This document shows positions 1 through 64,000 of a DNA stretch of 64,000 nt, one piece after another. The DNA is taken from assembly GCF_000715505.1 (NCBI RefSeq), contig NZ_JHEH01000019.1, forward strand, positions 1 to 64,000, read 5' to 3'. Positions within the stretch are counted from its first letter, which is position 1, and each line of letters begins with the position of its first letter. The translations under genes were made by a program, and so were the position numbers. This DNA comes from Thioclava dalianensis. Lineage in GTDB: Bacteria > Pseudomonadota > Alphaproteobacteria > Rhodobacterales > Rhodobacteraceae. Under the pieces are notes generated by a model. That model did not search any database. It had not been told where the DNA came from and saw nothing but the letters and a program-made list of their open reading frames with translations.

Positions 1-536
1 GGCTGGCCTGCGCCGCCGATGAGATCTGGGCCGATACGACCTCGGTGGTGGGCTCTATCGGCGTGATCTCGTCAGGCTTCGGGCTTGATCAGTTCATCGG
101 GCGCCACGGCATCGAGCGCCGCGTGCACACGGCGGGCGGCTCGAAAAGCTTCATGGATCCCTTCCGCCCCGAAAAGGAAGAAGACATAGCCCGGCTCAAG
201 CGGCTGCTTGAAGATATGCATGACAGTTTCAAAGACTACGTCCGTGCCCGGCGTGGCGCGAAACTGGCCAGTGATCGCGACCTTTTCACCGGCGATATCT
301 GGACCGGGCGGCAGGCGCTGGCCGAGGCGACCGGACTGATCGACGGCATCGGCCATGCCGTGCCCAAGCTCAAAGAGCTCTATGGCAAGAATGTCCGTAC
401 CGTGGCCTATGCCCCCAAACGCTCGATCTTCCGACGCTTTGGCGCAAGCCTTGGTACCGAGATGGGAGCGGGGGCTTCCGGCGCGCTGATCGACGCCGCC
501 GAAGACCGTGCCCTCTGGGCGCGCTACGGGCTGTAG
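1..536 (+). CDS. S49 family (SppA/SohB-like) signal peptide peptidase, 5'-truncated
   Basis: Only the C-terminal part is in the window; the frame is open from base 3 to the TAG at 534-536, so the true start lies upstream. The visible protein begins with ACAADEIWA and VGSIGVI, the segment that follows the catalytic serine strand in S49 serine peptidases, then FTGDIWTGRQALAEATGLID, the conserved 'G.vwtG.qA...GLiD' motif of this family. S49 peptidases sit at the inner membrane and cleave leftover signal peptides or membrane proteins. The nucleophile serine itself is off the edge and cannot be checked. The next gene begins four bases after the stop, so the two are probably co-transcribed. Family assignment is firm; substrate is unknown. 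Confidence 0.85.
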   Translation, partial: LACAADEIWADTTSVVGSIGVISSGFGLDQFIGRHGIERRVHTAGGSKSFMDPFRPEKEEDIARLKRLLEDMHDSFKDYVRARRGAKLASDRDLFTGDIWTGRQALAEATGLIDGIGHAVPKLKELYGKNVRTVAYAPKRSIFRRFGASLGTEMGAGASGALIDAAEDRALWARYGL

Positions 537-540
537 AGCG

Positions 541-714
541 ATGTTGATCAAAGGCATGACACTGTTTCTGGTGGTGATGATGGTGCTTGCGATGTTCGGC
601 AAGCTCCGCGTCCCCGGACGCAAAGGCACGCCCCGGCTGGCCGCGCGCTGCCAGTCCTGCAAGCGCCCCCTGATCGGGCGCTCCCCCTGCGCGTGCAAAC
701 AAGGGAAGCGTTAA
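541..714 (+). CDS. Small membrane-anchored Cys-rich protein, 57 aa
   Basis: Unknown function. The ATG at 541 lies four bases after the peptidase stop and the TAA overlaps the ATG of the antiporter (TAATG), so it is held in an operon between them. Residues about 5-19 are one hydrophobic helix; the cytoplasmic tail is basic (KLRVPGRKGT, RLAAR) and ends with four cysteines, C37-x2-C40 and C50-x-C52, spaced like a short zinc ribbon. An earlier in-frame GTG at 508 would overlap the peptidase by about 30 bases and is less likely. I recall similar short proteins as hypothetical in Rhodobacterales but cannot name a family. The tight translational coupling argues that it is real. Confidence 0.65.
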   Translation: MLIKGMTLFLVVMMVLAMFGKLRVPGRKGTPRLAARCQSCKRPLIGRSPCACKQGKR

Positions 715-1694
715 TGATACTCGATCTCGTGTTGATCGCGATCGGGCTGGGTTTGCTCGTCGTGGCGGGTGACTTTCTGGTCAAGGGCGCCGTGGCGCTC
801 TCTTTGCGGTTTGGCATTCCGGCGCTGATCGTCAGCCTGACGGTTGTCGCCTTCGGCACCTCCGCACCCGAGCTGATGGTCTCGATTGCAGCGGTACTCG
901 ATCATGCACCCAGTATCGCGCTGGGCAATGTCGTGGGCTCTAACATCGCCAATATCCTTCTGGTGCTGGGCATTCCGGCGATTATTTCGGCCATTCGCAC
1001 GGATGAGCATGACACCCGCGAGAGCCTTGTCTTGATGCTCGCCGCGACGGTTTTGTTCATCGTGATCGCCCTGCTTGGGCCGATCCGCTGGCCGCAGGCG
1101 CTGATCTTGCTGGCGGGGCTGGGCGCGATCTTGTTCCGACAGATGCGCCAAGCCCTCTCGCACCGCGCCGAGCGCAATGGCACCTCCGATGGCGACGTGC
1201 TCGCAGACGACGGTCTTGAGGATGCCGATGCTGAGATGCCGGGCGTGCGCATCGTGCTTTGCCTGCTGGCGGGCCTGATCGGGCTGCCGCTCGGGGCCAA
1301 CCTGCTGGTCGATGGCGCAAGCGATATCGCCAAGGCGCTGGGCGTCTCGGATGCGGTGATCGGGCTAACGCTGGTGGCCGTCGGCACATCGCTGCCCGAA
1401 CTGGCCACCTCGATCTCCGCCGCCGTGAAAGGCCGCGCCGATGTGGCGCTTGGCAACGTGATCGGCTCAAATATCTTCAACCTGCTCTGCATCATCGGCG
1501 TGGCGGGGCTGTTTGGCACGATCCCGGTGCCGCTGCAAATGCGTCAGCTCGACCTGTGGGTGATGCTGGCCGCCTCGCTCTTGCTGGTGCCGTTCATTTT
1601 CGGCCACCGGGTGATCGGGCGTTGGATGGGCATCGCGTTCACCTCGGCCTATCTTGCCTATGTGCTGGCCCTGCTGATCGGAGGATATGTATGA
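714..1694 (+). CDS. Calcium/sodium antiporter (CaCA family, YrbG-like)
   Basis: Inner-membrane cation antiporter of 326 residues, about ten membrane helices. It shows the two inverted alpha repeats that define the CaCA superfamily: residues 41-58 contain VVAFGTSAPEL followed by GNVVGSNIANI, and the second half repeats this as LVAVGTSLPEL followed by GNVIGSNIFNL. The Glu of each APEL/LPEL and the Asn of each GSN are the expected cation ligands. The two halves are joined by an acidic loop (about residues 150-180, rich in D and E). The ATG chosen overlaps the upstream stop as TAATG; an upstream GTG at 693 lies inside the preceding gene. Its own stop overlaps the next start (ATGA). Whether Ca or another divalent ion is exported is not visible. 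Confidence 0.9.
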   Translation: MILDLVLIAIGLGLLVVAGDFLVKGAVALSLRFGIPALIVSLTVVAFGTSAPELMVSIAAVLDHAPSIALGNVVGSNIANILLVLGIPAIISAIRTDEHDTRESLVLMLAATVLFIVIALLGPIRWPQALILLAGLGAILFRQMRQALSHRAERNGTSDGDVLADDGLEDADAEMPGVRIVLCLLAGLIGLPLGANLLVDGASDIAKALGVSDAVIGLTLVAVGTSLPELATSISAAVKGRADVALGNVIGSNIFNLLCIIGVAGLFGTIPVPLQMRQLDLWVMLAASLLLVPFIFGHRVIGRWMGIAFTSAYLAYVLALLIGGYV

Positions 1695-2467
1695 AACGCG
1701 CATTGATCACCGGCGGTGCCAAGCGGCTGGGACGCGCGATGGCGCTCTATCTTGCAGGCCGCGGCATCGATGTCGCGATCCATTACAACGGCTCGGCCGA
1801 GGCGGCCGAGGCTACGGCGAAAGAGGCGCGCGCTCTTGGCGTGCGGGCCTCCGTCGTTCAAGCCGATCTGCTGGAGGAGGCCGCGACCGCGACGCTCATC
1901 GCGCGCGCCTCCGAGAGCCTTGGCGGTCCGCTGGACATCCTGATCAACAATGCCTCGATCTTCGAATATGACACGATCCACAGCGCGACCCGCGAAAGCT
2001 GGGACCGGCATTTCGACTCGAACCTGCGCGCGCCCTTTGTGCTGATACAGGATTTCGCCCAGCAGGCGCCGAAAGCCGAGATGCGCGACGGTGAGCCGCG
2101 CGCCCGGGCGCTTGTGCTCAATATGCTCGATCAGCGGGTGCGCAAGCTGACGCCGGAATTCATGACCTACACGCTGGCCAAGATGGGCCTGTGGACGCTG
2201 ACCCGGACCGCGGCGCAAGCGCTCGCCCCCGATATCCGGGTCAATGCTATCGGCCCCGGCCCGACCTTACAGGGCGCGCGGCAATCTGAAGAGCACTTCA
2301 CGCGCCAGCGGGCAGCGACGATCCTTGAGCGTGGTGCGAACCCCGAGGATATCTGCGCGGCTTTGGGATATTTCCTCGAGGCGCCAGCGGTGACGGGCCA
2401 GTTGATTTGCGCCGATGGTGGCCAACATCTTGGCTGGCAGACCCCTGATGTTCTGGGGCCGGAATGA
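1691..2467 (+). CDS. SDR family oxidoreductase, pteridine-reductase/FolM-like
   Basis: NAD(P)H-dependent short-chain dehydrogenase of 258 residues. The Rossmann motif TGGAKRLG is at residues 7-14, NNAS at 86-89, and the catalytic pair Y160-x3-K164 (YTLAK). The usual catalytic Ser is replaced by Asp in NMLDQ (D147), the arrangement known from pteridine reductase PTR1 and dihydromonapterin reductase FolM. A role in reducing dihydrofolate or dihydromonapterin is therefore inferred, not shown. The ATG at 1691 overlaps the antiporter stop (ATGA). The gene is followed by an AT-rich gap and uvrC, an order I associate with Rhodobacterales. Confidence 0.82.
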   Translation: MKRALITGGAKRLGRAMALYLAGRGIDVAIHYNGSAEAAEATAKEARALGVRASVVQADLLEEAATATLIARASESLGGPLDILINNASIFEYDTIHSATRESWDRHFDSNLRAPFVLIQDFAQQAPKAEMRDGEPRARALVLNMLDQRVRKLTPEFMTYTLAKMGLWTLTRTAAQALAPDIRVNAIGPGPTLQGARQSEEHFTRQRAATILERGANPEDICAALGYFLEAPAVTGQLICADGGQHLGWQTPDVLGPE

Positions 2468-2759
2468 CGCGAAACGCGTGGACCCTACGGCAAGTTGTGC
2501 ACCCTGGAAGAATCAGTCACATGGCCGTCACAAAAGTATTAATACTTTCAATCACTTGGCACGTATTGATTTTTTTATCTTTAAAAATCAAAAGGTTAAA
2601 AAGTCGCTCAAAATTTAGGCAAGCCATGGGAAACGTAAGGTACACTGAGCAAAAGCGCGTTCACGGGAATTTGCCAACAGAGTTATCCCCAGTTTTGGTG
2701 GACATGTTTTTCCTTGATCCGGCGCGTCTAAGGGTGCAGCCAATCCGAAGAATCGAAGC
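2468..2759. other. AT-rich intergenic region upstream of uvrC
   Basis: 292 bases without a convincing gene. The stretch 2530-2625 is strikingly A+T-rich for this genome and contains a perfect 16-bp palindrome (2533-2548). The A/T run could be an UP-element-like promoter stimulus for uvrC. A TTATCCCCA at 2683-2691 is one base off a DnaA box but is single. No GAAC-N7-GAAC alphaproteobacterial LexA site was seen. Confidence 0.5.
2533..2548. promoter_or_regulatory. Perfect 16-bp palindrome, candidate operator
   Basis: AAAGTATTAATACTTT reads identically on both strands. It lies about 220 bases before uvrC and 65 bases after the SDR stop, inside the AT-rich island. Without a T-run directly after it and with only A/T-rich arms it is a poor terminator, so a dimeric repressor site is the better guess. 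The binding protein is unknown. Confidence 0.4.
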
Positions 2760-2765
2760 GTGCTC

Positions 2766-4673
2766 ATGAACGACGATGATGACACACCCGAGATGACCCA
2801 GCCGCCCGCCGCGACCCGCCCCGCGCATGGGTTGACGGGCCATGCGCTGATCGCGGATTACCTCAAGCGGCTCGATGGATCGCCGGGCGTCTACCGGATG
2901 CTCAACGCCAAGGGCGAGATCCTCTATGTTGGCAAGGCGCGCAACCTCAAGGCGCGCGTGTCGAACTATGCGCGGCCCTCAGGGCATTCGGCGCGGATCG
3001 CGCGGATGATCCATGAAACCGCCTCGATGATGTTTCTCACGACCCGCACCGAGACCGAGGCGCTGCTGCTTGAGCAAAACCTGATCAAGCAACTCAAGCC
3101 GCGCTACAACGTGCTCGCGCGCGACGACAAGAGCTTCCCCAACATCCTGATTGCGACCGACCACCCCTTCCCCAAGATCTCCAAGCATCGCGGGGCGCGC
3201 AAGGATAAGGGCCATTACTTCGGCCCCTTTGCCAGCGCCGGTGCGGTGAACCGCACGCTCAACCATCTTGAGCGGGTGTTCTTGCTGCGCAACTGCTCGG
3301 ATGCGATGTTCGACAGCCGCACGCGCCCGTGCCTGCAATATCAGATCAAGCGCTGTTCTGGCCCTTGCGTGGGCAAAATCTCGGAGGCCGATTACGACGC
3401 GCTTGTCGCCGATGCCAAGCGCTTCCTCGAAGGGCGCTCGACCACGATCCAGCGCGAGCTGGCCGAACAGATGCAAAAGGCCTCGGAAGAAATGGAATTC
3501 GAGCGGGCGGCCGCCCTGCGCGACCGGATCAAGGCGCTGACCAATGTCCAGCAAAGCCAGGGGATCAACCCGCGTGGCGTGGCCGAGGCGGATGTGATCG
3601 CGCTCCATTCCGAGGGTGGGCAGGCCTGTGTGCAGGTCTTCTTCATCCGCGGCAATCAAAGCTGGGGCAATCACGACTTCTACCCCAAGACGGGCTCGGG
3701 TGCCGAGGCCCCCGAGATCCTGCAGGCTTTCATCGCGCAGTTCTACACGCATCGCCCGCCGCCGCGCCTGCTGCTGCTCTCGCATCCGGTCGAGGATACC
3801 GAGCTGCTGGCGGAGTTCCTCTCCGAGCGCGCCGAGCGCCGCGTCGAGATCGCCGTGCCACAGCGGGGCGAAAAGGCCGAGCTGGTCGAGAATGCCGCGC
3901 GCAATGCCCGCGAAAGCCTTGGACGGAAGATGTCGGAAAGTGCGGCGCAGGCCAAACTGCTCGAAGGCGTGGCCGAGGCTTTCGGGCTCGACGCCCCTCC
4001 CAAGCGGATCGAGGTCTACGACAACTCGCATATCCAAGGTGCCCATGCCGTGGGCGGGATGATCGTGGCAGGCCCCGAGGGCTATATCAAAAGCCAGTAC
4101 CGCAAGTTCAACATCAAGAATATCGACCTCACCCCGGGCGACGATTTCGGCATGATGAAAGAGGTTCTGACGCGCCGTTTCGCGCGGCTTTTGAAGGAAG
4201 ATCCCGACCGCCAGACCGAGGCATGGCCCGACCTTTTGCTGATCGACGGCGGCGCGGGGCAGGTCTCGGCGGTGCATGAGATCATGGCCGAGATGGGCGT
4301 GACCGATATCCCGATGGTGGGCGTGGCCAAGGGCATCGACCGCGACCACGGCAAGGAAGAGTTCCACCGGACCGGCCAGCGCCCCTTCGCCCTGCCCCGC
4401 CAAAGCCCGGTGCTTTACTACATCCAGCGCCTGCGCGACGAGGCGCACCGCTGGGCCATCGGCACCCACCGCGCGAAACGCGCCAAGGCACAAATGGCTA
4501 ACCCGCTCGATGAGGTGCCGGGGATCGGCGCGACGCGCAAACGCGCGCTGCTGTTGCATTTCGGATCGGCCAAAGCGGTCAGCCGGGCCGCTCCCATTGA
4601 TCTGATGGAAGTCGAGGGAATCTCCGAGGCAATGGCCGAGACGATCCACAATTTCTTCAACGAGAAAGGCTGA
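2766..4673 (+). CDS. uvrC: Excinuclease ABC subunit C
   Basis: Nucleotide excision repair endonuclease that makes the 3' and 5' incisions around a lesion marked by UvrAB. The N-terminal GIY-YIG nuclease is present (SPGVYRM, then [12 protein letters not shown] near residues 41-67). A UVR helix pair that binds UvrB follows ([19 protein letters not shown]). The C-terminal RNase H-like nuclease shows YDNSHIQG and LLIDGGAGQ with its acidic residues, and the protein ends with a double helix-hairpin-helix ([15 protein letters not shown]). The length, about 635 residues, is normal. Two starts are possible, GTG 2760 and ATG 2766; neither has a strong ribosome site and I list the ATG. The downstream radical SAM gene starts one base after the stop codon. 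Confidence 0.97.
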
Positions 4674-4674
4674 G

Positions 4675-5745
4675 ATGACCGATCACAGCCCGCCCGCCCG
4701 CGCGCTTACCCGCGTGACCGATCTGGAACGCTCCGGGCTGACCGAGCCGCAGGGGCGCGCCGATCTGGAGCGCGTGGCGCAAGAGTTTCGCATCCGAGTG
4801 ACGCCCGAGATGCGCGGCGCAATCTCCACGCCCGCCGACCCGGTGGCCGCGCAATTCGTGCCCTCGGCACATGAATTGCATATCCGGCCCGAAGAGCTGG
4901 GCGATCCGATCGGGGATGACGCCCATTCCCCGGTGCCGGGCCTGACCCATCGCTACCCTGACCGGGTGATTTTGCACATCACGAAGACCTGCGATGTCTA
5001 TTGCCGGTTCTGCTTTCGGCGCGAGACCGTGGGCGAGATAGGCCCGCTGCCCGAAGCTCAGTTGGACGCAGCACTTGAATACATTGCCGCCACCCCCGCG
5101 ATCCGCGAAGTGATCCTGACCGGGGGCGATCCGCTGACGCTCTCACCGCGCAGATTAGGCGCGGTGCTCGATCGGCTGGGCGCGATTGCGCATCTCGACC
5201 AGATCCGGCTGCATACGCGGGTGCCGGTGGTTGCCCCCGAGCGGATCACGGAAGCGCTGTGCGAGAGGCTGCGCGCGGCCCCGACGGTCTGGATCGTGCT
5301 GCATACGAATGTCGCGCAGGAACTGACGGAGGCGGCCCGCGGTGCTATCGCGCGGCTGGTCGATCACGGCATCCCGTTGCTCTCGCAGACCGTGCTTTTG
5401 CGCGGGGTCAATGCGGATCCCGACACGCTTGAGGCGCTGATGCGCGCGCTGACCGCTCTGCGGGTGAAGCCCTATTACCTGCATCACTGCGACCTTGCGC
5501 GGGGCACTTCGCATTTCCGCACGACACTGGCGGAGGGGCGCGCCGTGATGGCCGAGTTGGCGCGGCGGTGCTCGGGCACGATGATACCGCGCTATGTGCT
5601 CGATATTCCGGGCGGATTTGGCAAAGTCGAGATCACCGCCGATCATGTCGCCCCGACTGGCACCGCAGGCCAATGGCGGATCACGGACCGTCAGGGCCGT
5701 GTTCACGATTACGCAGACCCGTCGCGCATATTCGATCCCGAGTGA
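4675..5745 (+). CDS. Lysine-2,3-aminomutase-like radical SAM protein (EpmB/KamA family)
   Basis: Radical S-adenosylmethionine, PLP-dependent enzyme of 356 residues. The [4Fe-4S] cluster motif C-x3-C-x2-C is at C106, C110 and C113 (CDVYCRFC), and the PLP-binding Lys lies in the family motif PGGFGK near residue 317. The SAM-binding GGDPL also appears (LTGGDPLTL). The family converts L-alpha-lysine to beta-lysine, either free (KamA) or for modifying elongation factor P (EpmB). The length, short for clostridial KamA and near EpmB, favours the EF-P role, but neither efp nor epmA is in the window. It starts one base after uvrC and is followed by pgsA after a short gap. Confidence 0.85.
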   Translation: MTDHSPPARALTRVTDLERSGLTEPQGRADLERVAQEFRIRVTPEMRGAISTPADPVAAQFVPSAHELHIRPEELGDPIGDDAHSPVPGLTHRYPDRVILHITKTCDVYCRFCFRRETVGEIGPLPEAQLDAALEYIAATPAIREVILTGGDPLTLSPRRLGAVLDRLGAIAHLDQIRLHTRVPVVAPERITEALCERLRAAPTVWIVLHTNVAQELTEAARGAIARLVDHGIPLLSQTVLLRGVNADPDTLEALMRALTALRVKPYYLHHCDLARGTSHFRTTLAEGRAVMAELARRCSGTMIPRYVLDIPGGFGKVEITADHVAPTGTAGQWRITDRQGRVHDYADPSRIFDPE

Positions 5746-5790
5746 TGCAGCCTCTTCCGCTTTTCGAAACCTGCCGTTAGGTTGCCAGCC

Positions 5791-6420
5791 ATGAGATGGA
5801 ACCTACCGAATATCCTGACTGTGCTCAGATTGTTGGCAGCCCCCGGCGTGGCTGTCATGTTCTTGTATTTCCATCGCCCTTGGGCCGATTGGTTCGCTTT
5901 GGCCCTTTTCGTGGGAGCGGCGGTCACCGACTGGTTCGATGGCTATCTCGCGCGCGCGTGGAAACAGGAAAGCAAGTTCGGTGCGATGCTCGATCCGATT
6001 GCCGACAAGGTGATGGTGGTGATCGCGCTGGTCGTGCTGACGGGCTACTCGGGAATGAACCCCTGGCTGATCCTGCCAGCCACGGTGATCTTGTTCCGCG
6101 AAGTCTTCGTTTCCGGACTGCGGGAGTTTCTGGGCGCCGATGCGGGCCGCCTGCGCGTCACCAAGCTCGCCAAATGGAAAACCACCGCGCAGATGGTCGC
6201 GATTGCAGTGCTGTTTCTGGGCACCGGCCTAGCCTATCTCGAGCAAGGCCGCGCCCCGCGCGCCGGCGAGGGGGACATTCCGCTTGGCCTGAGCCCGGCA
6301 GATATCGCGACGCATATCGGACTGATGCTGATCTGGATCGCCGCGATCCTGACCGCGATCACCGGCTGGGACTATTTCCGCAAGGCCCTGCCCTATCTCA
6401 GGGAGCCCGGCGATGATTGA
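5791..6420 (+). CDS. pgsA: CDP-diacylglycerol-glycerol-3-phosphate 3-phosphatidyltransferase
   Basis: Makes phosphatidylglycerophosphate from CDP-diacylglycerol and glycerol-3-phosphate at the inner membrane, the first step to phosphatidylglycerol and cardiolipin. The CDP-alcohol phosphotransferase signature is complete: D47-x2-D50-G51-x2-A54-R55-x8-G64-x3-D68-x3-D72. Several hydrophobic helices surround it (about residues 15-27, 33-46, 75-90, 95-108, 135-150, 175-195). I chose ATG 5791; a TTG three codons upstream gives no advantage. The stop lies 8 bases inside moaD, so translation is coupled to the molybdopterin genes. Confidence 0.95.
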   Translation: MRWNLPNILTVLRLLAAPGVAVMFLYFHRPWADWFALALFVGAAVTDWFDGYLARAWKQESKFGAMLDPIADKVMVVIALVVLTGYSGMNPWLILPATVILFREVFVSGLREFLGADAGRLRVTKLAKWKTTAQMVAIAVLFLGTGLAYLEQGRAPRAGEGDIPLGLSPADIATHIGLMLIWIAAILTAITGWDYFRKALPYLREPGDD

Positions 6421-6661
6421 CGTTCTCTATTTCGCTTGGGTCCGCGAGCGCATCGGCCTGCCGCGCGAGACGCTTGAGACGCAGGCGGCGACCGTGGCCG
6501 ATCTGGTGACCGAGCTCAAGGCGCGCGAGCCGCGCTACGAGGCCGCCTTTGCCGATCTGTCGGCGTTGCGCGTGGCGCTCGATCAGGAGCTGTCGGAGTT
6601 CGACGCCCCGCTCAAGGGCGTGCGCGAGGTGGCGTTCTTCCCGCCGATGACGGGGGGCTGA
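6413..6661 (+). CDS. moaD: Molybdopterin synthase small subunit
   Basis: 82-residue beta-grasp sulfur carrier. The C-terminus ends in TGG; the double glycine is adenylated and thiocarboxylated, then donates sulfur to cyclic pyranopterin monophosphate within the MoaD-MoaE complex. The start overlaps the pgsA end by 8 bases and the next start (moaE) is one base after its stop. The molybdopterin cofactor would be needed by the YdeP-type oxidoreductase encoded at 11.3-13.6 kb. Confidence 0.93.
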   Translation: MIDVLYFAWVRERIGLPRETLETQAATVADLVTELKAREPRYEAAFADLSALRVALDQELSEFDAPLKGVREVAFFPPMTGG

Positions 6662-6662
6662 G

Positions 6663-7103
6663 ATGAAGATCTCGGTGCAAGCCGCCCCCTTCGATCTGGG
6701 CGCGGAACTGTCTGAGTTTGGCACCGGACGCGCCGATGTGGGGGCCGTCGTGAGCTTCACCGGGATCGTGCGCGACGATAGCGGGCAGATGCACGCGCTT
6801 GAGCTGGAGCATTACCCCGGCATGACCGAGGCCGCGATCACCCGGATTGCGCAAGAGGCCGTGGAGCGCTGGGATCTGGCGGATGCGCTGGTGATCCACA
6901 GGCATGGGCGGCTGGCGATTGGCGAGACGATCATGATGGTCGCGACCGCCGCGCGCCACCGCGCCGCAGCCTTTGAGGCGGCCGAGTTTTTGATGGATTA
7001 CCTCAAATCCCGCGCGCCCTTCTGGAAGAAAGAGCACGGGCCCGGCGGCACCTCATGGGTTGAGGCCAAAGACACCGACGAGGCCGCGCTCAAACGCTGG
7101 TGA
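6663..7103 (+). CDS. moaE: Molybdopterin synthase catalytic subunit
   Basis: 146-residue large subunit of molybdopterin synthase. Family landmarks are GAVVSFTGIVRD at about residues 27-38, LELEHYPGM and HRHGRLAIGE, and the C-terminal FWKKE with the active-site lysines that face the MoaD C-terminus. It follows moaD by one base. Its stop codon abuts the stop codon of the convergent HIT gene with no gap (7103/7104), so there is no room for a separate terminator. Confidence 0.95.
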   Translation: MKISVQAAPFDLGAELSEFGTGRADVGAVVSFTGIVRDDSGQMHALELEHYPGMTEAAITRIAQEAVERWDLADALVIHRHGRLAIGETIMMVATAARHRAAAFEAAEFLMDYLKSRAPFWKKEHGPGGTSWVEAKDTDEAALKRW

Positions 7104-7484
7104 TCAGCGCATCACCACCATCGGGCCAAGCGGACGCCCGGCCAGAATATGCAGATGGAAATGCGGCACTTCCTGCACGCCGTTCTCGCCCGCATTGGTG
7201 ATCGCGCGATAGCCATCCCCGCCCTCGCCCGGCTCCACGCCAAGCGCGGTACAGATCCGGCCTGCGGTGCGGTGGAAATCGAGGATCTCTGCGTCGGAGG
7301 CGGCGTTGCAGAAGTGATCGAAGCTCACATAGGCCCCCTTGGGAATGACCAGCACATGCTCGGGTGCCTTGGGCGCGATGTCGCGAAACGCCAGCGTGTG
7401 CTCAGTTTCGAGAACGGTATTATTGGGGATCTCGCCGCGCAGGATCTTGGCGAAAATGTTCTGATCGTCGTAGCTATAGGCCAT
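7104..7484 (-). CDS. HIT family protein (HINT-like nucleotide hydrolase)
   Basis: 126-residue histidine triad protein. The triad H108-x-H110-x-H112 lies in HFHLHILAGR and a further conserved stretch is APEHVLVIPK (residues 40-49). HINT proteins hydrolyse adenosine phosphoramidates and acyl-adenylates; the physiological substrate is not known. It lies downstream of the glycosyltransferase on the same strand, with 11 bases between them, so it may be co-transcribed with it, which does not imply shared function. Confidence 0.93.
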   Translation of the reverse strand: MAYSYDDQNIFAKILRGEIPNNTVLETEHTLAFRDIAPKAPEHVLVIPKGAYVSFDHFCNAASDAEILDFHRTAGRICTALGVEPGEGGDGYRAITNAGENGVQEVPHFHLHILAGRPLGPMVVMR

Positions 7485-7495
7485 GGCGCGCCTCC

Positions 7496-9073
7496 TCAGT
7501 CCTTGAACAGATAGTCGAGCTGGGCCAGTTCATGGGCCACAGCGTCGGGGATGTCGAGAGCCCGCGCAAGGGCGCGGGCGTTGTCCTCGGGGCTGCCGTT
7601 TTCGCGCATCAGCTCATAATGCTCAAACCCGGCATCGCGCAGGCGCTCACGCTCAAAGGTCATATCGGCCCGGATCGTGGGGAGCACCTTGGCCAGCACA
7701 TCGGAGGGGGTTTCCTCTCCGGCCAGACCGACCCGGCGCGCATGGCCCGCCAGATAGTCATCACTGAAGCTGCATTCGATCTCGAGAAGCCGCGTTTCGC
7801 ATTTATCCCCGGTGAAATCCCGGATCACATCGAAGGCAGAGGGATCAAGGCAGATCAGCATCCGGTCCGAGCCCGCATGCTCGAACAGCATCCGCATCAG
7901 CACCCGCCGGTGACGGTTGCGCTTGTCCTTGGTTTTCTCGATCCCGCCCAGATCGGGCAGCTCGCACATCTCGTCAAAGACATATTCCATGGCGTGGATC
8001 GAGCTGTCGCGGGCGCTCAGCTCTGCCACCAGCCGCTTGGCCACATGCCATTTCTTGCACGCCACGATGAACAAGGTGCGCTCTCGACCCAAAGTCGATT
8101 CCGCCTCCCAGAACCGCGGGGCGAACCGGCGCCCGATACGCCCCCGGCCGGTGAGAAACTTATGCAGCGCGCGCCCCTCGTTCGAGATCGCGAACTGCAC
8201 GTCCTCTTGGGCCCAAAGCGCGCCAAGCCGATTCCTGAGCTCACGCGCCTCAGGGCTGATCTTGCGCGCAAATAGGTAATCTTGACTCAAGAGCAGGTCG
8301 TAATGGTCGTTGTAGAAATTCGCGGGCATCCCGTAATCGGTGAACATCAGGAATGTCAGCGTGCGCGCGTGGATCTCGGCCTCGGGGACGACGTGGCGCA
8401 CGATGGTCTGAAAGAAAGTCTCATCGGGGATCCATGTGGTGCGGAAGAACTTCATCACATCGGGTCGGCTGCGGATGAAATCGAGCACCCATTCAATGGT
8501 GCGCCGCCGCAAGCACCACCATTGCGAGCCGATCATCATCTGGATATCGGCGGGCACCTCGCGCGCCATCTTCAGACGCTGCTGCGCGCGGTAGCTTGCG
8601 TAGAAACGCTTGGGCTGGGTGCGTTCGTTGAACCAGTGCCGATAGATCAGCCGGTCTTCCTTCAACCCGGTCTTGATCCAGCCTGAGCTGAAGAAGTCGA
8701 AGCTCTCGATGTAATCGGCCTCTTCGGCATCGAGAAAATCATGCGCGTAGCGGGCTGTTTTGACCGGCATGCAATCGCCCGACAGCATGTAGAAATGCGT
8801 GGCGCGCGGAAAGTCTTCCTCCGCCGCCTTGAGCGCCTCGAGGGTCGCTGCCACAAGGCTCCACTCACCCCAGCCGCATTTTAACCGCTTGCGCGCGAAG
8901 GTCACGTTGGGGTTGTCTGACAGCGCCGCGCGCAGTTGGGCAAACTCGCTGGCCTTGGCGCTTGCATCATAGTGGATCGAAACAAAATCGCCGGTTTCCG
9001 TCAATCGCTGCGCTTGCGCGATCACCCCTTGGGGATCCTTATGTGTCAACAAAATAAACGCGATTCGTGCCAT
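7496..9073 (-). CDS. GT14 beta-1,6-N-acetylglucosaminyltransferase-like enzyme with C-terminal DUF5928-type domain
   Basis: 525 residues. The N-terminal half (about 1-260) resembles core-2/I-branching (GT14) glycosyltransferases: AFILLTHKDP at the start, SIHYDASA, HFYMLSGDCMPVK, and IPDETFFQT near residue 215, which carries the family's acidic residues. The C-terminal half (about 270-525) matches what I recall as the DUF5928 extension of rhodobacterial proteins; its Rossmann-like FIVACKKWHVAKRL suggests a nucleotide-binding fold. There is no signal peptide or membrane helix, so it acts in the cytoplasm, probably on a polysaccharide precursor. The divergent neighbour is a sulfotransferase, pointing to a modified surface glycan. 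Confidence 0.8.
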   Translation of the reverse strand: MARIAFILLTHKDPQGVIAQAQRLTETGDFVSIHYDASAKASEFAQLRAALSDNPNVTFARKRLKCGWGEWSLVAATLEALKAAEEDFPRATHFYMLSGDCMPVKTARYAHDFLDAEEADYIESFDFFSSGWIKTGLKEDRLIYRHWFNERTQPKRFYASYRAQQRLKMAREVPADIQMMIGSQWWCLRRRTIEWVLDFIRSRPDVMKFFRTTWIPDETFFQTIVRHVVPEAEIHARTLTFLMFTDYGMPANFYNDHYDLLLSQDYLFARKISPEARELRNRLGALWAQEDVQFAISNEGRALHKFLTGRGRIGRRFAPRFWEAESTLGRERTLFIVACKKWHVAKRLVAELSARDSSIHAMEYVFDEMCELPDLGGIEKTKDKRNRHRRVLMRMLFEHAGSDRMLICLDPSAFDVIRDFTGDKCETRLLEIECSFSDDYLAGHARRVGLAGEETPSDVLAKVLPTIRADMTFERERLRDAGFEHYELMRENGSPEDNARALARALDIPDAVAHELAQLDYLFKD

Positions 9074-9220
9074 GCGAAAATCGGGGCCGTGGTTATTTGG
9101 GTCACTATCTGCCTTGTTAGCGTCAATTCACGTTGAAAAGACAGCGTTTCTTTGCTCTTAAGAGCATAATTATCGCGCTATGGCCGCCCTGACGGGCCCT
9201 GCGCAGTCGGAGGAAAGTGA

Positions 9221-10039
9221 ATGGGGTTTCCCGGAACCTGGATGACGGAAAGCGAAAGCATGGTCTATCGCGTTGTCCCCAAATGCGCGTGCTCGTCGAT
9301 TGGGCAGATCATGTATTACTCGGATCATGGCCGCTATTTCGACGGAGACATTCACGATTCAACTTCTGGCCTGCACAAATGGGCGCAACCGGAAAGCCAG
9401 ACGCCGATCACTGAGAATGTCACCGGCCATAAAAGCTATGCCTTCACCTGCGTGCGCAATCCCTATGGGCGGATCCTCTCGTCCTTCTTCGACAAGATCG
9501 CGGGCATCCAGCGCAACGGGAAGCGCTATCGCGGCAATCTCGTCCCGAAGCTGGTGCAGAAATACGGGATCGAGGTCGGCTCGCCGGAGGATAACTTCGA
9601 TTTCGACCAGATCGCCTCGTTCCGCCGCTTCTTGCTGTTTGCACGTGACACCATCCGCTGGCGCCGCCCGATGGATCCCGACATTCACTGGTCCGCCATG
9701 TCGGGTCATATCTCGACCTTCATCGTGAATGGTGGGCGCTACGACAACATCTTCTTCACCGAGAAATTCAACGAGGGCATGAAATCCGTGCTCGATGACA
9801 TCGAGACCCCGGTGAAGATCGATATCGAGAGCGTTCCGCGCTTCAATGAATCCGAAGGGCACGGGCCCAAGCGGGCCCATAAGATCAGCGAATATTTCGA
9901 CGATCTGTCGCGCCATCTGGTCTGGGAAATCTACAAAAAGGATTTCCAGCTGTTCCAATATGACTTCGATGATCCCGACAATAAAATGCCCATCGGTGAG
10001 GTCGATCTCGACGAGGTTCACGCCAAGCTTGGCGATTGA
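9221..10039 (+). CDS. Sulfotransferase family 2 (carbohydrate sulfotransferase-like) protein
   Basis: 272 residues, cytoplasmic. The 5'-phosphosulfate loop of PAPS-dependent sulfotransferases is VPKCACSSI at residues 19-27 and the 3'-phosphate motif is FTCVRNPYGRILSSF at residues 75-89, a pattern of the Sulfotransfer_2 group. Transfer of sulfate from PAPS to a sugar hydroxyl is inferred. It diverges from the GT14-type gene across a 147-base shared promoter region, suggesting joint expression. An adjacent RBS-like GGAGGAAAG precedes the ATG. Two downstream ATG codons (9242, 9260) are less well placed. Confidence 0.82.
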   Translation: MGFPGTWMTESESMVYRVVPKCACSSIGQIMYYSDHGRYFDGDIHDSTSGLHKWAQPESQTPITENVTGHKSYAFTCVRNPYGRILSSFFDKIAGIQRNGKRYRGNLVPKLVQKYGIEVGSPEDNFDFDQIASFRRFLLFARDTIRWRRPMDPDIHWSAMSGHISTFIVNGGRYDNIFFTEKFNEGMKSVLDDIETPVKIDIESVPRFNESEGHGPKRAHKISEYFDDLSRHLVWEIYKKDFQLFQYDFDDPDNKMPIGEVDLDEVHAKLGD

Positions 10040-10118
10040 GACCTAATTCGGGGCTTGCAGATTGGCAGATGTACTCTACTTCGAGCGGGTCTGATTCACT
10101 CTAGCGGAGCCCTCCCCC

Positions 10119-11297
10119 ATGTCGCTCAGCCCCCGCAAAGCCCGGGCCGTGATCCTGTCACTGGCCCTTGGAACCTTTGGCATCGGTGTGATCGAGTTCG
10201 CCTCGATGGGCCTATTGCCATTCTACGCCGCCGATTTCGGCATCAGCGAGGCCCGCGCGGGTCACGCGATCTCGTCTTATGCGCTCGGCGTGGTGATCGG
10301 CGCGCCGCTGCTGGCGGTGGCCGGCGCAAAGCTGCCCCGCAAGGGCTTCCTGATCGGGCTGATGGGCTTTTACGCCTTGGCCAATATCGTAGCCGGGTTT
10401 GCGCCGAACATGACGACCTTCACCATCGCGCGCTTCTTCTCGGGGCTGCCGCATGGCGCGTATTTCGGCATGGCGATGCTGTTTGCCGCCGATCTGATGC
10501 CAAAGGGCAAGCGCGCGCAGGGGATCGCGCTGGTGATCTCGGGGCTCACGGTCGCCAATATCATCGGCGTGCCACTGGCGGGGGCCATCGGGCAGTATTT
10601 CGGCTGGCGCTGGGGCTTTGCCATTGTCGCGGTGATCTGCGGCCTCTCGACGCTTCTGATCGCGCGCCACGCACCTGTGGTGCCGCGCGATCCTGATGCC
10701 AGCCCCATGCAAGAGCTACGTGCGCTTGCCAACCGCTCGGTCTGGCTGACATTGGCGGTGGGCTCGGTCGGGTTTGGCGGGGTGTTTGCGGTCTATTCCT
10801 ACCTGTCGGCCACGATGATCGACACGCAGGCCGGGCCAAGCTGGACGATCCCGATCGCACTCTCGGCCTTTGGCATCGGCGGCACGCTGGGCAATATGAT
10901 CGCGGGCCGCCTGTCGGACTGGTCGCGCTTTGGCGCGGGGGTAATCTTGCTGAGCGGTATGGCGGTGATGACCTTGCTCTATACGATCACCATCGGGCAC
11001 TGGGAATGGATGTCGGTCGCGATGATCGCGATGGGCACCACCGCCGGGCTGATCATTCCGATGCAGATGCGGCTGATGGAGGTCGCAGGACGCGCCCAGA
11101 CGCTTGCGGCGGCGCTCAATCACGCGGCCTTCAATTTGGGCAACGCGCTGGGGCCCTTCTTTGCGGGCCTTGCGCTGAGCGCGGGCTATGGCTGGCAGTC
11201 GACCGGGATCGTGGGCACCGCGATGGCCTTGGTAGGGCTTGCCTTCCTTGGCATCGCCTATCTCGACTCGCGCCGCCCCGAGCCCCTGCCCGCCTAG
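10119..11297 (+). CDS. MFS transporter (AraJ/sugar-efflux-type)
   Basis: 392 residues with twelve hydrophobic segments, the size and pattern of the drug:proton antiporter-1 or AraJ-like branch of the major facilitator superfamily. The loop between helices 2 and 3 holds a degraded family motif (AVAGAKLPRKGFLIG), and helix 4 contains RFFSGLPHGAYFGMA, typical of AraJ/YdhP-like proteins. Substrate is unknown. Its stop codon overlaps that of the convergent YdeP-like gene within a CCTAGG sequence. Confidence 0.88.
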   Translation: MSLSPRKARAVILSLALGTFGIGVIEFASMGLLPFYAADFGISEARAGHAISSYALGVVIGAPLLAVAGAKLPRKGFLIGLMGFYALANIVAGFAPNMTTFTIARFFSGLPHGAYFGMAMLFAADLMPKGKRAQGIALVISGLTVANIIGVPLAGAIGQYFGWRWGFAIVAVICGLSTLLIARHAPVVPRDPDASPMQELRALANRSVWLTLAVGSVGFGGVFAVYSYLSATMIDTQAGPSWTIPIALSAFGIGGTLGNMIAGRLSDWSRFGAGVILLSGMAVMTLLYTITIGHWEWMSVAMIAMGTTAGLIIPMQMRLMEVAGRAQTLAAALNHAAFNLGNALGPFFAGLALSAGYGWQSTGIVGTAMALVGLAFLGIAYLDSRRPEPLPA

Positions 11298-13573
11298 GCT
11301 TTCTCGATGCGCACCGGCACCCCTTTGGAGCCGGGCGTCTTCGAGAGCTGGTCGTGCAAACCCACCGGGATCAACACGTTGCATTCCGGGTAATAGCCCC
11401 CGACCGTGCCGCGCGGCATATCGAACTGGCACAGGCTCAGCCCCGTTTTGATCCGGTCCACGCCATCGCCCATATCGCCGCGCACGGTGATCTCATCGCC
11501 GTGCTTCAGCCCAAGATCGGCAATGTCGATCTTGTTCATCAAGAGCACATCGCGCGTGCCCTCGATCCCGCGAAAGCGATCCGAATAGCCGTAGATCGTG
11601 GTGTTGAACTGATCGTTCGAGCGCATCGTGATCATCCGGAAACGCCCCGGCGCATCCTCGAATCCCAGCGCGTTAAGCCGGTCCGGCGTGGTGAATTCCA
11701 GCTTGCCGCTTTCGGTCTTCCAGACGCGCTCATGGGCGGCATTGCCACGCCAGAACCCGCCCGGCTCATTCATCCGGGCGTTGAAGTCGCGGAAATCGTC
11801 GGGATATGTGGCCTCGATCAGATCGCGCACCACCGAATAATCCTTGATCCAGTCCAGCCAGCACAGCTTGTCATTGGGCGCGCAGGCCGCCTGCGCGATG
11901 CGACAGGTGATCTCCAGTTCGGATTTCAACGTCTTCGCCGCTGGCGGATGTTTGCCCAGCGAGCCATGGATCATCGAGAAGCTGTCCTCGACGCTCACAT
12001 ATTGGTTGCCGGTCTCTTGCTCATCGACCTCGGAGCGGCTCAGGCACGGCAGGATGTAAGCCACCTCGCCCGGATAGAGATGCGACCGGTTGAGCTTGGT
12101 CGAGACCATCACCGTCAGCTTTTGCTGTGGCCAGGCGGCCTCGATACGGTCGGTGTCGGGCAGCGCGCGCAAGAGGTTTCCGCCCATGCTCAGCGTGGCT
12201 GATACCTTGCCCTCCAGCATCGCCTGCGCCGCATCGACGATATGCATCCCGTCTTTCTGCGGCGGCTCGAACCCGAAGAGATCGCGCAGCCGATCCATCG
12301 GGATCAGCGCGGTCTTCTCGGCAATACCCACGGTGCGCTGGCCTTGCACATTGGAGTGCCCGCGCACCGGGCAGCAGCCCGCCCCCTTGCGCCCGATATT
12401 GCCGCGCAGGGCGAGGAAATTCACCAGCATCCCGATATTGGTCGCGCCATGGGCGTGCTGCGTGAGCCCCATCCCGTAGACACCGATCACGCGCTCGGCC
12501 TTGATATAGACCTCGGCGGCCTGACGCAGCTCGGTCTCGCTCAGGCCGCATTCATCGCACAAGGCCTGCCACTCGGTGCTGCGGCAGAACCGCAAAAAGC
12601 CCTCGTAATCGTTGCAATGCTCGCGCAGGAACGCCCAGTCGATGATCGGCGCGCGGCCCTGCGCCTCGGCTTTTTCATCCGCTTCGATGACGGCCTTGCA
12701 CAGCCCCGTCAGGGCCGCGATATCCGAGCCTGCCTTGAGCTGGTGATACTGATCGGAGATCTTCGTCTCGCTGCCCGTCAGCATGTCATGCATATTCTGC
12801 GGATCGACAAAGCTGATCAGCCCCTGCTCGCGCACCGGGTTGAAAGTGACGATCTTGGCGCCGCGGTCCTTGGCCTCTTTCAACGGATGCAGGAAGCGCG
12901 GCGCATTGGTGCCAGGGTTCTGGCCGAAGAAGAAATAGCAATCGGTCTCTTCGAGGTCTTCCCAAAGCACCGTTCCCACCGATGAACCGATCACCTTCTT
13001 GAGCCCGACGCTCGTCGTCTCGTGGCACATGTTGGAGCTTTGCGGCAGGTTGTTATTGCCATAGGCCCGCGCCATCAGCGCCCAGAGATAGGAGGCCTCA
13101 AGTCCCGCATGGCCCGAGGAGTAGAACACCACCTGCTCGCGCGGCAGATCTTTGAGTGTGGCGCCGATCTCCGCAAAAGCATCGTCCCAACTCACCTCGA
13201 CATAGCGGTCGCGGGCGGGGTCGTAGCGCATCGGCGCGGTCAGCCGTCCGGTCTTTTCCAGCTCGTGATCGGACCAGTCGCGCAGCCCCGCCACGGTGTG
13301 ATCCTCCCAAAACTCGGGCGTGCAGCGCGCGCGGGTCATATCCCACAGCGTTGATTTCGCGCCATTCTCGCAAAACTCGAACGGGTGGTAATTGGCCGGT
13401 TTGGGAAAGGCGCAAGAGGCACACATATAGCCGCCCGGCTTGTTCTGTCGTTTGAGCGTGCGCACCGCATCTGCCGAAGGCCATGTTTCGCCAAAAATCC
13501 GGGTGATCCCTTTGAGCGACCCCCAACCGCCGGAGGGGCCGCTTGTTTCGGGAAGATCATCGGTTTTGGACAT
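11294..13573 (-). CDS. FdhF/YdeP family molybdopterin oxidoreductase
   Basis: 759 residues, the usual length of YdeP. Near the N-terminus C51-x2-C54 (CASCAFPK) and further Cys residues suggest an iron-sulfur site; NMCHETTSVG occupies the place where formate dehydrogenases carry the molybdenum-binding Cys/Sec. GQNPGTNAPR, GMGLTQHAHG and the C-terminal molybdopterin dinucleotide domain (MRSNDQFNTTIYG) complete the family pattern. There is no Tat signal, so the enzyme is cytoplasmic. In E. coli YdeP has been linked to acid resistance; the reaction is unknown. I chose ATG 13573 because the longer start at 13618 runs into the terminator hairpin of cydB. Confidence 0.88.
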   Translation of the reverse strand: MSKTDDLPETSGPSGGWGSLKGITRIFGETWPSADAVRTLKRQNKPGGYMCASCAFPKPANYHPFEFCENGAKSTLWDMTRARCTPEFWEDHTVAGLRDWSDHELEKTGRLTAPMRYDPARDRYVEVSWDDAFAEIGATLKDLPREQVVFYSSGHAGLEASYLWALMARAYGNNNLPQSSNMCHETTSVGLKKVIGSSVGTVLWEDLEETDCYFFFGQNPGTNAPRFLHPLKEAKDRGAKIVTFNPVREQGLISFVDPQNMHDMLTGSETKISDQYHQLKAGSDIAALTGLCKAVIEADEKAEAQGRAPIIDWAFLREHCNDYEGFLRFCRSTEWQALCDECGLSETELRQAAEVYIKAERVIGVYGMGLTQHAHGATNIGMLVNFLALRGNIGRKGAGCCPVRGHSNVQGQRTVGIAEKTALIPMDRLRDLFGFEPPQKDGMHIVDAAQAMLEGKVSATLSMGGNLLRALPDTDRIEAAWPQQKLTVMVSTKLNRSHLYPGEVAYILPCLSRSEVDEQETGNQYVSVEDSFSMIHGSLGKHPPAAKTLKSELEITCRIAQAACAPNDKLCWLDWIKDYSVVRDLIEATYPDDFRDFNARMNEPGGFWRGNAAHERVWKTESGKLEFTTPDRLNALGFEDAPGRFRMITMRSNDQFNTTIYGYSDRFRGIEGTRDVLLMNKIDIADLGLKHGDEITVRGDMGDGVDRIKTGLSLCQFDMPRGTVGGYYPECNVLIPVGLHDQLSKTPGSKGVPVRIEKA

Positions 13574-13593
13574 GGGCGGCCTCCGGCTGAACA

Positions 13594-13638
13594 TAAAAAA
13601 GCACCCCGATCGCGACATATGGCGCAGATCGGGGTGCT
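13594..13638 (-). terminator. Rho-independent terminator after cydB
   Basis: Perfect 12-bp inverted repeat AGCACCCCGATC (13600-13611) and GATCGGGGTGCT (13627-13638) with a 15-base loop. On the minus strand the stem is followed by a run of six T (13595-13600). It sits about 60 bases after the cydB stop and just before the YdeP-like start, separating the two minus-strand units. Confidence 0.85.
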
Positions 13639-13699
13639 ATGAGTGATGAGGGATCATTCCCCTCGAACGCGCGGAGGGTTCGGCAGTTCCCTCTTCAAC

Positions 13700-14716
13700 T
13701 TAATAGTGATGGTGGTCATGCTCGCTCGTCTTGCCGCGGAACACCCAATAGGCATAGGCGGTGTAGCTCAGGATGATCGGCAGGAAGATCACCGCCCCCA
13801 CGAAGACAAACATCTGCGATGCGGCACCCGACGCGGCCTCCCGGATCGTGATCGAGGTCGGCACGATATAGGGGAAGATCGACAGGCCCAGCCCGATAAA
13901 ACTGAGGATGAAGATCCCGATGCCGGACAAATAGGCCACAAGCCCACGATCCGAGCGGATCGCCCACCAGTAGCCATAGCCGCAAAGCAGCAACAGTAAG
14001 GGCACCAGAGCGCTCAGCAAGATCCCCGGGAAGGCAAACCAGCGCCGGAAATACTCGGGGTTCAGGAAAGGCGTCGCGAGCGAGGCCAGAAGGATGAACA
14101 CCAGCGTGATCAAAAGCGCCTTCTCGCCAAAGCGGCGCGCGCGATCATAAAGATCATCCGAGGTCTTGAGCACAATCCACGCAGCCCCCAGCATCACATA
14201 GCCCGCGACAAGCGCCAGCGCCGTGCCGAGGCTGAACCAGCTCAGCCAGTCCAGCGGACCGCCCGAGAAGGTGCGCCCGGTCACGCTGGGCCCCTGCAGC
14301 AGACCGCCAAGCACCGCGCCCTGTGCCAGCGTGGCCACCAGCGAGCCGCCGAAAAAGGCCTTGTCCCAGAGCGGTCTCCAGCGCCGCGTCTTGCCGCGGA
14401 ACTCGAAGGCCACACCGCGAAACGCCAGCGCCAGAAGCATCACGATCAATGGCACGTAAAGTGCGTTGAGGATGACGCCATAGGCGAGCGGGAACACCGC
14501 CAGCAGGCCGCCGCCCCCCATGACCAGCCAAGTCTCGTTGCCATCCCAGACGGGTGCCACCGAGTTCATCGCCCGGGTCCGGTTGTCATCCGAGCCAAGG
14601 AAGGGGAACATGATCCCCACCCCCAGATCGAACCCGTCGAGCACGACATAGGTCAGAACGGCGAAGGCAATGATCGCAGCCCAGATATCGGGCAGGTAAT
14701 GGGCCAGAGTGCTCAT
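13700..14716 (-). CDS. cydB: Cytochrome bd-type quinol oxidase subunit II (CydB/CioB)
   Basis: 338 residues and about nine membrane helices. It is the partner subunit of the bd-family terminal oxidase, which oxidises quinol and reduces O2 to water without pumping protons. LPDIWAAIIAFAVLTYVVLDGFDLGVG near the N-terminus (residues 8-34) is the CydB signature. The start overlaps the cydA end by 4 bases. No CydX-like mini-subunit and no cydDC exporter are next to it. Confidence 0.93.
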   Translation of the reverse strand: MSTLAHYLPDIWAAIIAFAVLTYVVLDGFDLGVGIMFPFLGSDDNRTRAMNSVAPVWDGNETWLVMGGGGLLAVFPLAYGVILNALYVPLIVMLLALAFRGVAFEFRGKTRRWRPLWDKAFFGGSLVATLAQGAVLGGLLQGPSVTGRTFSGGPLDWLSWFSLGTALALVAGYVMLGAAWIVLKTSDDLYDRARRFGEKALLITLVFILLASLATPFLNPEYFRRWFAFPGILLSALVPLLLLLCGYGYWWAIRSDRGLVAYLSGIGIFILSFIGLGLSIFPYIVPTSITIREAASGAASQMFVFVGAVIFLPIILSYTAYAYWVFRGKTSEHDHHHY

Positions 14717-16128
14717 GAGTGGGCCTCCTCTTTATCGGTCACGACATCATCAAGCATCACCGAGGCCAGCCCGCCGGCCCGCTGCGGTGTATTCTCTACA
14801 GGCGCTGCACTGCCCGGCCCCTGCCGCATCAGTCGCAACAGGTAGAACGTGCCCGAGCCAAAGAGGAAGGCGTAGACCAGCACGAAACCGATCAAGGCCA
14901 GCAAGGCCGTGGTGTGATCGAGATGCGAGACAGAATCCTTTGTCATCAGGTGTCCGTAGACCGTGAAGGGCTGTCGGCCGAACTCGGTCGTGAACCAACC
15001 CATGATGATGGCGAGAAACCCGCCGGGCGAGACCACCAGCGCCGCGCGGTGGAACCAGCCCGGCTCATGCAGCTTCTTGCGCAGCATCAGCCAGCCGCCC
15101 CAGAAGCCGATCACGGCAAACAGGGCGCCAAGCCCCACCATGATGCGGAAGGTCCAGAACACGACAAGCATCGGCGGACGCTCATCGACCGGGAAATCGC
15201 CAAGGCCCGGAACTTCGCCTTCCAGGGAGTGGGTCAGGATCAGCGACGAGGCATAGGGGATCTCGATCTTGTAGGCCGTCCGTTCCTTATCCTGCTCGGG
15301 CCAGCCGAAGAGAATGAAAGGAGCCCCCTTCTCGGTTTTCCAATGCCCTTCCATCGCCGCGATCTTGGCAGGCTGATGCTTGAGGGTGTTGAGCCCTTGC
15401 TGGTCGCCTGCGAGGATCTGGATCGGGGCGGTCACGAGGATCATCGCCACCGCCATGCGGAACATCACCCGCACCGCGTCATCGGCGGTGCCGCGCAGAT
15501 GGTGCCACGCGCCCACACCGGCCACGACAAGCGCCGTCGTGAGATAGGCTGCCAGAACCATATGGACAAGACGATAGGGCAGCGAGGGGTTGAAGATGAT
15601 CTGCCACCAATCCTCGGGGATGAATTGGCCCAGCTCATTGACCGAGAACCCGACGGGGGTTTGCATCCAGCTATTCGCAGCCAAGATCCAGAAGGCCGAG
15701 ATCAGGGTGCCGATCGCAACCATCAGGACCGCGATGTAGTAGATGATCGGGCGGACACGGTCGCGTCCAAATAGCATGATGCCTAGGAAACCCGCCTCTA
15801 GGAAGAAGGCCGTCATGACCTCATATCCCATCAGCGGACCAAGCACCGGACCTGCCTTGTCGGAAAACACCGCCCAATTCAGCCCGAATTCATAAGACAT
15901 CACGACGCCCGAGACGACGCCCATGCCGAAGACGACTGCGAAGATGTGCTTCCAGAACTCGAAAATCCTCAGATACACATCCTTGCCGGTGATTTTGCGC
16001 AAGGTTTCAAGCACCGCCAGAAAACTGGCGGAGCCTATGGAGAGGGCGGGGAAAATAATATGGGCCGACACGACGAAGGCGAACTGAGCGCGAGCGAGAT
16101 CGAGGGTCGGAATGTCGGACAGTATCAT
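14713..16128 (-). CDS. cydA: Cytochrome bd-type quinol oxidase subunit I (CydA/CioA, cyanide-insensitive type)
   Basis: 471 residues from ATG 16128; this start gives the conserved N-terminus LDLARAQFAFVVSAH with the heme-ligand His. The region after helix 6 is short, as in CioA oxidases that lack the long Q-loop of E. coli CydA. The quinol-site motif reads GRQPF where most relatives have GRQPW. The other heme-ligand region (SYEFGLNWAVF) is present. Overlap with cydB shows one transcript. Such oxidases usually work at low oxygen or under respiratory poisons. No clear FNR site was seen upstream. Confidence 0.93.
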   Translation of the reverse strand: MILSDIPTLDLARAQFAFVVSAHIIFPALSIGSASFLAVLETLRKITGKDVYLRIFEFWKHIFAVVFGMGVVSGVVMSYEFGLNWAVFSDKAGPVLGPLMGYEVMTAFFLEAGFLGIMLFGRDRVRPIIYYIAVLMVAIGTLISAFWILAANSWMQTPVGFSVNELGQFIPEDWWQIIFNPSLPYRLVHMVLAAYLTTALVVAGVGAWHHLRGTADDAVRVMFRMAVAMILVTAPIQILAGDQQGLNTLKHQPAKIAAMEGHWKTEKGAPFILFGWPEQDKERTAYKIEIPYASSLILTHSLEGEVPGLGDFPVDERPPMLVVFWTFRIMVGLGALFAVIGFWGGWLMLRKKLHEPGWFHRAALVVSPGGFLAIIMGWFTTEFGRQPFTVYGHLMTKDSVSHLDHTTALLALIGFVLVYAFLFGSGTFYLLRLMRQGPGSAAPVENTPQRAGGLASVMLDDVVTDKEEAHS

Positions 16129-16254
16129 TGTCGGGCAACTTCCTTTTGGTCCGGGGGTGCCACTCAATTAACCGCAAAGCTGCGCGTGGCAAGCGTAGCA
16201 ACCCTTGTATCATCCCTTCTGTGGCTACATGTCGCAACCTTTTTTCCGAATAAG

Positions 16255-16284
16255 AAAACCCCGCGCAGATTGACTGCGCGGGGT
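16255..16284 (-). terminator. Rho-independent terminator after the ectoine operon
   Basis: Inverted repeat ACCCCGCGCAG (16258-16268) and CTGCGCGGGGT (16274-16284), 5-base loop. On the minus strand the stem is followed by GGTTTTC, a short T-tract. It lies about 25 bases after the stop of the ectoine-operon aspartate kinase. Confidence 0.75.
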
Positions 16285-16309
16285 CGAATTACTCGCAATG
16301 CGGGAGGCC

Positions 16310-17740
16310 TCAGGCCGCCTTATGAAGCTCCGCCTCACGGCAGATGAAGGCGTCGTGAAGGGCCTTGATGACCGGTTTGAGGTCATCGCGCTCAAGCACG
16401 AATTGCACGTCCACATTGCGCGGACCCTGCGTCGCACCAAGGCTTTCGAGCCCCGCATCGGCGATGGCCTGCAGCCCGCGCGTCAGCGTCGACAACCCTT
16501 TGAGATCACGCCCGATCACGGAAGCCATTGCCAGCATCCGCGCCGAGACCTGAGCCGAGGGATACCGTTTGCAGAGGTCTTTCTCAACTTTCTGCAAAAC
16601 CTCGATCGGAGCATCAACATAATGCGTAATCGTGTTGGCATTCGACGCTTTCGAGACGATCCGCACATCGTGATGGGTCAAAACCTCGAGAATCGTGGCG
16701 TCGTAGCCCTTCACACCGACCATGTCCTGTTCGAACACTTCCAGCGCGATGATCTCCAGCCCGGTGACCATCTCGACGGCGGGTTCATCCGCCGGCTTAT
16801 CGTCAATGAGCGTGCCCGGATCGCCGGGATCGAAGGCATTTGTCACCCGCAGCGGGACGTCGGCTTGGCGCAGGGTCTTGGCGGCTTTCGGATGGATCGC
16901 CTCCATGCCCATATTCGACATCTGATCGGCCACGTCGTAATTCGTGTGGCCCAGCTTGCGCACGCGGCCCTCGCCCACCAGCTTGGGATCGGCGGAGGAC
17001 AGGTGGAATTCCTTGTGAATGATCGCCTCGCGCGCGCCGGTCAAAGCCGCCATCCGCGAGAAGGTCACTTCGGAATAGCCGCGGTCGAACTCGCGCATGA
17101 GCCCTTCGGCGCATTGCGCATAGCCCGTGACGATCGGCATCTCGGTCGCCGGATCGACGTCGTTCATCGCGTTCAAGATCCGCGAGTCGAGATCGTGATC
17201 GGTTTCGTCACGCCAGCCCGACAGGTCGACGAGGCGGGCATTTACGCCCTCGCGCTGCAACAGCAGCGTGGTGACATAGGCCGAATGCGCCTCGCCCAGC
17301 CCCGAGAGCAATTCGCGGATTTGCAGCATGTGCTGCGACAGCCGGAAATGCCCGTAAGAGCACAGGCGTTGCAGATCGATCAGGCAATTGCGCGCCCCTT
17401 CGATCCGCTCGCGCACGAACTCGCTGGCCTGCGCGATGTCGCCCGGATGCTTCAGCACCTTTTCATGGGCTTCCACCATGGCGGTGGCCACGCGGCTCAG
17501 TGCCTCGTGCCAGCCATGCTCGCTATCGGCCCGCGCGAATTGCGCATAGACGCCGGACTCGCCGGTCTTTTTATGCTCGAGCAGCAGGTTGGTGATGCCG
17601 CCAAAGGCCGACACCACGAAGACACGTCCGTAAAGATCAGCGCCTTTGCGATCCCCGACGAACAGCGTTTCAAGCAGTTCATCGACGCGGCTCATCGAGG
17701 TGCCGCCGATCTTCTCGACAGTATGCTTTTGCTGGGTCAT
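16310..17740 (-). CDS. ask: Ectoine-cluster aspartate kinase
   Basis: 476 residues. It phosphorylates aspartate at the head of the route to aspartate semialdehyde, the EctB substrate. The N-terminus VEKIGGTSMS and VSAFGGITN follow the Ask_Ect type, which is diverged from housekeeping LysC (KFGGTS) and often less feedback-sensitive. ATP/aspartate segments (GYSEVTFSRMAALTGA) and C-terminal ACT-like repeats are present. It is the last gene of ectABC-ask; the ATG at 17740 lies 8 bases after the ectC stop. A second, canonical lysC lies at 43.8-45.0 kb, so this copy is dedicated to ectoine supply. Confidence 0.93.
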   Translation of the reverse strand: MTQQKHTVEKIGGTSMSRVDELLETLFVGDRKGADLYGRVFVVSAFGGITNLLLEHKKTGESGVYAQFARADSEHGWHEALSRVATAMVEAHEKVLKHPGDIAQASEFVRERIEGARNCLIDLQRLCSYGHFRLSQHMLQIRELLSGLGEAHSAYVTTLLLQREGVNARLVDLSGWRDETDHDLDSRILNAMNDVDPATEMPIVTGYAQCAEGLMREFDRGYSEVTFSRMAALTGAREAIIHKEFHLSSADPKLVGEGRVRKLGHTNYDVADQMSNMGMEAIHPKAAKTLRQADVPLRVTNAFDPGDPGTLIDDKPADEPAVEMVTGLEIIALEVFEQDMVGVKGYDATILEVLTHHDVRIVSKASNANTITHYVDAPIEVLQKVEKDLCKRYPSAQVSARMLAMASVIGRDLKGLSTLTRGLQAIADAGLESLGATQGPRNVDVQFVLERDDLKPVIKALHDAFICREAELHKAA

Positions 17741-17748
17741 ATGGGCCC

Positions 17749-18150
17749 TCACGCTTGCTCCAGATCATCGGCAGGCGCATAGGAACCATCTTCGCGATGG
17801 ACCTCGTTGCCGGTCACGGGCGGGTTGAAACAGCACGCCATGACAAGATCCTCATCGCCCGCAACAAGGCGGTGATGGTCATGCAGGTTGAGCGCATACA
17901 TCACGCCCGGCTTGATCTCATGGCGCGTGCCATTGTCCAGCTCGGTGATGTGACCATTGCCCGAGATGCAATAGACGCTCTCGAAGTGGTGCTTGTAGTG
18001 GAAGGTGTGGTCGGAGCCCGCCTTGAGCGTCGTGATATGGAACGAAAAGCCCATATTGTCGTCGGCCAGCAGCATCCGCACACTGGTCCAATCTGCGTCG
18101 GCCACATCGCGTTCAGTGCCTTTGATTTCGTTGAGGTCGCGAACAATCAT
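17749..18150 (-). CDS. ectC: L-ectoine synthase
   Basis: 133-residue cupin. It closes N-gamma-acetyl-L-2,4-diaminobutyrate into ectoine with loss of water. Cupin motifs TFHYKHHFESVYCISGNG (about residues 49-66) and LNLHDHHRL (about 87-95) carry the iron-ligand residues known for EctC (Glu, Tyr, His). The length is normal (about 130). It lies 56 bases after ectB. Confidence 0.97.
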   Translation of the reverse strand: MIVRDLNEIKGTERDVADADWTSVRMLLADDNMGFSFHITTLKAGSDHTFHYKHHFESVYCISGNGHITELDNGTRHEIKPGVMYALNLHDHHRLVAGDEDLVMACCFNPPVTGNEVHREDGSYAPADDLEQA

Positions 18151-18206
18151 ATCTTGTCTCCGTCTCTTTTGGTGTCTGAGGGAACGTCCGGATGGCAGCG
18201 CCGCGA

Positions 18207-19496
18207 TTACGCGGCGGCCACATGCGCTCCGTCTTCGGCCAGCACTTCGGCGGTGGCCTCGTCAAGGATCGTCAGACCCTTGCGGAATGTCTCCATCGGC
18301 GTCGTCAGCGGCGCGAGAACCTTGACCACTTGATCATTGTTCCCCGATGTCTCGATCACGAGGCCTTTCTCAAAGCAGCGACCGCAGATCTTCGAGGCCA
18401 GCTCGCCGGTACCCACATCAACGCCCTGCATCAGGCCACGACCCTTGAGGAACGCGCCGGGCACTTTGTCGGCAACAGCCGCAAGACCTTCGCGCAGCAC
18501 ATCGGCCTTCACGGCCAGCTCGCGCTGGAACACGTCATCCGACCAGAATTTTTCAATCGCTACGGTCGCGGTCACGAAGGCATGGGTGTTGCCACGGAAC
18601 GTACCGTTATGCTCGGCGGGACCGAACACGTCATGCTCGGGGCGCACGAGAACCAGCGCCATCGGCAGACCGAAGCCCGAAATGGACTTGGCTTGCGTGA
18701 TGACATCGGGGGTCACGCCCATCTCTTCGAAGGAGAAGAACGTCCCGGTGCGGCCACAGCCTGCCTGAATGTCGTCAACGATGAAAAGTGCACCGTGCTT
18801 GCGGGCGACTTTCTCGACACCTTGGATGAATTCCGGGCTTGCAGCATTGAGGCCGCCCTCGCCCTGAACCGTCTCAAGCATGATTGCGGCAGGCGCGTCC
18901 ACGCCACCGGACGCATCCGAGAGCATTTGGTCGAGCAGCGCCACCGAATCGACGCCATCGGCATAGTTGTCATAGGGCAGACGTGTCACGCCATGGGTGT
19001 CCATGCCAGCGCCGCCACGGTGATAGCCGTTGCCGGTCGCAGCCAAGGCGCCCATGGTCACGCCATGAAAGCCGTTGGTGAAGGCGATGATATTGGTGCG
19101 CCCGGTCGATTTGCGCGCAATTTTCATTGCCGCCTCAACCGCATTGGCGCCGGTCGGGCCGATGAACATCAGCTTATGATCCATGCCGCGCGGGGCAAGG
19201 ATGTGCTTTTCATAGGCGTTCAGAAACGCCGCCTTGCTGTCGGTATGAAGATCGAGCGCATGGCCCATCTTGTTTTCCAGCAGGTGATTGATCAGCGCCT
19301 CTTTCATGTCCGGGTCATTATGCCCGTAGTTGAGCGACGAGCAGCCGGCGAGAAAGTCGATATAGGTGTGACCGTCAGCATCGGTCAGCTCAGAGCCCTG
19401 AGCGCTGGTGAAAACGGTATCGAAACCGCGGCAATAGGAACGGGCCTCGGATTCGCGTTTTGTAAAGATCGTCTTGTCCACAGTGGTCGTGGTCAT
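18207..19496 (-). CDS. ectB: Diaminobutyrate-2-oxoglutarate transaminase
   Basis: 429-residue class III PLP aminotransferase that makes L-2,4-diaminobutyrate from aspartate semialdehyde using glutamate. The PLP lysine is K270 in TQAKSIS; VDDIQAGCGRTG upstream is the cofactor-binding strand. FIGPTGANAVEAAMKIAR is typical of EctB. ATG 19496 has GGAGA five bases before it, better than the upstream ATG at 19511. It lies 49 bases after ectA. Confidence 0.97.
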   Translation of the reverse strand: MTTTTVDKTIFTKRESEARSYCRGFDTVFTSAQGSELTDADGHTYIDFLAGCSSLNYGHNDPDMKEALINHLLENKMGHALDLHTDSKAAFLNAYEKHILAPRGMDHKLMFIGPTGANAVEAAMKIARKSTGRTNIIAFTNGFHGVTMGALAATGNGYHRGGAGMDTHGVTRLPYDNYADGVDSVALLDQMLSDASGGVDAPAAIMLETVQGEGGLNAASPEFIQGVEKVARKHGALFIVDDIQAGCGRTGTFFSFEEMGVTPDVITQAKSISGFGLPMALVLVRPEHDVFGPAEHNGTFRGNTHAFVTATVAIEKFWSDDVFQRELAVKADVLREGLAAVADKVPGAFLKGRGLMQGVDVGTGELASKICGRCFEKGLVIETSGNNDQVVKVLAPLTTPMETFRKGLTILDEATAEVLAEDGAHVAAA

Positions 19497-19545
19497 GGGA
19501 TTCTCCGTCAAATTTGGGGGAAGGAAGGGCGCGCAAGCCAGCCTG

Positions 19546-20076
19546 TCAGGCGGCGGCGCGGGCCTCTTGCGGGAACGTGATCGTCACCATGTGCTCGGTC
19601 GCGGCATGGCCATCGAAATGGTCGTCTTCATGGAAATGCGCCTCATCGGTCAGCTCACCGCCGATCGAGCGCGCGAAAGAGCGGAACAGGCCCCAGCTGG
19701 CTTCATTGCTGCGGGTGATCGTGGTCTTGAGCTGGGTGCAGGCATCGGCTTCATCACGCTCGATCAGATGGGTGAGCATGCGCTTGCCAAGGCCGAGGCC
19801 GCGCGCATCGGGCGATACCGCGACCTGCCAGACGAAAAAGCTCTCGGGCTCGGAGGGCGCGATATAGCCCGAAATCCAGCCCAACAGCTCGCCGTCACGC
19901 TCGACCATCACGCAGGTGTCGCGAAAATGGTCGCACTGCAACAGGTTGCAATACATCGAGTTCTCATCAAGCGGCTTGCAGCGGCGGATCAGCTTCCAGA
20001 TCTCACTACCATCCTCCGAGTCCGGCTTCCGAAAAACCAGTTCAGACGCTTTTTTGATAGAGCCAAGATGCGACAC
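19546..20076 (-). CDS. ectA: L-2,4-diaminobutyrate gamma-acetyltransferase
   Basis: 176-residue GNAT acetyltransferase that uses acetyl-CoA on the gamma-amino group of diaminobutyrate. The acetyl-CoA loop is DARGLGLGKRML and ectoine-type landmarks are LVFRKPDSEDG and ENSMYCNLLQC. It starts with GTG at 20076, preceded by AAAGGACAGGA; no better ATG is in frame. First gene of ectA-ectB-ectC-ask and divergent from ectR. Confidence 0.96.
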   Translation of the reverse strand: MSHLGSIKKASELVFRKPDSEDGSEIWKLIRRCKPLDENSMYCNLLQCDHFRDTCVMVERDGELLGWISGYIAPSEPESFFVWQVAVSPDARGLGLGKRMLTHLIERDEADACTQLKTTITRSNEASWGLFRSFARSIGGELTDEAHFHEDDHFDGHAATEHMVTITFPQEARAAA

Positions 20077-20187
20077 GATTCCTGTCCTTTCATTTACTTC
20101 GGTTGACTAACTAGTAGATCAGATCAGAAATTTCAATAGGCTAACCATCATGTCGGAAAAATGTTCCTCAATCCCTTTAAAATAAGC

Positions 20188-20204
20188 AAATTAGTCACTA
20201 TTAT
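20188..20204. promoter_or_regulatory. Candidate EctR operator (TAGTCACTA pseudo-palindrome)
   Basis: The 17 bases have dyad symmetry with a perfect core TAGT-C-ACTA at 20192-20200. From memory, the EctR1 site of Methylomicrobium alcaliphilum also has TAGT and ACTA half-sites. The site overlaps TATTAT (20199-20204), a possible -10 for ectR, which would give autoregulation. A related half-site TGACTAACT is at 20104-20112 near ectA, in opposite orientation to the TGACTAATT copy on the minus strand at 20190-20198. Confidence 0.45.
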
Positions 20205-20212
20205 CCCTTAGC

Positions 20213-20809
20213 ATGACAAACCATAACCGCTTCACAGACCATAAAACACTTAGCAATACTAAGCGATTGAACGCCCCAGCGCTCTCTGCGATACTGGATC
20301 ATCTGAACGATGATGAGGTCCGCAGCCTGATGGAACGTGTCGATACCAGCTTGATCGCATTGCGCAGGATCTTGCGCGCCACCGAGATGTTCGGACGCGA
20401 CCTGGCGAAATCCGCCGGTCTGACGCCCGTGCAGTTTCGCGTGTTGCAGGTTGTGTCGGAAGACGGATGGTCGACGCCAAAGGCGATCGCGACCCGGATG
20501 AGCGTCAGCCAAGCCACGATGACCGCGCTGCTCGACAAGTTGGAGCGTAAGAATATGGTGACCCGCAAGCGCTCCGAGCGCGACCGGCGTCAGACCGATA
20601 TCGTGATCACCCCGGTGGGCCGCGCGGCAATCGACGATGCGCCCGATGCGCTTCAACAGATCTTCGTTCGCCGCTTCGAGGCGCTTGAGGATTGGGAGCA
20701 GGCGCAGTTGATCGCCTCGCTTGAGCGGGTCGCAGCGATGTTGGACGCCCATGAGATCGACGCCTCGCCGGTGCTTGATTGGGGCGATATCTCCGGCCGT
20801 CCGAGCTAA
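20213..20809 (+). CDS. ectR: MarR-family ectoine operon regulator
   Basis: 198 residues with a winged helix-turn-helix of the MarR family: LTPVQFRVLQVVSEDG, then the recognition helix MSVSQATMTALLDKLER, then the wing RKRSERDRRQTDIVIT. Position and orientation, divergent from ectABC-ask, identify it as EctR, a repressor relieved by salt stress in other bacteria. No ribosome site precedes ATG 20213, and the possible -10 is 9 bases upstream, so a leaderless transcript or a later start remains possible. Confidence 0.88.
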   Translation: MTNHNRFTDHKTLSNTKRLNAPALSAILDHLNDDEVRSLMERVDTSLIALRRILRATEMFGRDLAKSAGLTPVQFRVLQVVSEDGWSTPKAIATRMSVSQATMTALLDKLERKNMVTRKRSERDRRQTDIVITPVGRAAIDDAPDALQQIFVRRFEALEDWEQAQLIASLERVAAMLDAHEIDASPVLDWGDISGRPS

Positions 20810-20920
20810 ACGCCGGTCAGGCGCGGGCCGCGCTCACCTCCATGTGCATGCGCCCTGCCCCCCTTGCAACTCGTGCAAGCCGACTCCACTGTGCCTCAAA
20901 GCCAGATCGGAGCGCGCCCC

Positions 20921-22105
20921 ATGACGATTGCAAATCCCCCATTCAGCCAACCGGAATATCAGCGGCGCATCAAGCTTGTGCGTCAAGCGATGGTCGAACG
21001 CGGGATCGAGGTGCTGTTCGTCACCAACCCCTCCAACCAATTCTGGCTCACAGGCTATGACGGCTGGTCGTTTTACACCCATCAGGGCGTGATCTTACCG
21101 TTGGAGGGCGAGCCCTTCTGGTGGGGGCGCTTCATGGATGCCAATGGTGCCCGCCGCACCGTCTGGATGCCCGAGGACAATATCCTCTATTACAACGATA
21201 TCATGGTGCAGTCGGACGTCTCACATCCGATGGAGGACCTCGCCTCGCGCCTGCGCATCATGGGCTATGGCGCTGCACGGATCGGCGTCGAGAAAGAGAC
21301 CTATTTCTACACCGCGCGCGCCCATGAGGTGCTGGTCGAAGGACTCCCCGAGGCAGAACTTCTTGATGCCAGCGTGCTGGTGAATTGGCAGCGCCTGATC
21401 AAATCGGAAGAAGAGCTGAACTTCATGCGCCGCGCTGCGCGGATCTCCGAGCTGGTGATCGCCCGCGCCATCGACCTCATCGAGCCCGGAATGCGCAAGC
21501 ACGATCTGGTGGGGGAGCTCTATCGGACCGCCGTGCAGGGCGAAGAGGATAGCTGGGGCGATTACCCCGCCATCGTGCCGATGTTGCCCTCGGGGGCCGA
21601 TGCCTCTGCGCCGCATCTGACATGGAACGGCGAGGCGTTCAAATCCGGCGAGGCGACCTTTATCGAGCAATCGGGCTGCTATCGTCGCTACCATTCTCCG
21701 CTGTGCCGCACGGTGTTTCTTGGAAAGCCGCCCCAGCATGTGATCGACGCCTCCGAGGCACTGACCGAAGGGCTCAATGCCGGGATCGAGGTGGCGCGGG
21801 CCGGAAACCGGGCCTGCGACATCGCGCGTGCGCTCAACACCGAATTGCTTAAGGTTGGGATCGAACGGCCCAACCGGGCGGGCTATGCGGTGGGTTGCTC
21901 TTATCCGCCCGATTGGGGGGAGCATACCGTCTCGATCCGCGACACCGACGAGACCGTTCTGGAACCCGGCATGACCTTCCATTTCATGCCCGGCCTGTGG
22001 ATGGACGATTGGGGCATGGAGACGACCGAGACGATCCTGATCCGTGAGGACGGCCCGGCAGAACCGCTCAGCCATATCGAGCGCAAACTGTTCGTGAAAG
22101 CCTGA
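20921..22105 (+). CDS. doeA: Ectoine hydrolase (DoeA/EutD), M24 peptidase family
   Basis: 394 residues. It opens the ectoine ring to N-alpha- (and gamma-) acetyl-L-2,4-diaminobutyrate, the first step of ectoine catabolism. It has the creatinase N-terminal domain (about 15-165; NPSNQFWLTGYDGWSFYT) and a pita-bread C-terminal domain (about 175-390). As in DoeA, several metal ligands of true aminopeptidases are replaced, e.g. FIEQSGCYRRYHSPLCRTV in place of the Asp-rich site. It starts 111 bases after ectR on the same strand and is followed after 4 bases by an M20 deacetylase. Start ATG 20921 fits the family length. Confidence 0.88.
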   Translation: MTIANPPFSQPEYQRRIKLVRQAMVERGIEVLFVTNPSNQFWLTGYDGWSFYTHQGVILPLEGEPFWWGRFMDANGARRTVWMPEDNILYYNDIMVQSDVSHPMEDLASRLRIMGYGAARIGVEKETYFYTARAHEVLVEGLPEAELLDASVLVNWQRLIKSEEELNFMRRAARISELVIARAIDLIEPGMRKHDLVGELYRTAVQGEEDSWGDYPAIVPMLPSGADASAPHLTWNGEAFKSGEATFIEQSGCYRRYHSPLCRTVFLGKPPQHVIDASEALTEGLNAGIEVARAGNRACDIARALNTELLKVGIERPNRAGYAVGCSYPPDWGEHTVSIRDTDETVLEPGMTFHFMPGLWMDDWGMETTETILIREDGPAEPLSHIERKLFVKA

Positions 22106-22109
22106 GCCC

Positions 22110-23261
22110 ATGAAGATGCAGCCGACCCTTTCGATCCTGTCCGACCTTGTCGGCTTTCCGACCGTGTCGGCGCAGACCAACCTGCCGATCATCCACTATA
22201 TCGCCGCGCGGCTTGAGGCCGCCGGTGCCGTGGTCGAGGTGATGACCGATGAGAGCGGCCAAAAGGCCAATCTCTTTGCCACGCTCGGACCTGCGCGCGA
22301 TGGCGGGCTGGTGCTGTCGGGCCATTCCGACGTGGTGCCGGTCACCGATCAGACATGGGCGAGCGATCCGTTTCGGATGACCGAACGCGACGGCAAACTT
22401 TATGGGCGCGGCACCTGTGACATGAAGGGATTTATCGCGGCGTGCTTGGGCTCGCTCGACAGCCTCAAGGCTGCCGCCCAAACGCGCCCGATCCATTTCG
22501 CCTTCACCCATGATGAGGAAGTCGGCTGTCTTGGCGCTCAGTCGCTGGTCCGGCTGCTGGCCGAGCGCCCAATCAAACCCGCGCTCTGCCTGATCGGCGA
22601 GCCAACCTCGATGCAGGTCTATGACGGCAACAAAGGCTGCTGCGAATATACCGTGCGTTTCACCGGCCTGCCCGGCCACAGCTCAGCGCCAGAGCGCGGC
22701 GTGAATGCGGTCGAATATGCCGTGCGCTACATCAACCGCCTGTTCGAGCTGCGCGCCGCCCTGATCGCGCGCTGCCCCAAAGGCTCGCGCTTCGATCCGC
22801 CCCAGACGACACTGAACGTGGGCGCCCTGAGGGGCGGCGTGGCGCATAACGTGATCGCGCCCACCGCCGAGCTGCAATGGGAAATGCGCCCGATCAACGC
22901 CGCTGATATGCATTTCGTGAAGGGCGAGATCGAGGCGTTCGTCACAGACACGCTGCTGCCTGACATGCGCGCCATCGCACCGCAGGCCGAGATTGCGACC
23001 GAGACGGTGGGCGAAGTCGTGGGGCTTGAGCCGATGGATGAGAACGCCGCGCGCGATCTGGTCTTTGCGCTGACGGGGCAAAACCATGCCGGATGCGTCG
23101 CCTTCAACACTGAGGCCGGGCTGTTCCAGTCGATCGGTATGGATGCGGTGATCTGCGGCCCGGGCTCGATCGAGCAGGCCCATAAGGCCGACGAATTCGT
23201 CTCGCTCGATCAGTTGGAGCAATGCCTGAAAATGCTCGAACGGCTGGGCGCGCGGGGCTAG
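22110..23261 (+). CDS. M20 family deacetylase, ArgE-like; candidate N-acetyl-diaminobutyrate deacetylase
   Basis: 383 residues with a complete M20 metal site: GHSDVVPV (first His/Asp), GRGTCDMKG (bridging Asp), HDEEVG (catalytic Glu pair), IGEPT (ligand), and a C-terminal His in IEQAHKADE. The closest named family is acetylornithine deacetylase ArgE. Because it starts 4 bases after doeA, I infer it removes the acetyl group of N-alpha-acetyl-diaminobutyrate, the DoeB step, although the DoeB of Halomonas belongs to the succinylglutamate desuccinylase-like fold. A role in arginine metabolism is the alternative. It overlaps the convergent metallophosphoesterase gene by 4 bases. Confidence 0.8.
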   Translation: MKMQPTLSILSDLVGFPTVSAQTNLPIIHYIAARLEAAGAVVEVMTDESGQKANLFATLGPARDGGLVLSGHSDVVPVTDQTWASDPFRMTERDGKLYGRGTCDMKGFIAACLGSLDSLKAAAQTRPIHFAFTHDEEVGCLGAQSLVRLLAERPIKPALCLIGEPTSMQVYDGNKGCCEYTVRFTGLPGHSSAPERGVNAVEYAVRYINRLFELRAALIARCPKGSRFDPPQTTLNVGALRGGVAHNVIAPTAELQWEMRPINAADMHFVKGEIEAFVTDTLLPDMRAIAPQAEIATETVGEVVGLEPMDENAARDLVFALTGQNHAGCVAFNTEAGLFQSIGMDAVICGPGSIEQAHKADEFVSLDQLEQCLKMLERLGARG

Positions 23262-24043
23262 TGGGACTGCCAATGCCCATCGACGCGGGTGAAGTGAAGC
23301 GGGGCGCGCGGGACGAAACGGGTGCTCTCATCGGCCTCAAAACGGGTAATGCTCAGAGCGCGCGCGTCTCCTTCGATCAGATTGAACATGTTGCGCTCTC
23401 CGCGCAGACGTGAGGACAGCCCGGTGCCCGCCTGCACGAACAACACCCCCGGCACCGCCGAGAAGGGCGCCGCCGAGGCCGTGTGCAGATGCCCCGAGAG
23501 CACCAGATCCGCCCCGCATTCATTGAGCCCTTCAAGCGCCCGGTCGGCCCCGCCCATCAGCTTTTTATCGACATCGGGCCCGTGCTCCAGCGGGTGGTGC
23601 ATCACCGCGACGCAGAGCTTGTCCTGCGCATCGGAAAACCCCTCGCAAAGCCGCGCGACCGTGTGGCCCGAAACTTTTCCCCGCTGCCAGGCAAAGCGAT
23701 TGACCGTGTTCACGCCCACCGCACGCAGGTCATCCGTGTCGAAATCCGGCTCGAGATTGCGGTCGATTGCCGCCTTGTAGCGCCCGAAAGGCCGCAAAAA
23801 GCGCACGAAGATATTGTCGAGCGGCGTGTCGTGATTGCCCGGAACTGACAGCACCGGCGCATCGAGGCTTTCGACGAAACGCCGCGCCTGCGAGAACTGG
23901 CCGCGGCGCGCGCGCTGCGTGAAATCGCCAGAAATGACGATCAGATCGGCGCCCAGCGCATTGACACTTTGCACCAGCGGGCTTTCCAGCGCAGGCAAGG
24001 TGCGCCCGAAATGCAGGTCAGAGAGATGGACGATCCGAGTCAT
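23258..24043 (-). CDS. Calcineurin-like metallophosphoesterase
   Basis: 261 residues with the ordered two-metal motifs DLHFG (8-12), GDFTQ, GNHD, HH (in VAVMHHPLEHG) and GHLH. The family includes cAMP phosphodiesterase CpdA and UDP-diacylglucosamine hydrolases; this protein resembles the CpdA/Icc group in size, but the substrate is not evident. It overlaps the end of the lipid kinase gene by 4 bases, so the two form an operon. Confidence 0.88.
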   Translation of the reverse strand: MTRIVHLSDLHFGRTLPALESPLVQSVNALGADLIVISGDFTQRARRGQFSQARRFVESLDAPVLSVPGNHDTPLDNIFVRFLRPFGRYKAAIDRNLEPDFDTDDLRAVGVNTVNRFAWQRGKVSGHTVARLCEGFSDAQDKLCVAVMHHPLEHGPDVDKKLMGGADRALEGLNECGADLVLSGHLHTASAAPFSAVPGVLFVQAGTGLSSRLRGERNMFNLIEGDARALSITRFEADESTRFVPRAPLHFTRVDGHWQSH

Positions 24044-25002
24044 GCGGCGTCCTCCGCATCCTCCGGCACCGGCTGCACGATATTGAGCAGATCAGACGAC
24101 ATCTCGAAGTGAAACGGGCTGCGCTCAAAACTCTTCTCGCCATCAAAGGCCAGCAAAGCCCGTCTGCGCCCCGTCGAGATCGAGACGTCGCGGGCCCGGA
24201 TCAGCTCGTAATCGCGGCCCTCGCGGGCATCGCTCATGACCAGCCGCGCAGCCAGCCGGAACAGATCGGCACGGCTTCCGCCCTTGGCGACGAGCACCGC
24301 GAAATGGTCATCGCTGATCGCCCCGGCCCCACGCAGCCCGAACAGTTCAAGCTGATAGGCAGAGCGGGCCACGAAAACGAGCGGCGTGCGATAATTGCGG
24401 GTATCCCCATCGGCGGTGATGCGCAGGTTCATCGGGCGCTGAAACCGCAGGAAGGTCTTGATCACGGACCAATGCGCAACCACTCGGCGCCGACCCCAGC
24501 GCGCATAGATATCCTCGCGCGCCTTGAGGATCGCGGGGTAGATGCCCAGAGAGGCATTGTTGAGAAAGACCCGCTTGTTGACCTGCCCAACACGGATCGA
24601 GCTGGGCGTGCCATCCCGGATCGCCTGCGCGGCCTGCACGGGATCTTCGGAAAGCCGCAACCCGCGCGCGAAGAAGTTGAATGTGCCAAGGGGCAGCACG
24701 GCCATCGGCACGCTTTGGCCCAGCATCGACTGGGCCACCGCCATCGCCGTGCCGTCACCGCCCGCTGCCACGATCAGCTCTGCGCCATCTGCAAGTGCGC
24801 GCTCGACGGTGTGGGCGATGTCGGTCTCGGGCGTCCAGCGATACAGCTCTGCGCCCGGCCCAAACGCCTTGAGCGCTGCGCCCACGGCGTCTTCATCGCG
24901 CGAATTGCGCCCCGAGGACGGGTTGCCAATCACGGCGATAAGGCCGCTCCGCGCGACGGCGGGCGGGTCGGTCGGGGTCGGGGGCGTGGCGGTCTCGTCC
25001 AT
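24040..25002 (-). CDS. Diacylglycerol kinase family lipid kinase
   Basis: 320 residues. GNPSSGRNSR at the N-terminus and VAAGGDGTAMAVAQ carry the DAGK catalytic-domain motif GGDGT that binds the phosphate donor; LPLGTFNFFARGL is the following conserved segment. The C-terminal beta-sandwich ends FDGEK. Such proteins (YegS/BmrU group) phosphorylate diacylglycerol, ceramide or similar lipids; which one is unknown. Coupled to the phosphoesterase downstream. Confidence 0.85.
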   Translation of the reverse strand: MDETATPPTPTDPPAVARSGLIAVIGNPSSGRNSRDEDAVGAALKAFGPGAELYRWTPETDIAHTVERALADGAELIVAAGGDGTAMAVAQSMLGQSVPMAVLPLGTFNFFARGLRLSEDPVQAAQAIRDGTPSSIRVGQVNKRVFLNNASLGIYPAILKAREDIYARWGRRRVVAHWSVIKTFLRFQRPMNLRITADGDTRNYRTPLVFVARSAYQLELFGLRGAGAISDDHFAVLVAKGGSRADLFRLAARLVMSDAREGRDYELIRARDVSISTGRRRALLAFDGEKSFERSPFHFEMSSDLLNIVQPVPEDAEDAA

Positions 25003-25097
25003 CGGTCCAGATCTCTCCTGCGCCGTCGGGCGCGTTAATTGTGCTGACGTAACGCTCGCGCTGCTAAAATGGTTGCGCTGAAACGGTGAGACATTTA

Positions 25098-25113
25098 CGA
25101 CATACGTATGTCG
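25098..25113. promoter_or_regulatory. Perfect 16-bp palindrome upstream of proX, candidate operator
   Basis: CGACATACGTATGTCG is fully self-complementary and lies about 150 bases before the proX start and 95 bases before the divergent lipid kinase. It has no T-run and looks like a TetR/BetI- or GntR-type dimer site. Which protein binds and which gene it controls are open. Confidence 0.45.
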
Positions 25114-25167
25114 GATTCTGACTATTTGGCTAAGAACGCTCGAATAGACTGAACCCTATAACGCTCT

Positions 25168-25187
25168 GCCCGCGGATCTGCGCGGGC
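25168..25187 (+). other. GC-rich hairpin in the proX leader
   Basis: GCCCGCG (25168-25174) pairs with CGCGGGC (25181-25187) around a 6-base loop and is followed by AAAAGGG, not T. It would form in the 5' leader about 75 bases before the proX ATG. It may stabilise the transcript; attenuation is not supported because there is no T-tract. Confidence 0.35.
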
Positions 25188-25260
25188 AAAAGGGTCGCAT
25201 CTGCGGTGGCAGCCCGCGCGCCCCATCCAACAAAAAGCTGCATCCAACGGGAGAACACGC

Positions 25261-26268
25261 ATGAAGAAATCCACACTAGCCAGTCTGTTTCTGGCCTTGC
25301 CGCTGAGCGTCCTTGCCGCGCCAGCCGCCTTTGCCGCAGATGGCGAATGCGGATCAGTCACCGAAGCTGAGATGAACTGGGCCTCGGCCGGTGTTGCCGC
25401 CTGGGTCGACAAGATCATTCTTGAAAACGGCTATGGCTGCGATGTGACGCTGGTTACCGGCGACACGATGCCCACCTTCACGTCGATGGATGAAAAGGGT
25501 GAACCCGACATTGCGCCCGAGCTTTGGGTCAACGCGGTCAAGCTGTCGCTCGACAAGGCGGTCTCCGAGGGTCGGCTGGTGATTGCGGCCAATATCCTCA
25601 AAGATGGCGGCGTCGAAGGCTGGTGGATCCCGAAATACATCGCCGAGGAACATCCCGACATCAAAACCGTCGAGGACGCGCTCAAGCATCCCGATCTGTT
25701 CCCCGATCCCGAAGATCCGTCGAAAGGTGGCATCTACAACTGCCCGGCGGGCTGGAACTGCCAGATTTCGACCGCCAATCTCTACCGCGCCTATGATGCC
25801 AAGGCGAAAGGCTTCGAGCTGGTCGATACCGGTTCAGCCGCCGGGCTCGACGGCTCGATCGCGAATGCCTATGAGCGCAAGCAGGGCTGGCTGGGCTATT
25901 ACTGGGCACCCACCGCGATTTTGGGCAAATACCCGATGGTCCGCCTCGATGCGGGTCCGAACAACAAGGAAAACTGGGACACCTGCACCTCGCAGCCCGA
26001 TTGCGCCAATCCGGTCCCGAATTCCTACCCGACCTCTGACGTCTATACCGTTGTGACCAAAGCGTTTTCCGAGAAGAACCCGATCGCGATGGGCTATCTC
26101 AAGAAGCGGGAATGGTCCAACGAGATCGTCGGCAAGTTCCTCGCGTGGCAGTCGGACAATCAGGGCACCAACGAAGACACCGCCTATCATTTCCTCGAGA
26201 CGTACCCGGACGTGTGGAAGGCTTGGCTCTCGCCGGAGGTTGCCAAAAAGGTCGAGGACGCGCTCTGA
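25261..26268 (+). CDS. proX: Betaine-type ABC transporter substrate-binding protein
   Basis: 335 residues, periplasmic. A signal peptide covers residues 1-25 or so (MKKS, hydrophobic core LFLALPLSVLAA, cleavage near AFA-AD). The mature part is an OpuAC/ProX fold: MNWASAGVAAWVDKIIL at the start and many Trp/Tyr residues (GWWIPKY, GYYWAPT) that can form the aromatic cage for quaternary ammonium solutes. Cys pairs around CPAGWNC and CTSQPDC may form disulfides. First gene of proX-proW-proV. Given the nearby ectoine hydrolase, ectoine is a possible additional ligand (inference). Confidence 0.92.
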   Translation: MKKSTLASLFLALPLSVLAAPAAFAADGECGSVTEAEMNWASAGVAAWVDKIILENGYGCDVTLVTGDTMPTFTSMDEKGEPDIAPELWVNAVKLSLDKAVSEGRLVIAANILKDGGVEGWWIPKYIAEEHPDIKTVEDALKHPDLFPDPEDPSKGGIYNCPAGWNCQISTANLYRAYDAKAKGFELVDTGSAAGLDGSIANAYERKQGWLGYYWAPTAILGKYPMVRLDAGPNNKENWDTCTSQPDCANPVPNSYPTSDVYTVVTKAFSEKNPIAMGYLKKREWSNEIVGKFLAWQSDNQGTNEDTAYHFLETYPDVWKAWLSPEVAKKVEDAL

Positions 26269-26367
26269 TCGCGCTCTGACCTTTTCTCTTCGCGCGCGCG
26301 GGCCGGACCTGCGCGCGCGTTTCCTATTTCGCGGGCCCGGCCCGCTCTCCACCAAAGGACCTCACCG

Positions 26368-27276
26368 ATGGCATCTTGCTGGGGCTTGCCCGAAATGCTG
26401 TGCGATTTTCCCGCACTTCCGAACAAGGACATGCGACATATGCGCATGTGGATCGACGATGGTTTCCGGGGCATCGTGCGCCATTTCTCCGCGCAGATCG
26501 ACGCCGCGACGCAACCGCTGCAATGGTTTCTCAACACGCTCGAAAACCTGTTCACCAACACGCCGTGGATCGTCATTTTGCTGGCAATTCTCGCGGTGGT
26601 CTGGCTGGGATCGCGCAGCGTCAAAATCGTGATCGGATCGATCATCGGCATGTGCCTGATCGGGGTATTCGGCCTGTGGGAAGACACGATGACCACGCTT
26701 GCGATGGTCACGGTGGCTACGCTCATCGCGATCATCCTCGGTTTGCCCATCGGGATCGTGATGGCTCGCTCGAACCGGATGCAATCGGTGATGACGCCGG
26801 TGCTCGACGTGATGCAGACCATGCCCTCCTTCGTCTATCTGATCCCGGTCGTCGTGATCTTCGGGATCGGCAAGGTCCCGGGCGTGATCGCGGTCGTGAT
26901 CTATGCCGTGCCGCCGATGATCCGCCTGACCAATCTAGGTATCCGGCTGGTCGACAAAGAGGTCATTGAGGCCGCGGATGCCTTTGGGGCCAATCCGCGC
27001 CAGAAGCTCTGGGGCGTGCAACTGCCGCTCTCGCTGCCCACGATCATGGCGGGCGTGAACCAGACGATCATGATGGCGCTGGCGATGGTCGTCGTGGCCT
27101 CGATGGTGGGCGTTGGCGGTCTGGGCAAGAACGTGTTGCAGGCGATCAACAACCAGTTCTTTACCATCGGCTTCCTCAACGGCTTTGCGCTGGTCGCCAT
27201 CGCGATCATCTTCGACCGCACGAGCCAAGCCTTCGGCAAACGTCTTCAGAAACATTCGGAGGTCGGTCATGACTGA
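26368..27276 (+). CDS. proW: Betaine-type ABC transporter permease
   Basis: 302 residues. An N-terminal extension of about 70 residues precedes the first helices (PWIVILLAILAVVWLG), then a standard BPD_transp_1 domain follows (about 110-295), with MQTMPSFVYLIPVVVIFG and the EAA loop EVIEAADAFGANPRQKLWGVQLPL that contacts the ATPase. The N-terminal start is uncertain: ATG 26368, 26431 or 26440 are all in frame. It overlaps proV by 8 bases. Confidence 0.93.
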   Translation: MASCWGLPEMLCDFPALPNKDMRHMRMWIDDGFRGIVRHFSAQIDAATQPLQWFLNTLENLFTNTPWIVILLAILAVVWLGSRSVKIVIGSIIGMCLIGVFGLWEDTMTTLAMVTVATLIAIILGLPIGIVMARSNRMQSVMTPVLDVMQTMPSFVYLIPVVVIFGIGKVPGVIAVVIYAVPPMIRLTNLGIRLVDKEVIEAADAFGANPRQKLWGVQLPLSLPTIMAGVNQTIMMALAMVVVASMVGVGGLGKNVLQAINNQFFTIGFLNGFALVAIAIIFDRTSQAFGKRLQKHSEVGHD

Positions 27277-28351
27277 TAGCACGACCCAAAGCGCCGAGAC
27301 CCGCTCGGGCGTCGAGATCCGCGATCTCTACAAGATTTTCGGGTCCAACCCGAAGCGCTATATTGATGCGGTCAAGAACGGGATGACCAAGACCGAACTG
27401 AACGACAAGCATAACCACGTGCTGGGCCTGCAAAATATCAATCTGGAGCTGCCACCGGGGCAGATCTCGGTGATCATGGGGCTATCTGGCTCGGGCAAGT
27501 CGACTTTGATCCGCCATATCAACGGGTTGATCATGCCGACCGCCGGGCAAATCCTCTATAATGGGCGCGACGTCGTGCAGATGAACGAGCAGGAATTGCG
27601 CGAGTTCAGACGTCACGAAACGGCGATGGTATTTCAGAAGTTTGCGCTCTTGCCGCATCGCACGGTGCTTCAAAATGTCAGCTACGGGCTGGATGTGCAG
27701 GGCATCGCGCGCTCCAAATCTGAACCCATCGCGCGCAAATGGATCGAGCGTGTGGGCTTGGCGGGCTATGAGGACAACTACCCCGCGCAGCTTTCGGGCG
27801 GAATGCAGCAGCGCGTGGGCCTGGCCCGGGCGCTGGCCAATGATGCCGATATCTTGCTGATGGATGAGGCGTTTTCCGCGCTCGATCCGCTGATCCGCAT
27901 GGATATGCAAAAGGTGCTGCTCGATCTGCAATCCGAGTTGAAGAAGACAATCATCTTTATCACGCATGACCTCGACGAGGCGTTGCGGCTTGGCGACAAA
28001 ATCGCGATTCTGCGTGATGGCGCGCTCAGTCAGGTCGGGACGGGCCAACAGATCGTGCTCAACCCGGCCAATGACTACATCGCGGAGTTCGTGCGCGAGG
28101 TGAACCGGGGTCGCGTCATCAAGGCCGAAACGGTGGCGACCCCGCTGCCCGAGGGCGATGCGCCGTTGCCGGAGTTCAAGATCAAGGGCGGCAGCACGCT
28201 TGAAAAAGCCGCGCGCCGCTTGGCCGAGCACGATCAGCGCAAGGCCACGGTTGTCGCGCGCGACGGGCGCCCGATCGGCACGATCGACATGCACACGATG
28301 CTCACCGCGATGGTGACGCCCGCCACGGTCGACGATGAGGATGCGGCCTAA
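27269..28351 (+). CDS. proV: Betaine-type ABC transporter ATP-binding protein
   Basis: 360 residues. Walker A is GLSGSGKST, the signature is LSGGMQQR, Walker B is DILLMDEAFSALDP and the H-loop is ITHDLDEA. KHNHVLGLQNINLELPPGQ before Walker A is typical of ProV/OpuAA. The C-terminal part (about 300-350) holds a single partial CBS-like segment (KATVVARDGRPIGTID) that in relatives senses ionic strength; the second CBS seems missing. ATG 27269 overlaps the end of proW. Confidence 0.95.
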   Translation: MTDSTTQSAETRSGVEIRDLYKIFGSNPKRYIDAVKNGMTKTELNDKHNHVLGLQNINLELPPGQISVIMGLSGSGKSTLIRHINGLIMPTAGQILYNGRDVVQMNEQELREFRRHETAMVFQKFALLPHRTVLQNVSYGLDVQGIARSKSEPIARKWIERVGLAGYEDNYPAQLSGGMQQRVGLARALANDADILLMDEAFSALDPLIRMDMQKVLLDLQSELKKTIIFITHDLDEALRLGDKIAILRDGALSQVGTGQQIVLNPANDYIAEFVREVNRGRVIKAETVATPLPEGDAPLPEFKIKGGSTLEKAARRLAEHDQRKATVVARDGRPIGTIDMHTMLTAMVTPATVDDEDAA

Positions 28352-28539
28352 GCGCGTCTTGATAAGGAAAGGGCGGCCAGATCGGCCAAGGCCATGATCT
28401 GTCCGCCCATCGATGCGCCGGAGCCTGGGTTCCCCGATCGCCACCCGCTCTGTTAGGATGCGGGCCTATGCGAGAAAGATAGGATCAAGCGAGCGCCTCA
28501 GGAAGAGACCTCGCTGGATGGTGAACAGCCCAGCTGCGC

Positions 28540-28839
28540 CTACCAACCTGGGCCGCGCCGCGACAGACGCTTCATATTGGCCTTGGTCCGACGCCCGATC
28601 GGCGCCATTGAGGCCGCAACGGCGCGATCCGCACCTTGCCCGCGTGCCAGCGCCCAGAAGGCCGCCTGACCGGCCTCGATGGCCGCGGCTTGCTTTTCCT
28701 GCACCATACGGGTGTTTTCATTGGCCGGAACGTTCCAGGCACCGAAGGCGCCCGCCAAACGCATCGCGATCACCGATTGCGCCTCGATGCAGATCCGGGC
28801 CGCGTCAATATTCATTTGCAGCAGTTGCAGGGGATTCAT
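28540..28839 (-). CDS. Phasin-like small protein ('antifreeze protein'-type hypothetical)
   Basis: 99 residues, no signal peptide. The N-terminus MNPLQLLQMNIDAARICIEAQSVIAMRL is one amphipathic helix, followed by NENTRMVQEKQAAAIEAGQAAFWALARG and a very basic end (RRTKANMKRLSRRG). I recall close relatives in Rhodobacterales annotated as 'antifreeze protein'; the helical, Met/Ala/Gln-rich pattern looks more like a short phasin or granule-surface protein. No partner gene (phaC, phaR) is nearby. Function unknown. Confidence 0.65.
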   Translation of the reverse strand: MNPLQLLQMNIDAARICIEAQSVIAMRLAGAFGAWNVPANENTRMVQEKQAAAIEAGQAAFWALARGQGADRAVAASMAPIGRRTKANMKRLSRRGPGW

Positions 28840-29193
28840 CGCACGACCTTTTCTCTGTGAGAGCGAGCGTGCCTTTCATCAAGACGCGCATCGCCAGTCA
28901 AAGAGTTGGCGCGGGCGAGAAGGATTGGTAGCACGAAAATGTATATCTGCCGCGCATGTTACAAGAATCACACAATCTTAACCCAAGGCTTAACCCAGGG
29001 TCGCCGTGCTTTTACGGCCACAGTTTGCGGTTCCATCCCTTGAAGTCACAATTCTGTGCGCCACGTTAGAGGCCTTGAGTATTCGGCCAATTGACACGAT
29101 TGCCCGAAATGTGAACCAAGTAGTTCAACGCCCCCGGGCGACGCAGGAACATCGCGCCGAAACAGGTGCAGCAAGGACAGTGACGGAACGATT
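28840..29193. other. Divergent intergenic region before the RND efflux operon
   Basis: 354 bases with no credible gene. It holds a tandem 12-bp near repeat, CTTAACCCAAGG then CTTAACCCAGGG (28977-29000, 11 of 12 identical), and a TTGACA (29091-29096) without a good -10 at 17 bases. It must contain the promoters of the small minus-strand gene and of the efflux operon. No local efflux regulator gene (TetR, MarR) is next to it. Confidence 0.4.
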
Positions 29194-30420
29194 ATGATCA
29201 AACGCCTCCTTATCGCTATCGTAGTACTAATTCTCGTCGTCGGCGGCATCGTCGGCTTTAACCTGTTCCGCACGAAGATGATCGGGCAGTTCTTTGCGAA
29301 TATGAAGCCGCCGACCGTCGCAGTGTCGGTCAGCGAAGTGAAAGAGCGCTCGTGGACCCCCGGCTTGGAAGCCATCGGCACAGCCTCTGCCGCGCGCGGG
29401 ACCGATCTTGCGGTTGAGACGGGCGGCACGGTCAAGGAAATCGACTTCAAGTCGAATGACGCGGTCAAGCAAGGCCAGCTTCTGATCCAGATCGACGACA
29501 GCTCGGAACGTGCGGATCTGCAAGCCTCTAAGGCCGCCCTCGAGCTGGCCGAAACCAATCTCACGCGCGCGCGTCAGCTCTCGCAGCGCGGCGTCTCTGC
29601 GACATCCAATCTCGATCAGGCAGAGGCCACCGCACAAGAGGCCCGCGCCAGCGTCGCCAAGCTCGAAGCTGTGTTGCAGAAAAAGCGCCTCACCGCGCCT
29701 TTCAGCGGCGTGATCGGCATTCCGCAGGTCGAGGTTGGCCAATATGTGGCGACCGGTACGGCCTTTGCCACCTTGCAAGACAGCGACCATATGCGCGTGG
29801 ATTTCACCCTGTCCGAGCAGCAGGCCCGCAAAGCCAAGGTCGGTCAGACGGTCGAAATCACCACCGAGGACGGCACGCTCAAGCTTGAAGGTAAGATCAC
29901 CGGTGTCGAGCCCAAGATCGACCCGAATTCCCGCCTCGTCACCCTGCGCGCAGATGTCGAGAATGATGACCACAGGCTCTCGCCTGGCCAGTTCACCCAT
30001 GTCCGCGTCGTGCTACCCACCGAACAGGGCGTGATCGCCTTGCCACAAACCGTTGTCAGCTCGAGCCTTTATGGCGATTCCGTCTATGTAGTCCGCGAGA
30101 AAACGCCCGAGGGCGCAGATGCGCCGCAGCTGACCGCCGATCAGGTGTTCGTCACGCTGGGACGCCGCTCTGGCACGCTCATCGAGGTCACAAAGGGCCT
30201 GAAAGCGGGCGATCTCGTTGTGAATGCAGGGCAGAACAAGCTGACGCCCGGCGCGCCCGTGAAGATCGACAACACGATTTCTCCCGACCCCAACGCGCCC
30301 ACGACCGAACAGGTGAATGCGGACGCAGGCATGGGCTCAGCGCCTGCGAAAGACACTGCCGGTTCGGATCAGAAAGACGCGACTTCGGACGGTGACAGCG
30401 CCGCCTCCAGCGCGCAGTAA
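29194..30420 (+). CDS. RND efflux pump periplasmic adaptor (membrane fusion protein)
   Basis: 408 residues. A single N-terminal helix (residues 4-25) anchors it, then the order is lipoyl half, alpha-hairpin (about 100-145, SKAALELAETNLTRARQL), second lipoyl half (LTAPFSGVIGIPQVEVGQYV), beta-barrel and membrane-proximal domain. The C-terminal 60 residues are low complexity, rich in A, D, P and S. It bridges the inner-membrane pump and a TolC-type channel; no outer-membrane factor gene is adjacent. It starts 9 bases before... the pump gene follows its stop by 9 bases. Confidence 0.92.
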   Translation: MIKRLLIAIVVLILVVGGIVGFNLFRTKMIGQFFANMKPPTVAVSVSEVKERSWTPGLEAIGTASAARGTDLAVETGGTVKEIDFKSNDAVKQGQLLIQIDDSSERADLQASKAALELAETNLTRARQLSQRGVSATSNLDQAEATAQEARASVAKLEAVLQKKRLTAPFSGVIGIPQVEVGQYVATGTAFATLQDSDHMRVDFTLSEQQARKAKVGQTVEITTEDGTLKLEGKITGVEPKIDPNSRLVTLRADVENDDHRLSPGQFTHVRVVLPTEQGVIALPQTVVSSSLYGDSVYVVREKTPEGADAPQLTADQVFVTLGRRSGTLIEVTKGLKAGDLVVNAGQNKLTPGAPVKIDNTISPDPNAPTTEQVNADAGMGSAPAKDTAGSDQKDATSDGDSAASSAQ

Positions 30421-30429
30421 GGCTCACTC

Positions 30430-33400
30430 ATGAACATCTCAGAGATTTTCATCCGCCGCCCTGTTCTGTCGATGGTTCTGGGCGCTTTCATGCTCCTGAT
30501 CGGCGCACAGGCCTATTTCAACCTGCCGGTTCGGCAATATCCGGAGGTCGAGGAAACGGTTGTGACGATCACGACCGCCTATCCCGGTGCCTCGCCCGAG
30601 CTGATTCAGGGCTTCATCACCTCGCCAATCGCGGCGGCGGTGGCCACGACCGAAAATGTCGATTACGTCACGACGCAGTCGCGCCCCTCGGCCTCGGTGA
30701 TTTCGGTCCATATGAAGCTTGGCTCGAACTCCGATGCCGCGATGACCGAGGTTCTCTCCAAGGTTCAGCAGGTTAAGGGCGAGCTCCCGCCAGAAGCAAA
30801 GGACCCGGTGATCGTAAAGGGTACCGGTCAGCAATTCGCGCTGATGTATCTTGCGGCGCAAAACCCCAACATGACGCCCGAGCAGCTCACCGAGTATCTG
30901 AACCGGGTCATCAAGCCGCGCATGTCCACGATCCCCGGCGTGGCTCAGACGCAGATCATCGGCGCGTCCGATTATGCGATGCGTGTCTGGCTTGATCCCG
31001 ACAAGCTCGCGGCGCGCCAAGTGACGGCCTCTGAGGTGCTCAACGCGATCCGCGCCTCGAACTTCCTGTCGGCCCCCGGCAAGACCAAGAACGAATACGT
31101 CACGCAATCGATCACACTACAGTCGACCCTGCAGACCCCCGAAGCCTTCGGCAAGCTGCCGATCCGCTCGAACGGGGATGAGGTCGTGCGCCTGCGCGAC
31201 GTGGCCAAGATCGAGCTGTCGAAAGCCGCCGACAACGAAATCGTCACCTTCGAGGGGACGCAGGGCACGTTCATCGGGGTCTTCCCGACCCCCTCGGCCA
31301 ACCCGCTCGACACGGCCGCAGCTGTGACGAAAGAGCTGCCCTCGATCAATGCCTCGCTGCCCGAAGGCATGAAGATCGATCTCGTCTACGATTCCACCGA
31401 GACGATCTCGGCCTCGATCCATGAGGTGTTCAAGACAATCGGCGAGGCCGTGGCCATCGTGGTTGTCGTGATCTTGCTGTTCCTGGGCTCCTTCCGCTCG
31501 GTTGCAATGCCGATCGTGACGATCCCGCTCTCGCTGATCGGCGTGCTGGGCGTGCTGATGGCTCTGGGCTACTCGATCAACCTGCTGACCCTGCTGGCGA
31601 TGGTTCTGGCCATCGGGCTTGTGGTCGATGACGCAATCGTGGTGGTGGAAAACATCCACAGACATATCGAGGACGGGATGAAGCCGATCCCTGCCGCTGT
31701 GCAGGGCATGAAAGAGATCACCGGCCCGGTCGTCGCGATGACGATCACGCTCGCCGCCGTTATGACCCCGCTTGGCTTTACGGGCGGGCTCACAGGGCAG
31801 CTGTTCCGAGAATTTGCCTTCGCGCTGGCAGGCTCTGTGATCTTGTCGGGGGTGATCGCGCTGACCATCACGCCGATGATGGCTGGCCGGATTCTCAAAC
31901 ATGGCGATTCCAAGGGCTTTCAGGCTTTCATCGACCGCAATTTCGACCGGCTGTCGAATTTCTACGGACGCCGGGTCTCGGGCTCGCTGGATGTGCGCCC
32001 GGTCACGCTGCTGATCGTCGTGGCGCTGGTCGGGGTGACGGGCTTCATGCTCCAGAACACCTCAACCGAGCTTGCGCCTGAAGAAGATAGCGGCGCGCTC
32101 TTTGCGATCCTCAACGGCCCGCGCTACGCGACAAACGAATACACCCAGAAATATATCGACCAGATCGGCAAGGATACCGCCGACATCCCCGAGGTGCGCA
32201 CCGATTTCTCGATTGCAGGCTTTGGCGGCGACAGCTCGCAGGGGATTTATATCTGGGCGCTCAAGGACTGGGCCGATCGCACGCGCAGCCAAAAGCAGAT
32301 CCAGCAGGAGATCCAGACGAAACTGGACAAATCCACGGGTCTCAAAGGCTTTGCCTTCGCGCCCCCGTCCCTGCCCGGGACCGGTGGTGGTCTGCCGATT
32401 TCGGTGGTGCTGCAATCGATCCACTCGTCCAAACGCGTGGCCGAGGTGGCCGAAGAGATCAAGAACAAAGCCCAAGCCTCGGGCAAGTTCATCATCGTGC
32501 AGAACTCGCTCAACTATGACAGCCCGCAGGTCGACGTGACCATCGACCGCGACCGCGCGGCGGCGCTGAATGTGCCGGTCTCTGATATCGGGGCCACGCT
32601 GAGCTTGCTGGTTGGCGAGGCCTCCGTGGCCCAGTTCGACCGCGATTCCAACAGCTATGACATCATCCCGCAGGTGCCGCAGAAGTTCCGCGAGAACCCA
32701 GAAGAGCTGGGCCGCTATTTCGTGCGCTCGGCCTCTGGCGCGATGGTGCCGCTATCCTCGCTGGTCAGCGTCTCTGTCGGGGCGGACACCGCGTCGATCG
32801 AGCAGTTCAACCAACTCAACTCGGCGACGATCACGGCGCTGCCGCTGCCCGGCCAGTCCACCGGCGAAGGGCTCCAGACGATCACCGATATCGCCCAGCA
32901 GGTCATGCCCGACGGGTTCTTCCTCGATTACTCGGGCCAGTCCCGGATCGAGCAGAGCCAAGGCAACACGATTCTGATCGCCTTTGCCGCAGCCGTTCTC
33001 GTGATCTACCTTGTGCTCGCGGCTCAGTTCGAGAGCTTCCGCGATCCCTTCATCATCATGATGACAGTCCCGCTAACGATCTTTGGGGCGGTGCTGCCGC
33101 TTAACCTCGGGCTGGGAACGCTGAACATCTACTCGGAGGTTGGGCTTATCACACTGGTCGGGTTGATTACGAAACACGGCATTCTGATCGTGGAATTCGC
33201 CAACCAGCAACGCGAACAGGCGGGGCTCACCCGGCGACAAGCCATCGTCAAATCGGCCCAGATTCGTCTGCGTCCGGTCTTGATGACAACTGCCGCGATG
33301 GCGCTGGCGGTGGTGCCGCTGATCCTGGCCGAAGGCGCAGGTGCTGCGGCGCGGGCCGCCATGGGTCTGGTGATTTTCTCGGGGCTGCTGATCGGGACGA

Positions 33401-33498
33401 TATTCACGCTCTTCGTGGTGCCGATGTTCTACAGCTTCATCTCGCCGTCAGATGAGGCCTACGAGGCCGCGCGCAAGAAACGGGAAGCGGCGGGCTAA
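30430..33498 (+). CDS. RND multidrug efflux permease (HAE1 family)
   Basis: 1022 residues, twelve membrane helices and two large periplasmic loops. ISEIFIRRPVLSMVLGAFMLLIG starts helix 1 (residues 3-25). Helix 4 carries the proton-relay pair in LVVDDAIVVVENIHRH (about residue 400) and helix 10 the lysine in LITKHGILIVEFANQ (about residue 910). The pattern follows MexI/VexF-like HAE1 pumps rather than metal pumps (no Met-rich or HME motif). Substrates are not predictable. Transcription probably ends in the hairpins at 33514-33588. Confidence 0.94.
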   Translation: MNISEIFIRRPVLSMVLGAFMLLIGAQAYFNLPVRQYPEVEETVVTITTAYPGASPELIQGFITSPIAAAVATTENVDYVTTQSRPSASVISVHMKLGSNSDAAMTEVLSKVQQVKGELPPEAKDPVIVKGTGQQFALMYLAAQNPNMTPEQLTEYLNRVIKPRMSTIPGVAQTQIIGASDYAMRVWLDPDKLAARQVTASEVLNAIRASNFLSAPGKTKNEYVTQSITLQSTLQTPEAFGKLPIRSNGDEVVRLRDVAKIELSKAADNEIVTFEGTQGTFIGVFPTPSANPLDTAAAVTKELPSINASLPEGMKIDLVYDSTETISASIHEVFKTIGEAVAIVVVVILLFLGSFRSVAMPIVTIPLSLIGVLGVLMALGYSINLLTLLAMVLAIGLVVDDAIVVVENIHRHIEDGMKPIPAAVQGMKEITGPVVAMTITLAAVMTPLGFTGGLTGQLFREFAFALAGSVILSGVIALTITPMMAGRILKHGDSKGFQAFIDRNFDRLSNFYGRRVSGSLDVRPVTLLIVVALVGVTGFMLQNTSTELAPEEDSGALFAILNGPRYATNEYTQKYIDQIGKDTADIPEVRTDFSIAGFGGDSSQGIYIWALKDWADRTRSQKQIQQEIQTKLDKSTGLKGFAFAPPSLPGTGGGLPISVVLQSIHSSKRVAEVAEEIKNKAQASGKFIIVQNSLNYDSPQVDVTIDRDRAAALNVPVSDIGATLSLLVGEASVAQFDRDSNSYDIIPQVPQKFRENPEELGRYFVRSASGAMVPLSSLVSVSVGADTASIEQFNQLNSATITALPLPGQSTGEGLQTITDIAQQVMPDGFFLDYSGQSRIEQSQGNTILIAFAAAVLVIYLVLAAQFESFRDPFIIMMTVPLTIFGAVLPLNLGLGTLNIYSEVGLITLVGLITKHGILIVEFANQQREQAGLTRRQAIVKSAQIRLRPVLMTTAAMALAVVPLILAEGAGAAARAAMGLVIFSGLLIGTIFTLFVVPMFYSFISPSDEAYEAARKKREAAG

Positions 33499-33513
33499 CC
33501 GGCCCCCGCAGCG

Positions 33514-33534
33514 CCGGGGGTTTTGCACCCCCGG
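33514..33534. terminator. GC hairpin after the RND pump
   Basis: CCGGGGG (33514-33520) pairs with CCCCCGG (33528-33534) around TTTTGCA. It starts 16 bases after the pump stop. No T-run follows, but a second hairpin comes directly after, so the pair may act together as terminator or 3' end protector. Confidence 0.55.
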
Positions 33535-33543
33535 ACCCCCGCA

Positions 33544-33597
33544 GGATATTTAGATCAAGAGGAAGGGGAGTTGCCCTTCCTCTTGATCCATAAATCC
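33544..33597. repeat. Dispersed 3'-end element, copy 1, with long hairpin
   Basis: GGATATTTAGATCAAGAGGA (33544-33563) is copy 1 of a motif found three times in the window. Here it forms a perfect stem GATCAAGAGGAAGGG (33553-33567) with CCCTTCCTCTTGATC (33574-33588), 6-base loop, and the stem extends imperfectly to GGATATTTA / CATAAATCC. It lies between the RND operon and waaA. Confidence 0.7.
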
Positions 33598-33711
33598 AAG
33601 GGATAAGCCTGGGTCATTCCCGCGCGACCACTCCGGAAAAACCAAGGCCTTTGGGCTTGCCCCGGGCCGTCTGCGTCCTTTCTATGGGCCGACGCCACCT
33701 TGGAGTGAGAT

Positions 33712-34920
33712 GTGACCGCCTACCGCTTCTTGACCTATATTTTCGCACTGCCGGTGCTGATCGCACTTGTCTGGCGGGTGTCGCGCCGGTCCGAAAGCTG
33801 GGTGCATCTGCGCCAGCGGTTGGGCGGCGGCGCTCCGGTCGAAGGCGCGTTATGGCTGCATGCCGCCTCGAATGGCGAGCTGACCTCGGCGCGCGCGCTG
33901 ATCGAGACGCTGCTGGCCGAAAACCCGGAGCGGCGCGTATTGGTCACGACCAATACGGTGAGCGCGCAGGATCTGGCCGTTGGCTGGGGCGATCCGAGGA
34001 TCATCGCGCGGTTGGCCCCGCTGGATCATGCGCTGGGACTGCGCGGCTTTTTGCGGCGGCACAAACCGCATGCGCTGCTCATTGTGGAAAACGAGCTTTG
34101 GCCGAACCGGATCGCTTTGGCCCGGCGGCGCGGCATCCCGGTGATCGTGATCGGCGCACGGATGTCGCAGCGCTCGGCTGCGCGGTGGGCGAAGCTGTCG
34201 CTCGCGCGGCAGATCATGGCGCAGATCACTGCTGTGTCGGCGCAGGACGCAGAGTCGGAGGCGCGGTTTGTGGAGCTAGGGCTTGCGGAGAGCCGGCTGT
34301 TGCCACGGATCAACCTCAAGACCGCGCCGCAGGCTCGCAGTGCAGCCCCGCTCGGCTGGCCGCGCGCCAGCACGATCTTGGCCGCCTCGACCCATGAGGG
34401 CGAGGATGCGCCCGTGCTTGAGGCCTTCGCGCGCGCGCACGCCGCGCGGCCCGAGCTGCGGCTGATCCTTGCGCCCCGCCACCCCCGCCGGAGCGCCGAG
34501 ATCGCGACCCTGATCGCACGGACGGGCCTGCGGCATGCCACGCGCTCGATGGGGGACCCGCCTGATGTCGAGGTCTATCTGGCCGATACTTTGGGCGAGA
34601 TGGACAATTGGTATGCAAGCGCGGGCCTGTGTTTCATCGGCGGTTCGCTTGTCGATAAGGGCGGGCACACCCCCTTTGAGCCCGCAGCCCATCACTGCGC
34701 GATCCTGCACGGTCCTTATGTGTCGAATTTCACCGCCGCCTATGGCGCGCTGGACGCGCAAGGCGGGGCGATTTTGTGCCGGAATGCAGCAGGTTTGGCA
34801 GAGGCGATGCGCGATTTGGGCGTGGCCGAGCAGACCCAGATGGCGCAAGCGGCCCGCGATGCGCTTGGTCCGCCTGAGGATCTGGAACGGTTGACAGAGG
34901 CGATGCGCCGATGGCTCTGA
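33712..34920 (+). CDS. waaA: 3-deoxy-D-manno-octulosonic acid (Kdo) transferase
   Basis: 402 residues. It adds Kdo from CMP-Kdo to lipid A precursor at the inner membrane. A hydrophobic N-terminal anchor (residues 4-23) is followed by the GT30 N-domain with HAASNGE, whose Glu is the catalytic base (HAASVGE in E. coli), and IVENELWPN. The C-domain has GGSLVDKGGHTPFEPA, the donor-binding loop. Start is GTG 33712; the overlapping ATG at 33710 is out of frame. It stands alone here, without lpxK. Confidence 0.92.
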   Translation: MTAYRFLTYIFALPVLIALVWRVSRRSESWVHLRQRLGGGAPVEGALWLHAASNGELTSARALIETLLAENPERRVLVTTNTVSAQDLAVGWGDPRIIARLAPLDHALGLRGFLRRHKPHALLIVENELWPNRIALARRRGIPVIVIGARMSQRSAARWAKLSLARQIMAQITAVSAQDAESEARFVELGLAESRLLPRINLKTAPQARSAAPLGWPRASTILAASTHEGEDAPVLEAFARAHAARPELRLILAPRHPRRSAEIATLIARTGLRHATRSMGDPPDVEVYLADTLGEMDNWYASAGLCFIGGSLVDKGGHTPFEPAAHHCAILHGPYVSNFTAAYGALDAQGGAILCRNAAGLAEAMRDLGVAEQTQMAQAARDALGPPEDLERLTEAMRRWL

Positions 34921-34990
34921 ACCGCTCATCCCCCTTGCATCGCGCCCGCGATTGCTTATTTCAAAGAGAGGGTTTGACAGGGTTTCCAGC

Positions 34991-35437
34991 ATGATCCGCT
35001 ACATGTTGCAATGCGAGAAAGGCCACCGTTTCGAGAGCTGGTTTCCTTCGGGCGACGGGTTCGATGCTTTGGTGCGCGCCGGTCAGATCGATTGCCCCGA
35101 CTGCGGATCACGCGAGATCAGCAAATCCCTGATGGCGCCCGCTCTCGCCTCAAACACCCGCAAATCGTCAGAACAAACCCGGGCGCAGAACGCTCATCCG
35201 CTCTCGACACCGCGCAATGCCCGCGAAGAGGCATTGGCCGCGATGCGCCGTGCGGTTGAGGAAAATTCCGATTACGTCGGCATGAAATTTTCCAGCGAGG
35301 CACGCAAAATGCATGCCGGAGAGATCCCCGCGCGGACGATCCATGGCGAGGCAAAGCTTGAAGAGGCCCGCGAGATGATCGAAGAAGGCATCGCCGTGAT
35401 GCCGCTTCCTTTCGTGCCCGGGCGCAAGACGAACTGA
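34991..35437 (+). CDS. DUF1178 family protein
   Basis: 148 residues, function unknown. The N-terminus IRYMLQCEKGHRFESWFPSG and IDCPDCGS give a Cys-His / Cys-x2-Cys zinc-ribbon-like site (C8, H11 region and C35-x2-C38). The middle is low complexity; the C-terminus FSSEARKMHAGEIPARTIHGEA is conserved across alphaproteobacterial DUF1178 proteins. Start ATG 34991 gives the conserved N-terminus. It lies between waaA and a flavin oxidase with short gaps. Confidence 0.85.
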   Translation: MIRYMLQCEKGHRFESWFPSGDGFDALVRAGQIDCPDCGSREISKSLMAPALASNTRKSSEQTRAQNAHPLSTPRNAREEALAAMRRAVEENSDYVGMKFSSEARKMHAGEIPARTIHGEAKLEEAREMIEEGIAVMPLPFVPGRKTN

Positions 35438-35486
35438 GCTTGCAATCGGGCGCTGGCCTCACCCCCTCGCGCCTTTAGGAGATTCC

Positions 35487-36890
35487 ATGCTGAGCCCCGC
35501 AGACGACGCCTTCGCAACCCGACTTGCAGAGGCCGTCCCCGGTTTGCGCATCGGTGCGCCCGAGCCGCGCCACCTTGAAGAGCCGCGCGGGCGCTATCAT
35601 GGTTTGGGCGGGCTTCTCGTGCGCCCCCGCTCCACTCAAGAAGTTGCTGCGATCGTAGCACTCTGCCACGCGGATCGGGTCGCCATCGTGCCCTATGGCG
35701 GAGGAACCGGGTTGGTTGGCGGCCAGATCCTAGAGAGTGGCCCGCCGCCGGTTCTTCTGAGCCTTGAGGCGCTGCGCTCCGTGCGCGCCGTCACCCGCCA
35801 TGTGCTTGAAATCGAAGCAGGCGCGAGCCTGCAGGATGCCCATGACGCCGCCGATGCCGAGGGGCGGCTTTTTCCGCTGACCATCGCGAGCCAAGGCAGC
35901 GCGCAGATCGGCGGCGTGCTTGCGACCAATGCGGGCGGGGTGAATGTGCTGCGCTACGGCAATGCGCGCGAGCTGTGTCTGGGCGTTGAGGCGGTTCTGG
36001 CCGATGGCACGGTGATCTCGGGGCTCAAACATCTGCGCAAGGACAATACCGGCTACGATCTCAAGGATCTGCTGATTGGCTCGGAGGGCTCGCTCGGGAT
36101 CATCACCGCCGCCACCTTGCGCCTGCATCCGCGCCCGGCCACCCAAGGCACTGCGATGATGGTGGTGCGCGATCCCGCCGCGGCACTTTCGCTGCTCGAG
36201 CTGGCAGAGGCGCGCATGCCCGGCTGCATCTCGGCGTTCGAATTGATCTCGGGGCAAGGGTTGGGCTTTTTGCGCGATGTCGGCCCCGAGGTGCATCAGC
36301 CTTTTGCCGAACCGCCCGAATGGATGGTGCTCACCGAGATCGGGCTGCCCGACGGGATCGCCCCGGAAGAGGCGTTGACGGACCTGTTTGAGGCGGCGGG
36401 AGAGCTGGTGCAAGACGGGGTGATCGCAAGCTCGCAGGGGCAGCGCAACCAGATGTGGACGCTGCGCGAAAGCCTGCCCGAGGCCAATAAGCGGATCGGC
36501 TCGATCTCAAGCCATGACATTTCACTGCCGCTGCCCAAGCTGGCCGAGTTCATCGACACCGCGCGGGCCCGGATCGCAGCGCTCGGAGATATGCGGATCA
36601 ATTGCTTTGGCCATGTCGGCGACGGCAATCTGCATTTCAACGTGTTTCCCGCCAAGGGGCGCGAGCGTTCCGAATATGAGGCGTTGCGCAAAGACGTGGC
36701 CGCGCTGGTCTATGATCTTGTCGACACCTTCGGCGGGTCGATCTCGGCTGAGCATGGGATCGGGCGGCTCAAGGTTGCTGATCTGGTGCACTATGGCGAT
36801 CCGGGCAAGCTGGCCGCGATGCGCGCGATCAAGGCGGCCCTCGACCCCGAGGGCATTCTCAACCCCGGCGCCGTGCTTGCCGCGCAGTGA
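35487..36890 (+). CDS. FAD-linked oxidase (GlcD / D-2-hydroxy acid dehydrogenase family)
   Basis: 467 residues, cytoplasmic or membrane-associated. The FAD-binding domain 4 motif is VPYGGGTGLVGG (about 70-81), with GGVLATNAGG and LLIGSEGSLGIIT also for FAD. The C-terminal domain shows NCFGHVGDGNLHFNVFP and ISAEHGIGRLK, whose His residues bind the metal/hydroxy-acid in D-lactate and D-2-hydroxyglutarate dehydrogenases. No glcE or glcF partner is present, so it is the single-subunit type. Exact substrate (D-lactate, D-2-hydroxyglutarate, other) cannot be told. Confidence 0.88.
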   Translation: MLSPADDAFATRLAEAVPGLRIGAPEPRHLEEPRGRYHGLGGLLVRPRSTQEVAAIVALCHADRVAIVPYGGGTGLVGGQILESGPPPVLLSLEALRSVRAVTRHVLEIEAGASLQDAHDAADAEGRLFPLTIASQGSAQIGGVLATNAGGVNVLRYGNARELCLGVEAVLADGTVISGLKHLRKDNTGYDLKDLLIGSEGSLGIITAATLRLHPRPATQGTAMMVVRDPAAALSLLELAEARMPGCISAFELISGQGLGFLRDVGPEVHQPFAEPPEWMVLTEIGLPDGIAPEEALTDLFEAAGELVQDGVIASSQGQRNQMWTLRESLPEANKRIGSISSHDISLPLPKLAEFIDTARARIAALGDMRINCFGHVGDGNLHFNVFPAKGRERSEYEALRKDVAALVYDLVDTFGGSISAEHGIGRLKVADLVHYGDPGKLAAMRAIKAALDPEGILNPGAVLAAQ

Positions 36891-36910
36891 CCCCGCCCCC
36901 TGAGGCCAAT

Positions 36911-36944
36911 AAAAAGCGCCTCGCTTGGGGGAAAGCGAGGCGCT
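36911..36944 (-). terminator. Terminator for the mtnP-apt operon
   Basis: AGCGCCTCGCTT (36915-36926) and AAGCGAGGCGCT (36933-36944) form a 12-bp perfect stem with a 6-base loop. On the minus strand the stem is followed by TTTTT. It sits between the convergent flavin oxidase and apt and may also stop plus-strand transcripts less efficiently. Confidence 0.8.
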
Positions 36945-37021
36945 GCACATTGGTTCACGTGTTTGCAAGCAGCTGAACCGTTTGGCCTTCACAGGTTTTC
37001 GCGATTCCGGTTGAGAAAGTC

Positions 37022-37564
37022 TTAAGCGCCGTCGAATTCGCAAAGAACACTCACATTCATCCCGAGGCTCTCCAAAAGCCTCCGCCCGCCCAGCTCGGGC
37101 AGATCCACGATGAACGAACAGCCGACGATCTCGCCACCCACCCGTTCCAGAAGCTGGATACCCGCCTGCGCGGTGCCGCCCGTGGCCAGAAGATCATCGA
37201 CCAAAAGCACCTTTTCGCCCGGCTGGATCGCGTCCTCATGCATCTCCATCACGGCCTCGCCATATTCCAGCGTATAGGCCTGACTGATGGTCTGGCCGGG
37301 CAGTTTGCCCTTCTTGCGGATCGGCACGAAGCCCTTGGACAGCTGATGCGCAATCGCGCCCCCAAGAATGAAACCGCGCGCCTCGAGCCCCACGACCTTG
37401 TCGATCTTCTGGCCCGCCCAAGGGTGCAAAAGCTGGTCGATCGCCATGCGAAAGCCGCGCGGATCGGCAAAGAGCGTCGTCACATCGCGAAACAAAATCC
37501 CCTCATGCGGAAAATCCGCGATCGTGCGAATATAGTCTTTGACGGTCTTGCTCTGAGGGCTCAT
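37022..37564 (-). CDS. apt: Adenine phosphoribosyltransferase
   Basis: 180 residues. It turns adenine and PRPP into [18 protein letters not shown] (about 17-31) and the PRPP motif [14 protein letters not shown] (about 118-131) are the Apt signatures. It follows mtnP by 49 bases, which releases adenine from methylthioadenosine, so the two form a salvage pair. Confidence 0.96.
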
Positions 37565-37613
37565 GGCGTGCTCGCTTCGTTGGAAATGTCTGTCGGAACG
37601 GCTTGGGCCGGGC

Positions 37614-38480
37614 TCACAGCCCCCGCCCCGCCACGGTTTGAAGCCTGTGGATCATCTCGGGATCACGCTTGCCGGGCGCGGTCATCACGGCGCAGTCGAG
37701 CGCCGCACCGCAGCCTGTCGCGCATGTCTCCTGCGGGCCTGCGATCAGCTCTGGCAAAGCGCTCAGCAGGTCGCGCGCCTTGGCCGCGTTTTTCTGGGCC
37801 ACCGCGATCACCTGCGCCACATCGACCGCGTCGTGATCGGGATGCCAGCAATCATAATCGGTGATCATCGCGATACAGGCGTAATGCAGCTCGGCCTCGC
37901 GGGCGAGCTTGGCCTCGGGCATGCCGGTCATCCCGATCACATCCGCGCCCCAGCTCCGATAGAGCTCACTCTCGGCCTTGGTCGAGAATTGCGGCCCCTC
38001 CATCGCGACATAAGTACCGCCCTCATGCACGGTGAGGCCGGTCGATTTCGCCGCCTGCGCACATAGAGCGGCAAGATCGGCGCACACCGGATGGGCCACC
38101 GAGACATGCCCGACCAGCCCCGGCCCGAAAAAGCTTTTCTCACGCGCAAATGTCCGGTCGATATATTGGTCGACGATCAGGAAATCGCCCGGCGCATAGG
38201 CCTCCTTGAGTGAGCCCACTGCCGAGACCGCCACCACATCGGTTACGCCAAGCTGCTTGAGCGCATCGATATTGGCGCGGTAAGGGACGGAGCTGGGCGT
38301 GTGGACATGGCCGCGCCCGTGACGCGGCAGAAAGGCCATCTTCACGCCGGAAAGCCGCCCCGTGAGGATTTGATCGGATGGCGCGCCCCAGGGAGTCTCA
38401 AGGCTCACCCAAGCGGGCTCTTCCAGCCCCGCGATATCGTAGAGGCCCGAGCCGCCGATCACGCCGATCATCCTGTCCAT
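37614..38480 (-). CDS. mtnP: S-methyl-5'-thioadenosine phosphorylase
   Basis: 288 residues. It cleaves methylthioadenosine with phosphate to adenine and methylthioribose-1-phosphate. [12 protein letters not shown] at the N-terminus is the phosphate-binding strand, LPRHGRGH the second phosphate motif, and [11 protein letters not shown] and [16 protein letters not shown] the substrate-binding regions of the MTAP type. ATG 38480 has AGGAG seven bases before it and is preferred to 38471. First gene of mtnP-apt. Confidence 0.94.
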
Positions 38481-38616
38481 CCGATTGCTCCTTTGCCGAA
38501 GTCGCTGCACCGCCGCGAGACTAGGACGGCACGGGCGCGGAAGAAAGACCTATTGCTGCGCCCTGCCCTGCGCGGTATCGCATTGAGGGGACATGCGCCG
38601 GAGGGGAGCCTGCGAG

Positions 38617-39489
38617 ATGGAAAACACACGAGGCTCGGTTCTGATGGTGGCAGCGATGGCCGCCTTCGCGATGGAGGATATGTTCGTCAAATCCGCTGCG
38701 CGTGAGGTCTCGGTCGGGCTGGTGCTGATGCTGTTCGGTCTGGGTGGTGCGGCTGTGTTTGCCTGCCTGATCAAAGGCCGCGGCCAGCGCCTGCTGCACC
38801 CCGCACTGACCTCGGCGCCGATGCTGACCAAGCTCAGCTTCGAGGTGGTCGGGCGGCTGGGATATACGCTCGGGATCGCGCTGACGCCGCTGTCGAACGC
38901 CTCGACGATCCTTCAGGCCACGCCGCTTGTCGTGGTCGCCGGGGCCGCGCTGGTGTTTTCCGAGCGGGTCGATGCGAAACGCTGGTTTGCCATCGGCATC
39001 GGGTTTCTGGGTGTATTGATCGTGCTGCGCCCGGGGCTGGACGGATTCGTGCCCGCAGCCCTTTGGACCGTGCTGGGGATGTTCGGCTTTGCCGGACGTG
39101 ACCTTGCGACCCGCGCCTGCCCACCGGTTCTGTCGAATTTCCAGCTGAGCCTTTATGGCTTTGCGATGCTGATCCCAACGGGGGCGCTGATCATGGTGAT
39201 CACCGGGGGCACCAGCGGCGCGCTCGACGTGGTCGCGCTGCGCGATGTCGCGGGGGCCGTGTGCTTTGGCAGCTTTGCCTATTGGGCGCTGACAAAGGCG
39301 ATGCGCATGGGCGAGGTCTCGGTAATCACTCCGTTCCGCTACACCCGCCTGATCTTCGCGCTGATCCTCGGCGCGATGGTCTTTGGCGAGCGACCGGATG
39401 GCGCGATGATCCTCGGCTCCGTGCTGATCGTGGCGAGCGGGCTCTACACCCTTCTGGAGCAGCGCCGCGCCCGCCGCAGTCTGGCTTAA
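38617..39489 (+). CDS. EamA/DMT family transporter
   Basis: 290 residues, ten membrane helices in two EamA repeats (about 8-135 and 145-285). LTPLSNASTILQATPLVVVAGAALVFSE is the typical end of the first repeat and MGEVSVITPFRYTRLIFALILG the second. S-adenosylmethionine transporters of this superfamily look similar, and the divergent neighbour is methylthioadenosine phosphorylase, but that link is speculative. ATG 38617 has GAGGGGAG upstream; ATG 38593 is possible. It overlaps the convergent flavin reductase gene by 4 bases. Confidence 0.85.
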   Translation: MENTRGSVLMVAAMAAFAMEDMFVKSAAREVSVGLVLMLFGLGGAAVFACLIKGRGQRLLHPALTSAPMLTKLSFEVVGRLGYTLGIALTPLSNASTILQATPLVVVAGAALVFSERVDAKRWFAIGIGFLGVLIVLRPGLDGFVPAALWTVLGMFGFAGRDLATRACPPVLSNFQLSLYGFAMLIPTGALIMVITGGTSGALDVVALRDVAGAVCFGSFAYWALTKAMRMGEVSVITPFRYTRLIFALILGAMVFGERPDGAMILGSVLIVASGLYTLLEQRRARRSLA

Positions 39490-40079
39490 TCGGGCCGCTG
39501 CATCTCGAAGAGATCGCTCACGGCCGCGTAGTCGAAATATCCGAGCCGCGAGAGGCGATCTTCCGGCAGGTAGCGCCCGTCCTTGAGGCAAGCGTCATTG
39601 ATATGAATGCCGGTCACCTCGCCATGCACGAGAAAAGCCGACTCGCCCAGCAGCTTGATCACCTGCACGACGCGGCATTCAAGGCTGGCAGGCGCTTGTG
39701 CGACACGCGGGCAGTCGATGGTCTCGCAGGCGGCCTTCTCGATCCCGCAAGCCTCGAACTCGTCGATACCGGCTGCGAAATTCGCGCAGCTCGCATTCAT
39801 CTGATCTTTCAGCGCCGAGGTCACGAGGTTGACGCAAAACACCCCCGATTCGCGCAGCTGCGCGACGCTGTCCTTGGTGTCATCGCGGTCGGGCTTCACC
39901 CCGGTCGAGGAAAATATCACCTGCGGCGGCGTATAGGCCACGGCGTTGAAAAACGAATAGGGCGAGAGATTGTCCCCCATCGTCCCACGCGTCGAGATCC
40001 ATGCAATCGGACGCGGCGCAACAATGGCATTGAAGGGGTTATGCGGCAGACCGTGACCGTCTTTGGGTTCGTAAAACAT
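39486..40079 (-). CDS. Flavin reductase family protein (FMN-binding split barrel)
   Basis: 197 residues. IVAPRPIAWISTRG (19-32) and NLSPYSFFNAVAYTPPQVIFS form the FMN-binding barrel, and the C-terminal part has LVHGEVTGIHIND. Members either reduce free flavin for partner monooxygenases or bind flavin without a known reaction. No partner oxygenase is near. It diverges from the GNAT gene over 65 bases. Confidence 0.87.
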   Translation of the reverse strand: MFYEPKDGHGLPHNPFNAIVAPRPIAWISTRGTMGDNLSPYSFFNAVAYTPPQVIFSSTGVKPDRDDTKDSVAQLRESGVFCVNLVTSALKDQMNASCANFAAGIDEFEACGIEKAACETIDCPRVAQAPASLECRVVQVIKLLGESAFLVHGEVTGIHINDACLKDGRYLPEDRLSRLGYFDYAAVSDLFEMQRPD

Positions 40080-40144
40080 TGAGCCTCCTGTTTGATCCTG
40101 AGTTTAGCGCGTGCTACCGCGTCTGACAGGGTAAAAGGGCGCAG

Positions 40145-40630
40145 ATGATGTATCAGCTCGAGGAAGAGACCGCCGAGGACTGGTGGGAAGTGGAAGCGCT
40201 CTATGACCTGTGCTTTGCACCGGGGCGCACTGCGCTGTCCTCTTACCGCCTGCGTGACGGCGTGGCCAAGGTCGCACCGCTTTGCCTGACACTGCGCCAA
40301 GGCGGCATTCTGGCCGCTGTGATCCGCTACTGGCCGGTGAAGGTGTCGGGCAACCGCGTGCTGCTTTTGGGGCCGATTGCCGTGCACCCGACGCGTCAGG
40401 GCGAAGGGCTGGGCGGGATGTTGATGTATGAGAGCCTCGCGCGCGCCGAGCGGCTGGGCTGGGAGCGCGTGCTCTTGGTGGGCGATGCACCCTATTACTC
40501 GCGCTTTGGCTTTTCCAAGCTCGACGATGTGGAGATGCCGCCCCCCACCAACCCCGACCGCGTGCTGGGCCTCGCACTCGTGCCCGGCGCATGGGATGGC
40601 GTGACAGGATCGGTCGAGAAAGCCAGCTGA
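40145..40630 (+). CDS. GNAT family N-acetyltransferase
   Basis: 161 residues. LLLGPIAVHPTRQGEGLGGMLMYESL (about 74-99) contains the acetyl-CoA loop (R/Q-x-x-G-x-G). VLLVGDAPYYSRFGF near residue 120 is the hallmark of the YhbS-like subgroup. The substrate is unknown. It is followed by an EcsC gene on the same strand after about 50 bases. Confidence 0.86.
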   Translation: MMYQLEEETAEDWWEVEALYDLCFAPGRTALSSYRLRDGVAKVAPLCLTLRQGGILAAVIRYWPVKVSGNRVLLLGPIAVHPTRQGEGLGGMLMYESLARAERLGWERVLLVGDAPYYSRFGFSKLDDVEMPPPTNPDRVLGLALVPGAWDGVTGSVEKAS

Positions 40631-40681
40631 TTGCCCAAACCGACCCACCATCCCATATATGGGAGAACGATGGAGGCTTGG

Positions 40682-41434
40682 ATGGCAGAAATTCTTCCCC
40701 CGGTGAGCGATCCCGATCTGCTTTCGCAGATTGATGCGCTGGCCAAACGGCACCGCGAGGCAAGCGGCGTCGTCATGCAATTGATCGGCTATATCGGCGG
40801 CTCCGCCGAGGGGCTGCTGGGCAAGCTGCCCGCCCCTGTGCGCAACGGGCTGGACGGGGCGACGGAGCGGGCCCTGATGGGGGCTATGGGGGCGGCCGAG
40901 CGCTCTCGCGGGATCGTGTCGGACCGTCCCGACTGGGTCAACCGCACCCTGACCACCATGATGGGCGCGGCCGGTGGCGCAGGTGGGCTTGGCAGCTCGC
41001 TCGCCGAGCTGCCCTTCACCGTGACGATGCTACTGCGCGCGATCCAAGGCATTGCCGCCGAGCACGGGTTCGATCCGGCCTCGCGCGAGGTGCGGTTGGA
41101 GTGCCTGCGGGTTTTCGCCTCTGCCGGACCGCTTACGCGTGACGACGGTATGGATCTGAGCTTTCTCACCGCGCGCACCACGATCACCGGACCGAGCCTC
41201 AGATCGCTTGTCGCCAAGGTCGCACCGCGCCTCTCTGCGGTGCTAGGCCAGAAGCTGGCAGCCCAAGCGGCCCCGATCCTTGGCGCTGCTGCCGGGGCTG
41301 CGGTGAATTATTCCTTTACCAGCTACTATCAGGAAATCGCCCGCGTCCATTTCGGCCTGAAACGACTGGCGCGTGAGAGCGGAACCGATGAGGGGCTTTT
41401 GCGCGAGGAGCTTGTGGCGCGCTTACAAGGCTAG
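40682..41434 (+). CDS. EcsC family protein
   Basis: About 250 residues, function poorly known. The family takes its name from Bacillus EcsC, linked to an ABC transporter, but no transporter is adjacent here. Visible are a long helical N-terminal half, a glycine/alanine-rich middle (GAAGGAGGLGSSLAELP) and a second hydrophobic region AAPILGAAAGAAVNYSFTSYY, both able to insert in or lie on a membrane. ATG 40682 has a perfect GGAGG five bases upstream; ATG 40670 is the alternative. Confidence 0.8.
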   Translation: MAEILPPVSDPDLLSQIDALAKRHREASGVVMQLIGYIGGSAEGLLGKLPAPVRNGLDGATERALMGAMGAAERSRGIVSDRPDWVNRTLTTMMGAAGGAGGLGSSLAELPFTVTMLLRAIQGIAAEHGFDPASREVRLECLRVFASAGPLTRDDGMDLSFLTARTTITGPSLRSLVAKVAPRLSAVLGQKLAAQAAPILGAAAGAAVNYSFTSYYQEIARVHFGLKRLARESGTDEGLLREELVARLQG

Positions 41435-41453
41435 ATCCACCGCCGCGCCGGTA

Positions 41454-41497
41454 GCTCCGGGCGGGAGCCTCCGGCGGGGATACTTGGATCAAGAGGA
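41454..41497. repeat. Dispersed 3'-end element, copy 2, with GC hairpin
   Basis: GGATACTTGGATCAAGAGGA (41478-41497) is preceded by a small hairpin GCTCC (41454-41458) / GGAGC (41464-41468). It fills the 72-base gap between the convergent ends of the EcsC gene and ptsP. Unlike copy 1, the right arm of the long stem is absent. Confidence 0.6.
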
Positions 41498-41506
41498 CGC
41501 CAGATC

Positions 41507-43750
41507 CTAGAGATGCGCGAGATAGCTTGTGACGGCAGGTCGCACCAAATTCTGCCCCTCATTGCGCGCGCTTTGGATGACCTGGCGCAGCTCATTGAGA
41601 TTGGCCCGACGGATGAGATGTTTGACCGGGCCGATCGAGGCCGGGCGCATTGAAAGCGTGCGGATGCCAAGCGCTGCGAACGTCAGTGCCTCGATCGGAC
41701 GGCCCGCATCCTCGCCGCAAAAGCTCAGTTGCGTTTTTGAGACCGCGCAGCGCGCGATGATCCGCTCAAGGAAGGTCAAAAACGCGCTGTCGAGCGTGTC
41801 ATAGCGCCGACGTACCCGCTCGTTCTCACGATCCGCGGCAAAGAAGAACTGTTTGAGGTCATTCCCGCCAATCGAGATGAAATCGCAATCCGCATAGAAT
41901 TGGTCGGTCGCAAAGCCGAGGCTCGGCGTCTCCAGCATCGCGCCGATTTTCAGCTCTTCGGGGACGGTTCGGCCTAGCTGCGCCTCGCGGTCGCGCACCC
42001 GCCACAGGATATCGCGCGCGGCGTAAAATTCCTCGGGGCGTGCGATGAAGGGGAACATGATCGACATCGGCCGACCGTTTCCGGCGCGCAGCAGCGCCTG
42101 TAGCTGCATGCGCAGCACACCGGGCTTGTCGAGCCCGACGCGGATCGCGCGCCAGCCCATCGCCGGGTTGGGCTCGTCTTGCGGCTTCATATAGGGCACG
42201 ACCTTATCCGACCCGATATCCAGCGTGCGGAAGACCACGGGCTTGCCGTCGGCGGCGTCCATCACGCGGGCGTAAAGCGCGGCCAGCTCGCCGCGGCGCG
42301 GCACCCGCGTCCGGGTCAGAAATTGCAGCTCGGTGCGAAACAGCCCCACCCCGTCGGCCCCCGAGCCGTAGAGCGAGGGCAGATCGGCCATCAGGCCCGC
42401 ATTCATCATCAGCGAGACTTCCTGCCCCGACAGGTCCTGCGCCGGAAGGTCGCGCAGATCCGCATAGCGTTTCTGGGCCTCGGCCTGCATCGCGATCTTG
42501 TCGCGAAACGCATGGGCCACGCTTTCTTCGGGCCGCAGATGCACGACGCCCTGATCGCCATCGACCAGAATCGGATCGCCATTGAGCGCCTCGGAGGTGA
42601 TCCGTCCGGCATGGATCACCAGCGGGATCGAGAGCGCGCGGGCCACGATCGCGGCATGGCTGCCGACCGACCCCTCTTCGAGCACCACGCCTTTGAGCTT
42701 GCGGTCGTAGTCGAGCAGCTCAGCCGGGCCGATATTGCGCGCCACGAGAACCGGATTGTCCGGCAGTTCCGCGCCGGTATCGGTGCCCTGCCCGGTCAGA
42801 ATGCGCAACAGCCGGTTCGACAGATCGTCGAGATCGTTGAGCCGTTCGCGCAGATAGGGATCGGGCGCCATCTGCATCCGGGCCCGCGCCGAGCTTTGCT
42901 CTTTCTCGACGGCGGCCTCGGCGGAGAGACCGGCGGCGATGTCCTCGCTCATCCGGCGTTTCCAGCCTTTCGACGCGGCCAGCATCCGAAAGGTCTCAAG
43001 CACCTGTCGCTGATCCTTGTCGATGATCGCGGTCTGGGCCAGCATCTCGTCAATCCGCTCGCGCAGATCGGAGATGCCGGTCTCAAGGCGTTCCTGTTCG
43101 GTCTCGGGGTCTTCGCCCACAGGGTTGGTCACCACCACGCGGGGTTCGTGCAGCCAGACCCGGCCCTCGGCCGCACCCTCTTGTCCGGTGGCGCCGCGAA
43201 ACATCACCGGGAAGCGGTGGGTGGTGCCGATCTCCGCATTCTCGCCGCCAACGAAGGCACCCAGCTCGGTCATCTCGGCCAGAACCATCGCGACCACGTC
43301 AAGGCCGTAGAGCTCGTCTTCGGTGAAGGAGCGCTTTTCCTTGGATTGCACGACCAGCACGCCCAGCTTCTCGCCCACGCGCTGGATCGGGACACCAACG
43401 AAGCTGGAATAAATCTCCTCGCCGGTCTCTTCCATATAGCGAAAGCCCGGCTCGGAAGGGGCATCGGCGGAGTTGATCGGGCGACCCGACCGGGCCACGC
43501 GGCCCACAAGCCCCTCGCCCAACCGCATCCGGGTGCGGTGCACAGCGGCTGGGTTGAGCCCTTCGGTCGCGCAAAGCTCAAGCGTTTCGGGATCGCGGAA
43601 CAGATAGATCGAGCACACCTGAGTGCCCAGCGAATCCGCGATCAGATGGGTGATCCTGTTCAGCCGGTCCTGACCATCACCATCGGTGGCCAGCGTATCG
43701 CGCAACCGCTTGAGCAGTGTTCGACTGTCGCTATCGCTGTATTCCACCAT
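41507..43750 (-). CDS. ptsP: Phosphoenolpyruvate-protein phosphotransferase, nitrogen PTS (EI-Ntr)
   Basis: 747 residues. An N-terminal GAF domain (about 15-165; LRLGEGLVGR region, GVPIQRVGEKLGVLVVQSKE) is fused to the enzyme I body. The phosphorylated histidine is H365 in GSHAAIVAR of the mobile domain; the C-terminal PEP-binding barrel has RTLDIGSDK, MFPFIA and FCGEDAGRP. EI-Ntr passes phosphate to NPr and EIIA-Ntr and senses glutamine/2-oxoglutarate through GAF in related bacteria. Its partners are elsewhere. It lies 42 bases after lysC. Confidence 0.95.
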   Translation of the reverse strand: MVEYSDSDSRTLLKRLRDTLATDGDGQDRLNRITHLIADSLGTQVCSIYLFRDPETLELCATEGLNPAAVHRTRMRLGEGLVGRVARSGRPINSADAPSEPGFRYMEETGEEIYSSFVGVPIQRVGEKLGVLVVQSKEKRSFTEDELYGLDVVAMVLAEMTELGAFVGGENAEIGTTHRFPVMFRGATGQEGAAEGRVWLHEPRVVVTNPVGEDPETEQERLETGISDLRERIDEMLAQTAIIDKDQRQVLETFRMLAASKGWKRRMSEDIAAGLSAEAAVEKEQSSARARMQMAPDPYLRERLNDLDDLSNRLLRILTGQGTDTGAELPDNPVLVARNIGPAELLDYDRKLKGVVLEEGSVGSHAAIVARALSIPLVIHAGRITSEALNGDPILVDGDQGVVHLRPEESVAHAFRDKIAMQAEAQKRYADLRDLPAQDLSGQEVSLMMNAGLMADLPSLYGSGADGVGLFRTELQFLTRTRVPRRGELAALYARVMDAADGKPVVFRTLDIGSDKVVPYMKPQDEPNPAMGWRAIRVGLDKPGVLRMQLQALLRAGNGRPMSIMFPFIARPEEFYAARDILWRVRDREAQLGRTVPEELKIGAMLETPSLGFATDQFYADCDFISIGGNDLKQFFFAADRENERVRRRYDTLDSAFLTFLERIIARCAVSKTQLSFCGEDAGRPIEALTFAALGIRTLSMRPASIGPVKHLIRRANLNELRQVIQSARNEGQNLVRPAVTSYLAHL

Positions 43751-43792
43751 GGGCGAATTCGCGCCTCCGTTCGAAGGCCTGCAAGAAAGTAA

Positions 43793-45046
43793 TCAGGCTT
43801 TGTCTAAATCGAACACATCATGCAGGGCCTGAACCGCAAGTTCCAGATATTTACGGTCCACGAGCACCGAAATCTTGATCTCGGACGTCGCAATGACCTT
43901 GATGTTGACGTTTTCAGCAGCCAGCGCCTTGAACATTTGCGCAGCGACCCCCGCATGCGAGCGCATGCCGATGCCCACGACCGAAATCTTCGCCACGTCC
44001 TGATCCACGACCAGATCGTCGAAACTGATTAAGCCGGCGGCGCGCGCGTCCTCCATCGCCTTGCGCGCCCGCGCGACCTGATTGATCGGGCAGGAGAAGG
44101 TCATGTCGGTGACTTTCTCGGCGTGCTGGGCCTGATGTTCGGAGATATTCTGAACGATCATGTCCACATTCACACCCGCATCGGCCAGCGGGCCGAAGAT
44201 GGCGCTTGCGATGCCGGGACGATCCTCGACCGTCACGAGGGTCATTTTCGCTTCGTCGCGCGAGAAGGCAACGCCGGAGACAACTTTCGATTCCATGATT
44301 TGATCCTCGTCGCAGACCAGAGTGCCCGAATTATCGTCGGTTTCCTCGAAGGAGCTTAGCACGCGCAGCGGCACTTTATAGCGCATCGCAAGCTCCACCG
44401 ACCGGGTTTGCAGCACCTTCGCGCCAAGCGATGCCAGCTCGAGCATTTCCTCAAAGGCGATGCGGTCGAGCTTGCGCGCCTTGTCCGACACCCGCGGGTC
44501 GGTGGTGTAGATGCCATCCACATCGGTGTAGATATCGCAGCGCTCAGCCTCGAAGGCGGCGGCGAAAGCCACGGCGGTGGTATCCGAGCCGCCGCGCCCG
44601 AGCGTGGTGATCCGGCCCTCGGGCGAGAGGCCCTGAAAGCCCGCGATGACCGCAACCTTGAAGCCTTCGGAGAATTTCGCGTCGAGATTGTCGCGCGGGA
44701 TCGATTCGAACCGCGCGGCACCATGCGCCGAAGTGGTGTTGATCGGCACCTGCCAGCCCTGCCAGCTGCGCGCCGAGACGCCCATCTCTTGCAGGCGCAT
44801 CGCCATCAGCCCCGCCGTCACGTTCTCGCCGGAGGAGACGACAGCGTCATATTCGCGGGCATCATAGAGCGGCGAGGTCGTCTCGACCCAGTTCACCAAC
44901 TCATTGGTGCGCCCCGACATCGCCGAGACGATGACGATCACATCATAGCCGCGTTCGACCTCGCGCTGGACCTTGGCGGCTGCGTTGGCGATCCGGTCGA
45001 GATCGGCCACCGACGTTCCGCCGAATTTCATCACCAGAATTGGCAT
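43793..45046 (-). CDS. lysC: Aspartate kinase (housekeeping)
   Basis: 417 residues. It makes aspartyl phosphate for lysine, threonine and methionine. The kinase domain starts MPILVMKFGGTSVAD and includes LGRGGSDTTAVA; two C-terminal ACT domains (VEDRPGIASAIFGPLADAGVNVDMI and the SVVGIGMRSHAGVAAQMF segment) mediate lysine/threonine feedback. ATG 45046 has AAGGGGG before it and gives the canonical N-terminus. The threonine synthase gene is upstream on the same strand. A second, ectoine-type kinase is encoded at 16.3-17.7 kb. Confidence 0.95.
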   Translation of the reverse strand: MPILVMKFGGTSVADLDRIANAAAKVQREVERGYDVIVIVSAMSGRTNELVNWVETTSPLYDAREYDAVVSSGENVTAGLMAMRLQEMGVSARSWQGWQVPINTTSAHGAARFESIPRDNLDAKFSEGFKVAVIAGFQGLSPEGRITTLGRGGSDTTAVAFAAAFEAERCDIYTDVDGIYTTDPRVSDKARKLDRIAFEEMLELASLGAKVLQTRSVELAMRYKVPLRVLSSFEETDDNSGTLVCDEDQIMESKVVSGVAFSRDEAKMTLVTVEDRPGIASAIFGPLADAGVNVDMIVQNISEHQAQHAEKVTDMTFSCPINQVARARKAMEDARAAGLISFDDLVVDQDVAKISVVGIGMRSHAGVAAQMFKALAAENVNIKVIATSEIKISVLVDRKYLELAVQALHDVFDLDKA

Positions 45047-45155
45047 CGAAACCCCCTTGGGCATAATCGCGCCTCTGCTAGCGTGAAGCGCGCGCGCACG
45101 CAAGGGAATTGGCGCGCGCGGACGGCGGATGATCGCGCGCTCTCAACGGTTTGGC

Positions 45156-45176
45156 AAAAATGTCCCGACCCTCGGG
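45156..45176 (-). terminator. Possible short terminator after the cta-thrC run
   Basis: CCCGA (45164-45168) and TCGGG (45172-45176) form a 5-bp stem with a 3-base loop one base after the GNAT stop; on the minus strand ACATTTTTG follows. The short stem makes it weak, but it is the only candidate before lysC. Confidence 0.35.
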
Positions 45177-45177
45177 C

Positions 45178-45762
45178 TCAGCCGACATCCGTGCGCCCGC
45201 GCCGGTCCGAGCGCAGGTTGGAATAGAGCACATGGTTGCGCCAGCGCCCGTTGATTTGCAGATAGCTTTGCGCAACGCCCTCATATTTGAAGCCCGATTT
45301 CTCCAGCACCCCGCGCGAGGCGGCGTTTTCGGGCAGGCAGGCGGCCTCGATCCGGCTGAGATCGAGCGTGGTGAACGCGTAATGCACCACCGCCTCGATC
45401 GCCTCGCGCATATAGCCCTGCCGCGCATAGCGCTGTCCGACCCAATAGCCCATCGAGCCCGCCTGTGCGGGGCCGCGCCGGATATTGTCGAGCGTGAGCG
45501 CGCCCAGCACCGTCTGCGCGCGCCGGTCGATCAGAAAGACCGGGATCGCGGTCCCGTTGGAGACCGCGCGCGCGGCCCAATAGACGCGGTTCGAGAAGGC
45601 CTTGCGGCTGAGATGATCGGGCGACCAGCTTGGCTCCCACGGCACAAGGAACTCCCGCCCCTCCTGCCGCAGATTGGACCATGCCGCGAAATCGCCATGT
45701 TGCGGCGGGCGCAGCGTCATGCGCTCCGTCTCGATCCGCAACTGCCGGCGACGCTGGAACAT
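45178..45762 (-). CDS. GNAT family N-acetyltransferase (RimJ-like)
   Basis: 194 residues. RIETERMTLRPPQHGDF at the N-terminus and GYWVGQRYARQGYMREAIEAVVHYAF (about 105-130, acetyl-CoA loop RYARQGYM) with ENAASRGVLEKSGFKYEG are the RimJ/RimL pattern. Such enzymes acetylate ribosomal protein N-termini or small molecules. The start overlaps the stop of the M16 peptidase gene (TAATG), the last gene of the long minus-strand run. Confidence 0.88.
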   Translation of the reverse strand: MFQRRRQLRIETERMTLRPPQHGDFAAWSNLRQEGREFLVPWEPSWSPDHLSRKAFSNRVYWAARAVSNGTAIPVFLIDRRAQTVLGALTLDNIRRGPAQAGSMGYWVGQRYARQGYMREAIEAVVHYAFTTLDLSRIEAACLPENAASRGVLEKSGFKYEGVAQSYLQINGRWRNHVLYSNLRSDRRGRTDVG

Positions 45763-47021
45763 TATGCCGCGAGCCTTTCGCGCACGGCCTCCAGTTCAGG
45801 GGCATCAGAGACCGGGCCGTAGAGCGCGAGCGCCGTACGACCGCTGCCCGCCAGACGTCCGGCAAAGCTGCGCACGGCCTCGACGGTCACGCCATCGACG
45901 CGGGCGGCGGCCTCTTCGATATCGGGAACGCGGCCCCAGACATGCAGGCTGCGCGCCATCCGCTCGGCGCGCGCGGACGCGCCCTCAAGCCCCATCAGCA
46001 TCCCCGCCTTGAGCTGCGCACGCGCGCGGGCCACCTCGGCCTCGCTCATATCGTCGGCGGCGCGTTTCATCTCGTCGATGGTCAGATCCGACAACCCGCG
46101 GATCTCATCGCCCGAAGTGCCCGCATAGATCGTGAACATGCCGGTATCCTCATAGGCGCCTGCCTGCGAGAAGATCGTGTAGCACAGCCCGCGCTCTTCG
46201 CGGATCTTCTGGAACAGGCGCGAGGACATGCCCCCGCCCATCGCGGTCGAATAGACCTGCACCGTATAGAGATCGGCATCGCGATAGCTCGGAGCCTCAA
46301 ACCCCAGAGCGAAATGGGCCTGCTCAAGCGTTTTGACCTCGCGCCGCTCATGGCCCGACCAGACCGAGCGCTCCGGCGCGGGGTTGAGCGAGGGGGTCAT
46401 GTCGCCAAAGATCGTCTCGGCGCGTTTCACGATATCGGCGTGATCGACCGCGCCCGCCGCCGAGAGGATCATCTGATCGGGGCCGTAATGCTCGCGCACA
46501 AAGCCCGACAGGTCGTCGCGCCCAAAGCCGCGCACCCGCTCGGCGGGACCAAGGATCGTGCGGCCCATCGGCTGGTTCGGATAGGCCGCTTCCTGCAGCC
46601 AATCGAAGATCACGTCATCGGGCGTGTCGAGCGACTGGCCGATCTCTTGCAAGATCACGCCGCGCTCCACTTCGATCTCGCGCTGGTCGAAAACCGGGTT
46701 GAGCAGAATGTCCGAAATCACATCGAGCGCGAGCGGCACATCGGCCTCCAGCACGCGCGCGTAATAGGCGGTCATCTCGCGCGAGGTATAGGCGTTGATA
46801 TAGCCGCCCACATCCTCGATCGCCTCGGCAATCTGCAAAGCGCTGCGGGTCTTGGTGCCTTTGAAAGCCATATGTTCGAGGAAATGGGCGATGCCATTTT
46901 GCTCGGGGCGTTCATGACGACCGCCCGCCGTGACCCAGATCCCGAGCGAGGCGGAAACAAGCCCCGGCATCTTCTCGGTCACGACACGCAGGCCGTTTTT
47001 CAAAGTGGTCATTTCGATCAT
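45762..47021 (-). CDS. M16 family zinc peptidase (processing-peptidase-like)
   Basis: 419 residues. The inverted zinc motif H46-x2-E49-H50 lies in HFLEHMAFKGT and the third ligand Glu in the downstream EVERGVILQEI segment. The C-terminal half is the inactive M16 repeat. Similar alphaproteobacterial proteins are related to mitochondrial processing peptidase beta. There is no signal peptide, so it is cytoplasmic. Start ATG overlaps the thrC stop (ATGA); ATG 47012 is an alternative. The fixed order thrC-M16-GNAT is usual in this group. Confidence 0.93.
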   Translation of the reverse strand: MIEMTTLKNGLRVVTEKMPGLVSASLGIWVTAGGRHERPEQNGIAHFLEHMAFKGTKTRSALQIAEAIEDVGGYINAYTSREMTAYYARVLEADVPLALDVISDILLNPVFDQREIEVERGVILQEIGQSLDTPDDVIFDWLQEAAYPNQPMGRTILGPAERVRGFGRDDLSGFVREHYGPDQMILSAAGAVDHADIVKRAETIFGDMTPSLNPAPERSVWSGHERREVKTLEQAHFALGFEAPSYRDADLYTVQVYSTAMGGGMSSRLFQKIREERGLCYTIFSQAGAYEDTGMFTIYAGTSGDEIRGLSDLTIDEMKRAADDMSEAEVARARAQLKAGMLMGLEGASARAERMARSLHVWGRVPDIEEAAARVDGVTVEAVRSFAGRLAGSGRTALALYGPVSDAPELEAVRERLAA

Positions 47022-48415
47022 GTACGGCGTCTTTCACGGATCAGCGCCTCTAGGGCGTCAAGGTCATTGGGAACGCGCGTCACGCGCTCTTCGCGGTCGA
47101 ACAGGTCGGCCATGCGCGGCGGCAGTTCCGGCCGGATGCCCGTGGCCTTCTCGACCGCATCAGGGAATTTCGCGGGATGGGCGGTGGCCAGCGTCACCAT
47201 CGGCGTGGCCGGGTCGCGTGCCAGCGCCTGCTTGCCCACGCTCACGGCGATGGCGGAATGCGGGCAGAGCAGCTCGCCCGTCTCGTTCAGACTGTCGGTG
47301 ATCTCGGCAAGCGTGCGGGCCTCGCTCGCCATGCCGCTGTCATAGACCGCGCGCAGCGCGCCGATGGCGTTTTGCGAGACGGTGAAGGAGCCTTCGGTCT
47401 TCAGCTCGTCCATCAGCGCCGCAATCGCCGCGCCATCCTTGCCATAGGCCCAGTAAAGCGCGCGCTCGAAATTGGAGCTGACCTCGATATCCATCGAGGG
47501 GCTGATCGAGGGCGTCACGCCCTGCTTGGTGTAATCGCCGCGCTCAAGGCAGCGATGCAGGATGTCGTTCTGGTTCGTGGCGATCACCAGCCGCTCAATC
47601 GGCAGCCCCATCTCGCGCGCCAGAAAGCCCGCGAAGATATCGCCGAAATTGCCGGTGGGCACGGTGAAGGAGATCTTGCGCTCAGGCGCACCAAGGCTCA
47701 CCGCGGCAGTGAAGTAATAGACGATCTGCGCCAGCACACGGGCGAAGTTGATCGAGTTCACCCCCGCCAGCCCGACCTCATCGCGGAAGGTGAAATCGTT
47801 GAACATATCCTTCAGCTTGGCTTGGCAATCGTCGAAATCGCCATCCATCGCGAGCGCATGGACATTGCTCTCAACCGGCGTGGTCATCTGGCGGCGCTGC
47901 ACCTCTGAGACGCGGCCATGCGGGAAGAGGATGAACACATCCACATTGTCGAGCCCGCGAAACGCCTCGATCGCGGCAGAGCCGGTATCGCCAGAGGTCG
48001 CGCCGACAATGGTGATCTTTTGTTGGCGGCGCTCCAGCTCGATCTGGAACAGCTGCCCGATGACTTGCATCGCGAAATCCTTGAAAGCCAGCGTCGGCCC
48101 GTGGAACAGCTCCAGCAGGAAGTGGTTCGGCGCAAGCTGCACCATCGGCGCGCGCGCCACATGGCCAAAGCCCGCATAGGCCCGGGTGATCGCGCCGCGC
48201 AGCTCCTCTTCACTGAATGTCTCGGAGACGAAGGGCTTCATCACACGGAAGGCCACCTCTTCATAGGAGAGGCCCGCAAGGGCTGCGATCTCGGTCTGGC
48301 TCATCTGCGGCACGGTTTCGGGCACGTATAAACCGCCGTCCCGCGCCAGCCCCGTGAGCATCGCATCGCCAAAATTCAGAACCGGGGCCTGCCCCCGGGT
48401 GGAAACATAACGCAT
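47018..48415 (-). CDS. thrC: Threonine synthase
   Basis: 465 residues, class II type. It converts O-phosphohomoserine to threonine with PLP. The PLP lysine is in TLAFKDFAMQ, and VGATSGDTGSAAIEAF plus VPTGNFGDIFAGFLA bind the cofactor phosphate. ATG 48415 (MRYVSTRG) is the standard start; a TTG two codons earlier is not needed. It lies 9 bases after the SURF1 gene, an unexpected but recurrent tail to the cytochrome oxidase cluster. Confidence 0.96.
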   Translation of the reverse strand: MRYVSTRGQAPVLNFGDAMLTGLARDGGLYVPETVPQMSQTEIAALAGLSYEEVAFRVMKPFVSETFSEEELRGAITRAYAGFGHVARAPMVQLAPNHFLLELFHGPTLAFKDFAMQVIGQLFQIELERRQQKITIVGATSGDTGSAAIEAFRGLDNVDVFILFPHGRVSEVQRRQMTTPVESNVHALAMDGDFDDCQAKLKDMFNDFTFRDEVGLAGVNSINFARVLAQIVYYFTAAVSLGAPERKISFTVPTGNFGDIFAGFLAREMGLPIERLVIATNQNDILHRCLERGDYTKQGVTPSISPSMDIEVSSNFERALYWAYGKDGAAIAALMDELKTEGSFTVSQNAIGALRAVYDSGMASEARTLAEITDSLNETGELLCPHSAIAVSVGKQALARDPATPMVTLATAHPAKFPDAVEKATGIRPELPPRMADLFDREERVTRVPNDLDALEALIRERRRT

Positions 48416-48424
48416 CGTCAATCC

Positions 48425-49102
48425 TTAGATCGGTTGGCGCCTGATACGCCAGAGAAGAAAGATTGTCATCCCGGCCCAGACGATTGCGAGCAAAAACCAA
48501 GTGATCGCATATCCGAGATGGTCATTGGGGATGCCCGAGATGGTGACCGGCTCGGGCGAGATGCCCTGCGCATCCCCCTCGACATGGCGCGCGACAACCA
48601 TGACCGGTTCAGTGCCAAGCTGCTTTGCCATCGCGGGCACGTCGCGGGCAAACCACAGTCCCGTCTTGGGATCTGGCTCCGGCGTGAAGGCGTCGCTCTC
48701 GCGCGGCCAGTGCAGATTGCCCGTCACGATCAGCGCGGTGGGAGGGCGCGGCCGGCCCTTATCTGCCTCGGGAAGAAACCCGCGATCCAGCAGAATGCTG
48801 CGACCATCGCCGGTCTCGAACGCGTCGATCACGCGATAGCCCGCGCCCACGCCCTTCTGCCCCGAAAGCACAAGGATCTCTTGCCCCGTCGTGCCGCCTG
48901 CGATCTCGACCGGCTCATATTTCAGAGCCTCGGTATCGGTCCCCTCGGGCGGCAGCTCCTGCGGCACGCCGTCGATCTTGGCCGAAATCTCGGCCAGCAT
49001 CGCGCGTTTCCACTCAAGCCGCTGCACCTGCCAGACGCCAAGCGAGATCAGGATCGCGCAGCCGACGACGCCCAAAAGCAGCGGAAAGATAAAGCGAGCC
49101 AT
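48425..49102 (-). CDS. SURF1 family cytochrome c oxidase assembly protein
   Basis: 225 residues with two membrane helices, at residues 4-24 and about 199-218, flanking a periplasmic domain, the SURF1 layout. LGVWQVQRLEWKRAMLAEI and the C-terminal NDHLGYAITWFLLA are conserved. SURF1 proteins help insert heme a into subunit I. ATG 49102 has GGGAGG upstream. The preceding cytochrome oxidase subunit III confirms the role. Confidence 0.93.
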   Translation of the reverse strand: MARFIFPLLLGVVGCAILISLGVWQVQRLEWKRAMLAEISAKIDGVPQELPPEGTDTEALKYEPVEIAGGTTGQEILVLSGQKGVGAGYRVIDAFETGDGRSILLDRGFLPEADKGRPRPPTALIVTGNLHWPRESDAFTPEPDPKTGLWFARDVPAMAKQLGTEPVMVVARHVEGDAQGISPEPVTISGIPNDHLGYAITWFLLAIVWAGMTIFLLWRIRRQPI

Positions 49103-49119
49103 GGTTCCTCCCAAGGAAA

Positions 49120-49145
49120 CGGCGCGGAGGTTCCCCCCCGCGCCG
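49120..49145 (-). terminator. Hairpin between ctaE and the SURF1 gene
   Basis: CGGCGCGG (49120-49127) pairs with CCGCGCCG (49138-49145), 10-base loop. On the minus strand it is followed by GTTTCC, a weak T-tract. It could partly end the ctaCBGE transcript, lowering expression of the downstream genes. Confidence 0.45.
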
Positions 49146-49171
49146 CTCAAAAGCCGTGTGGTGAGGCGCGC

Positions 49172-49975
49172 CTACGCGCTGCCCCAGATATAGATCGAGG
49201 CGAACAGGAAGAGCCAGACCACATCGACGAAATGCCAATACCAAGCAGCCGCCTCGAAGCCGACATGGCGGTCTTGCGTCATCTGCCCCGCCACGATCCG
49301 CATCAGGCAGACCAGCAAGAAGATCGTGCCGATGATCACATGCGCGCCATGAAAGCCGGTCGCCATGAAGAAGTTCGCACCGTAGATATTGCCCGAAAGG
49401 CCGAAGGCGGCGTGGGTGTACTCATAGGCTTGCAGCACCGTGAAGGACGCGCCCAGCACGACCGTCAGGATCAACGCCTGCCGGACGGCCTTGCGATCAT
49501 GGTCATGCACCAGCGCATGGTGCGCCCAAGTGAGCGTCACGCCCGACAGAAGCAGGATCACGGTGTTGATCAGCGGCAGGTGCCACGGATCGAAGGTCGC
49601 GATGCCCTCGGGCGGCCAAACTCCGTCTTGCAGGGGGCTCATCGGCCCCATCGGATACATCGCGTGCTTGAAGAAGCTCCAGAACCAAGCCGCGAAGAAC
49701 ATCACTTCGGACATGATGAACAAGATGAACCCGTAGCGCAGCCCAATGGCGACGACGGGGGTGTGATCCCCTGTCTCACCCTCATGGATCACGTCGGTCC
49801 ACCAGCCATACATCGTGTAGAGCACGACAAGCAGGCCTGCGAAAAAGACGTAATGCGTTGTCCCATTCATCCACAGAACCGCGCCGAACAGCATGATAAA
49901 GCCACCCAACGCGCTCAGGAATGGCCAGATCGAGGGTGGTAGGATGTGGTAGTCGTGGTTCTTTGCGTGCGCCAT
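49172..49975 (-). CDS. ctaE: Cytochrome c oxidase subunit III
   Basis: 267 residues, seven membrane helices. [23 protein letters not shown] begins the protein; [13 protein letters not shown] holds the conserved carboxylate, and [13 protein letters not shown] ends it, both typical of aa3-type subunit III. It stabilises the catalytic core and its proton uptake. It follows ctaG by 17 bases. Confidence 0.97.
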
Positions 49976-49992
49976 GGTCTCCCTCCGACGGC

Positions 49993-50598
49993 TTAGTCGA
50001 CCGTTCCCGCCCCCATATCCGGCGAGGCCGAAGCATGTTGCTCGGGCAGATCGGTTTCGTAGAATGTGTAGCTTAGTGTCAGCGACTTAATCCGCTTCGC
50101 ATCCGCATCCTCGACAATGCCGGGATCGACGAAAAAGCTCACCGGCATCTGCACCCTCTCCCCAGGCTGCAGGACCTGCTCGGTAAAGCAGAAGCATTGG
50201 ATCTTGTCGAAGTAATACCCCGCCACATCGGGCGAGACATTATAGCTGGCCGTGCCCGCGATCGGACGATCCGTCGGGTTATAGGCCTCGTAAAACGCCA
50301 GCCCGTTCTGCCCGATCTTGAGCTTCATCTCGGTCTGAACGGGTTTGAATTCCCACGGCATGTCGCGCGCCACATTGGCGTCGAAACGCACGGTTATCTC
50401 GCGGTCGAGCACGTGATCGGGCAGTTTGTCGGCCACGCTGGTCGTGCCGCCATAGCCCGTGGTCTTGCAAAACCAGTTGTAGAACGGCACCGCGGCCCAG
50501 GCCCCGGCCCCCATCACCACGATCACCGCGAGCAGGCTCATCAGCACGCGCGTGTTCGACCGGTTATGCGGGCGTGGTTCGGGACCGTCCTGACTCAT
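49993..50598 (-). CDS. ctaG: Cytochrome c oxidase assembly protein CtaG (Cox11)
   Basis: 201 residues. One N-terminal helix (about 17-39) anchors a periplasmic domain with [15 protein letters not shown] and the copper motif CFCFTEQ (C-x-C). It delivers Cu(I) to the CuB site of subunit I. ATG 50598 overlaps the upstream small gene by 4 bases. Confidence 0.95.
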
Positions 50599-50810
50599 TG
50601 CGCGGTGCCCTCCTTGGCGGGATCCGCAGGCGCGGGCGGCAGCACCGAGGTCCGGGGCTGATGGTCATAGGCTTCCATCTTATCGCCGCGCTCGACTTTG
50701 GCGATGGTCAGGCCGAACACGATCCCCACAAAGGCCAACAGCACGAGACCCAGCCCCGCATTGCGCGAGAACCGGCGGATATGAAGGTCGCTATCTCGTG
50801 TGATGGCCAT
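50595..50810 (-). CDS. Small single-helix membrane protein of the cta operon
   Basis: 71 residues. A basic N-terminus (ITRDSDLHIRRFSRN) precedes one membrane helix (about 19-37) and a short proline-rich tail. It overlaps ctaG by 4 bases and starts 3 bases after ctaB, so it is surely translated with them. Proteins of this kind sit at the same place in Paracoccus and Rhodobacter cta operons, often called CoxF or hypothetical; the function is not established. Confidence 0.8.
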   Translation of the reverse strand: MAITRDSDLHIRRFSRNAGLGLVLLAFVGIVFGLTIAKVERGDKMEAYDHQPRTSVLPPAPADPAKEGTAQ

Positions 50811-50813
50811 GCG

Positions 50814-51749
50814 TTACCAGACTCCCAAACCGATATGGCTCAGTCCCGCTTCGGCCAGCAAGGCTGCGAAATGCGCAAAGAGGTAGATGAGCGAGAAGTA
50901 GAAGAACCGCTTTTCGACCGCGTATTTATCGGCCTCGGCCTGAACCTCGGTCCGGCTGTAGATCGCGATGGCGCCCTTGATGAACAGCGCGTTCATCACG
51001 ATGGCCGTGGCAAGGTAAAGCGGCCCGCCGATCGAGGTAAAGCCCGTCGCAACCGCGAGCGGAGCCAGCACCAAAGTGTAGACCAGCACGTTCTTGCGCG
51101 TCACCCGGCGACCATGGGTCGAGGTGAGCATCGGCACTTTCGCCTCGTCGTAATCGGCCTTCATGAACAGCGCCAGCGACCAGAAATGCGGCGGCGTCCA
51201 GAGGAATACGAGCAGGAACATCGCAACCGATTCCACCGAGATCCCGCCGGTCGAAACCGCCCATCCGATCATCGGAGGAAACGCGCCCGCGGCCCCGCCG
51301 ATGACGATGTTCTGCGGCGTCGCGCGCTTGAGCCACATCGTGTAGATCACAACGTAGAAGAAGATGGTGAAGGCAAGAAACAGGCCCGAGAAGATATTCG
51401 TGGCCAGCGCCAGCATCACGCAGGAAATGCCCGACAGCACGAGCCCGAAGGCCAGCGCCTCGCGCTCTGAGATCCGACCTTCGGGAATCGGGCGCGACTG
51501 GGTGCGGCGCATGATCCGGTCGATATCGGCATCATACCACATGTTGAGTGCGCCCGACGCCCCGCCGCCCAGCGCGATGAACAAGATCGCGACAAAGCCC
51601 ACGAAGGGATGGACCGGGTCGGGTGCGACGACCAGCCCCACGAAGGCAGTGAAGACCACCAGCGACATGACGCGCGGCTTCAGAAGCGCGATATAATCGC
51701 CGAATCTGGCCTCTTTGTCGTGTTGGACGTAACTGATATCGGTCATCAA
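50814..51749 (-). CDS. ctaB: Protoheme IX farnesyltransferase (heme O synthase)
   Basis: 311 residues, about nine helices. It adds a farnesyl group to heme B, the first step to heme A. The UbiA-type motif NMWYDADIDRIMRRTQSRP holds the two Asp of NxxxDxxxD, and YTMWLKRATPQNIVIGGAAGAFPP follows. It is 32 bases after ctaC. Confidence 0.96.
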   Translation of the reverse strand: MMTDISYVQHDKEARFGDYIALLKPRVMSLVVFTAFVGLVVAPDPVHPFVGFVAILFIALGGGASGALNMWYDADIDRIMRRTQSRPIPEGRISEREALAFGLVLSGISCVMLALATNIFSGLFLAFTIFFYVVIYTMWLKRATPQNIVIGGAAGAFPPMIGWAVSTGGISVESVAMFLLVFLWTPPHFWSLALFMKADYDEAKVPMLTSTHGRRVTRKNVLVYTLVLAPLAVATGFTSIGGPLYLATAIVMNALFIKGAIAIYSRTEVQAEADKYAVEKRFFYFSLIYLFAHFAALLAEAGLSHIGLGVW

Positions 51750-51781
51750 ACTTGCCTTTCGGGTGGCTGGGTCACGCGTGC

Positions 51782-52669
51782 TCAGTTCTGCGCAACTTGA
51801 ACCACCCCGTCGGCCTCGACCGACGCGAAGTCATTCTTCGCGCGCTCAAGCCAATTAGCGTAAACCTCAGGGGAGACAACCTTCACCACAATCGGCATAT
51901 ACGCATGGTTCGTGCCACACAGTTCCGAGCACTGGCCGAAATACACACCTTCTTGATCGGCTTTAAACCACAATTGCGCGATCCGGCCCGGAACGGCGTC
52001 TTGTTTCACCGCGAAGGCAGGCACGGTCCAGCTATGGATCACGTCTGCACCGGTGACCTGAACCACGACGGTTTTGCCGACCGGCACCACCATCGCATTG
52101 TCGGCGGCCAGCAGATATTCATCCGGCGCATAGCCGTGATCCGCCAGCTCATCCTTGGTGAGCATGATCGCATCGAAGCTCACATCCTCATCGGGATATT
52201 CATAGCCCCAATACCACTGATAGCCGGTCACCTTGACGGTGATATCGCCCTCCGGGATCTCTTGCTGGTTCCACAAAGCGGGCAGCGAGAACGCCCCAAT
52301 CACCACGAGAATCGCCACCGGGACAAGCGTCCAGGTGATCTCGATCGGCGTATTATGGGTGAAGCTGCGCGGCGTCGGATTGGCGCGGCTGTTGAAGCGC
52401 AGCAGCGCGTAGAAGATCAGCGCGAAGACGAAGACACAGATCAACGCGATGATCACCAGCAGCATGTGATCGAGCCATTGCTGATCCTCGGCAAGGCTCG
52501 ACGAGGCGGGCTGGAACCCGACACCGCCCAGATGTGGCTTTCCGATCACCGGCAGGCCCTTGATCATATCCTGAGCCTGCGCCTGAACGACTGTCAGGGC
52601 ATGTAGACCGATAAATGTGACAGCGGCCGCGAGACCGCGGCTGATGCTTGCAAAACGCATTATTCCCAT
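51782..52669 (-). CDS. ctaC: Cytochrome c oxidase subunit II
   Basis: About 295 residues. A signal peptide ends near VQAQAQD; two membrane helices follow (about 69-91 and 116-136), then the periplasmic cupredoxin domain. The CuA site is complete in HSWTVPAF and [14 protein letters not shown] (two Cys, two His, Glu carbonyl and Met). [10 protein letters not shown] carries the aromatic electron-entry patch. The start is unsure: ATG 52669 or 52660, both after AAGGGAG. The subunit I gene ctaD is not in the window, as is usual in this group. Confidence 0.95.
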
Positions 52670-52825
52670 ATCTCCCTTGCAGCGGCTCACTTTTTCCGCC
52701 TCACGAGAATCCGGCACTCCCATACCCGACCCCGTTGTATGATCTCCGTTTAAAATCATATTAGGATGAGATCGCAAGCAAAAGCTTCGCGAAAACGTGA
52801 GAATTGATCACCGAATGGAGAGCAG

Positions 52826-54253
52826 ATGAGCCAGCCAGACCGTTTTTCGCCCTTCGAGACCGCTCTCGATCGGGACACCGCGCTGCGCCATCTGCGCGCG
52901 GCGACAACCGGGGCCGACGATGGCGAACTGTTTCTCGAACAGCGCCGCTCCGAGGCGCTGGTCTTTGATGACGGGCGCATCAAGACGGCCTCTTACGACG
53001 CCTCCGAGGGCTTTGGCCTGCGCGCGGTGAAGGGGGAGGTCGCAGGCTATTCCCATTCGACCGAAATCTCCGAGACCGCGCTTGCCCGCGCCGTCGAGAC
53101 CGCCCGGCTCGCGGTCGGCGAGGGGGGCGGCACAATGGCAGCCCCTCCCAAAGGCACCAACCGACATCTCTACAGTGATACCGATCCGGTTTCGGGCACG
53201 CCCTTTGCCGCCAAGATCGACATTCTGCGCGAGATCGACGCCTATGCGCGCGATCTCGATGCCCGCGTCGTGCAGGTCTCGGCCAGCATGGCGGCGAGCC
53301 TGCAAGAGGTCTTCATCCTGCGCCCCGAAGGCGAGCTTGTCAGCGACATCCGCCCGATGGCGCGGCTAAATGTCGCGGTCATCGTGGAAGAGGCGGGCAA
53401 GCGCGAATCCGGCAATGCCGGTGGCGGCGGGCGATTCGGGCTGACCGGGCTGATCGATCCGACCGCGTGGAAGCCCGTGGTGGCCGAGGCCCTGCGAATC
53501 GCGCTGGTCAACCTGAGCGCCGAGCCCGCCCCTGCCGGGGTGATGGATGTCGTGCTCGGTCCGGGCTGGCCGGGCGTCCTGCTGCATGAAGCGGTGGGCC
53601 ACGGGCTTGAGGGGGATTTCAACCGCAAGAAAACCTCGGCCTTCGCCGGGCTGATGGGCCAGCAGGTCGCAGCCCGCGGAGTGACCGTGCTGGATGACGG
53701 CACGATCCCCGACCGGCGCGGCTCGATCACGATTGATGATGAGGGCACCCCGTCGGGCAAGAATGTGCTGATCGAGGACGGCGTGCTCGTGGGCTATATG
53801 CAGGACCGCCAGAATGCCCGTCTGATGGGGGTCGAGCCAACCGGCAACGGGCGGCGCGAGAGCTTTGCCCATACCCCAATGCCGCGCATGACCAACACCT
53901 ATATGTTGGGGGGAGAGGCCGACCCGGCCTCGATCCTCGCCGATCTGTCGGACGGGATTTATGCGGTGGGCTTCGGCGGCGGTCAGGTCGACATTACCAA
54001 TGGCAAATTCGTGTTCAACTGCACCGAGGCCTATCGAGTGAAGAACGGTGTCGTGGGCGCGCCGGTGAAAGGCGCCACCCTGATCGGGGACGGGCCGACT
54101 GCGATGCGCCAGATCCGCGCGATCGGCAACGATCTCGCGCTGGATCCGGGCATCGGCAATTGCGGCAAGGCCGGGCAATGGGTGCCTGTGGGCGTTGGTC
54201 AGCCGACGCTGATGATCGGCGGGCTGACCGTGGGCGGTTCTGCCGCGCGCTAA
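52826..54253 (+). CDS. tldD: Metalloprotease TldD
   Basis: 475 residues. The zinc motif HExxxH is H254-E255-x3-H259 in HEAVGHGLEGD, with the third ligand Cys in NCTEAYR. TldD with TldE (PmbA) degrades unfolded peptides and matures modified peptides such as microcin B17. tldE is elsewhere. It diverges from ctaC over about 150 bases. Confidence 0.95.
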   Translation: MSQPDRFSPFETALDRDTALRHLRAATTGADDGELFLEQRRSEALVFDDGRIKTASYDASEGFGLRAVKGEVAGYSHSTEISETALARAVETARLAVGEGGGTMAAPPKGTNRHLYSDTDPVSGTPFAAKIDILREIDAYARDLDARVVQVSASMAASLQEVFILRPEGELVSDIRPMARLNVAVIVEEAGKRESGNAGGGGRFGLTGLIDPTAWKPVVAEALRIALVNLSAEPAPAGVMDVVLGPGWPGVLLHEAVGHGLEGDFNRKKTSAFAGLMGQQVAARGVTVLDDGTIPDRRGSITIDDEGTPSGKNVLIEDGVLVGYMQDRQNARLMGVEPTGNGRRESFAHTPMPRMTNTYMLGGEADPASILADLSDGIYAVGFGGGQVDITNGKFVFNCTEAYRVKNGVVGAPVKGATLIGDGPTAMRQIRAIGNDLALDPGIGNCGKAGQWVPVGVGQPTLMIGGLTVGGSAAR

Positions 54254-54288
54254 ACTCGGCGCCTATCAACAACCAAGGCTAATCGCGG

Positions 54289-54320
54289 ATGGCGGCGCTC
54301 TCTTCCCAGGGCGCCGCCAT
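54289..54320 (+). terminator. Terminator after tldD
   Basis: Perfect 10-bp inverted repeat ATGGCGGCGC (54289-54298) and GCGCCGCCAT (54311-54320), 12-base loop, followed by TATCATTATT, a broken T-tract. It begins 35 bases after the tldD stop. Confidence 0.6.
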
Positions 54321-54447
54321 TATCATTATTGGGCATGGCTCAAAGGTGCGAAAAATTTTCCCGAAATGCGCGGGACCCCCGGATTTGGTAACCACTTATT
54401 AAGACTAACAGCTCACAAATAAGTCATCGTTTGAGGCGGAGGACTGG

Positions 54448-55608
54448 ATGAAAGCAGATCTGTTTTCCTACCCCACCCCCTTCACCCCACCCACCACGGA
54501 AGATGATGATCTGTCGGTGCTCCGCCTCACACGATCTCGTCGGGTTGGCCCGGCAACCTTTCACCGCATGATGCAGGAACACGGCACGGCACGGGCGGCA
54601 CTCGCAGCCCTACCTGAGGTCGCGAAAGCCGCCGGTGTCGTGGAATATACGCCCTTTCCAGAAGAGGCGGCGCGGGCCGAGATCAAGGCGGGACGGCGCG
54701 CGGGGGCCACACTCATCTGCTTTGGCAGCCCCGCCTATCCGCGCCTTCTGGCTCAGATCCCCGATGCGCCGCCGCTGCTATGGGCGCTTGGCGATACATC
54801 TTTGCTTCATCGACCGATCATCGCTTTGGTGGGCGCGCGCAATGCCTCTTCGCTGGGGCTGCGCATGGCGCGCCGCATGGCCGAAGAGCTGGGGGCGGAA
54901 GGTATCACCATCGCCTCGGGGCTCGCGCGCGGCATTGATGCGGCAGCCCATACCGCCGCGCTCCCCACCGGAACGATTGCAGTGCAGGCGGGCGGCATCG
55001 ATGTGATCTATCCGCGCGAGAATGAAACGCTCGCCGCACAGATCGCGCAATCCGGGCTGCGCCTCTCGGAACATCCCCCCGGACAACAACCGCAGGCGCG
55101 CCATTTCCCGCAGCGCAACCGGATCATCTCGGGGCTTGCAAGCGCAGTGGTGGTGATCGAGGCTGCGACAAAGTCGGGCAGCCTCATCACCGCGCGCGAC
55201 GCGCTCGATCAGGGCCGGGACGTGATGGCCGTGCCCGGTCACCCGATGGATGGGCGCGCGGGCGGATGCAACATGCTAATCCGCGACGGCGCGACACTGG
55301 TGCGCGGGGCGCAGGATGTGCTGGCATCCCTCGCAGCCGTCCCCACGCCAGTTGCGCAAAGCCAGTGCGCGGCGCCGGCATCGCTCCGCGCGCCCCGCAA
55401 CGCCCGCGACGAGGCCGGGGCAAAGGCCAGCGCGGATGCGATTGCGGCACAGATCACCACTTGCCTTGGCCCCAATCCCGTGGCCGAAGATCAGGTGATC
55501 CGCGATCTCTGCGTCGATGCGGCCCGCTTTGCCCGCGCGCTCGTCACGCTCGAGATCGAGGGGCGGGTGCAGCGCCATCCCGGCGGGTTGATCAGCCTGC
55601 CCGCTTGA
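54448..55608 (+). CDS. dprA: DNA-processing protein DprA (Smf)
   Basis: 386 residues. It loads RecA on incoming single-stranded DNA during transformation. The Rossmann core reads ALVGARNASSLGLRMARRMAEEL and ITIASGLARGIDAAAH (about 125-175), with GSLITARDALDQGRDVMAVPG after it. A C-terminal winged helix (about 325-386) is of the DML1-like type. The N-terminal SAM-like part is VLRLTRSRRVGPATFHRM. ATG 54448 has GGAGG upstream. Next to topA, the usual place in alphaproteobacteria. Confidence 0.94.
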   Translation: MKADLFSYPTPFTPPTTEDDDLSVLRLTRSRRVGPATFHRMMQEHGTARAALAALPEVAKAAGVVEYTPFPEEAARAEIKAGRRAGATLICFGSPAYPRLLAQIPDAPPLLWALGDTSLLHRPIIALVGARNASSLGLRMARRMAEELGAEGITIASGLARGIDAAAHTAALPTGTIAVQAGGIDVIYPRENETLAAQIAQSGLRLSEHPPGQQPQARHFPQRNRIISGLASAVVVIEAATKSGSLITARDALDQGRDVMAVPGHPMDGRAGGCNMLIRDGATLVRGAQDVLASLAAVPTPVAQSQCAAPASLRAPRNARDEAGAKASADAIAAQITTCLGPNPVAEDQVIRDLCVDAARFARALVTLEIEGRVQRHPGGLISLPA

Positions 55609-55940
55609 AGATTGCGGACAACAGTGGGGCGCACCCAGGCGCGGCGTCGTGCCCGTGCCCCCAGATCCGCCGCTCAAAGCCCCCGCCCAGCCCGAGATTT
55701 CCGCCCAATCGTGCCCGCCTCTCTCGCAATCGGCTGGGGCGCGCCATAAAGCCCCCGCCCAGCCCGAGATTTCCGCCCAATCGTGCCCGCCTCTCTCGCA
55801 ATCGGCTGGCGCGCGCCATAAGTAGGCGAAAGAAGGCTGGGCCGGTCAGACCTCCCCCGCAGGCTGCATTGACATTCGCCCGCAAACACCCACATGGTCC
55901 GCGCCCATAGCGTGTGCCGCAATTTTTATGAGGATCTCCC
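55609..55940. other. Intergenic region between dprA and topA
   Basis: 332 bases. It is dominated by a 72-bp tandem duplication (55676-55819). The minus strand has an open frame across the repeats, but its protein would be an Arg/Gly-rich duplication running into the topA start, so I do not call it a gene. The topA promoter should be in 55825-55930. Confidence 0.55.
55676..55819. repeat. Two tandem copies of a 72-bp unit
   Basis: Copy 1 is 55676-55747 and copy 2 is 55748-55819, identical except one G/C change at unit position 63. Each begins AAAGCCCCCGCCCAGCCCG and ends CGCGCCAT. Since 72 is a multiple of three, the duplication keeps any frame open. The strand is strongly C-rich; no hairpin is obvious within a unit. 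Confidence 0.9.
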
Positions 55941-58679
55941 ATGGCCGTTGTCGTCGTCGAATCTCCTGCTAAGGCCAAGACGATCAACAAATATCTGGGG
56001 TCCGATTACACCGTTCTGGCGTCATTCGGCCATGTCCGCGACCTGCCTCCCAAGGATGGATCGGTCGATACGGACAATGATTTTGACATGAAATGGGAAG
56101 TCGCGAGCGACTCGAAAAAGCACATCAAGGCGATCACGGATGCGCTCAAGGATGACGACACGCTGATCCTCGCAACGGACCCTGATCGCGAGGGCGAGGC
56201 GATTTCGTGGCACCTGCAAGAGGCGCTCGAGAAGAAACTCAAGGGCAAGAATGTCTCTCGCGTGACCTTCAACGCGATTACCAAAACGGCGATTTTGGAG
56301 GCGATGAAACATCCCCGGCAGGTCGATGCGCCGCTGGTCGAGGCCTATCTGGCCCGCCGCGCGCTCGATTACCTCGTGGGCTTCAACCTCTCGCCCGTGC
56401 TGTGGCGCAAACTGCCCGGCGCGAAATCGGCGGGCCGGGTGCAATCGGTCTGCCTGCGGCTGATCGTCGAGCGCGAGATGGAGATCGAGGCGTTCGATGC
56501 GCGCGAATATTGGAGCGTGGTGGCCCGCCTTGAGACCCCGCGCGGACAGGATTTCGAAGCCCGGCTCAGCGTGCTGGGCGGCAAGAAGCTTGAGAAATAC
56601 GATCTCGCCAACGAGACCGCCGCCGAAATGGCGGTGCAGGCGGTCAGTGCCCGCGCCCTCAAGGTGACCTCGGTCGAGGCCAAGCCTGCCTCGCGCAACC
56701 CCTACCCGCCTTTCATGACCTCGACGCTGCAACAGGAAGCCAGCCGCAAATTCGGCATGGGTGCGAAGGCTGCGATGTCTGCCGCCCAGCGTCTCTATGA
56801 GGCCGGTCACATCACCTATATGCGGACCGATGGCATCGACATGGCCCCCGAGGCCGTGACCGCGGCGCGCGAGGCGATCAAGGACAAGTTCGGCGCGAAA
56901 TATGTCCCTGACAGCCCGCGCATCTACAAGAACAAGGCGAAGAACGCGCAAGAGGCGCATGAGTGTATTCGCCCCACCGACATGGCCAAAAGCCCGGACC
57001 AGCTCAAGCTGGCCGATGATCAGTTCAAGCTTTATGATCTGATCTGGAAGCGCACGATCGCCAGCCAGATGGAAGCGGCCCGGTTCGAGCGAACCACCGT
57101 TCTGATCGGCTCGGATGACAGTCAGGTCGAACTGCGCGCGACCGGTTCTGTCGTGACCTTTGACGGTTTCCTCAAGGTCTATGATCAAGGCCGCGACGAT
57201 GATGAGGGCGAAGATGCCAACCGTCTGCCGCAGATCGCTGAGGGCGAGGCGCTGAGTGCCTCGGGCGCAGCTTATGAGGCCGCTTTCGCCAAGGCGAAAG
57301 GCGATGCCGACGCGGTGATCGAGGATGACAAGGCCGCGCTGCGCCGCTGCCCCGCCGCGATCATCGACGCCAAAGGCTCGATCCTTGGGGCGCAGCACTT
57401 TACCCAGCCGCCGCCGCGCTACACAGAGGCCACGCTGGTCAAGAAGATGGAAGAACTGGGCATTGGCCGGCCCTCCACCTATGCCTCGATCGTGACCACG
57501 ATTCAGGATCGAGGCTATGTGCGCAAGGACAAGAATCGCCTGATGCCCGAGGATACCGGGCGGCTGGTGACGGCCTTCCTGAGCAATTATTTCAAGCGCT
57601 ATGTCGAATATGATTTCACCGCCGATCTTGAGGATCAGCTGGATGACATCTCGGCGGGGGATCGCGACTACAAGGACGTGCTAGCGCGTTTCTGGCGTGA
57701 TTTTTCGGCCGCGCTAAGCGAGACATCCGAGCTGCGCATCACCGAGGTGCTCGACAAGATCGACGAGGTTCTGTCGCCCCATCTCTACCCGCCGCGCGCC
57801 GACAGGTCGGATCCGCGCGTCTGTCCGCTTTGCGGCAAGGGCAAGCTGCATCTGAAGACCGCGCGTTCGGGCGGCGCCTTTATCGGTTGTGGCAACTATC
57901 CCGAATGCCGCTTCACCCGGCCCCTTTCAGCGCCCGATGGCGATGATGAGCTGCAGGCGCTGGACGGCAAGATCCTTGGCTATGACGACGATGAGGCGAT
58001 CACCCTGCGGGTCGGGCGCTTTGGCCCCTATGTGCAAAAGGGCGAGCCAACCGAAGAGGTGCCGAAGCCGCCGCGCGCCTCGCTGCCCAAGGGATGGAAG
58101 CCCGAAGAGATTGATCTTGAGAAAGCGCTCACGCTGCTGAGCCTGCCGCGCCAGATCGGCCCGCATCCCGAGGATGGCGAGATGGTCGAGGCCAGCATCG
58201 GGCGCTACGGGCCTTATGTGAAACATGGCCGGATCTATGCCAACCTTCCCGAGGTCGAAGAGGTCTTCACGATCGGGATGAACCGGGCGGTCGAAGTTAT
58301 CGCGCAAAAAGCCGCGCGCGGCGGGCGCGGGGCTGCGGCCAAGCCGCTCAAAGAGCTGGGCGAGCATCCCGATGGCGGGCCCGTGCAAGTGATGCCGGGG
58401 CGCTACGGGCCTTATGTGAAATGGAACAAGATCAACGCCACCCTGCCCGACACGGTCGAGCCGGAAGCGATGACCATGGAAGAAGCTCTGCCGTTGCTGG
58501 AGGCGAAAGCGGCCAAGAAGGGCGGCGCCAAGAAGAAAGCCGCTCCGAAAAAACCTGCAGCCAAAAAGGCTCCTGCGAAAAAGGCCCCCGCAAAGGCGGC
58601 TTCCAAGACTACGGCTGCGAAGAAGCCTGCGGCCAAGAAGGCGCCCGCGAAGAAAACCGCGGAGTCCGACGACGAATAA
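55941..58679 (+). CDS. topA: DNA topoisomerase I
   Basis: 912 residues, type IA enzyme that relaxes negative supercoils. The TOPRIM domain starts VVVESPAKAKTINKYLG and has ATDPDREGEAISWHL; the catalytic tyrosine is Y293 in ITYMRTDG. A four-Cys zinc ribbon follows (CPLCGKGKLHLK ... CGNYPEC, about 630-660), then three GR(F/Y)GPYV repeats. The last 60 residues are a Lys/Ala/Pro tail (KKAAPKKPAAKKAPAKK-type), histone H1-like, that should bind DNA non-specifically. The ribosome site is AGGATCTCCC-near; the ATG is well supported by the VVVESPAKAK start. Confidence 0.97.
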   Translation: MAVVVVESPAKAKTINKYLGSDYTVLASFGHVRDLPPKDGSVDTDNDFDMKWEVASDSKKHIKAITDALKDDDTLILATDPDREGEAISWHLQEALEKKLKGKNVSRVTFNAITKTAILEAMKHPRQVDAPLVEAYLARRALDYLVGFNLSPVLWRKLPGAKSAGRVQSVCLRLIVEREMEIEAFDAREYWSVVARLETPRGQDFEARLSVLGGKKLEKYDLANETAAEMAVQAVSARALKVTSVEAKPASRNPYPPFMTSTLQQEASRKFGMGAKAAMSAAQRLYEAGHITYMRTDGIDMAPEAVTAAREAIKDKFGAKYVPDSPRIYKNKAKNAQEAHECIRPTDMAKSPDQLKLADDQFKLYDLIWKRTIASQMEAARFERTTVLIGSDDSQVELRATGSVVTFDGFLKVYDQGRDDDEGEDANRLPQIAEGEALSASGAAYEAAFAKAKGDADAVIEDDKAALRRCPAAIIDAKGSILGAQHFTQPPPRYTEATLVKKMEELGIGRPSTYASIVTTIQDRGYVRKDKNRLMPEDTGRLVTAFLSNYFKRYVEYDFTADLEDQLDDISAGDRDYKDVLARFWRDFSAALSETSELRITEVLDKIDEVLSPHLYPPRADRSDPRVCPLCGKGKLHLKTARSGGAFIGCGNYPECRFTRPLSAPDGDDELQALDGKILGYDDDEAITLRVGRFGPYVQKGEPTEEVPKPPRASLPKGWKPEEIDLEKALTLLSLPRQIGPHPEDGEMVEASIGRYGPYVKHGRIYANLPEVEEVFTIGMNRAVEVIAQKAARGGRGAAAKPLKELGEHPDGGPVQVMPGRYGPYVKWNKINATLPDTVEPEAMTMEEALPLLEAKAAKKGGAKKKAAPKKPAAKKAPAKKAPAKAASKTTAAKKPAAKKAPAKKTAESDDE

Positions 58680-58686
58680 GCCAGTG

Positions 58687-58729
58687 GATGCGGCGGGCGT
58701 CCGGGGCCTAGGGCCCTGCCCGCCGCATC
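58687..58729 (+). terminator. Inverted repeat after topA
   Basis: Perfect 12-bp arms GATGCGGCGGGC (58687-58698) and GCCCGCCGCATC (58718-58729), loop of 19 bases that itself contains GGGGCC/GGGCCC. It starts 8 bases after the topA stop. No T-run follows, so it is a weak intrinsic terminator or a 3'-end stabiliser. Confidence 0.55.
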
Positions 58730-58946
58730 GGCACAGCGCGCCGTTTTGAGCGCCGGATGCGCCTCACGGGGCTGCGCGAGATTTCCAACGCACGCCCGCT
58801 GCGCCGCATACATCCCCGCAAATTCCTTCAAATCTATCAATTATGCCTCCCGAAAGTGATGGCGGTTGAGGCTGGCGCTGCAACGCGGCAATTGACTCCC
58901 CTCCCGGCACTTGCGAAAGTTTCCCGCAAATGATCGGAGGAACTTC

Positions 58947-59648
58947 ATGAACAAGGTTTACGGGTCTGCGAAGGAAGCTCTCGACGGGCTTCTTTTCGAC
59001 GGGATGCTGATCGCGGCAGGCGGGTTTGGCCTCTGCGGGATTCCCGAACTGCTCATCGATGCGCTCGTGGAGGATGGCGTCAAGGACATTACCGTCGCGT
59101 CCAACAATTGCGGCGTAGACGGGTTCGGCCTTGGCAAGCTGCTCGACACCAAGCAAATCAAGAAGATGATGAGCTCATATGTCGGCGAGAATGCCGAGTT
59201 CATGCGGCAATATCTGAGCGGTGAACTGGAGCTGGAATTCAATCCGCAGGGCACGCTGGCGGAGCGGATGCGGGCGGCAGGTCACGGCATCCCGGGCTTT
59301 TACACCAAGACCGGTGTGGGCACCCAGATCGCTGAGGGCAAGGAAGAAAAACAGTTCGGCGGCGAGACCTATATCCTTGAGGAAGGGATCTTTGCCGACC
59401 TCTCGATCGTCAAGGCATGGAAAGCCGATGAAACCGGCAACGCGATCTTCCGCAAGACCGCACGCAACTTCAATCCGCCCGCCGCGATGTGCGGCAAGAC
59501 CTGCGTGATGGAAGTCGAGGAAATCGTGCCGGTGGGCTCGCTTGACCCCGACCAGATCCACCTGCCGGGGATTTACGTGCACCGCCTGATCCAAGGCGAT
59601 CACGAGAAGCGCATCGAGAAAGTCACCACCCGCAAGAAGGAGGGCTGA
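58947..59648 (+). CDS. scoA: Succinyl-CoA:3-ketoacid CoA-transferase subunit A
   Basis: 233 residues. With ScoB it moves CoA from succinyl-CoA to acetoacetate, allowing use of ketone bodies or PHB breakdown products. [19 protein letters not shown] (about 22-40), [12 protein letters not shown] and [10 protein letters not shown] are SCOT alpha signatures. ATG 58947 has GGAGG eight bases upstream. It ends 3 bases before scoB. Confidence 0.95.
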
Positions 59649-59651
59649 CCC

Positions 59652-60281
59652 ATGGCATGGGATAGAGACCAGATGGCCGCCCGCGCGGCGCAAGAGCTGC
59701 AAGACGGCACCTATGTCAATCTCGGCATTGGCATTCCGACGCTCGTTCCGAACCACATCCCCGAAGGTGTGAACGTCACGCTGCAATCGGAAAATGGCAT
59801 GCTCGGGATGGGCCCCTTCCCCTATGAGGGCGAGGAAGATCCCGATCTGATCAATGCGGGCAAGCAGACGATCACCGAACTGCCCAATACCGCCTATTTC
59901 GACAGCTCGATGAGCTTTGGCATGATCCGCGGCGGCAAGATCGCGATGGCGATCCTTGGCGCGATGGAAGTGGCCGAGAATGGCGACCTCGCAAACTGGA
60001 TGATCCCGGGCAAGCTGGTGAAGGGCATGGGCGGCGCGATGGACCTCGTGGCGGGCGTCAAACGCGTCGTCGTCGTGATGGATCACACCAACAAGCATGG
60101 TGAGAGCAAGCTGTTGAAAGCCTGTACCTTGCCGCTGACGGGCACGGGTGTGGTGAACCGGATCATCACGAATCTGGGCGTTTTGGACGTGGTCGAGGGC
60201 GGGCTCAAGATCGTCGAGACCGCCGATGGGGTGAGCGAAGACGAGATTCGCGCAGCCACCGAAGCCACGATCGTGAACTGA
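59652..60281 (+). CDS. scoB: Succinyl-CoA:3-ketoacid CoA-transferase subunit B
   Basis: 209 residues. The catalytic glutamate is E47 in [11 protein letters not shown], which forms the enzyme-CoA thioester. [16 protein letters not shown] is the conserved N-terminal loop. It completes the SCOT pair with scoA. Confidence 0.96.
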
Positions 60282-60309
60282 CCGCGCGAGGGGGCCACGT
60301 TGGGCCAAC

Positions 60310-60330
60310 GAGGGGGCGCTGCCCCCTCGG
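60310..60330. terminator. GC hairpin after scoB
   Basis: CGAGGGGG (60310-60317) pairs with CCCCCTCG (60323-60330), 5-base loop. It lies 29 bases after the scoB stop and precedes copy 3 of the dispersed element. Confidence 0.55.
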
Positions 60331-60360
60331 GCCAAAACGTGGTTTTGCCCCTAACGCCTG

Positions 60361-60409
60361 GGATATTTGGATTAATAGGAAGGGGCAGTCTGGAAGGGCT
60401 GCCCCTTTT
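60361..60409 (+). repeat. Dispersed 3'-end element, copy 3, with terminator hairpin
   Basis: GGATATTTGGATTAATAGGA (60361-60380) leads into AAGGGGCAG (60380-60388), which pairs with CTGCCCCTT (60399-60407) and ends in TTTT, a convincing Rho-independent terminator for scoAB. Confidence 0.7.
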
Positions 60410-60454
60410 GCGTGGGGATATGGACAGTGCCGCGCGAGGCTGTAATGTCGCGCA

Positions 60455-60940
60455 ATGATCAAGCTCGACCGCCGCGATATCGACATCCTGCGCGTCCTCT
60501 CAGCCGAGGGGCGTCTGTCAAAGGCGCAATTGGCCGAGAAGATCAACCTCTCGCCCACGCCCACATGGGAGCGGCTCAAGAAGCTTGAGAAGGCCGGGCT
60601 GATCGAGGGCTATCAGGCGCGGATCAACCTGCGCAAGCTGGGCGCGCATGTCACGGTCTTCGTGGCAGCCGAGCTTGCCGATCACCGGGCCGCGACCTTT
60701 CAGACCTTTGAGCGCTCACTCGACAAGCACCCGGAGGTCGTAGGCTGCTGGGCGCTTGGCGGGGGATTCGATTATCTGATGCAGATCGTGGCGCGCGATA
60801 TCGACGCCTATCAGCGGCTGATCGACTCGATGCTCGATGCGCGGATCGGGATTGCGCGCTATTTTACCTATATCGTCACGAAAGAGGTGAAAGCGCGCGG
60901 CGCCTTCCCCTTTGAGTTGCTCCTAGACCAAACGGACTAG
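60455..60940 (+). CDS. doeX: Lrp/AsnC family regulator, candidate ectoine-catabolism regulator DoeX
   Basis: 161 residues. N-terminal helix-turn-helix (about 1-55; LDRRDIDILRVLSAEGRLSK) with the recognition segment LSPTPTWERLKKLEKAGLI, then the AsnC ligand-binding domain (about 65-150). It is directly upstream of an aldehyde dehydrogenase and a class III aminotransferase, the order known for DoeX-DoeC-DoeD; in Halomonas DoeX responds to intermediates of ectoine breakdown. That this protein controls ectoine genes is inference from neighbours. Confidence 0.75.
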   Translation: MIKLDRRDIDILRVLSAEGRLSKAQLAEKINLSPTPTWERLKKLEKAGLIEGYQARINLRKLGAHVTVFVAAELADHRAATFQTFERSLDKHPEVVGCWALGGGFDYLMQIVARDIDAYQRLIDSMLDARIGIARYFTYIVTKEVKARGAFPFELLLDQTD

Positions 60941-61044
60941 CGGCGCGCGCTCTTTCAGCCCGAAAGCCCCCGCCGCACGGTCCATTTGGTCCCAGCCTCC
61001 GCCCGCGCCCTGCCATATTGGGGGCAAGCCAAGGAGGTACGAAC

Positions 61045-62520
61045 ATGCTCGACACCGCGATGTCTGCACGCCCGGATATTTCCGACAAGCGCCTGCTGCG
61101 CAGTTTTTCTTATGTGAATGGCAAATGGGTTGCCGCCGATGAAGGGGCGGTGATCGCCGTGACCAACCCCGCGGATGGGGCGCGGTTGGGCGATATCGCG
61201 GCGCTGAGCGGGGCGCAGTCGCGCGCCGCCGTCGATGCCGCGCAGGCCGCCTATCTCGACTGGTCGATGACCTTGCCGCAGGAGCGCTCAACCCTGCTGC
61301 GCCGCTGGTTCGACCTGATCATCGCCGCCAAGGAAGATCTGGCGCGGATCATGGTGCTTGAGCAGGGCAAGCCGCTGAGCGAGGCGCTGGGGGAGATCGA
61401 TTATGCCGCGAGCTTCATCGAATATTACGCCGAAGAGGCCAAGCGCCCCAATATTGAGGGCGTGACCAGCCATCTGCCGGATGCCGAGGTCGAACTGTGG
61501 CTCGAGCCCGTGGGCGTTGTAGGGCTGGTGACGCCCTGGAATTTCCCCTCCGCGATGCTGACGCGCAAGGCGGCGGCAGCGCTGGCGGCGGGCTGCACCG
61601 TGGTCGCGCATCCCTCTTCGGAGACGCCGTTTTCAGCGCTGGCACTGGCGGAGCTGGCCGAGCGTGCGGGCTTTGGCCCCGGCGTCTTCAACGTGATCAC
61701 CGGCCACGCGCCCGAGATCGTCGAGCCCTGGACCAAGGACGCCCGCGTCCGCACGCTGTCCTTCACCGGCTCCACCGAGATCGGACGTCTGCTCTATCGC
61801 CAATCGGCGGACACCGTGAAGCGGTTGGTACTGGAACTGGGCGGTCATGCCCCGGTCATCGTCTTCAAGGGCGCCGATCTGGATCGGGCGGTGGCCGAGA
61901 CGATCAAGGCGAAATTCGCGACCTCCGGGCAGGATTGTCTGGGCGCCAACCGGATCTATGTCGAGCGGCCCGTTTATGCCGAGTTCTGCCGCCGCTTCAC
62001 CGAGGCCACGCAGGCGCTGAGCGTGGGCATCGGTATGGATGATCCCGATATCGGCCCGCTGATGAACGAGAAAGCGGTGGCCAAGCAGGAAGAACATGTG
62101 GCCGATGCGCTGACCAAGGGCGCGACACTCGCCTGTGGCGGCAAGCGGCTCGATCGCGGCCCGCTGTTCTACGCGCCCACCGTGCTCACCGATGTGACCG
62201 ATGATGCGCTGATCATGCACGAAGAGACCTTCGGGCCGGTCGCGCCGATCTCGGTCTTTGACAGCGAGCAAGAGGTGTTTGATCGCGCCAATGCCACCGA
62301 ATACGGGCTTGTGGCCTATGTCCACTCGCTCAACCCCAAGCGCATCTACCGCGCCACCCGCGCGCTGCAATTTGGCATGGTCGCGGTCAATCGCACCAAG
62401 GTCACGGGCGCGCCGATCCCCTTTGGCGGGGTCAAACAATCGGGGCTGGGCCGTGAAGGGGCCCGGCGCGGAATGGAAGAATTCATGGAAATCAAGTATG
62501 TCTGCCGCGACTGGGCCTGA
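61045..62520 (+). CDS. doeC: NAD(P)-dependent aldehyde dehydrogenase, candidate DoeC
   Basis: 491 residues. The catalytic cysteine is C298 in SGQDCLGANR and the general base E264 in LELGGHAP; VTPWNFPSAM and FTGSTEIGR bind the cofactor. The closest named family is succinate-semialdehyde dehydrogenase GabD. In ectoine catabolism the DoeC member oxidises aspartate semialdehyde to aspartate, and the neighbouring DoeD-like transaminase supports this. A GABA-type role is the alternative. ATG 61045 has AGGAGG upstream. Confidence 0.72.
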   Translation: MLDTAMSARPDISDKRLLRSFSYVNGKWVAADEGAVIAVTNPADGARLGDIAALSGAQSRAAVDAAQAAYLDWSMTLPQERSTLLRRWFDLIIAAKEDLARIMVLEQGKPLSEALGEIDYAASFIEYYAEEAKRPNIEGVTSHLPDAEVELWLEPVGVVGLVTPWNFPSAMLTRKAAAALAAGCTVVAHPSSETPFSALALAELAERAGFGPGVFNVITGHAPEIVEPWTKDARVRTLSFTGSTEIGRLLYRQSADTVKRLVLELGGHAPVIVFKGADLDRAVAETIKAKFATSGQDCLGANRIYVERPVYAEFCRRFTEATQALSVGIGMDDPDIGPLMNEKAVAKQEEHVADALTKGATLACGGKRLDRGPLFYAPTVLTDVTDDALIMHEETFGPVAPISVFDSEQEVFDRANATEYGLVAYVHSLNPKRIYRATRALQFGMVAVNRTKVTGAPIPFGGVKQSGLGREGARRGMEEFMEIKYVCRDWA

Positions 62521-62551
62521 GCCCCGCCGCAAGGACCAAGAAGGAGACGCT

Positions 62552-63922
62552 ATGCTGACCAACGATCAACTCGACAAATGGGATCGCGAGAATTTCTTCC
62601 ATCCCTCAACCCATCTTGCCCAGCACGCGCGCGGCGAGACGCCCACCCGGATCGTCACCGGCGGCGAGGGCGTCTATATTGAGGATCGCGACGGCAACAA
62701 GCTGCTGGATGCTTTCGCGGGCCTTTATTGCGTGAATGTGGGCTATGGCCGCAGCGAGATCGCCGAGGCGATTGCAGAGCAGGCCAAGGAGCTTGCCTAT
62801 TACCACGCCTATGTCGGGCATGGCACCGAGGCCTCGATCACGCTGGCGCATATGGTGCTGGAGCGGGCGCCCGCCAACATGTCCAAGGTCTATTTCGGGC
62901 TGTCGGGCTCGGATGCGAACGAGACCAACATCAAGCTGATCTGGTATTACAACAATATTCTGGGTCGCCCCGAGAAGAAGAAGATCATCTCGCGCTGGCG
63001 CGGCTATCACGGCTCGGGCGTCATGACCGGCTCGCTGACCGGGCTGGCGGCGTTCCACAACAAATTTGACCTGCCGCGCGCGCCGATCCTGCATACCGAG
63101 GCGCCCTATTACTTCCGCCGCCCCAAGGCCGATATGACCGAGGCGCAGTTCACCGCGCATTGCGCAGCCGAACTGGAGGCGCTGATCGAGCGCGAAGGCG
63201 CTGACACGATCGCGGCCTTCATCGGTGAGCCGGTGCTGGGCACGGGGGGGATCGTGCCGCCGCCCGAGGGCTACTGGGCCGCGATTCAGGCTGTGCTGGA
63301 CAAGCATGACATCTTGCTGGTCGCAGATGAGGTCGTCACCGGCTTCGGGCGTCTGGGCTCGATGTTTGGCTCGGATCACTACGGCATGAAGCCCGATCTG
63401 ATCACCATCGCCAAGGGGCTGACCTCGGCCTATGCGCCGCTTTCGGGCTCGATCGTGGGCGACAAGATGTGGAAAGTGCTTGAACAGGGCACGGATGAGA
63501 ACGGCCCGATTGGCCATGGCTGGACCTATTCGGCGCACCCTATCGGGGCTGCCGCAGGGGTTGCCAACCTCAAACTGATCGATCAGCTCGGTCTGGTGGG
63601 CAATGCCGGAAGCACAGGCAAATATTTCAACGACGCGATGAAAGCGGCCTTGGGCGATCATGTTCATGTCGGCGACGTTCGCGGCGAAGGGCTGATGTGC
63701 GCCGTCGAGTTCGTCAAGGACCGCGAGCAGCGCACCTTCTTCGACGCCTCCGACAAGGTGGGCGCGAAGCTGGCGACCGCTTTGGTCGAGCGTGGTGTGA
63801 TCGCCCGTGCGATGCCGCAAGGTGACATCCTCGGCTTTGCTCCGCCACTTTGCCTGACCCGCGAGGAGGCCGACACCATTATCTCGACGACGGCAGATGC
63901 GGTGAAATCGGTTCTCGGCTAA
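62552..63922 (+). CDS. doeD: Class III PLP aminotransferase, candidate L-2,4-diaminobutyrate transaminase DoeD
   Basis: 456 residues. The PLP lysine is K288 in IAKGLTS; LVADEVVTGFGRLG holds the cofactor Asp and LSGSDANETNIKLIWYYNN the phosphate region. WDRENFFHPSTHLAQHARGE at the start resembles, as I recall, the N-terminus of DoeD. It would remove the gamma-amino group of diaminobutyrate to give aspartate semialdehyde for DoeC. Putrescine or taurine-type transaminases are the main alternatives. It starts 31 bases after doeC with AAGGAGA upstream and ends in a strong terminator. Confidence 0.72.
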   Translation: MLTNDQLDKWDRENFFHPSTHLAQHARGETPTRIVTGGEGVYIEDRDGNKLLDAFAGLYCVNVGYGRSEIAEAIAEQAKELAYYHAYVGHGTEASITLAHMVLERAPANMSKVYFGLSGSDANETNIKLIWYYNNILGRPEKKKIISRWRGYHGSGVMTGSLTGLAAFHNKFDLPRAPILHTEAPYYFRRPKADMTEAQFTAHCAAELEALIEREGADTIAAFIGEPVLGTGGIVPPPEGYWAAIQAVLDKHDILLVADEVVTGFGRLGSMFGSDHYGMKPDLITIAKGLTSAYAPLSGSIVGDKMWKVLEQGTDENGPIGHGWTYSAHPIGAAAGVANLKLIDQLGLVGNAGSTGKYFNDAMKAALGDHVHVGDVRGEGLMCAVEFVKDREQRTFFDASDKVGAKLATALVERGVIARAMPQGDILGFAPPLCLTREEADTIISTTADAVKSVLG

Positions 63923-63945
63923 GGCCCTGACGCGCAAGGAAATCG

Positions 63946-63979
63946 AAAGGCAGCCCCGATGCGGGCTGCCTTTTTCTTT
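63946..63979 (+). terminator. Rho-independent terminator after doeD
   Basis: AAAGGCAGCCC (63946-63956) pairs with GGGCTGCCTTT (63963-63973), 6-base loop, and continues into TTTTTCTTT. It lies 24 bases after the doeD stop and closes the doeX-doeC-doeD unit. Confidence 0.9.
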
Positions 63980-64000
63980 GTCGCTTTTGGCGAAACAAGG

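Follow-up and report, generated by a model that had tools for sequence, protein, structure and literature searches.

The gene directly behind doeA in Thioclava dalianensis probably encodes a non-orthologous DoeB, which, judged from its sequence and setting, would be an ArgE-type M20 enzyme that deacetylates N-alpha-acetyl-diaminobutyrate. The first-pass annotation of the window (the whole stretch of 64,000 nucleotides analyzed here) had predicted such a replacement. It is supported by the lack of DoeB at the family model, a recurrent DoeA-M20 pair, clusters with M20 in the DoeB slot, the near exclusion of M20 and DoeB and the presence of ArgJ; the last two are new here, as are how widely the pair occurs, the remaining pathway genes of this genome and a possible extension to SAR11. 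Many alphaproteobacteria have what appears to be the same swap, and some may degrade ectoine without the usual marker gene doeB. If the reading is true, counts of ectoine users among alphaproteobacteria are too low, one enzyme annotated as acetylornithine deacetylase has its place in a different pathway, and the SAR11 gene set could be tested for ectoine use.

The M20 reading frame (P0001) is intact, with an ATG start and 383 amino acids. The stop codon of doeA occupies 22103-22105 and the gap is 22106-22109, confirming that the frame begins four bases behind doeA. The motifs GHSDVVPV, DMKG and HDEEVG, described earlier as a full M20 metal site, were all found. Residues H80, D112, E144, E145, E169 and H355 of Escherichia coli ArgE, which we take to be the metal ligands and the catalytic base (a glutamate), correspond to H72, D104, E136, E137, E164 and H358 of P0001. 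All six are retained, and these positions are at least 95% conserved in a set of 81 M20 sequences. Pfam matches are Peptidase_M20, M20_dimer and, weakly, M28. The protein scores 371 bits with NCBIfam model TIGR01892 (cut-off 297.7) and 459.7 with NF005710 (cut-off 412), and it does not reach the cut-off of the equivalog NF003474 (270 vs 460). Its top PDB sequence match is 7rsf, named acetylornithine deacetylase (4e-52) and presumably the E. coli ArgE. P0001 thus resembles ArgE in its model, its metal site and its best structural match, but its genome context is that of ectoine and not of arginine, ArgJ is encoded in the same genome, and the M20 set differs from E. coli ArgE at many positions that have at least 95% identity in the 81 sequences. 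The nearest relative, at 83% identity among the best 80 loci of a genome-contig scan, is the M20 of Thioclava sediminum.

DoeB, also called EutE, shares with the window M20 the slot directly behind doeA, the proposed reaction and the DoeC, DoeD and DoeX partners. It differs in family. An annotated rhizobial DoeB matches Pfam AstE_AspA_cat, whereas P0001 has no match to AstE_AspA_cat and is an M20 protein with the dimerization domain, so the M20 fold proposed earlier in place of the DoeB-type fold stands. The DoeB model TIGR02994 is not among the 25 NCBIfam models listed, of 50, for P0001.

Table 1. Ectoine-related features of the window (scores in bits)
Feature	Positions	Strand	Evidence
M20 deacetylase, ArgE type (P0001); putative N-alpha-acetyl-L-2,4-diaminobutyrate deacetylase (functional DoeB)	22110..23261	+	ORF; TIGR01892 and NF005710 above cut-off; Pfam M20; metal-site positions; co-occurrence
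DoeA/EutD-like ectoine hydrolase (P0002)	20921..22105	+	TIGR02993 538, cut-off 613 not reached; best PDB matches 6twk, 6twj
MarR-family regulator, between ectA and doeA	20213..20809	+	Pfam MarR; 67% homologue beside ect genes in L095
EctA, diaminobutyrate acetyltransferase	19546..20076	-	TIGR02406 174, cut-off 120.6
EctB, diaminobutyrate transaminase	18207..19511	-	TIGR02407 581, cut-off 552
EctC, ectoine synthase	17749..18150	-	NF009806 189, cut-off 128
Aspartate kinase (ask) of the ect cluster	16310..17752	-	NF006614 678, cut-off 536
DoeX-like AsnC/Lrp regulator	60455..60940	+	54% to regulator of rhizobial ehu-eut-doe cluster
DoeC-like semialdehyde dehydrogenase	61045..62520	+	61% to semialdehyde dehydrogenase of rhizobial ehu-eut-doe cluster
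DoeD-like transaminase	62552..63922	+	NF005684 852, cut-off 687

The ectoine genes of the window are collected in Table 1. The gene preceding M20 had been called an ectoine hydrolase. Its closest solved structures agree with that name, the two ectoine hydrolases matching with E values of ~1e-138 and the next structure with ~1e-17, but its score lies under the curated cut-off of TIGR02993, so the name is itself provisional here. Succinate-semialdehyde dehydrogenase models match the DoeC-like protein, all under their cut-offs. The DoeD-like protein shares its model, above the cut-off, with the transaminase at L089, a canonical enuR-eutABC-doeAB cluster. The DoeX-, DoeC- and DoeD-like genes lie ~37 kb from doeA-M20, right behind a gene pair at 58911-60281 that we presume to be CoA-transferase-like. 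Genes for a choline/glycine-betaine-type ABC transporter are found a few kb behind M20 (25261-28351), and its ATPase is above the TIGR01186 cut-off.

We infer the substrate, products, action in trans and regulation of the M20 enzyme, and propose the following route. DoeA would open the ectoine ring to give N-alpha-acetyl-L-2,4-diaminobutyrate. The ArgE-type M20 enzyme, with its two-metal aminoacylase site, would then take off the acetyl group to yield diaminobutyrate and acetate, and DoeD and DoeC would lead on to aspartate. As N-alpha-acetyl-diaminobutyrate is one methylene shorter than N-alpha-acetylornithine, only the side-chain pocket need change.

Across the whole genome, which is 99.99% complete, there are zero matches to TIGR02994. 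The search for a canonical doeB, suggested as a check in the first-pass annotation, therefore found none at the family model, and a hidden DoeB elsewhere in the genome is ruled out at that level. ArgJ was found with a score of 406 (cut-off 298), so arginine synthesis should need no ArgE. A second DoeA, 80% identical to that of the window, is encoded at G000:C3:139286-140464 and scores 551 with TIGR02993 (cut-off 613). It is divergent from EhuABCD-EutB-EutC homologues (L035, G000:C3:130000-149900), and the same stretch encodes a regulator that looks GntR-type by its sequence. EhuA, EhuB and EhuD are above their NCBIfam cut-offs; EutB is above that of NF005680 but narrowly misses that of TIGR02991 (413.3 vs 413.35), and EutC is above that of NF006141 and under that of TIGR02992. 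None of the reference deacetylases matched in the 20-kb stretch around this second DoeA. With homologues of ectoine import and of EutBC beside it and no deacetylase adjoining, the second DoeA may also be served by the window M20.

We surveyed a family sample of 198 genomes, apparently one per genus, as the genus codes differ wherever they are listed. DoeA homologues, taken at E up to 1e-80, occupy 134 places in 128 genomes. DoeB was counted only above the TIGR02994 cut-off, in 26 genomes (49 at E up to 1e-30); sub-cut-off matches in other genomes, up to 296 of 402.7 bits, were left out of the count and are presumably other AstE/AspA-type proteins. M20 genes were assigned to the clade at 51% identity or more. 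The match list, which reaches down to E ~2e-83, includes all matches above 51%, and the next match, at 45% (G036, L158), lies among EutB, EutC, AsnC and DoeD homologues, so the 51% line is conservative.

M20 is present in 84 of the 128 DoeA-positive genomes and in none of the 70 DoeA-negative genomes. The DoeA-positive genomes divide into 82 with M20 only, 24 with DoeB only, two with both and 20 with neither; M20 is thus found in 82 of the 102 that have DoeA and not DoeB. The corresponding Fisher p-values of 3e-23 (M20 with DoeA) and 6e-12 (M20 against DoeB) treat kin genomes as independent. As the M20/DoeB label needs only two changes among the labelled rows of the DoeA tree, they overstate that independence, and few events effectively underlie them. 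Directly beside DoeA are 64 of the 84 M20 genes and 25 of the 26 DoeB genes. It had been proposed that the DoeA-M20 pair would recur and that M20 would substitute where doeB seems to be missing. The first is borne out by the adjacency, which rules out a chance juxtaposition of M20 and doeA, and the second is supported by the near mutual exclusion.

In a FastTree phylogeny of 172 rows, 156 group together (support 95); these are M20 proteins from Rhodobacterales, Hyphomicrobiales and SAR11, plus a single row from an Actinomycetota MAG. Twelve ArgE-like relatives of 37-45% identity taken from the family sample are placed outside this group, among them the copy amid ectoine genes (L158). Most M20-partnered rows of the DoeA tree cluster together. 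The M20-partnered DoeA of a Mesorhizobium plasmid (L033) lies inside a DoeB-partnered group (support 88-94), which suggests that the swap there was independent. We defined 133 residues as invariant from 16 DoeB-partnered DoeA sequences, leaving out rows of <350 or >460 amino acids. M20-partnered DoeA proteins retain a median of 89.5% of these, and the window DoeA retains 82.7%, the minimum among 85 M20-partnered rows.

Neighborhoods were compared at 82 M20 loci with at least 50% identity by tblastn, comprising the window, two plasmid loci and 79 family stretches; L097 (49.7%) was left out, and part of the 134 DoeA places were taken as long stretches. Within 9 kb of M20 there are homologues of DoeA at 61 loci, DoeD at 26, EutB at 11, EutC at 10, AsnC at nine, EhuA at four, DoeC at four and ect genes at two. 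Thirty-one of the 82 have one or more ectoine genes other than DoeA. A Pot-type ABC transporter is encoded at 32, eight of which also have an ectoine gene, DoeD each time; 24 loci have the transporter and no other ectoine gene, and 27 have neither. Twenty M20 copies are not beside DoeA. Seven of these have an ectoine gene nearby (L141, L143, L146, L147, L148, L150 and L151), three have the transporter only and ten have neither.

In Pelagibacterium lentulum (L196) the order is eutA-eutB-eutC-doeA-M20, all in one direction, i.e. the eutABCDE order with M20 at the place of eutE. Clusters of EutB, EutC, AsnC and DoeC homologues beside DoeA-M20 occur in P. lacus (L213), Nitratireductor luteus (L191), a Mesorhizobium MAG (L192), Aquibium sp. 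(L226), a Roseibium MAG (L199), Falsiruegeria mediterranea (L172) and Pseudooceanicola atlanticus (L177). The placing of an M20 enzyme in the DoeB position thus holds in the ectoine clusters of L196, L213, L226, L191, L192 and L199. At L053 M20-DoeA is divergent from EhuBCDA-EutB-EutC-AsnC-DoeC-DoeD. DoeB above the cut-off was found in none of 12 genomes behind M20 loci (L196, L213, L226, L191, L192, L199, L172, L177, L170, L190 and two of SAR11); in four of these the DoeB model gives weaker matches, under its cut-off. Two M20-paired DoeA proteins exceed the TIGR02993 cut-off of 613, those of L226 (632) and L033 (684.7). L196 (605.7) and L213 (603.1) fall just short, and L053 scores 566.5.

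A recurrent block near DoeA or M20 combines Pot-type ABC transporter genes with a EutA-like protein, and in most cases it also encodes another M24 protein and an enzyme resembling diaminopropionate ammonia-lyase. It was seen at L056, L108, L111, L118, L121, L138 and L197, and in SAR11 at L202 and L225. On a Mesorhizobium amorphae plasmid (L034, 8022-9097) the annotation splits the homologous M20 gene into two adjacent pieces, and the preceding M24 gene is short. The Rhodobacterales plasmid loci L031 and L032 have a close DoeA homologue, with neither a deacetylase nor other ectoine genes nearby.

Several of these results count against a non-orthologous DoeB: the window DoeA is under its cut-off and has the lowest retention of invariants, 27 of the 82 loci have neither ectoine gene nor transporter and 24 have the transporter alone, ten of the 20 copies away from DoeA likewise have neither, 20 of the 128 genomes have neither deacetylase, the label changes only twice on the DoeA tree, and four of the 12 genomes checked give weak DoeB matches. 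DoeA and M20 might act on a relative of ectoine instead, be it 5-hydroxyectoine or something taken up through the Pot-type transporter. The low score of the window DoeA would fit this, as would the transporter near 32 of the 82 loci, 24 of them without another ectoine gene, and the recurrent EutA-like block with its additional enzymes. Yet DoeD is also present in eight of those 32 loci, and elsewhere the pair is found beside ect genes or within EutBC-DoeX-DoeC clusters, several of which also hold Ehu or DoeD homologues, and we consider action on such a relative unlikely.

The enzyme might alternatively deacetylate N-gamma-acetyl-diaminobutyrate, the product of EctA, returning a biosynthetic intermediate to diaminobutyrate. 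This is highly improbable, given that ect genes are found at only two of the 82 loci, whereas 64 of the 84 copies adjoin DoeA, and that ArgE-type enzymes act on alpha-N-acetyl groups. What speaks for it is that M20 adjoins ectABC in the window, is near ect genes in L095 and in L172 has homologues of ectC and ask less than 9 kb away, and that both acetyl isomers are reported from the DoeA of Halomonas elongata in the accessible text of PMC5924519. We reject as extremely improbable that M20 serves arginine synthesis as an ordinary acetylornithine deacetylase and merely happens to adjoin doeA. TIGR01892 and NF005710 do carry that name, but ArgJ is above its cut-off in the genome and M20 tracks DoeA, the clade being missing from 114 of the 198 family genomes including all 70 without DoeA; nor is the equivalog cut-off reached.

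A non-orthologous DoeB of ArgE type is not a wholly new idea, as it is preceded by M20 proteins of doeBDAC-type clusters and by abgB clusters of Bacillota. Loci matching DoeA_2 (NF038259) have the order M20-transaminase-DoeA_2-dehydrogenase, which matches doeBDAC as found in methylotrophs. In L253 and L255, the two read of the three such loci found, a Pfam M20 protein occupies the slot of doeB. They share with the window an M20 superfamily protein at the doeB slot, but it is of another subfamily and is paired with a different DoeA family. P0001 gave no tblastn match in L253 or L255 at E 1e-8 and 40% coverage, with Pfam M20 common to both proteins. According to the accessible part of Reshetnikov 2020 (PMC7192451), the DoeB of Methylotuvimicrobium alcaliphilum has 22% identity to that of H. 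elongata and is backed by in vivo evidence, with N-alpha-acetyl-diaminobutyrate in the doeB mutant after down-shock. By analogy of gene order, this DoeB would be an M20 protein. Boas Lichty 2026 (PMC13188858, in excerpt) describes eutD clusters of Bacillota with an amidohydrolase gene, abgB, and no eutE. These too combine a DoeA homologue with an amidohydrolase gene, but they are Gram-positive, have another gene order, and their function is left open by the authors in that excerpt. We found no publication on an ArgE-type DoeB in the open-licence literature, including a search for 'ectoine hydrolase' with 'acetylornithine deacetylase'; where argE stands alongside ectoine catabolism there, in the passages concerned, it belongs to GABA regulons. 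Surveys of ectoine consumers have required eutD next to eutE (the Mais 2020 dataset, as described in the relevant part of PMC8739950) or focused on genomes with EutD, EutE and EutB (in the excerpt of PMC13188858). Both criteria pass over DoeA-M20 genomes.

The genome-contig scan for M20 gives the best 80 loci and is no measure of frequency; 39 of these are titled SAR11, their M20 copies being 45-49% identical to the query. In 30 SAR11 genomes chosen from the 39 loci, all bearing the M20 relative, a DoeA-like protein was found in 27 and DoeB in none. M20 and the DoeA-like gene are ~5 to 25 kb apart in 19 of the genomes, assuming that contig numbers correspond. The two SAR11 DoeA proteins compared retain 66-70% of the canonical invariants, so that their substrate is less sure. 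Two papers on SAR11 treat, in the text available, ectoine transport and hydroxyectoine synthesis and not breakdown (PMC10030771, PMC6018831). It is conceivable, although doubtful, that marine alphaproteobacteria, SAR11 among them, rely mostly on the ArgE-type M20 to deacetylate acetyl-diaminobutyrate, that SAR11 can degrade ectoine via the DoeA-like protein and M20, and that the nearby PotABCD, currently read as a polyamine importer, imports ectoine or a close relative. At SAR11 locus L225 the order is M20, one gene that is presumably cyclophilin-like, PotCBDA-like, DoeA-like and EutA-like, where the DoeA-like protein scores 472 bits with TIGR02993 and the EutA-like protein 215 of 318.
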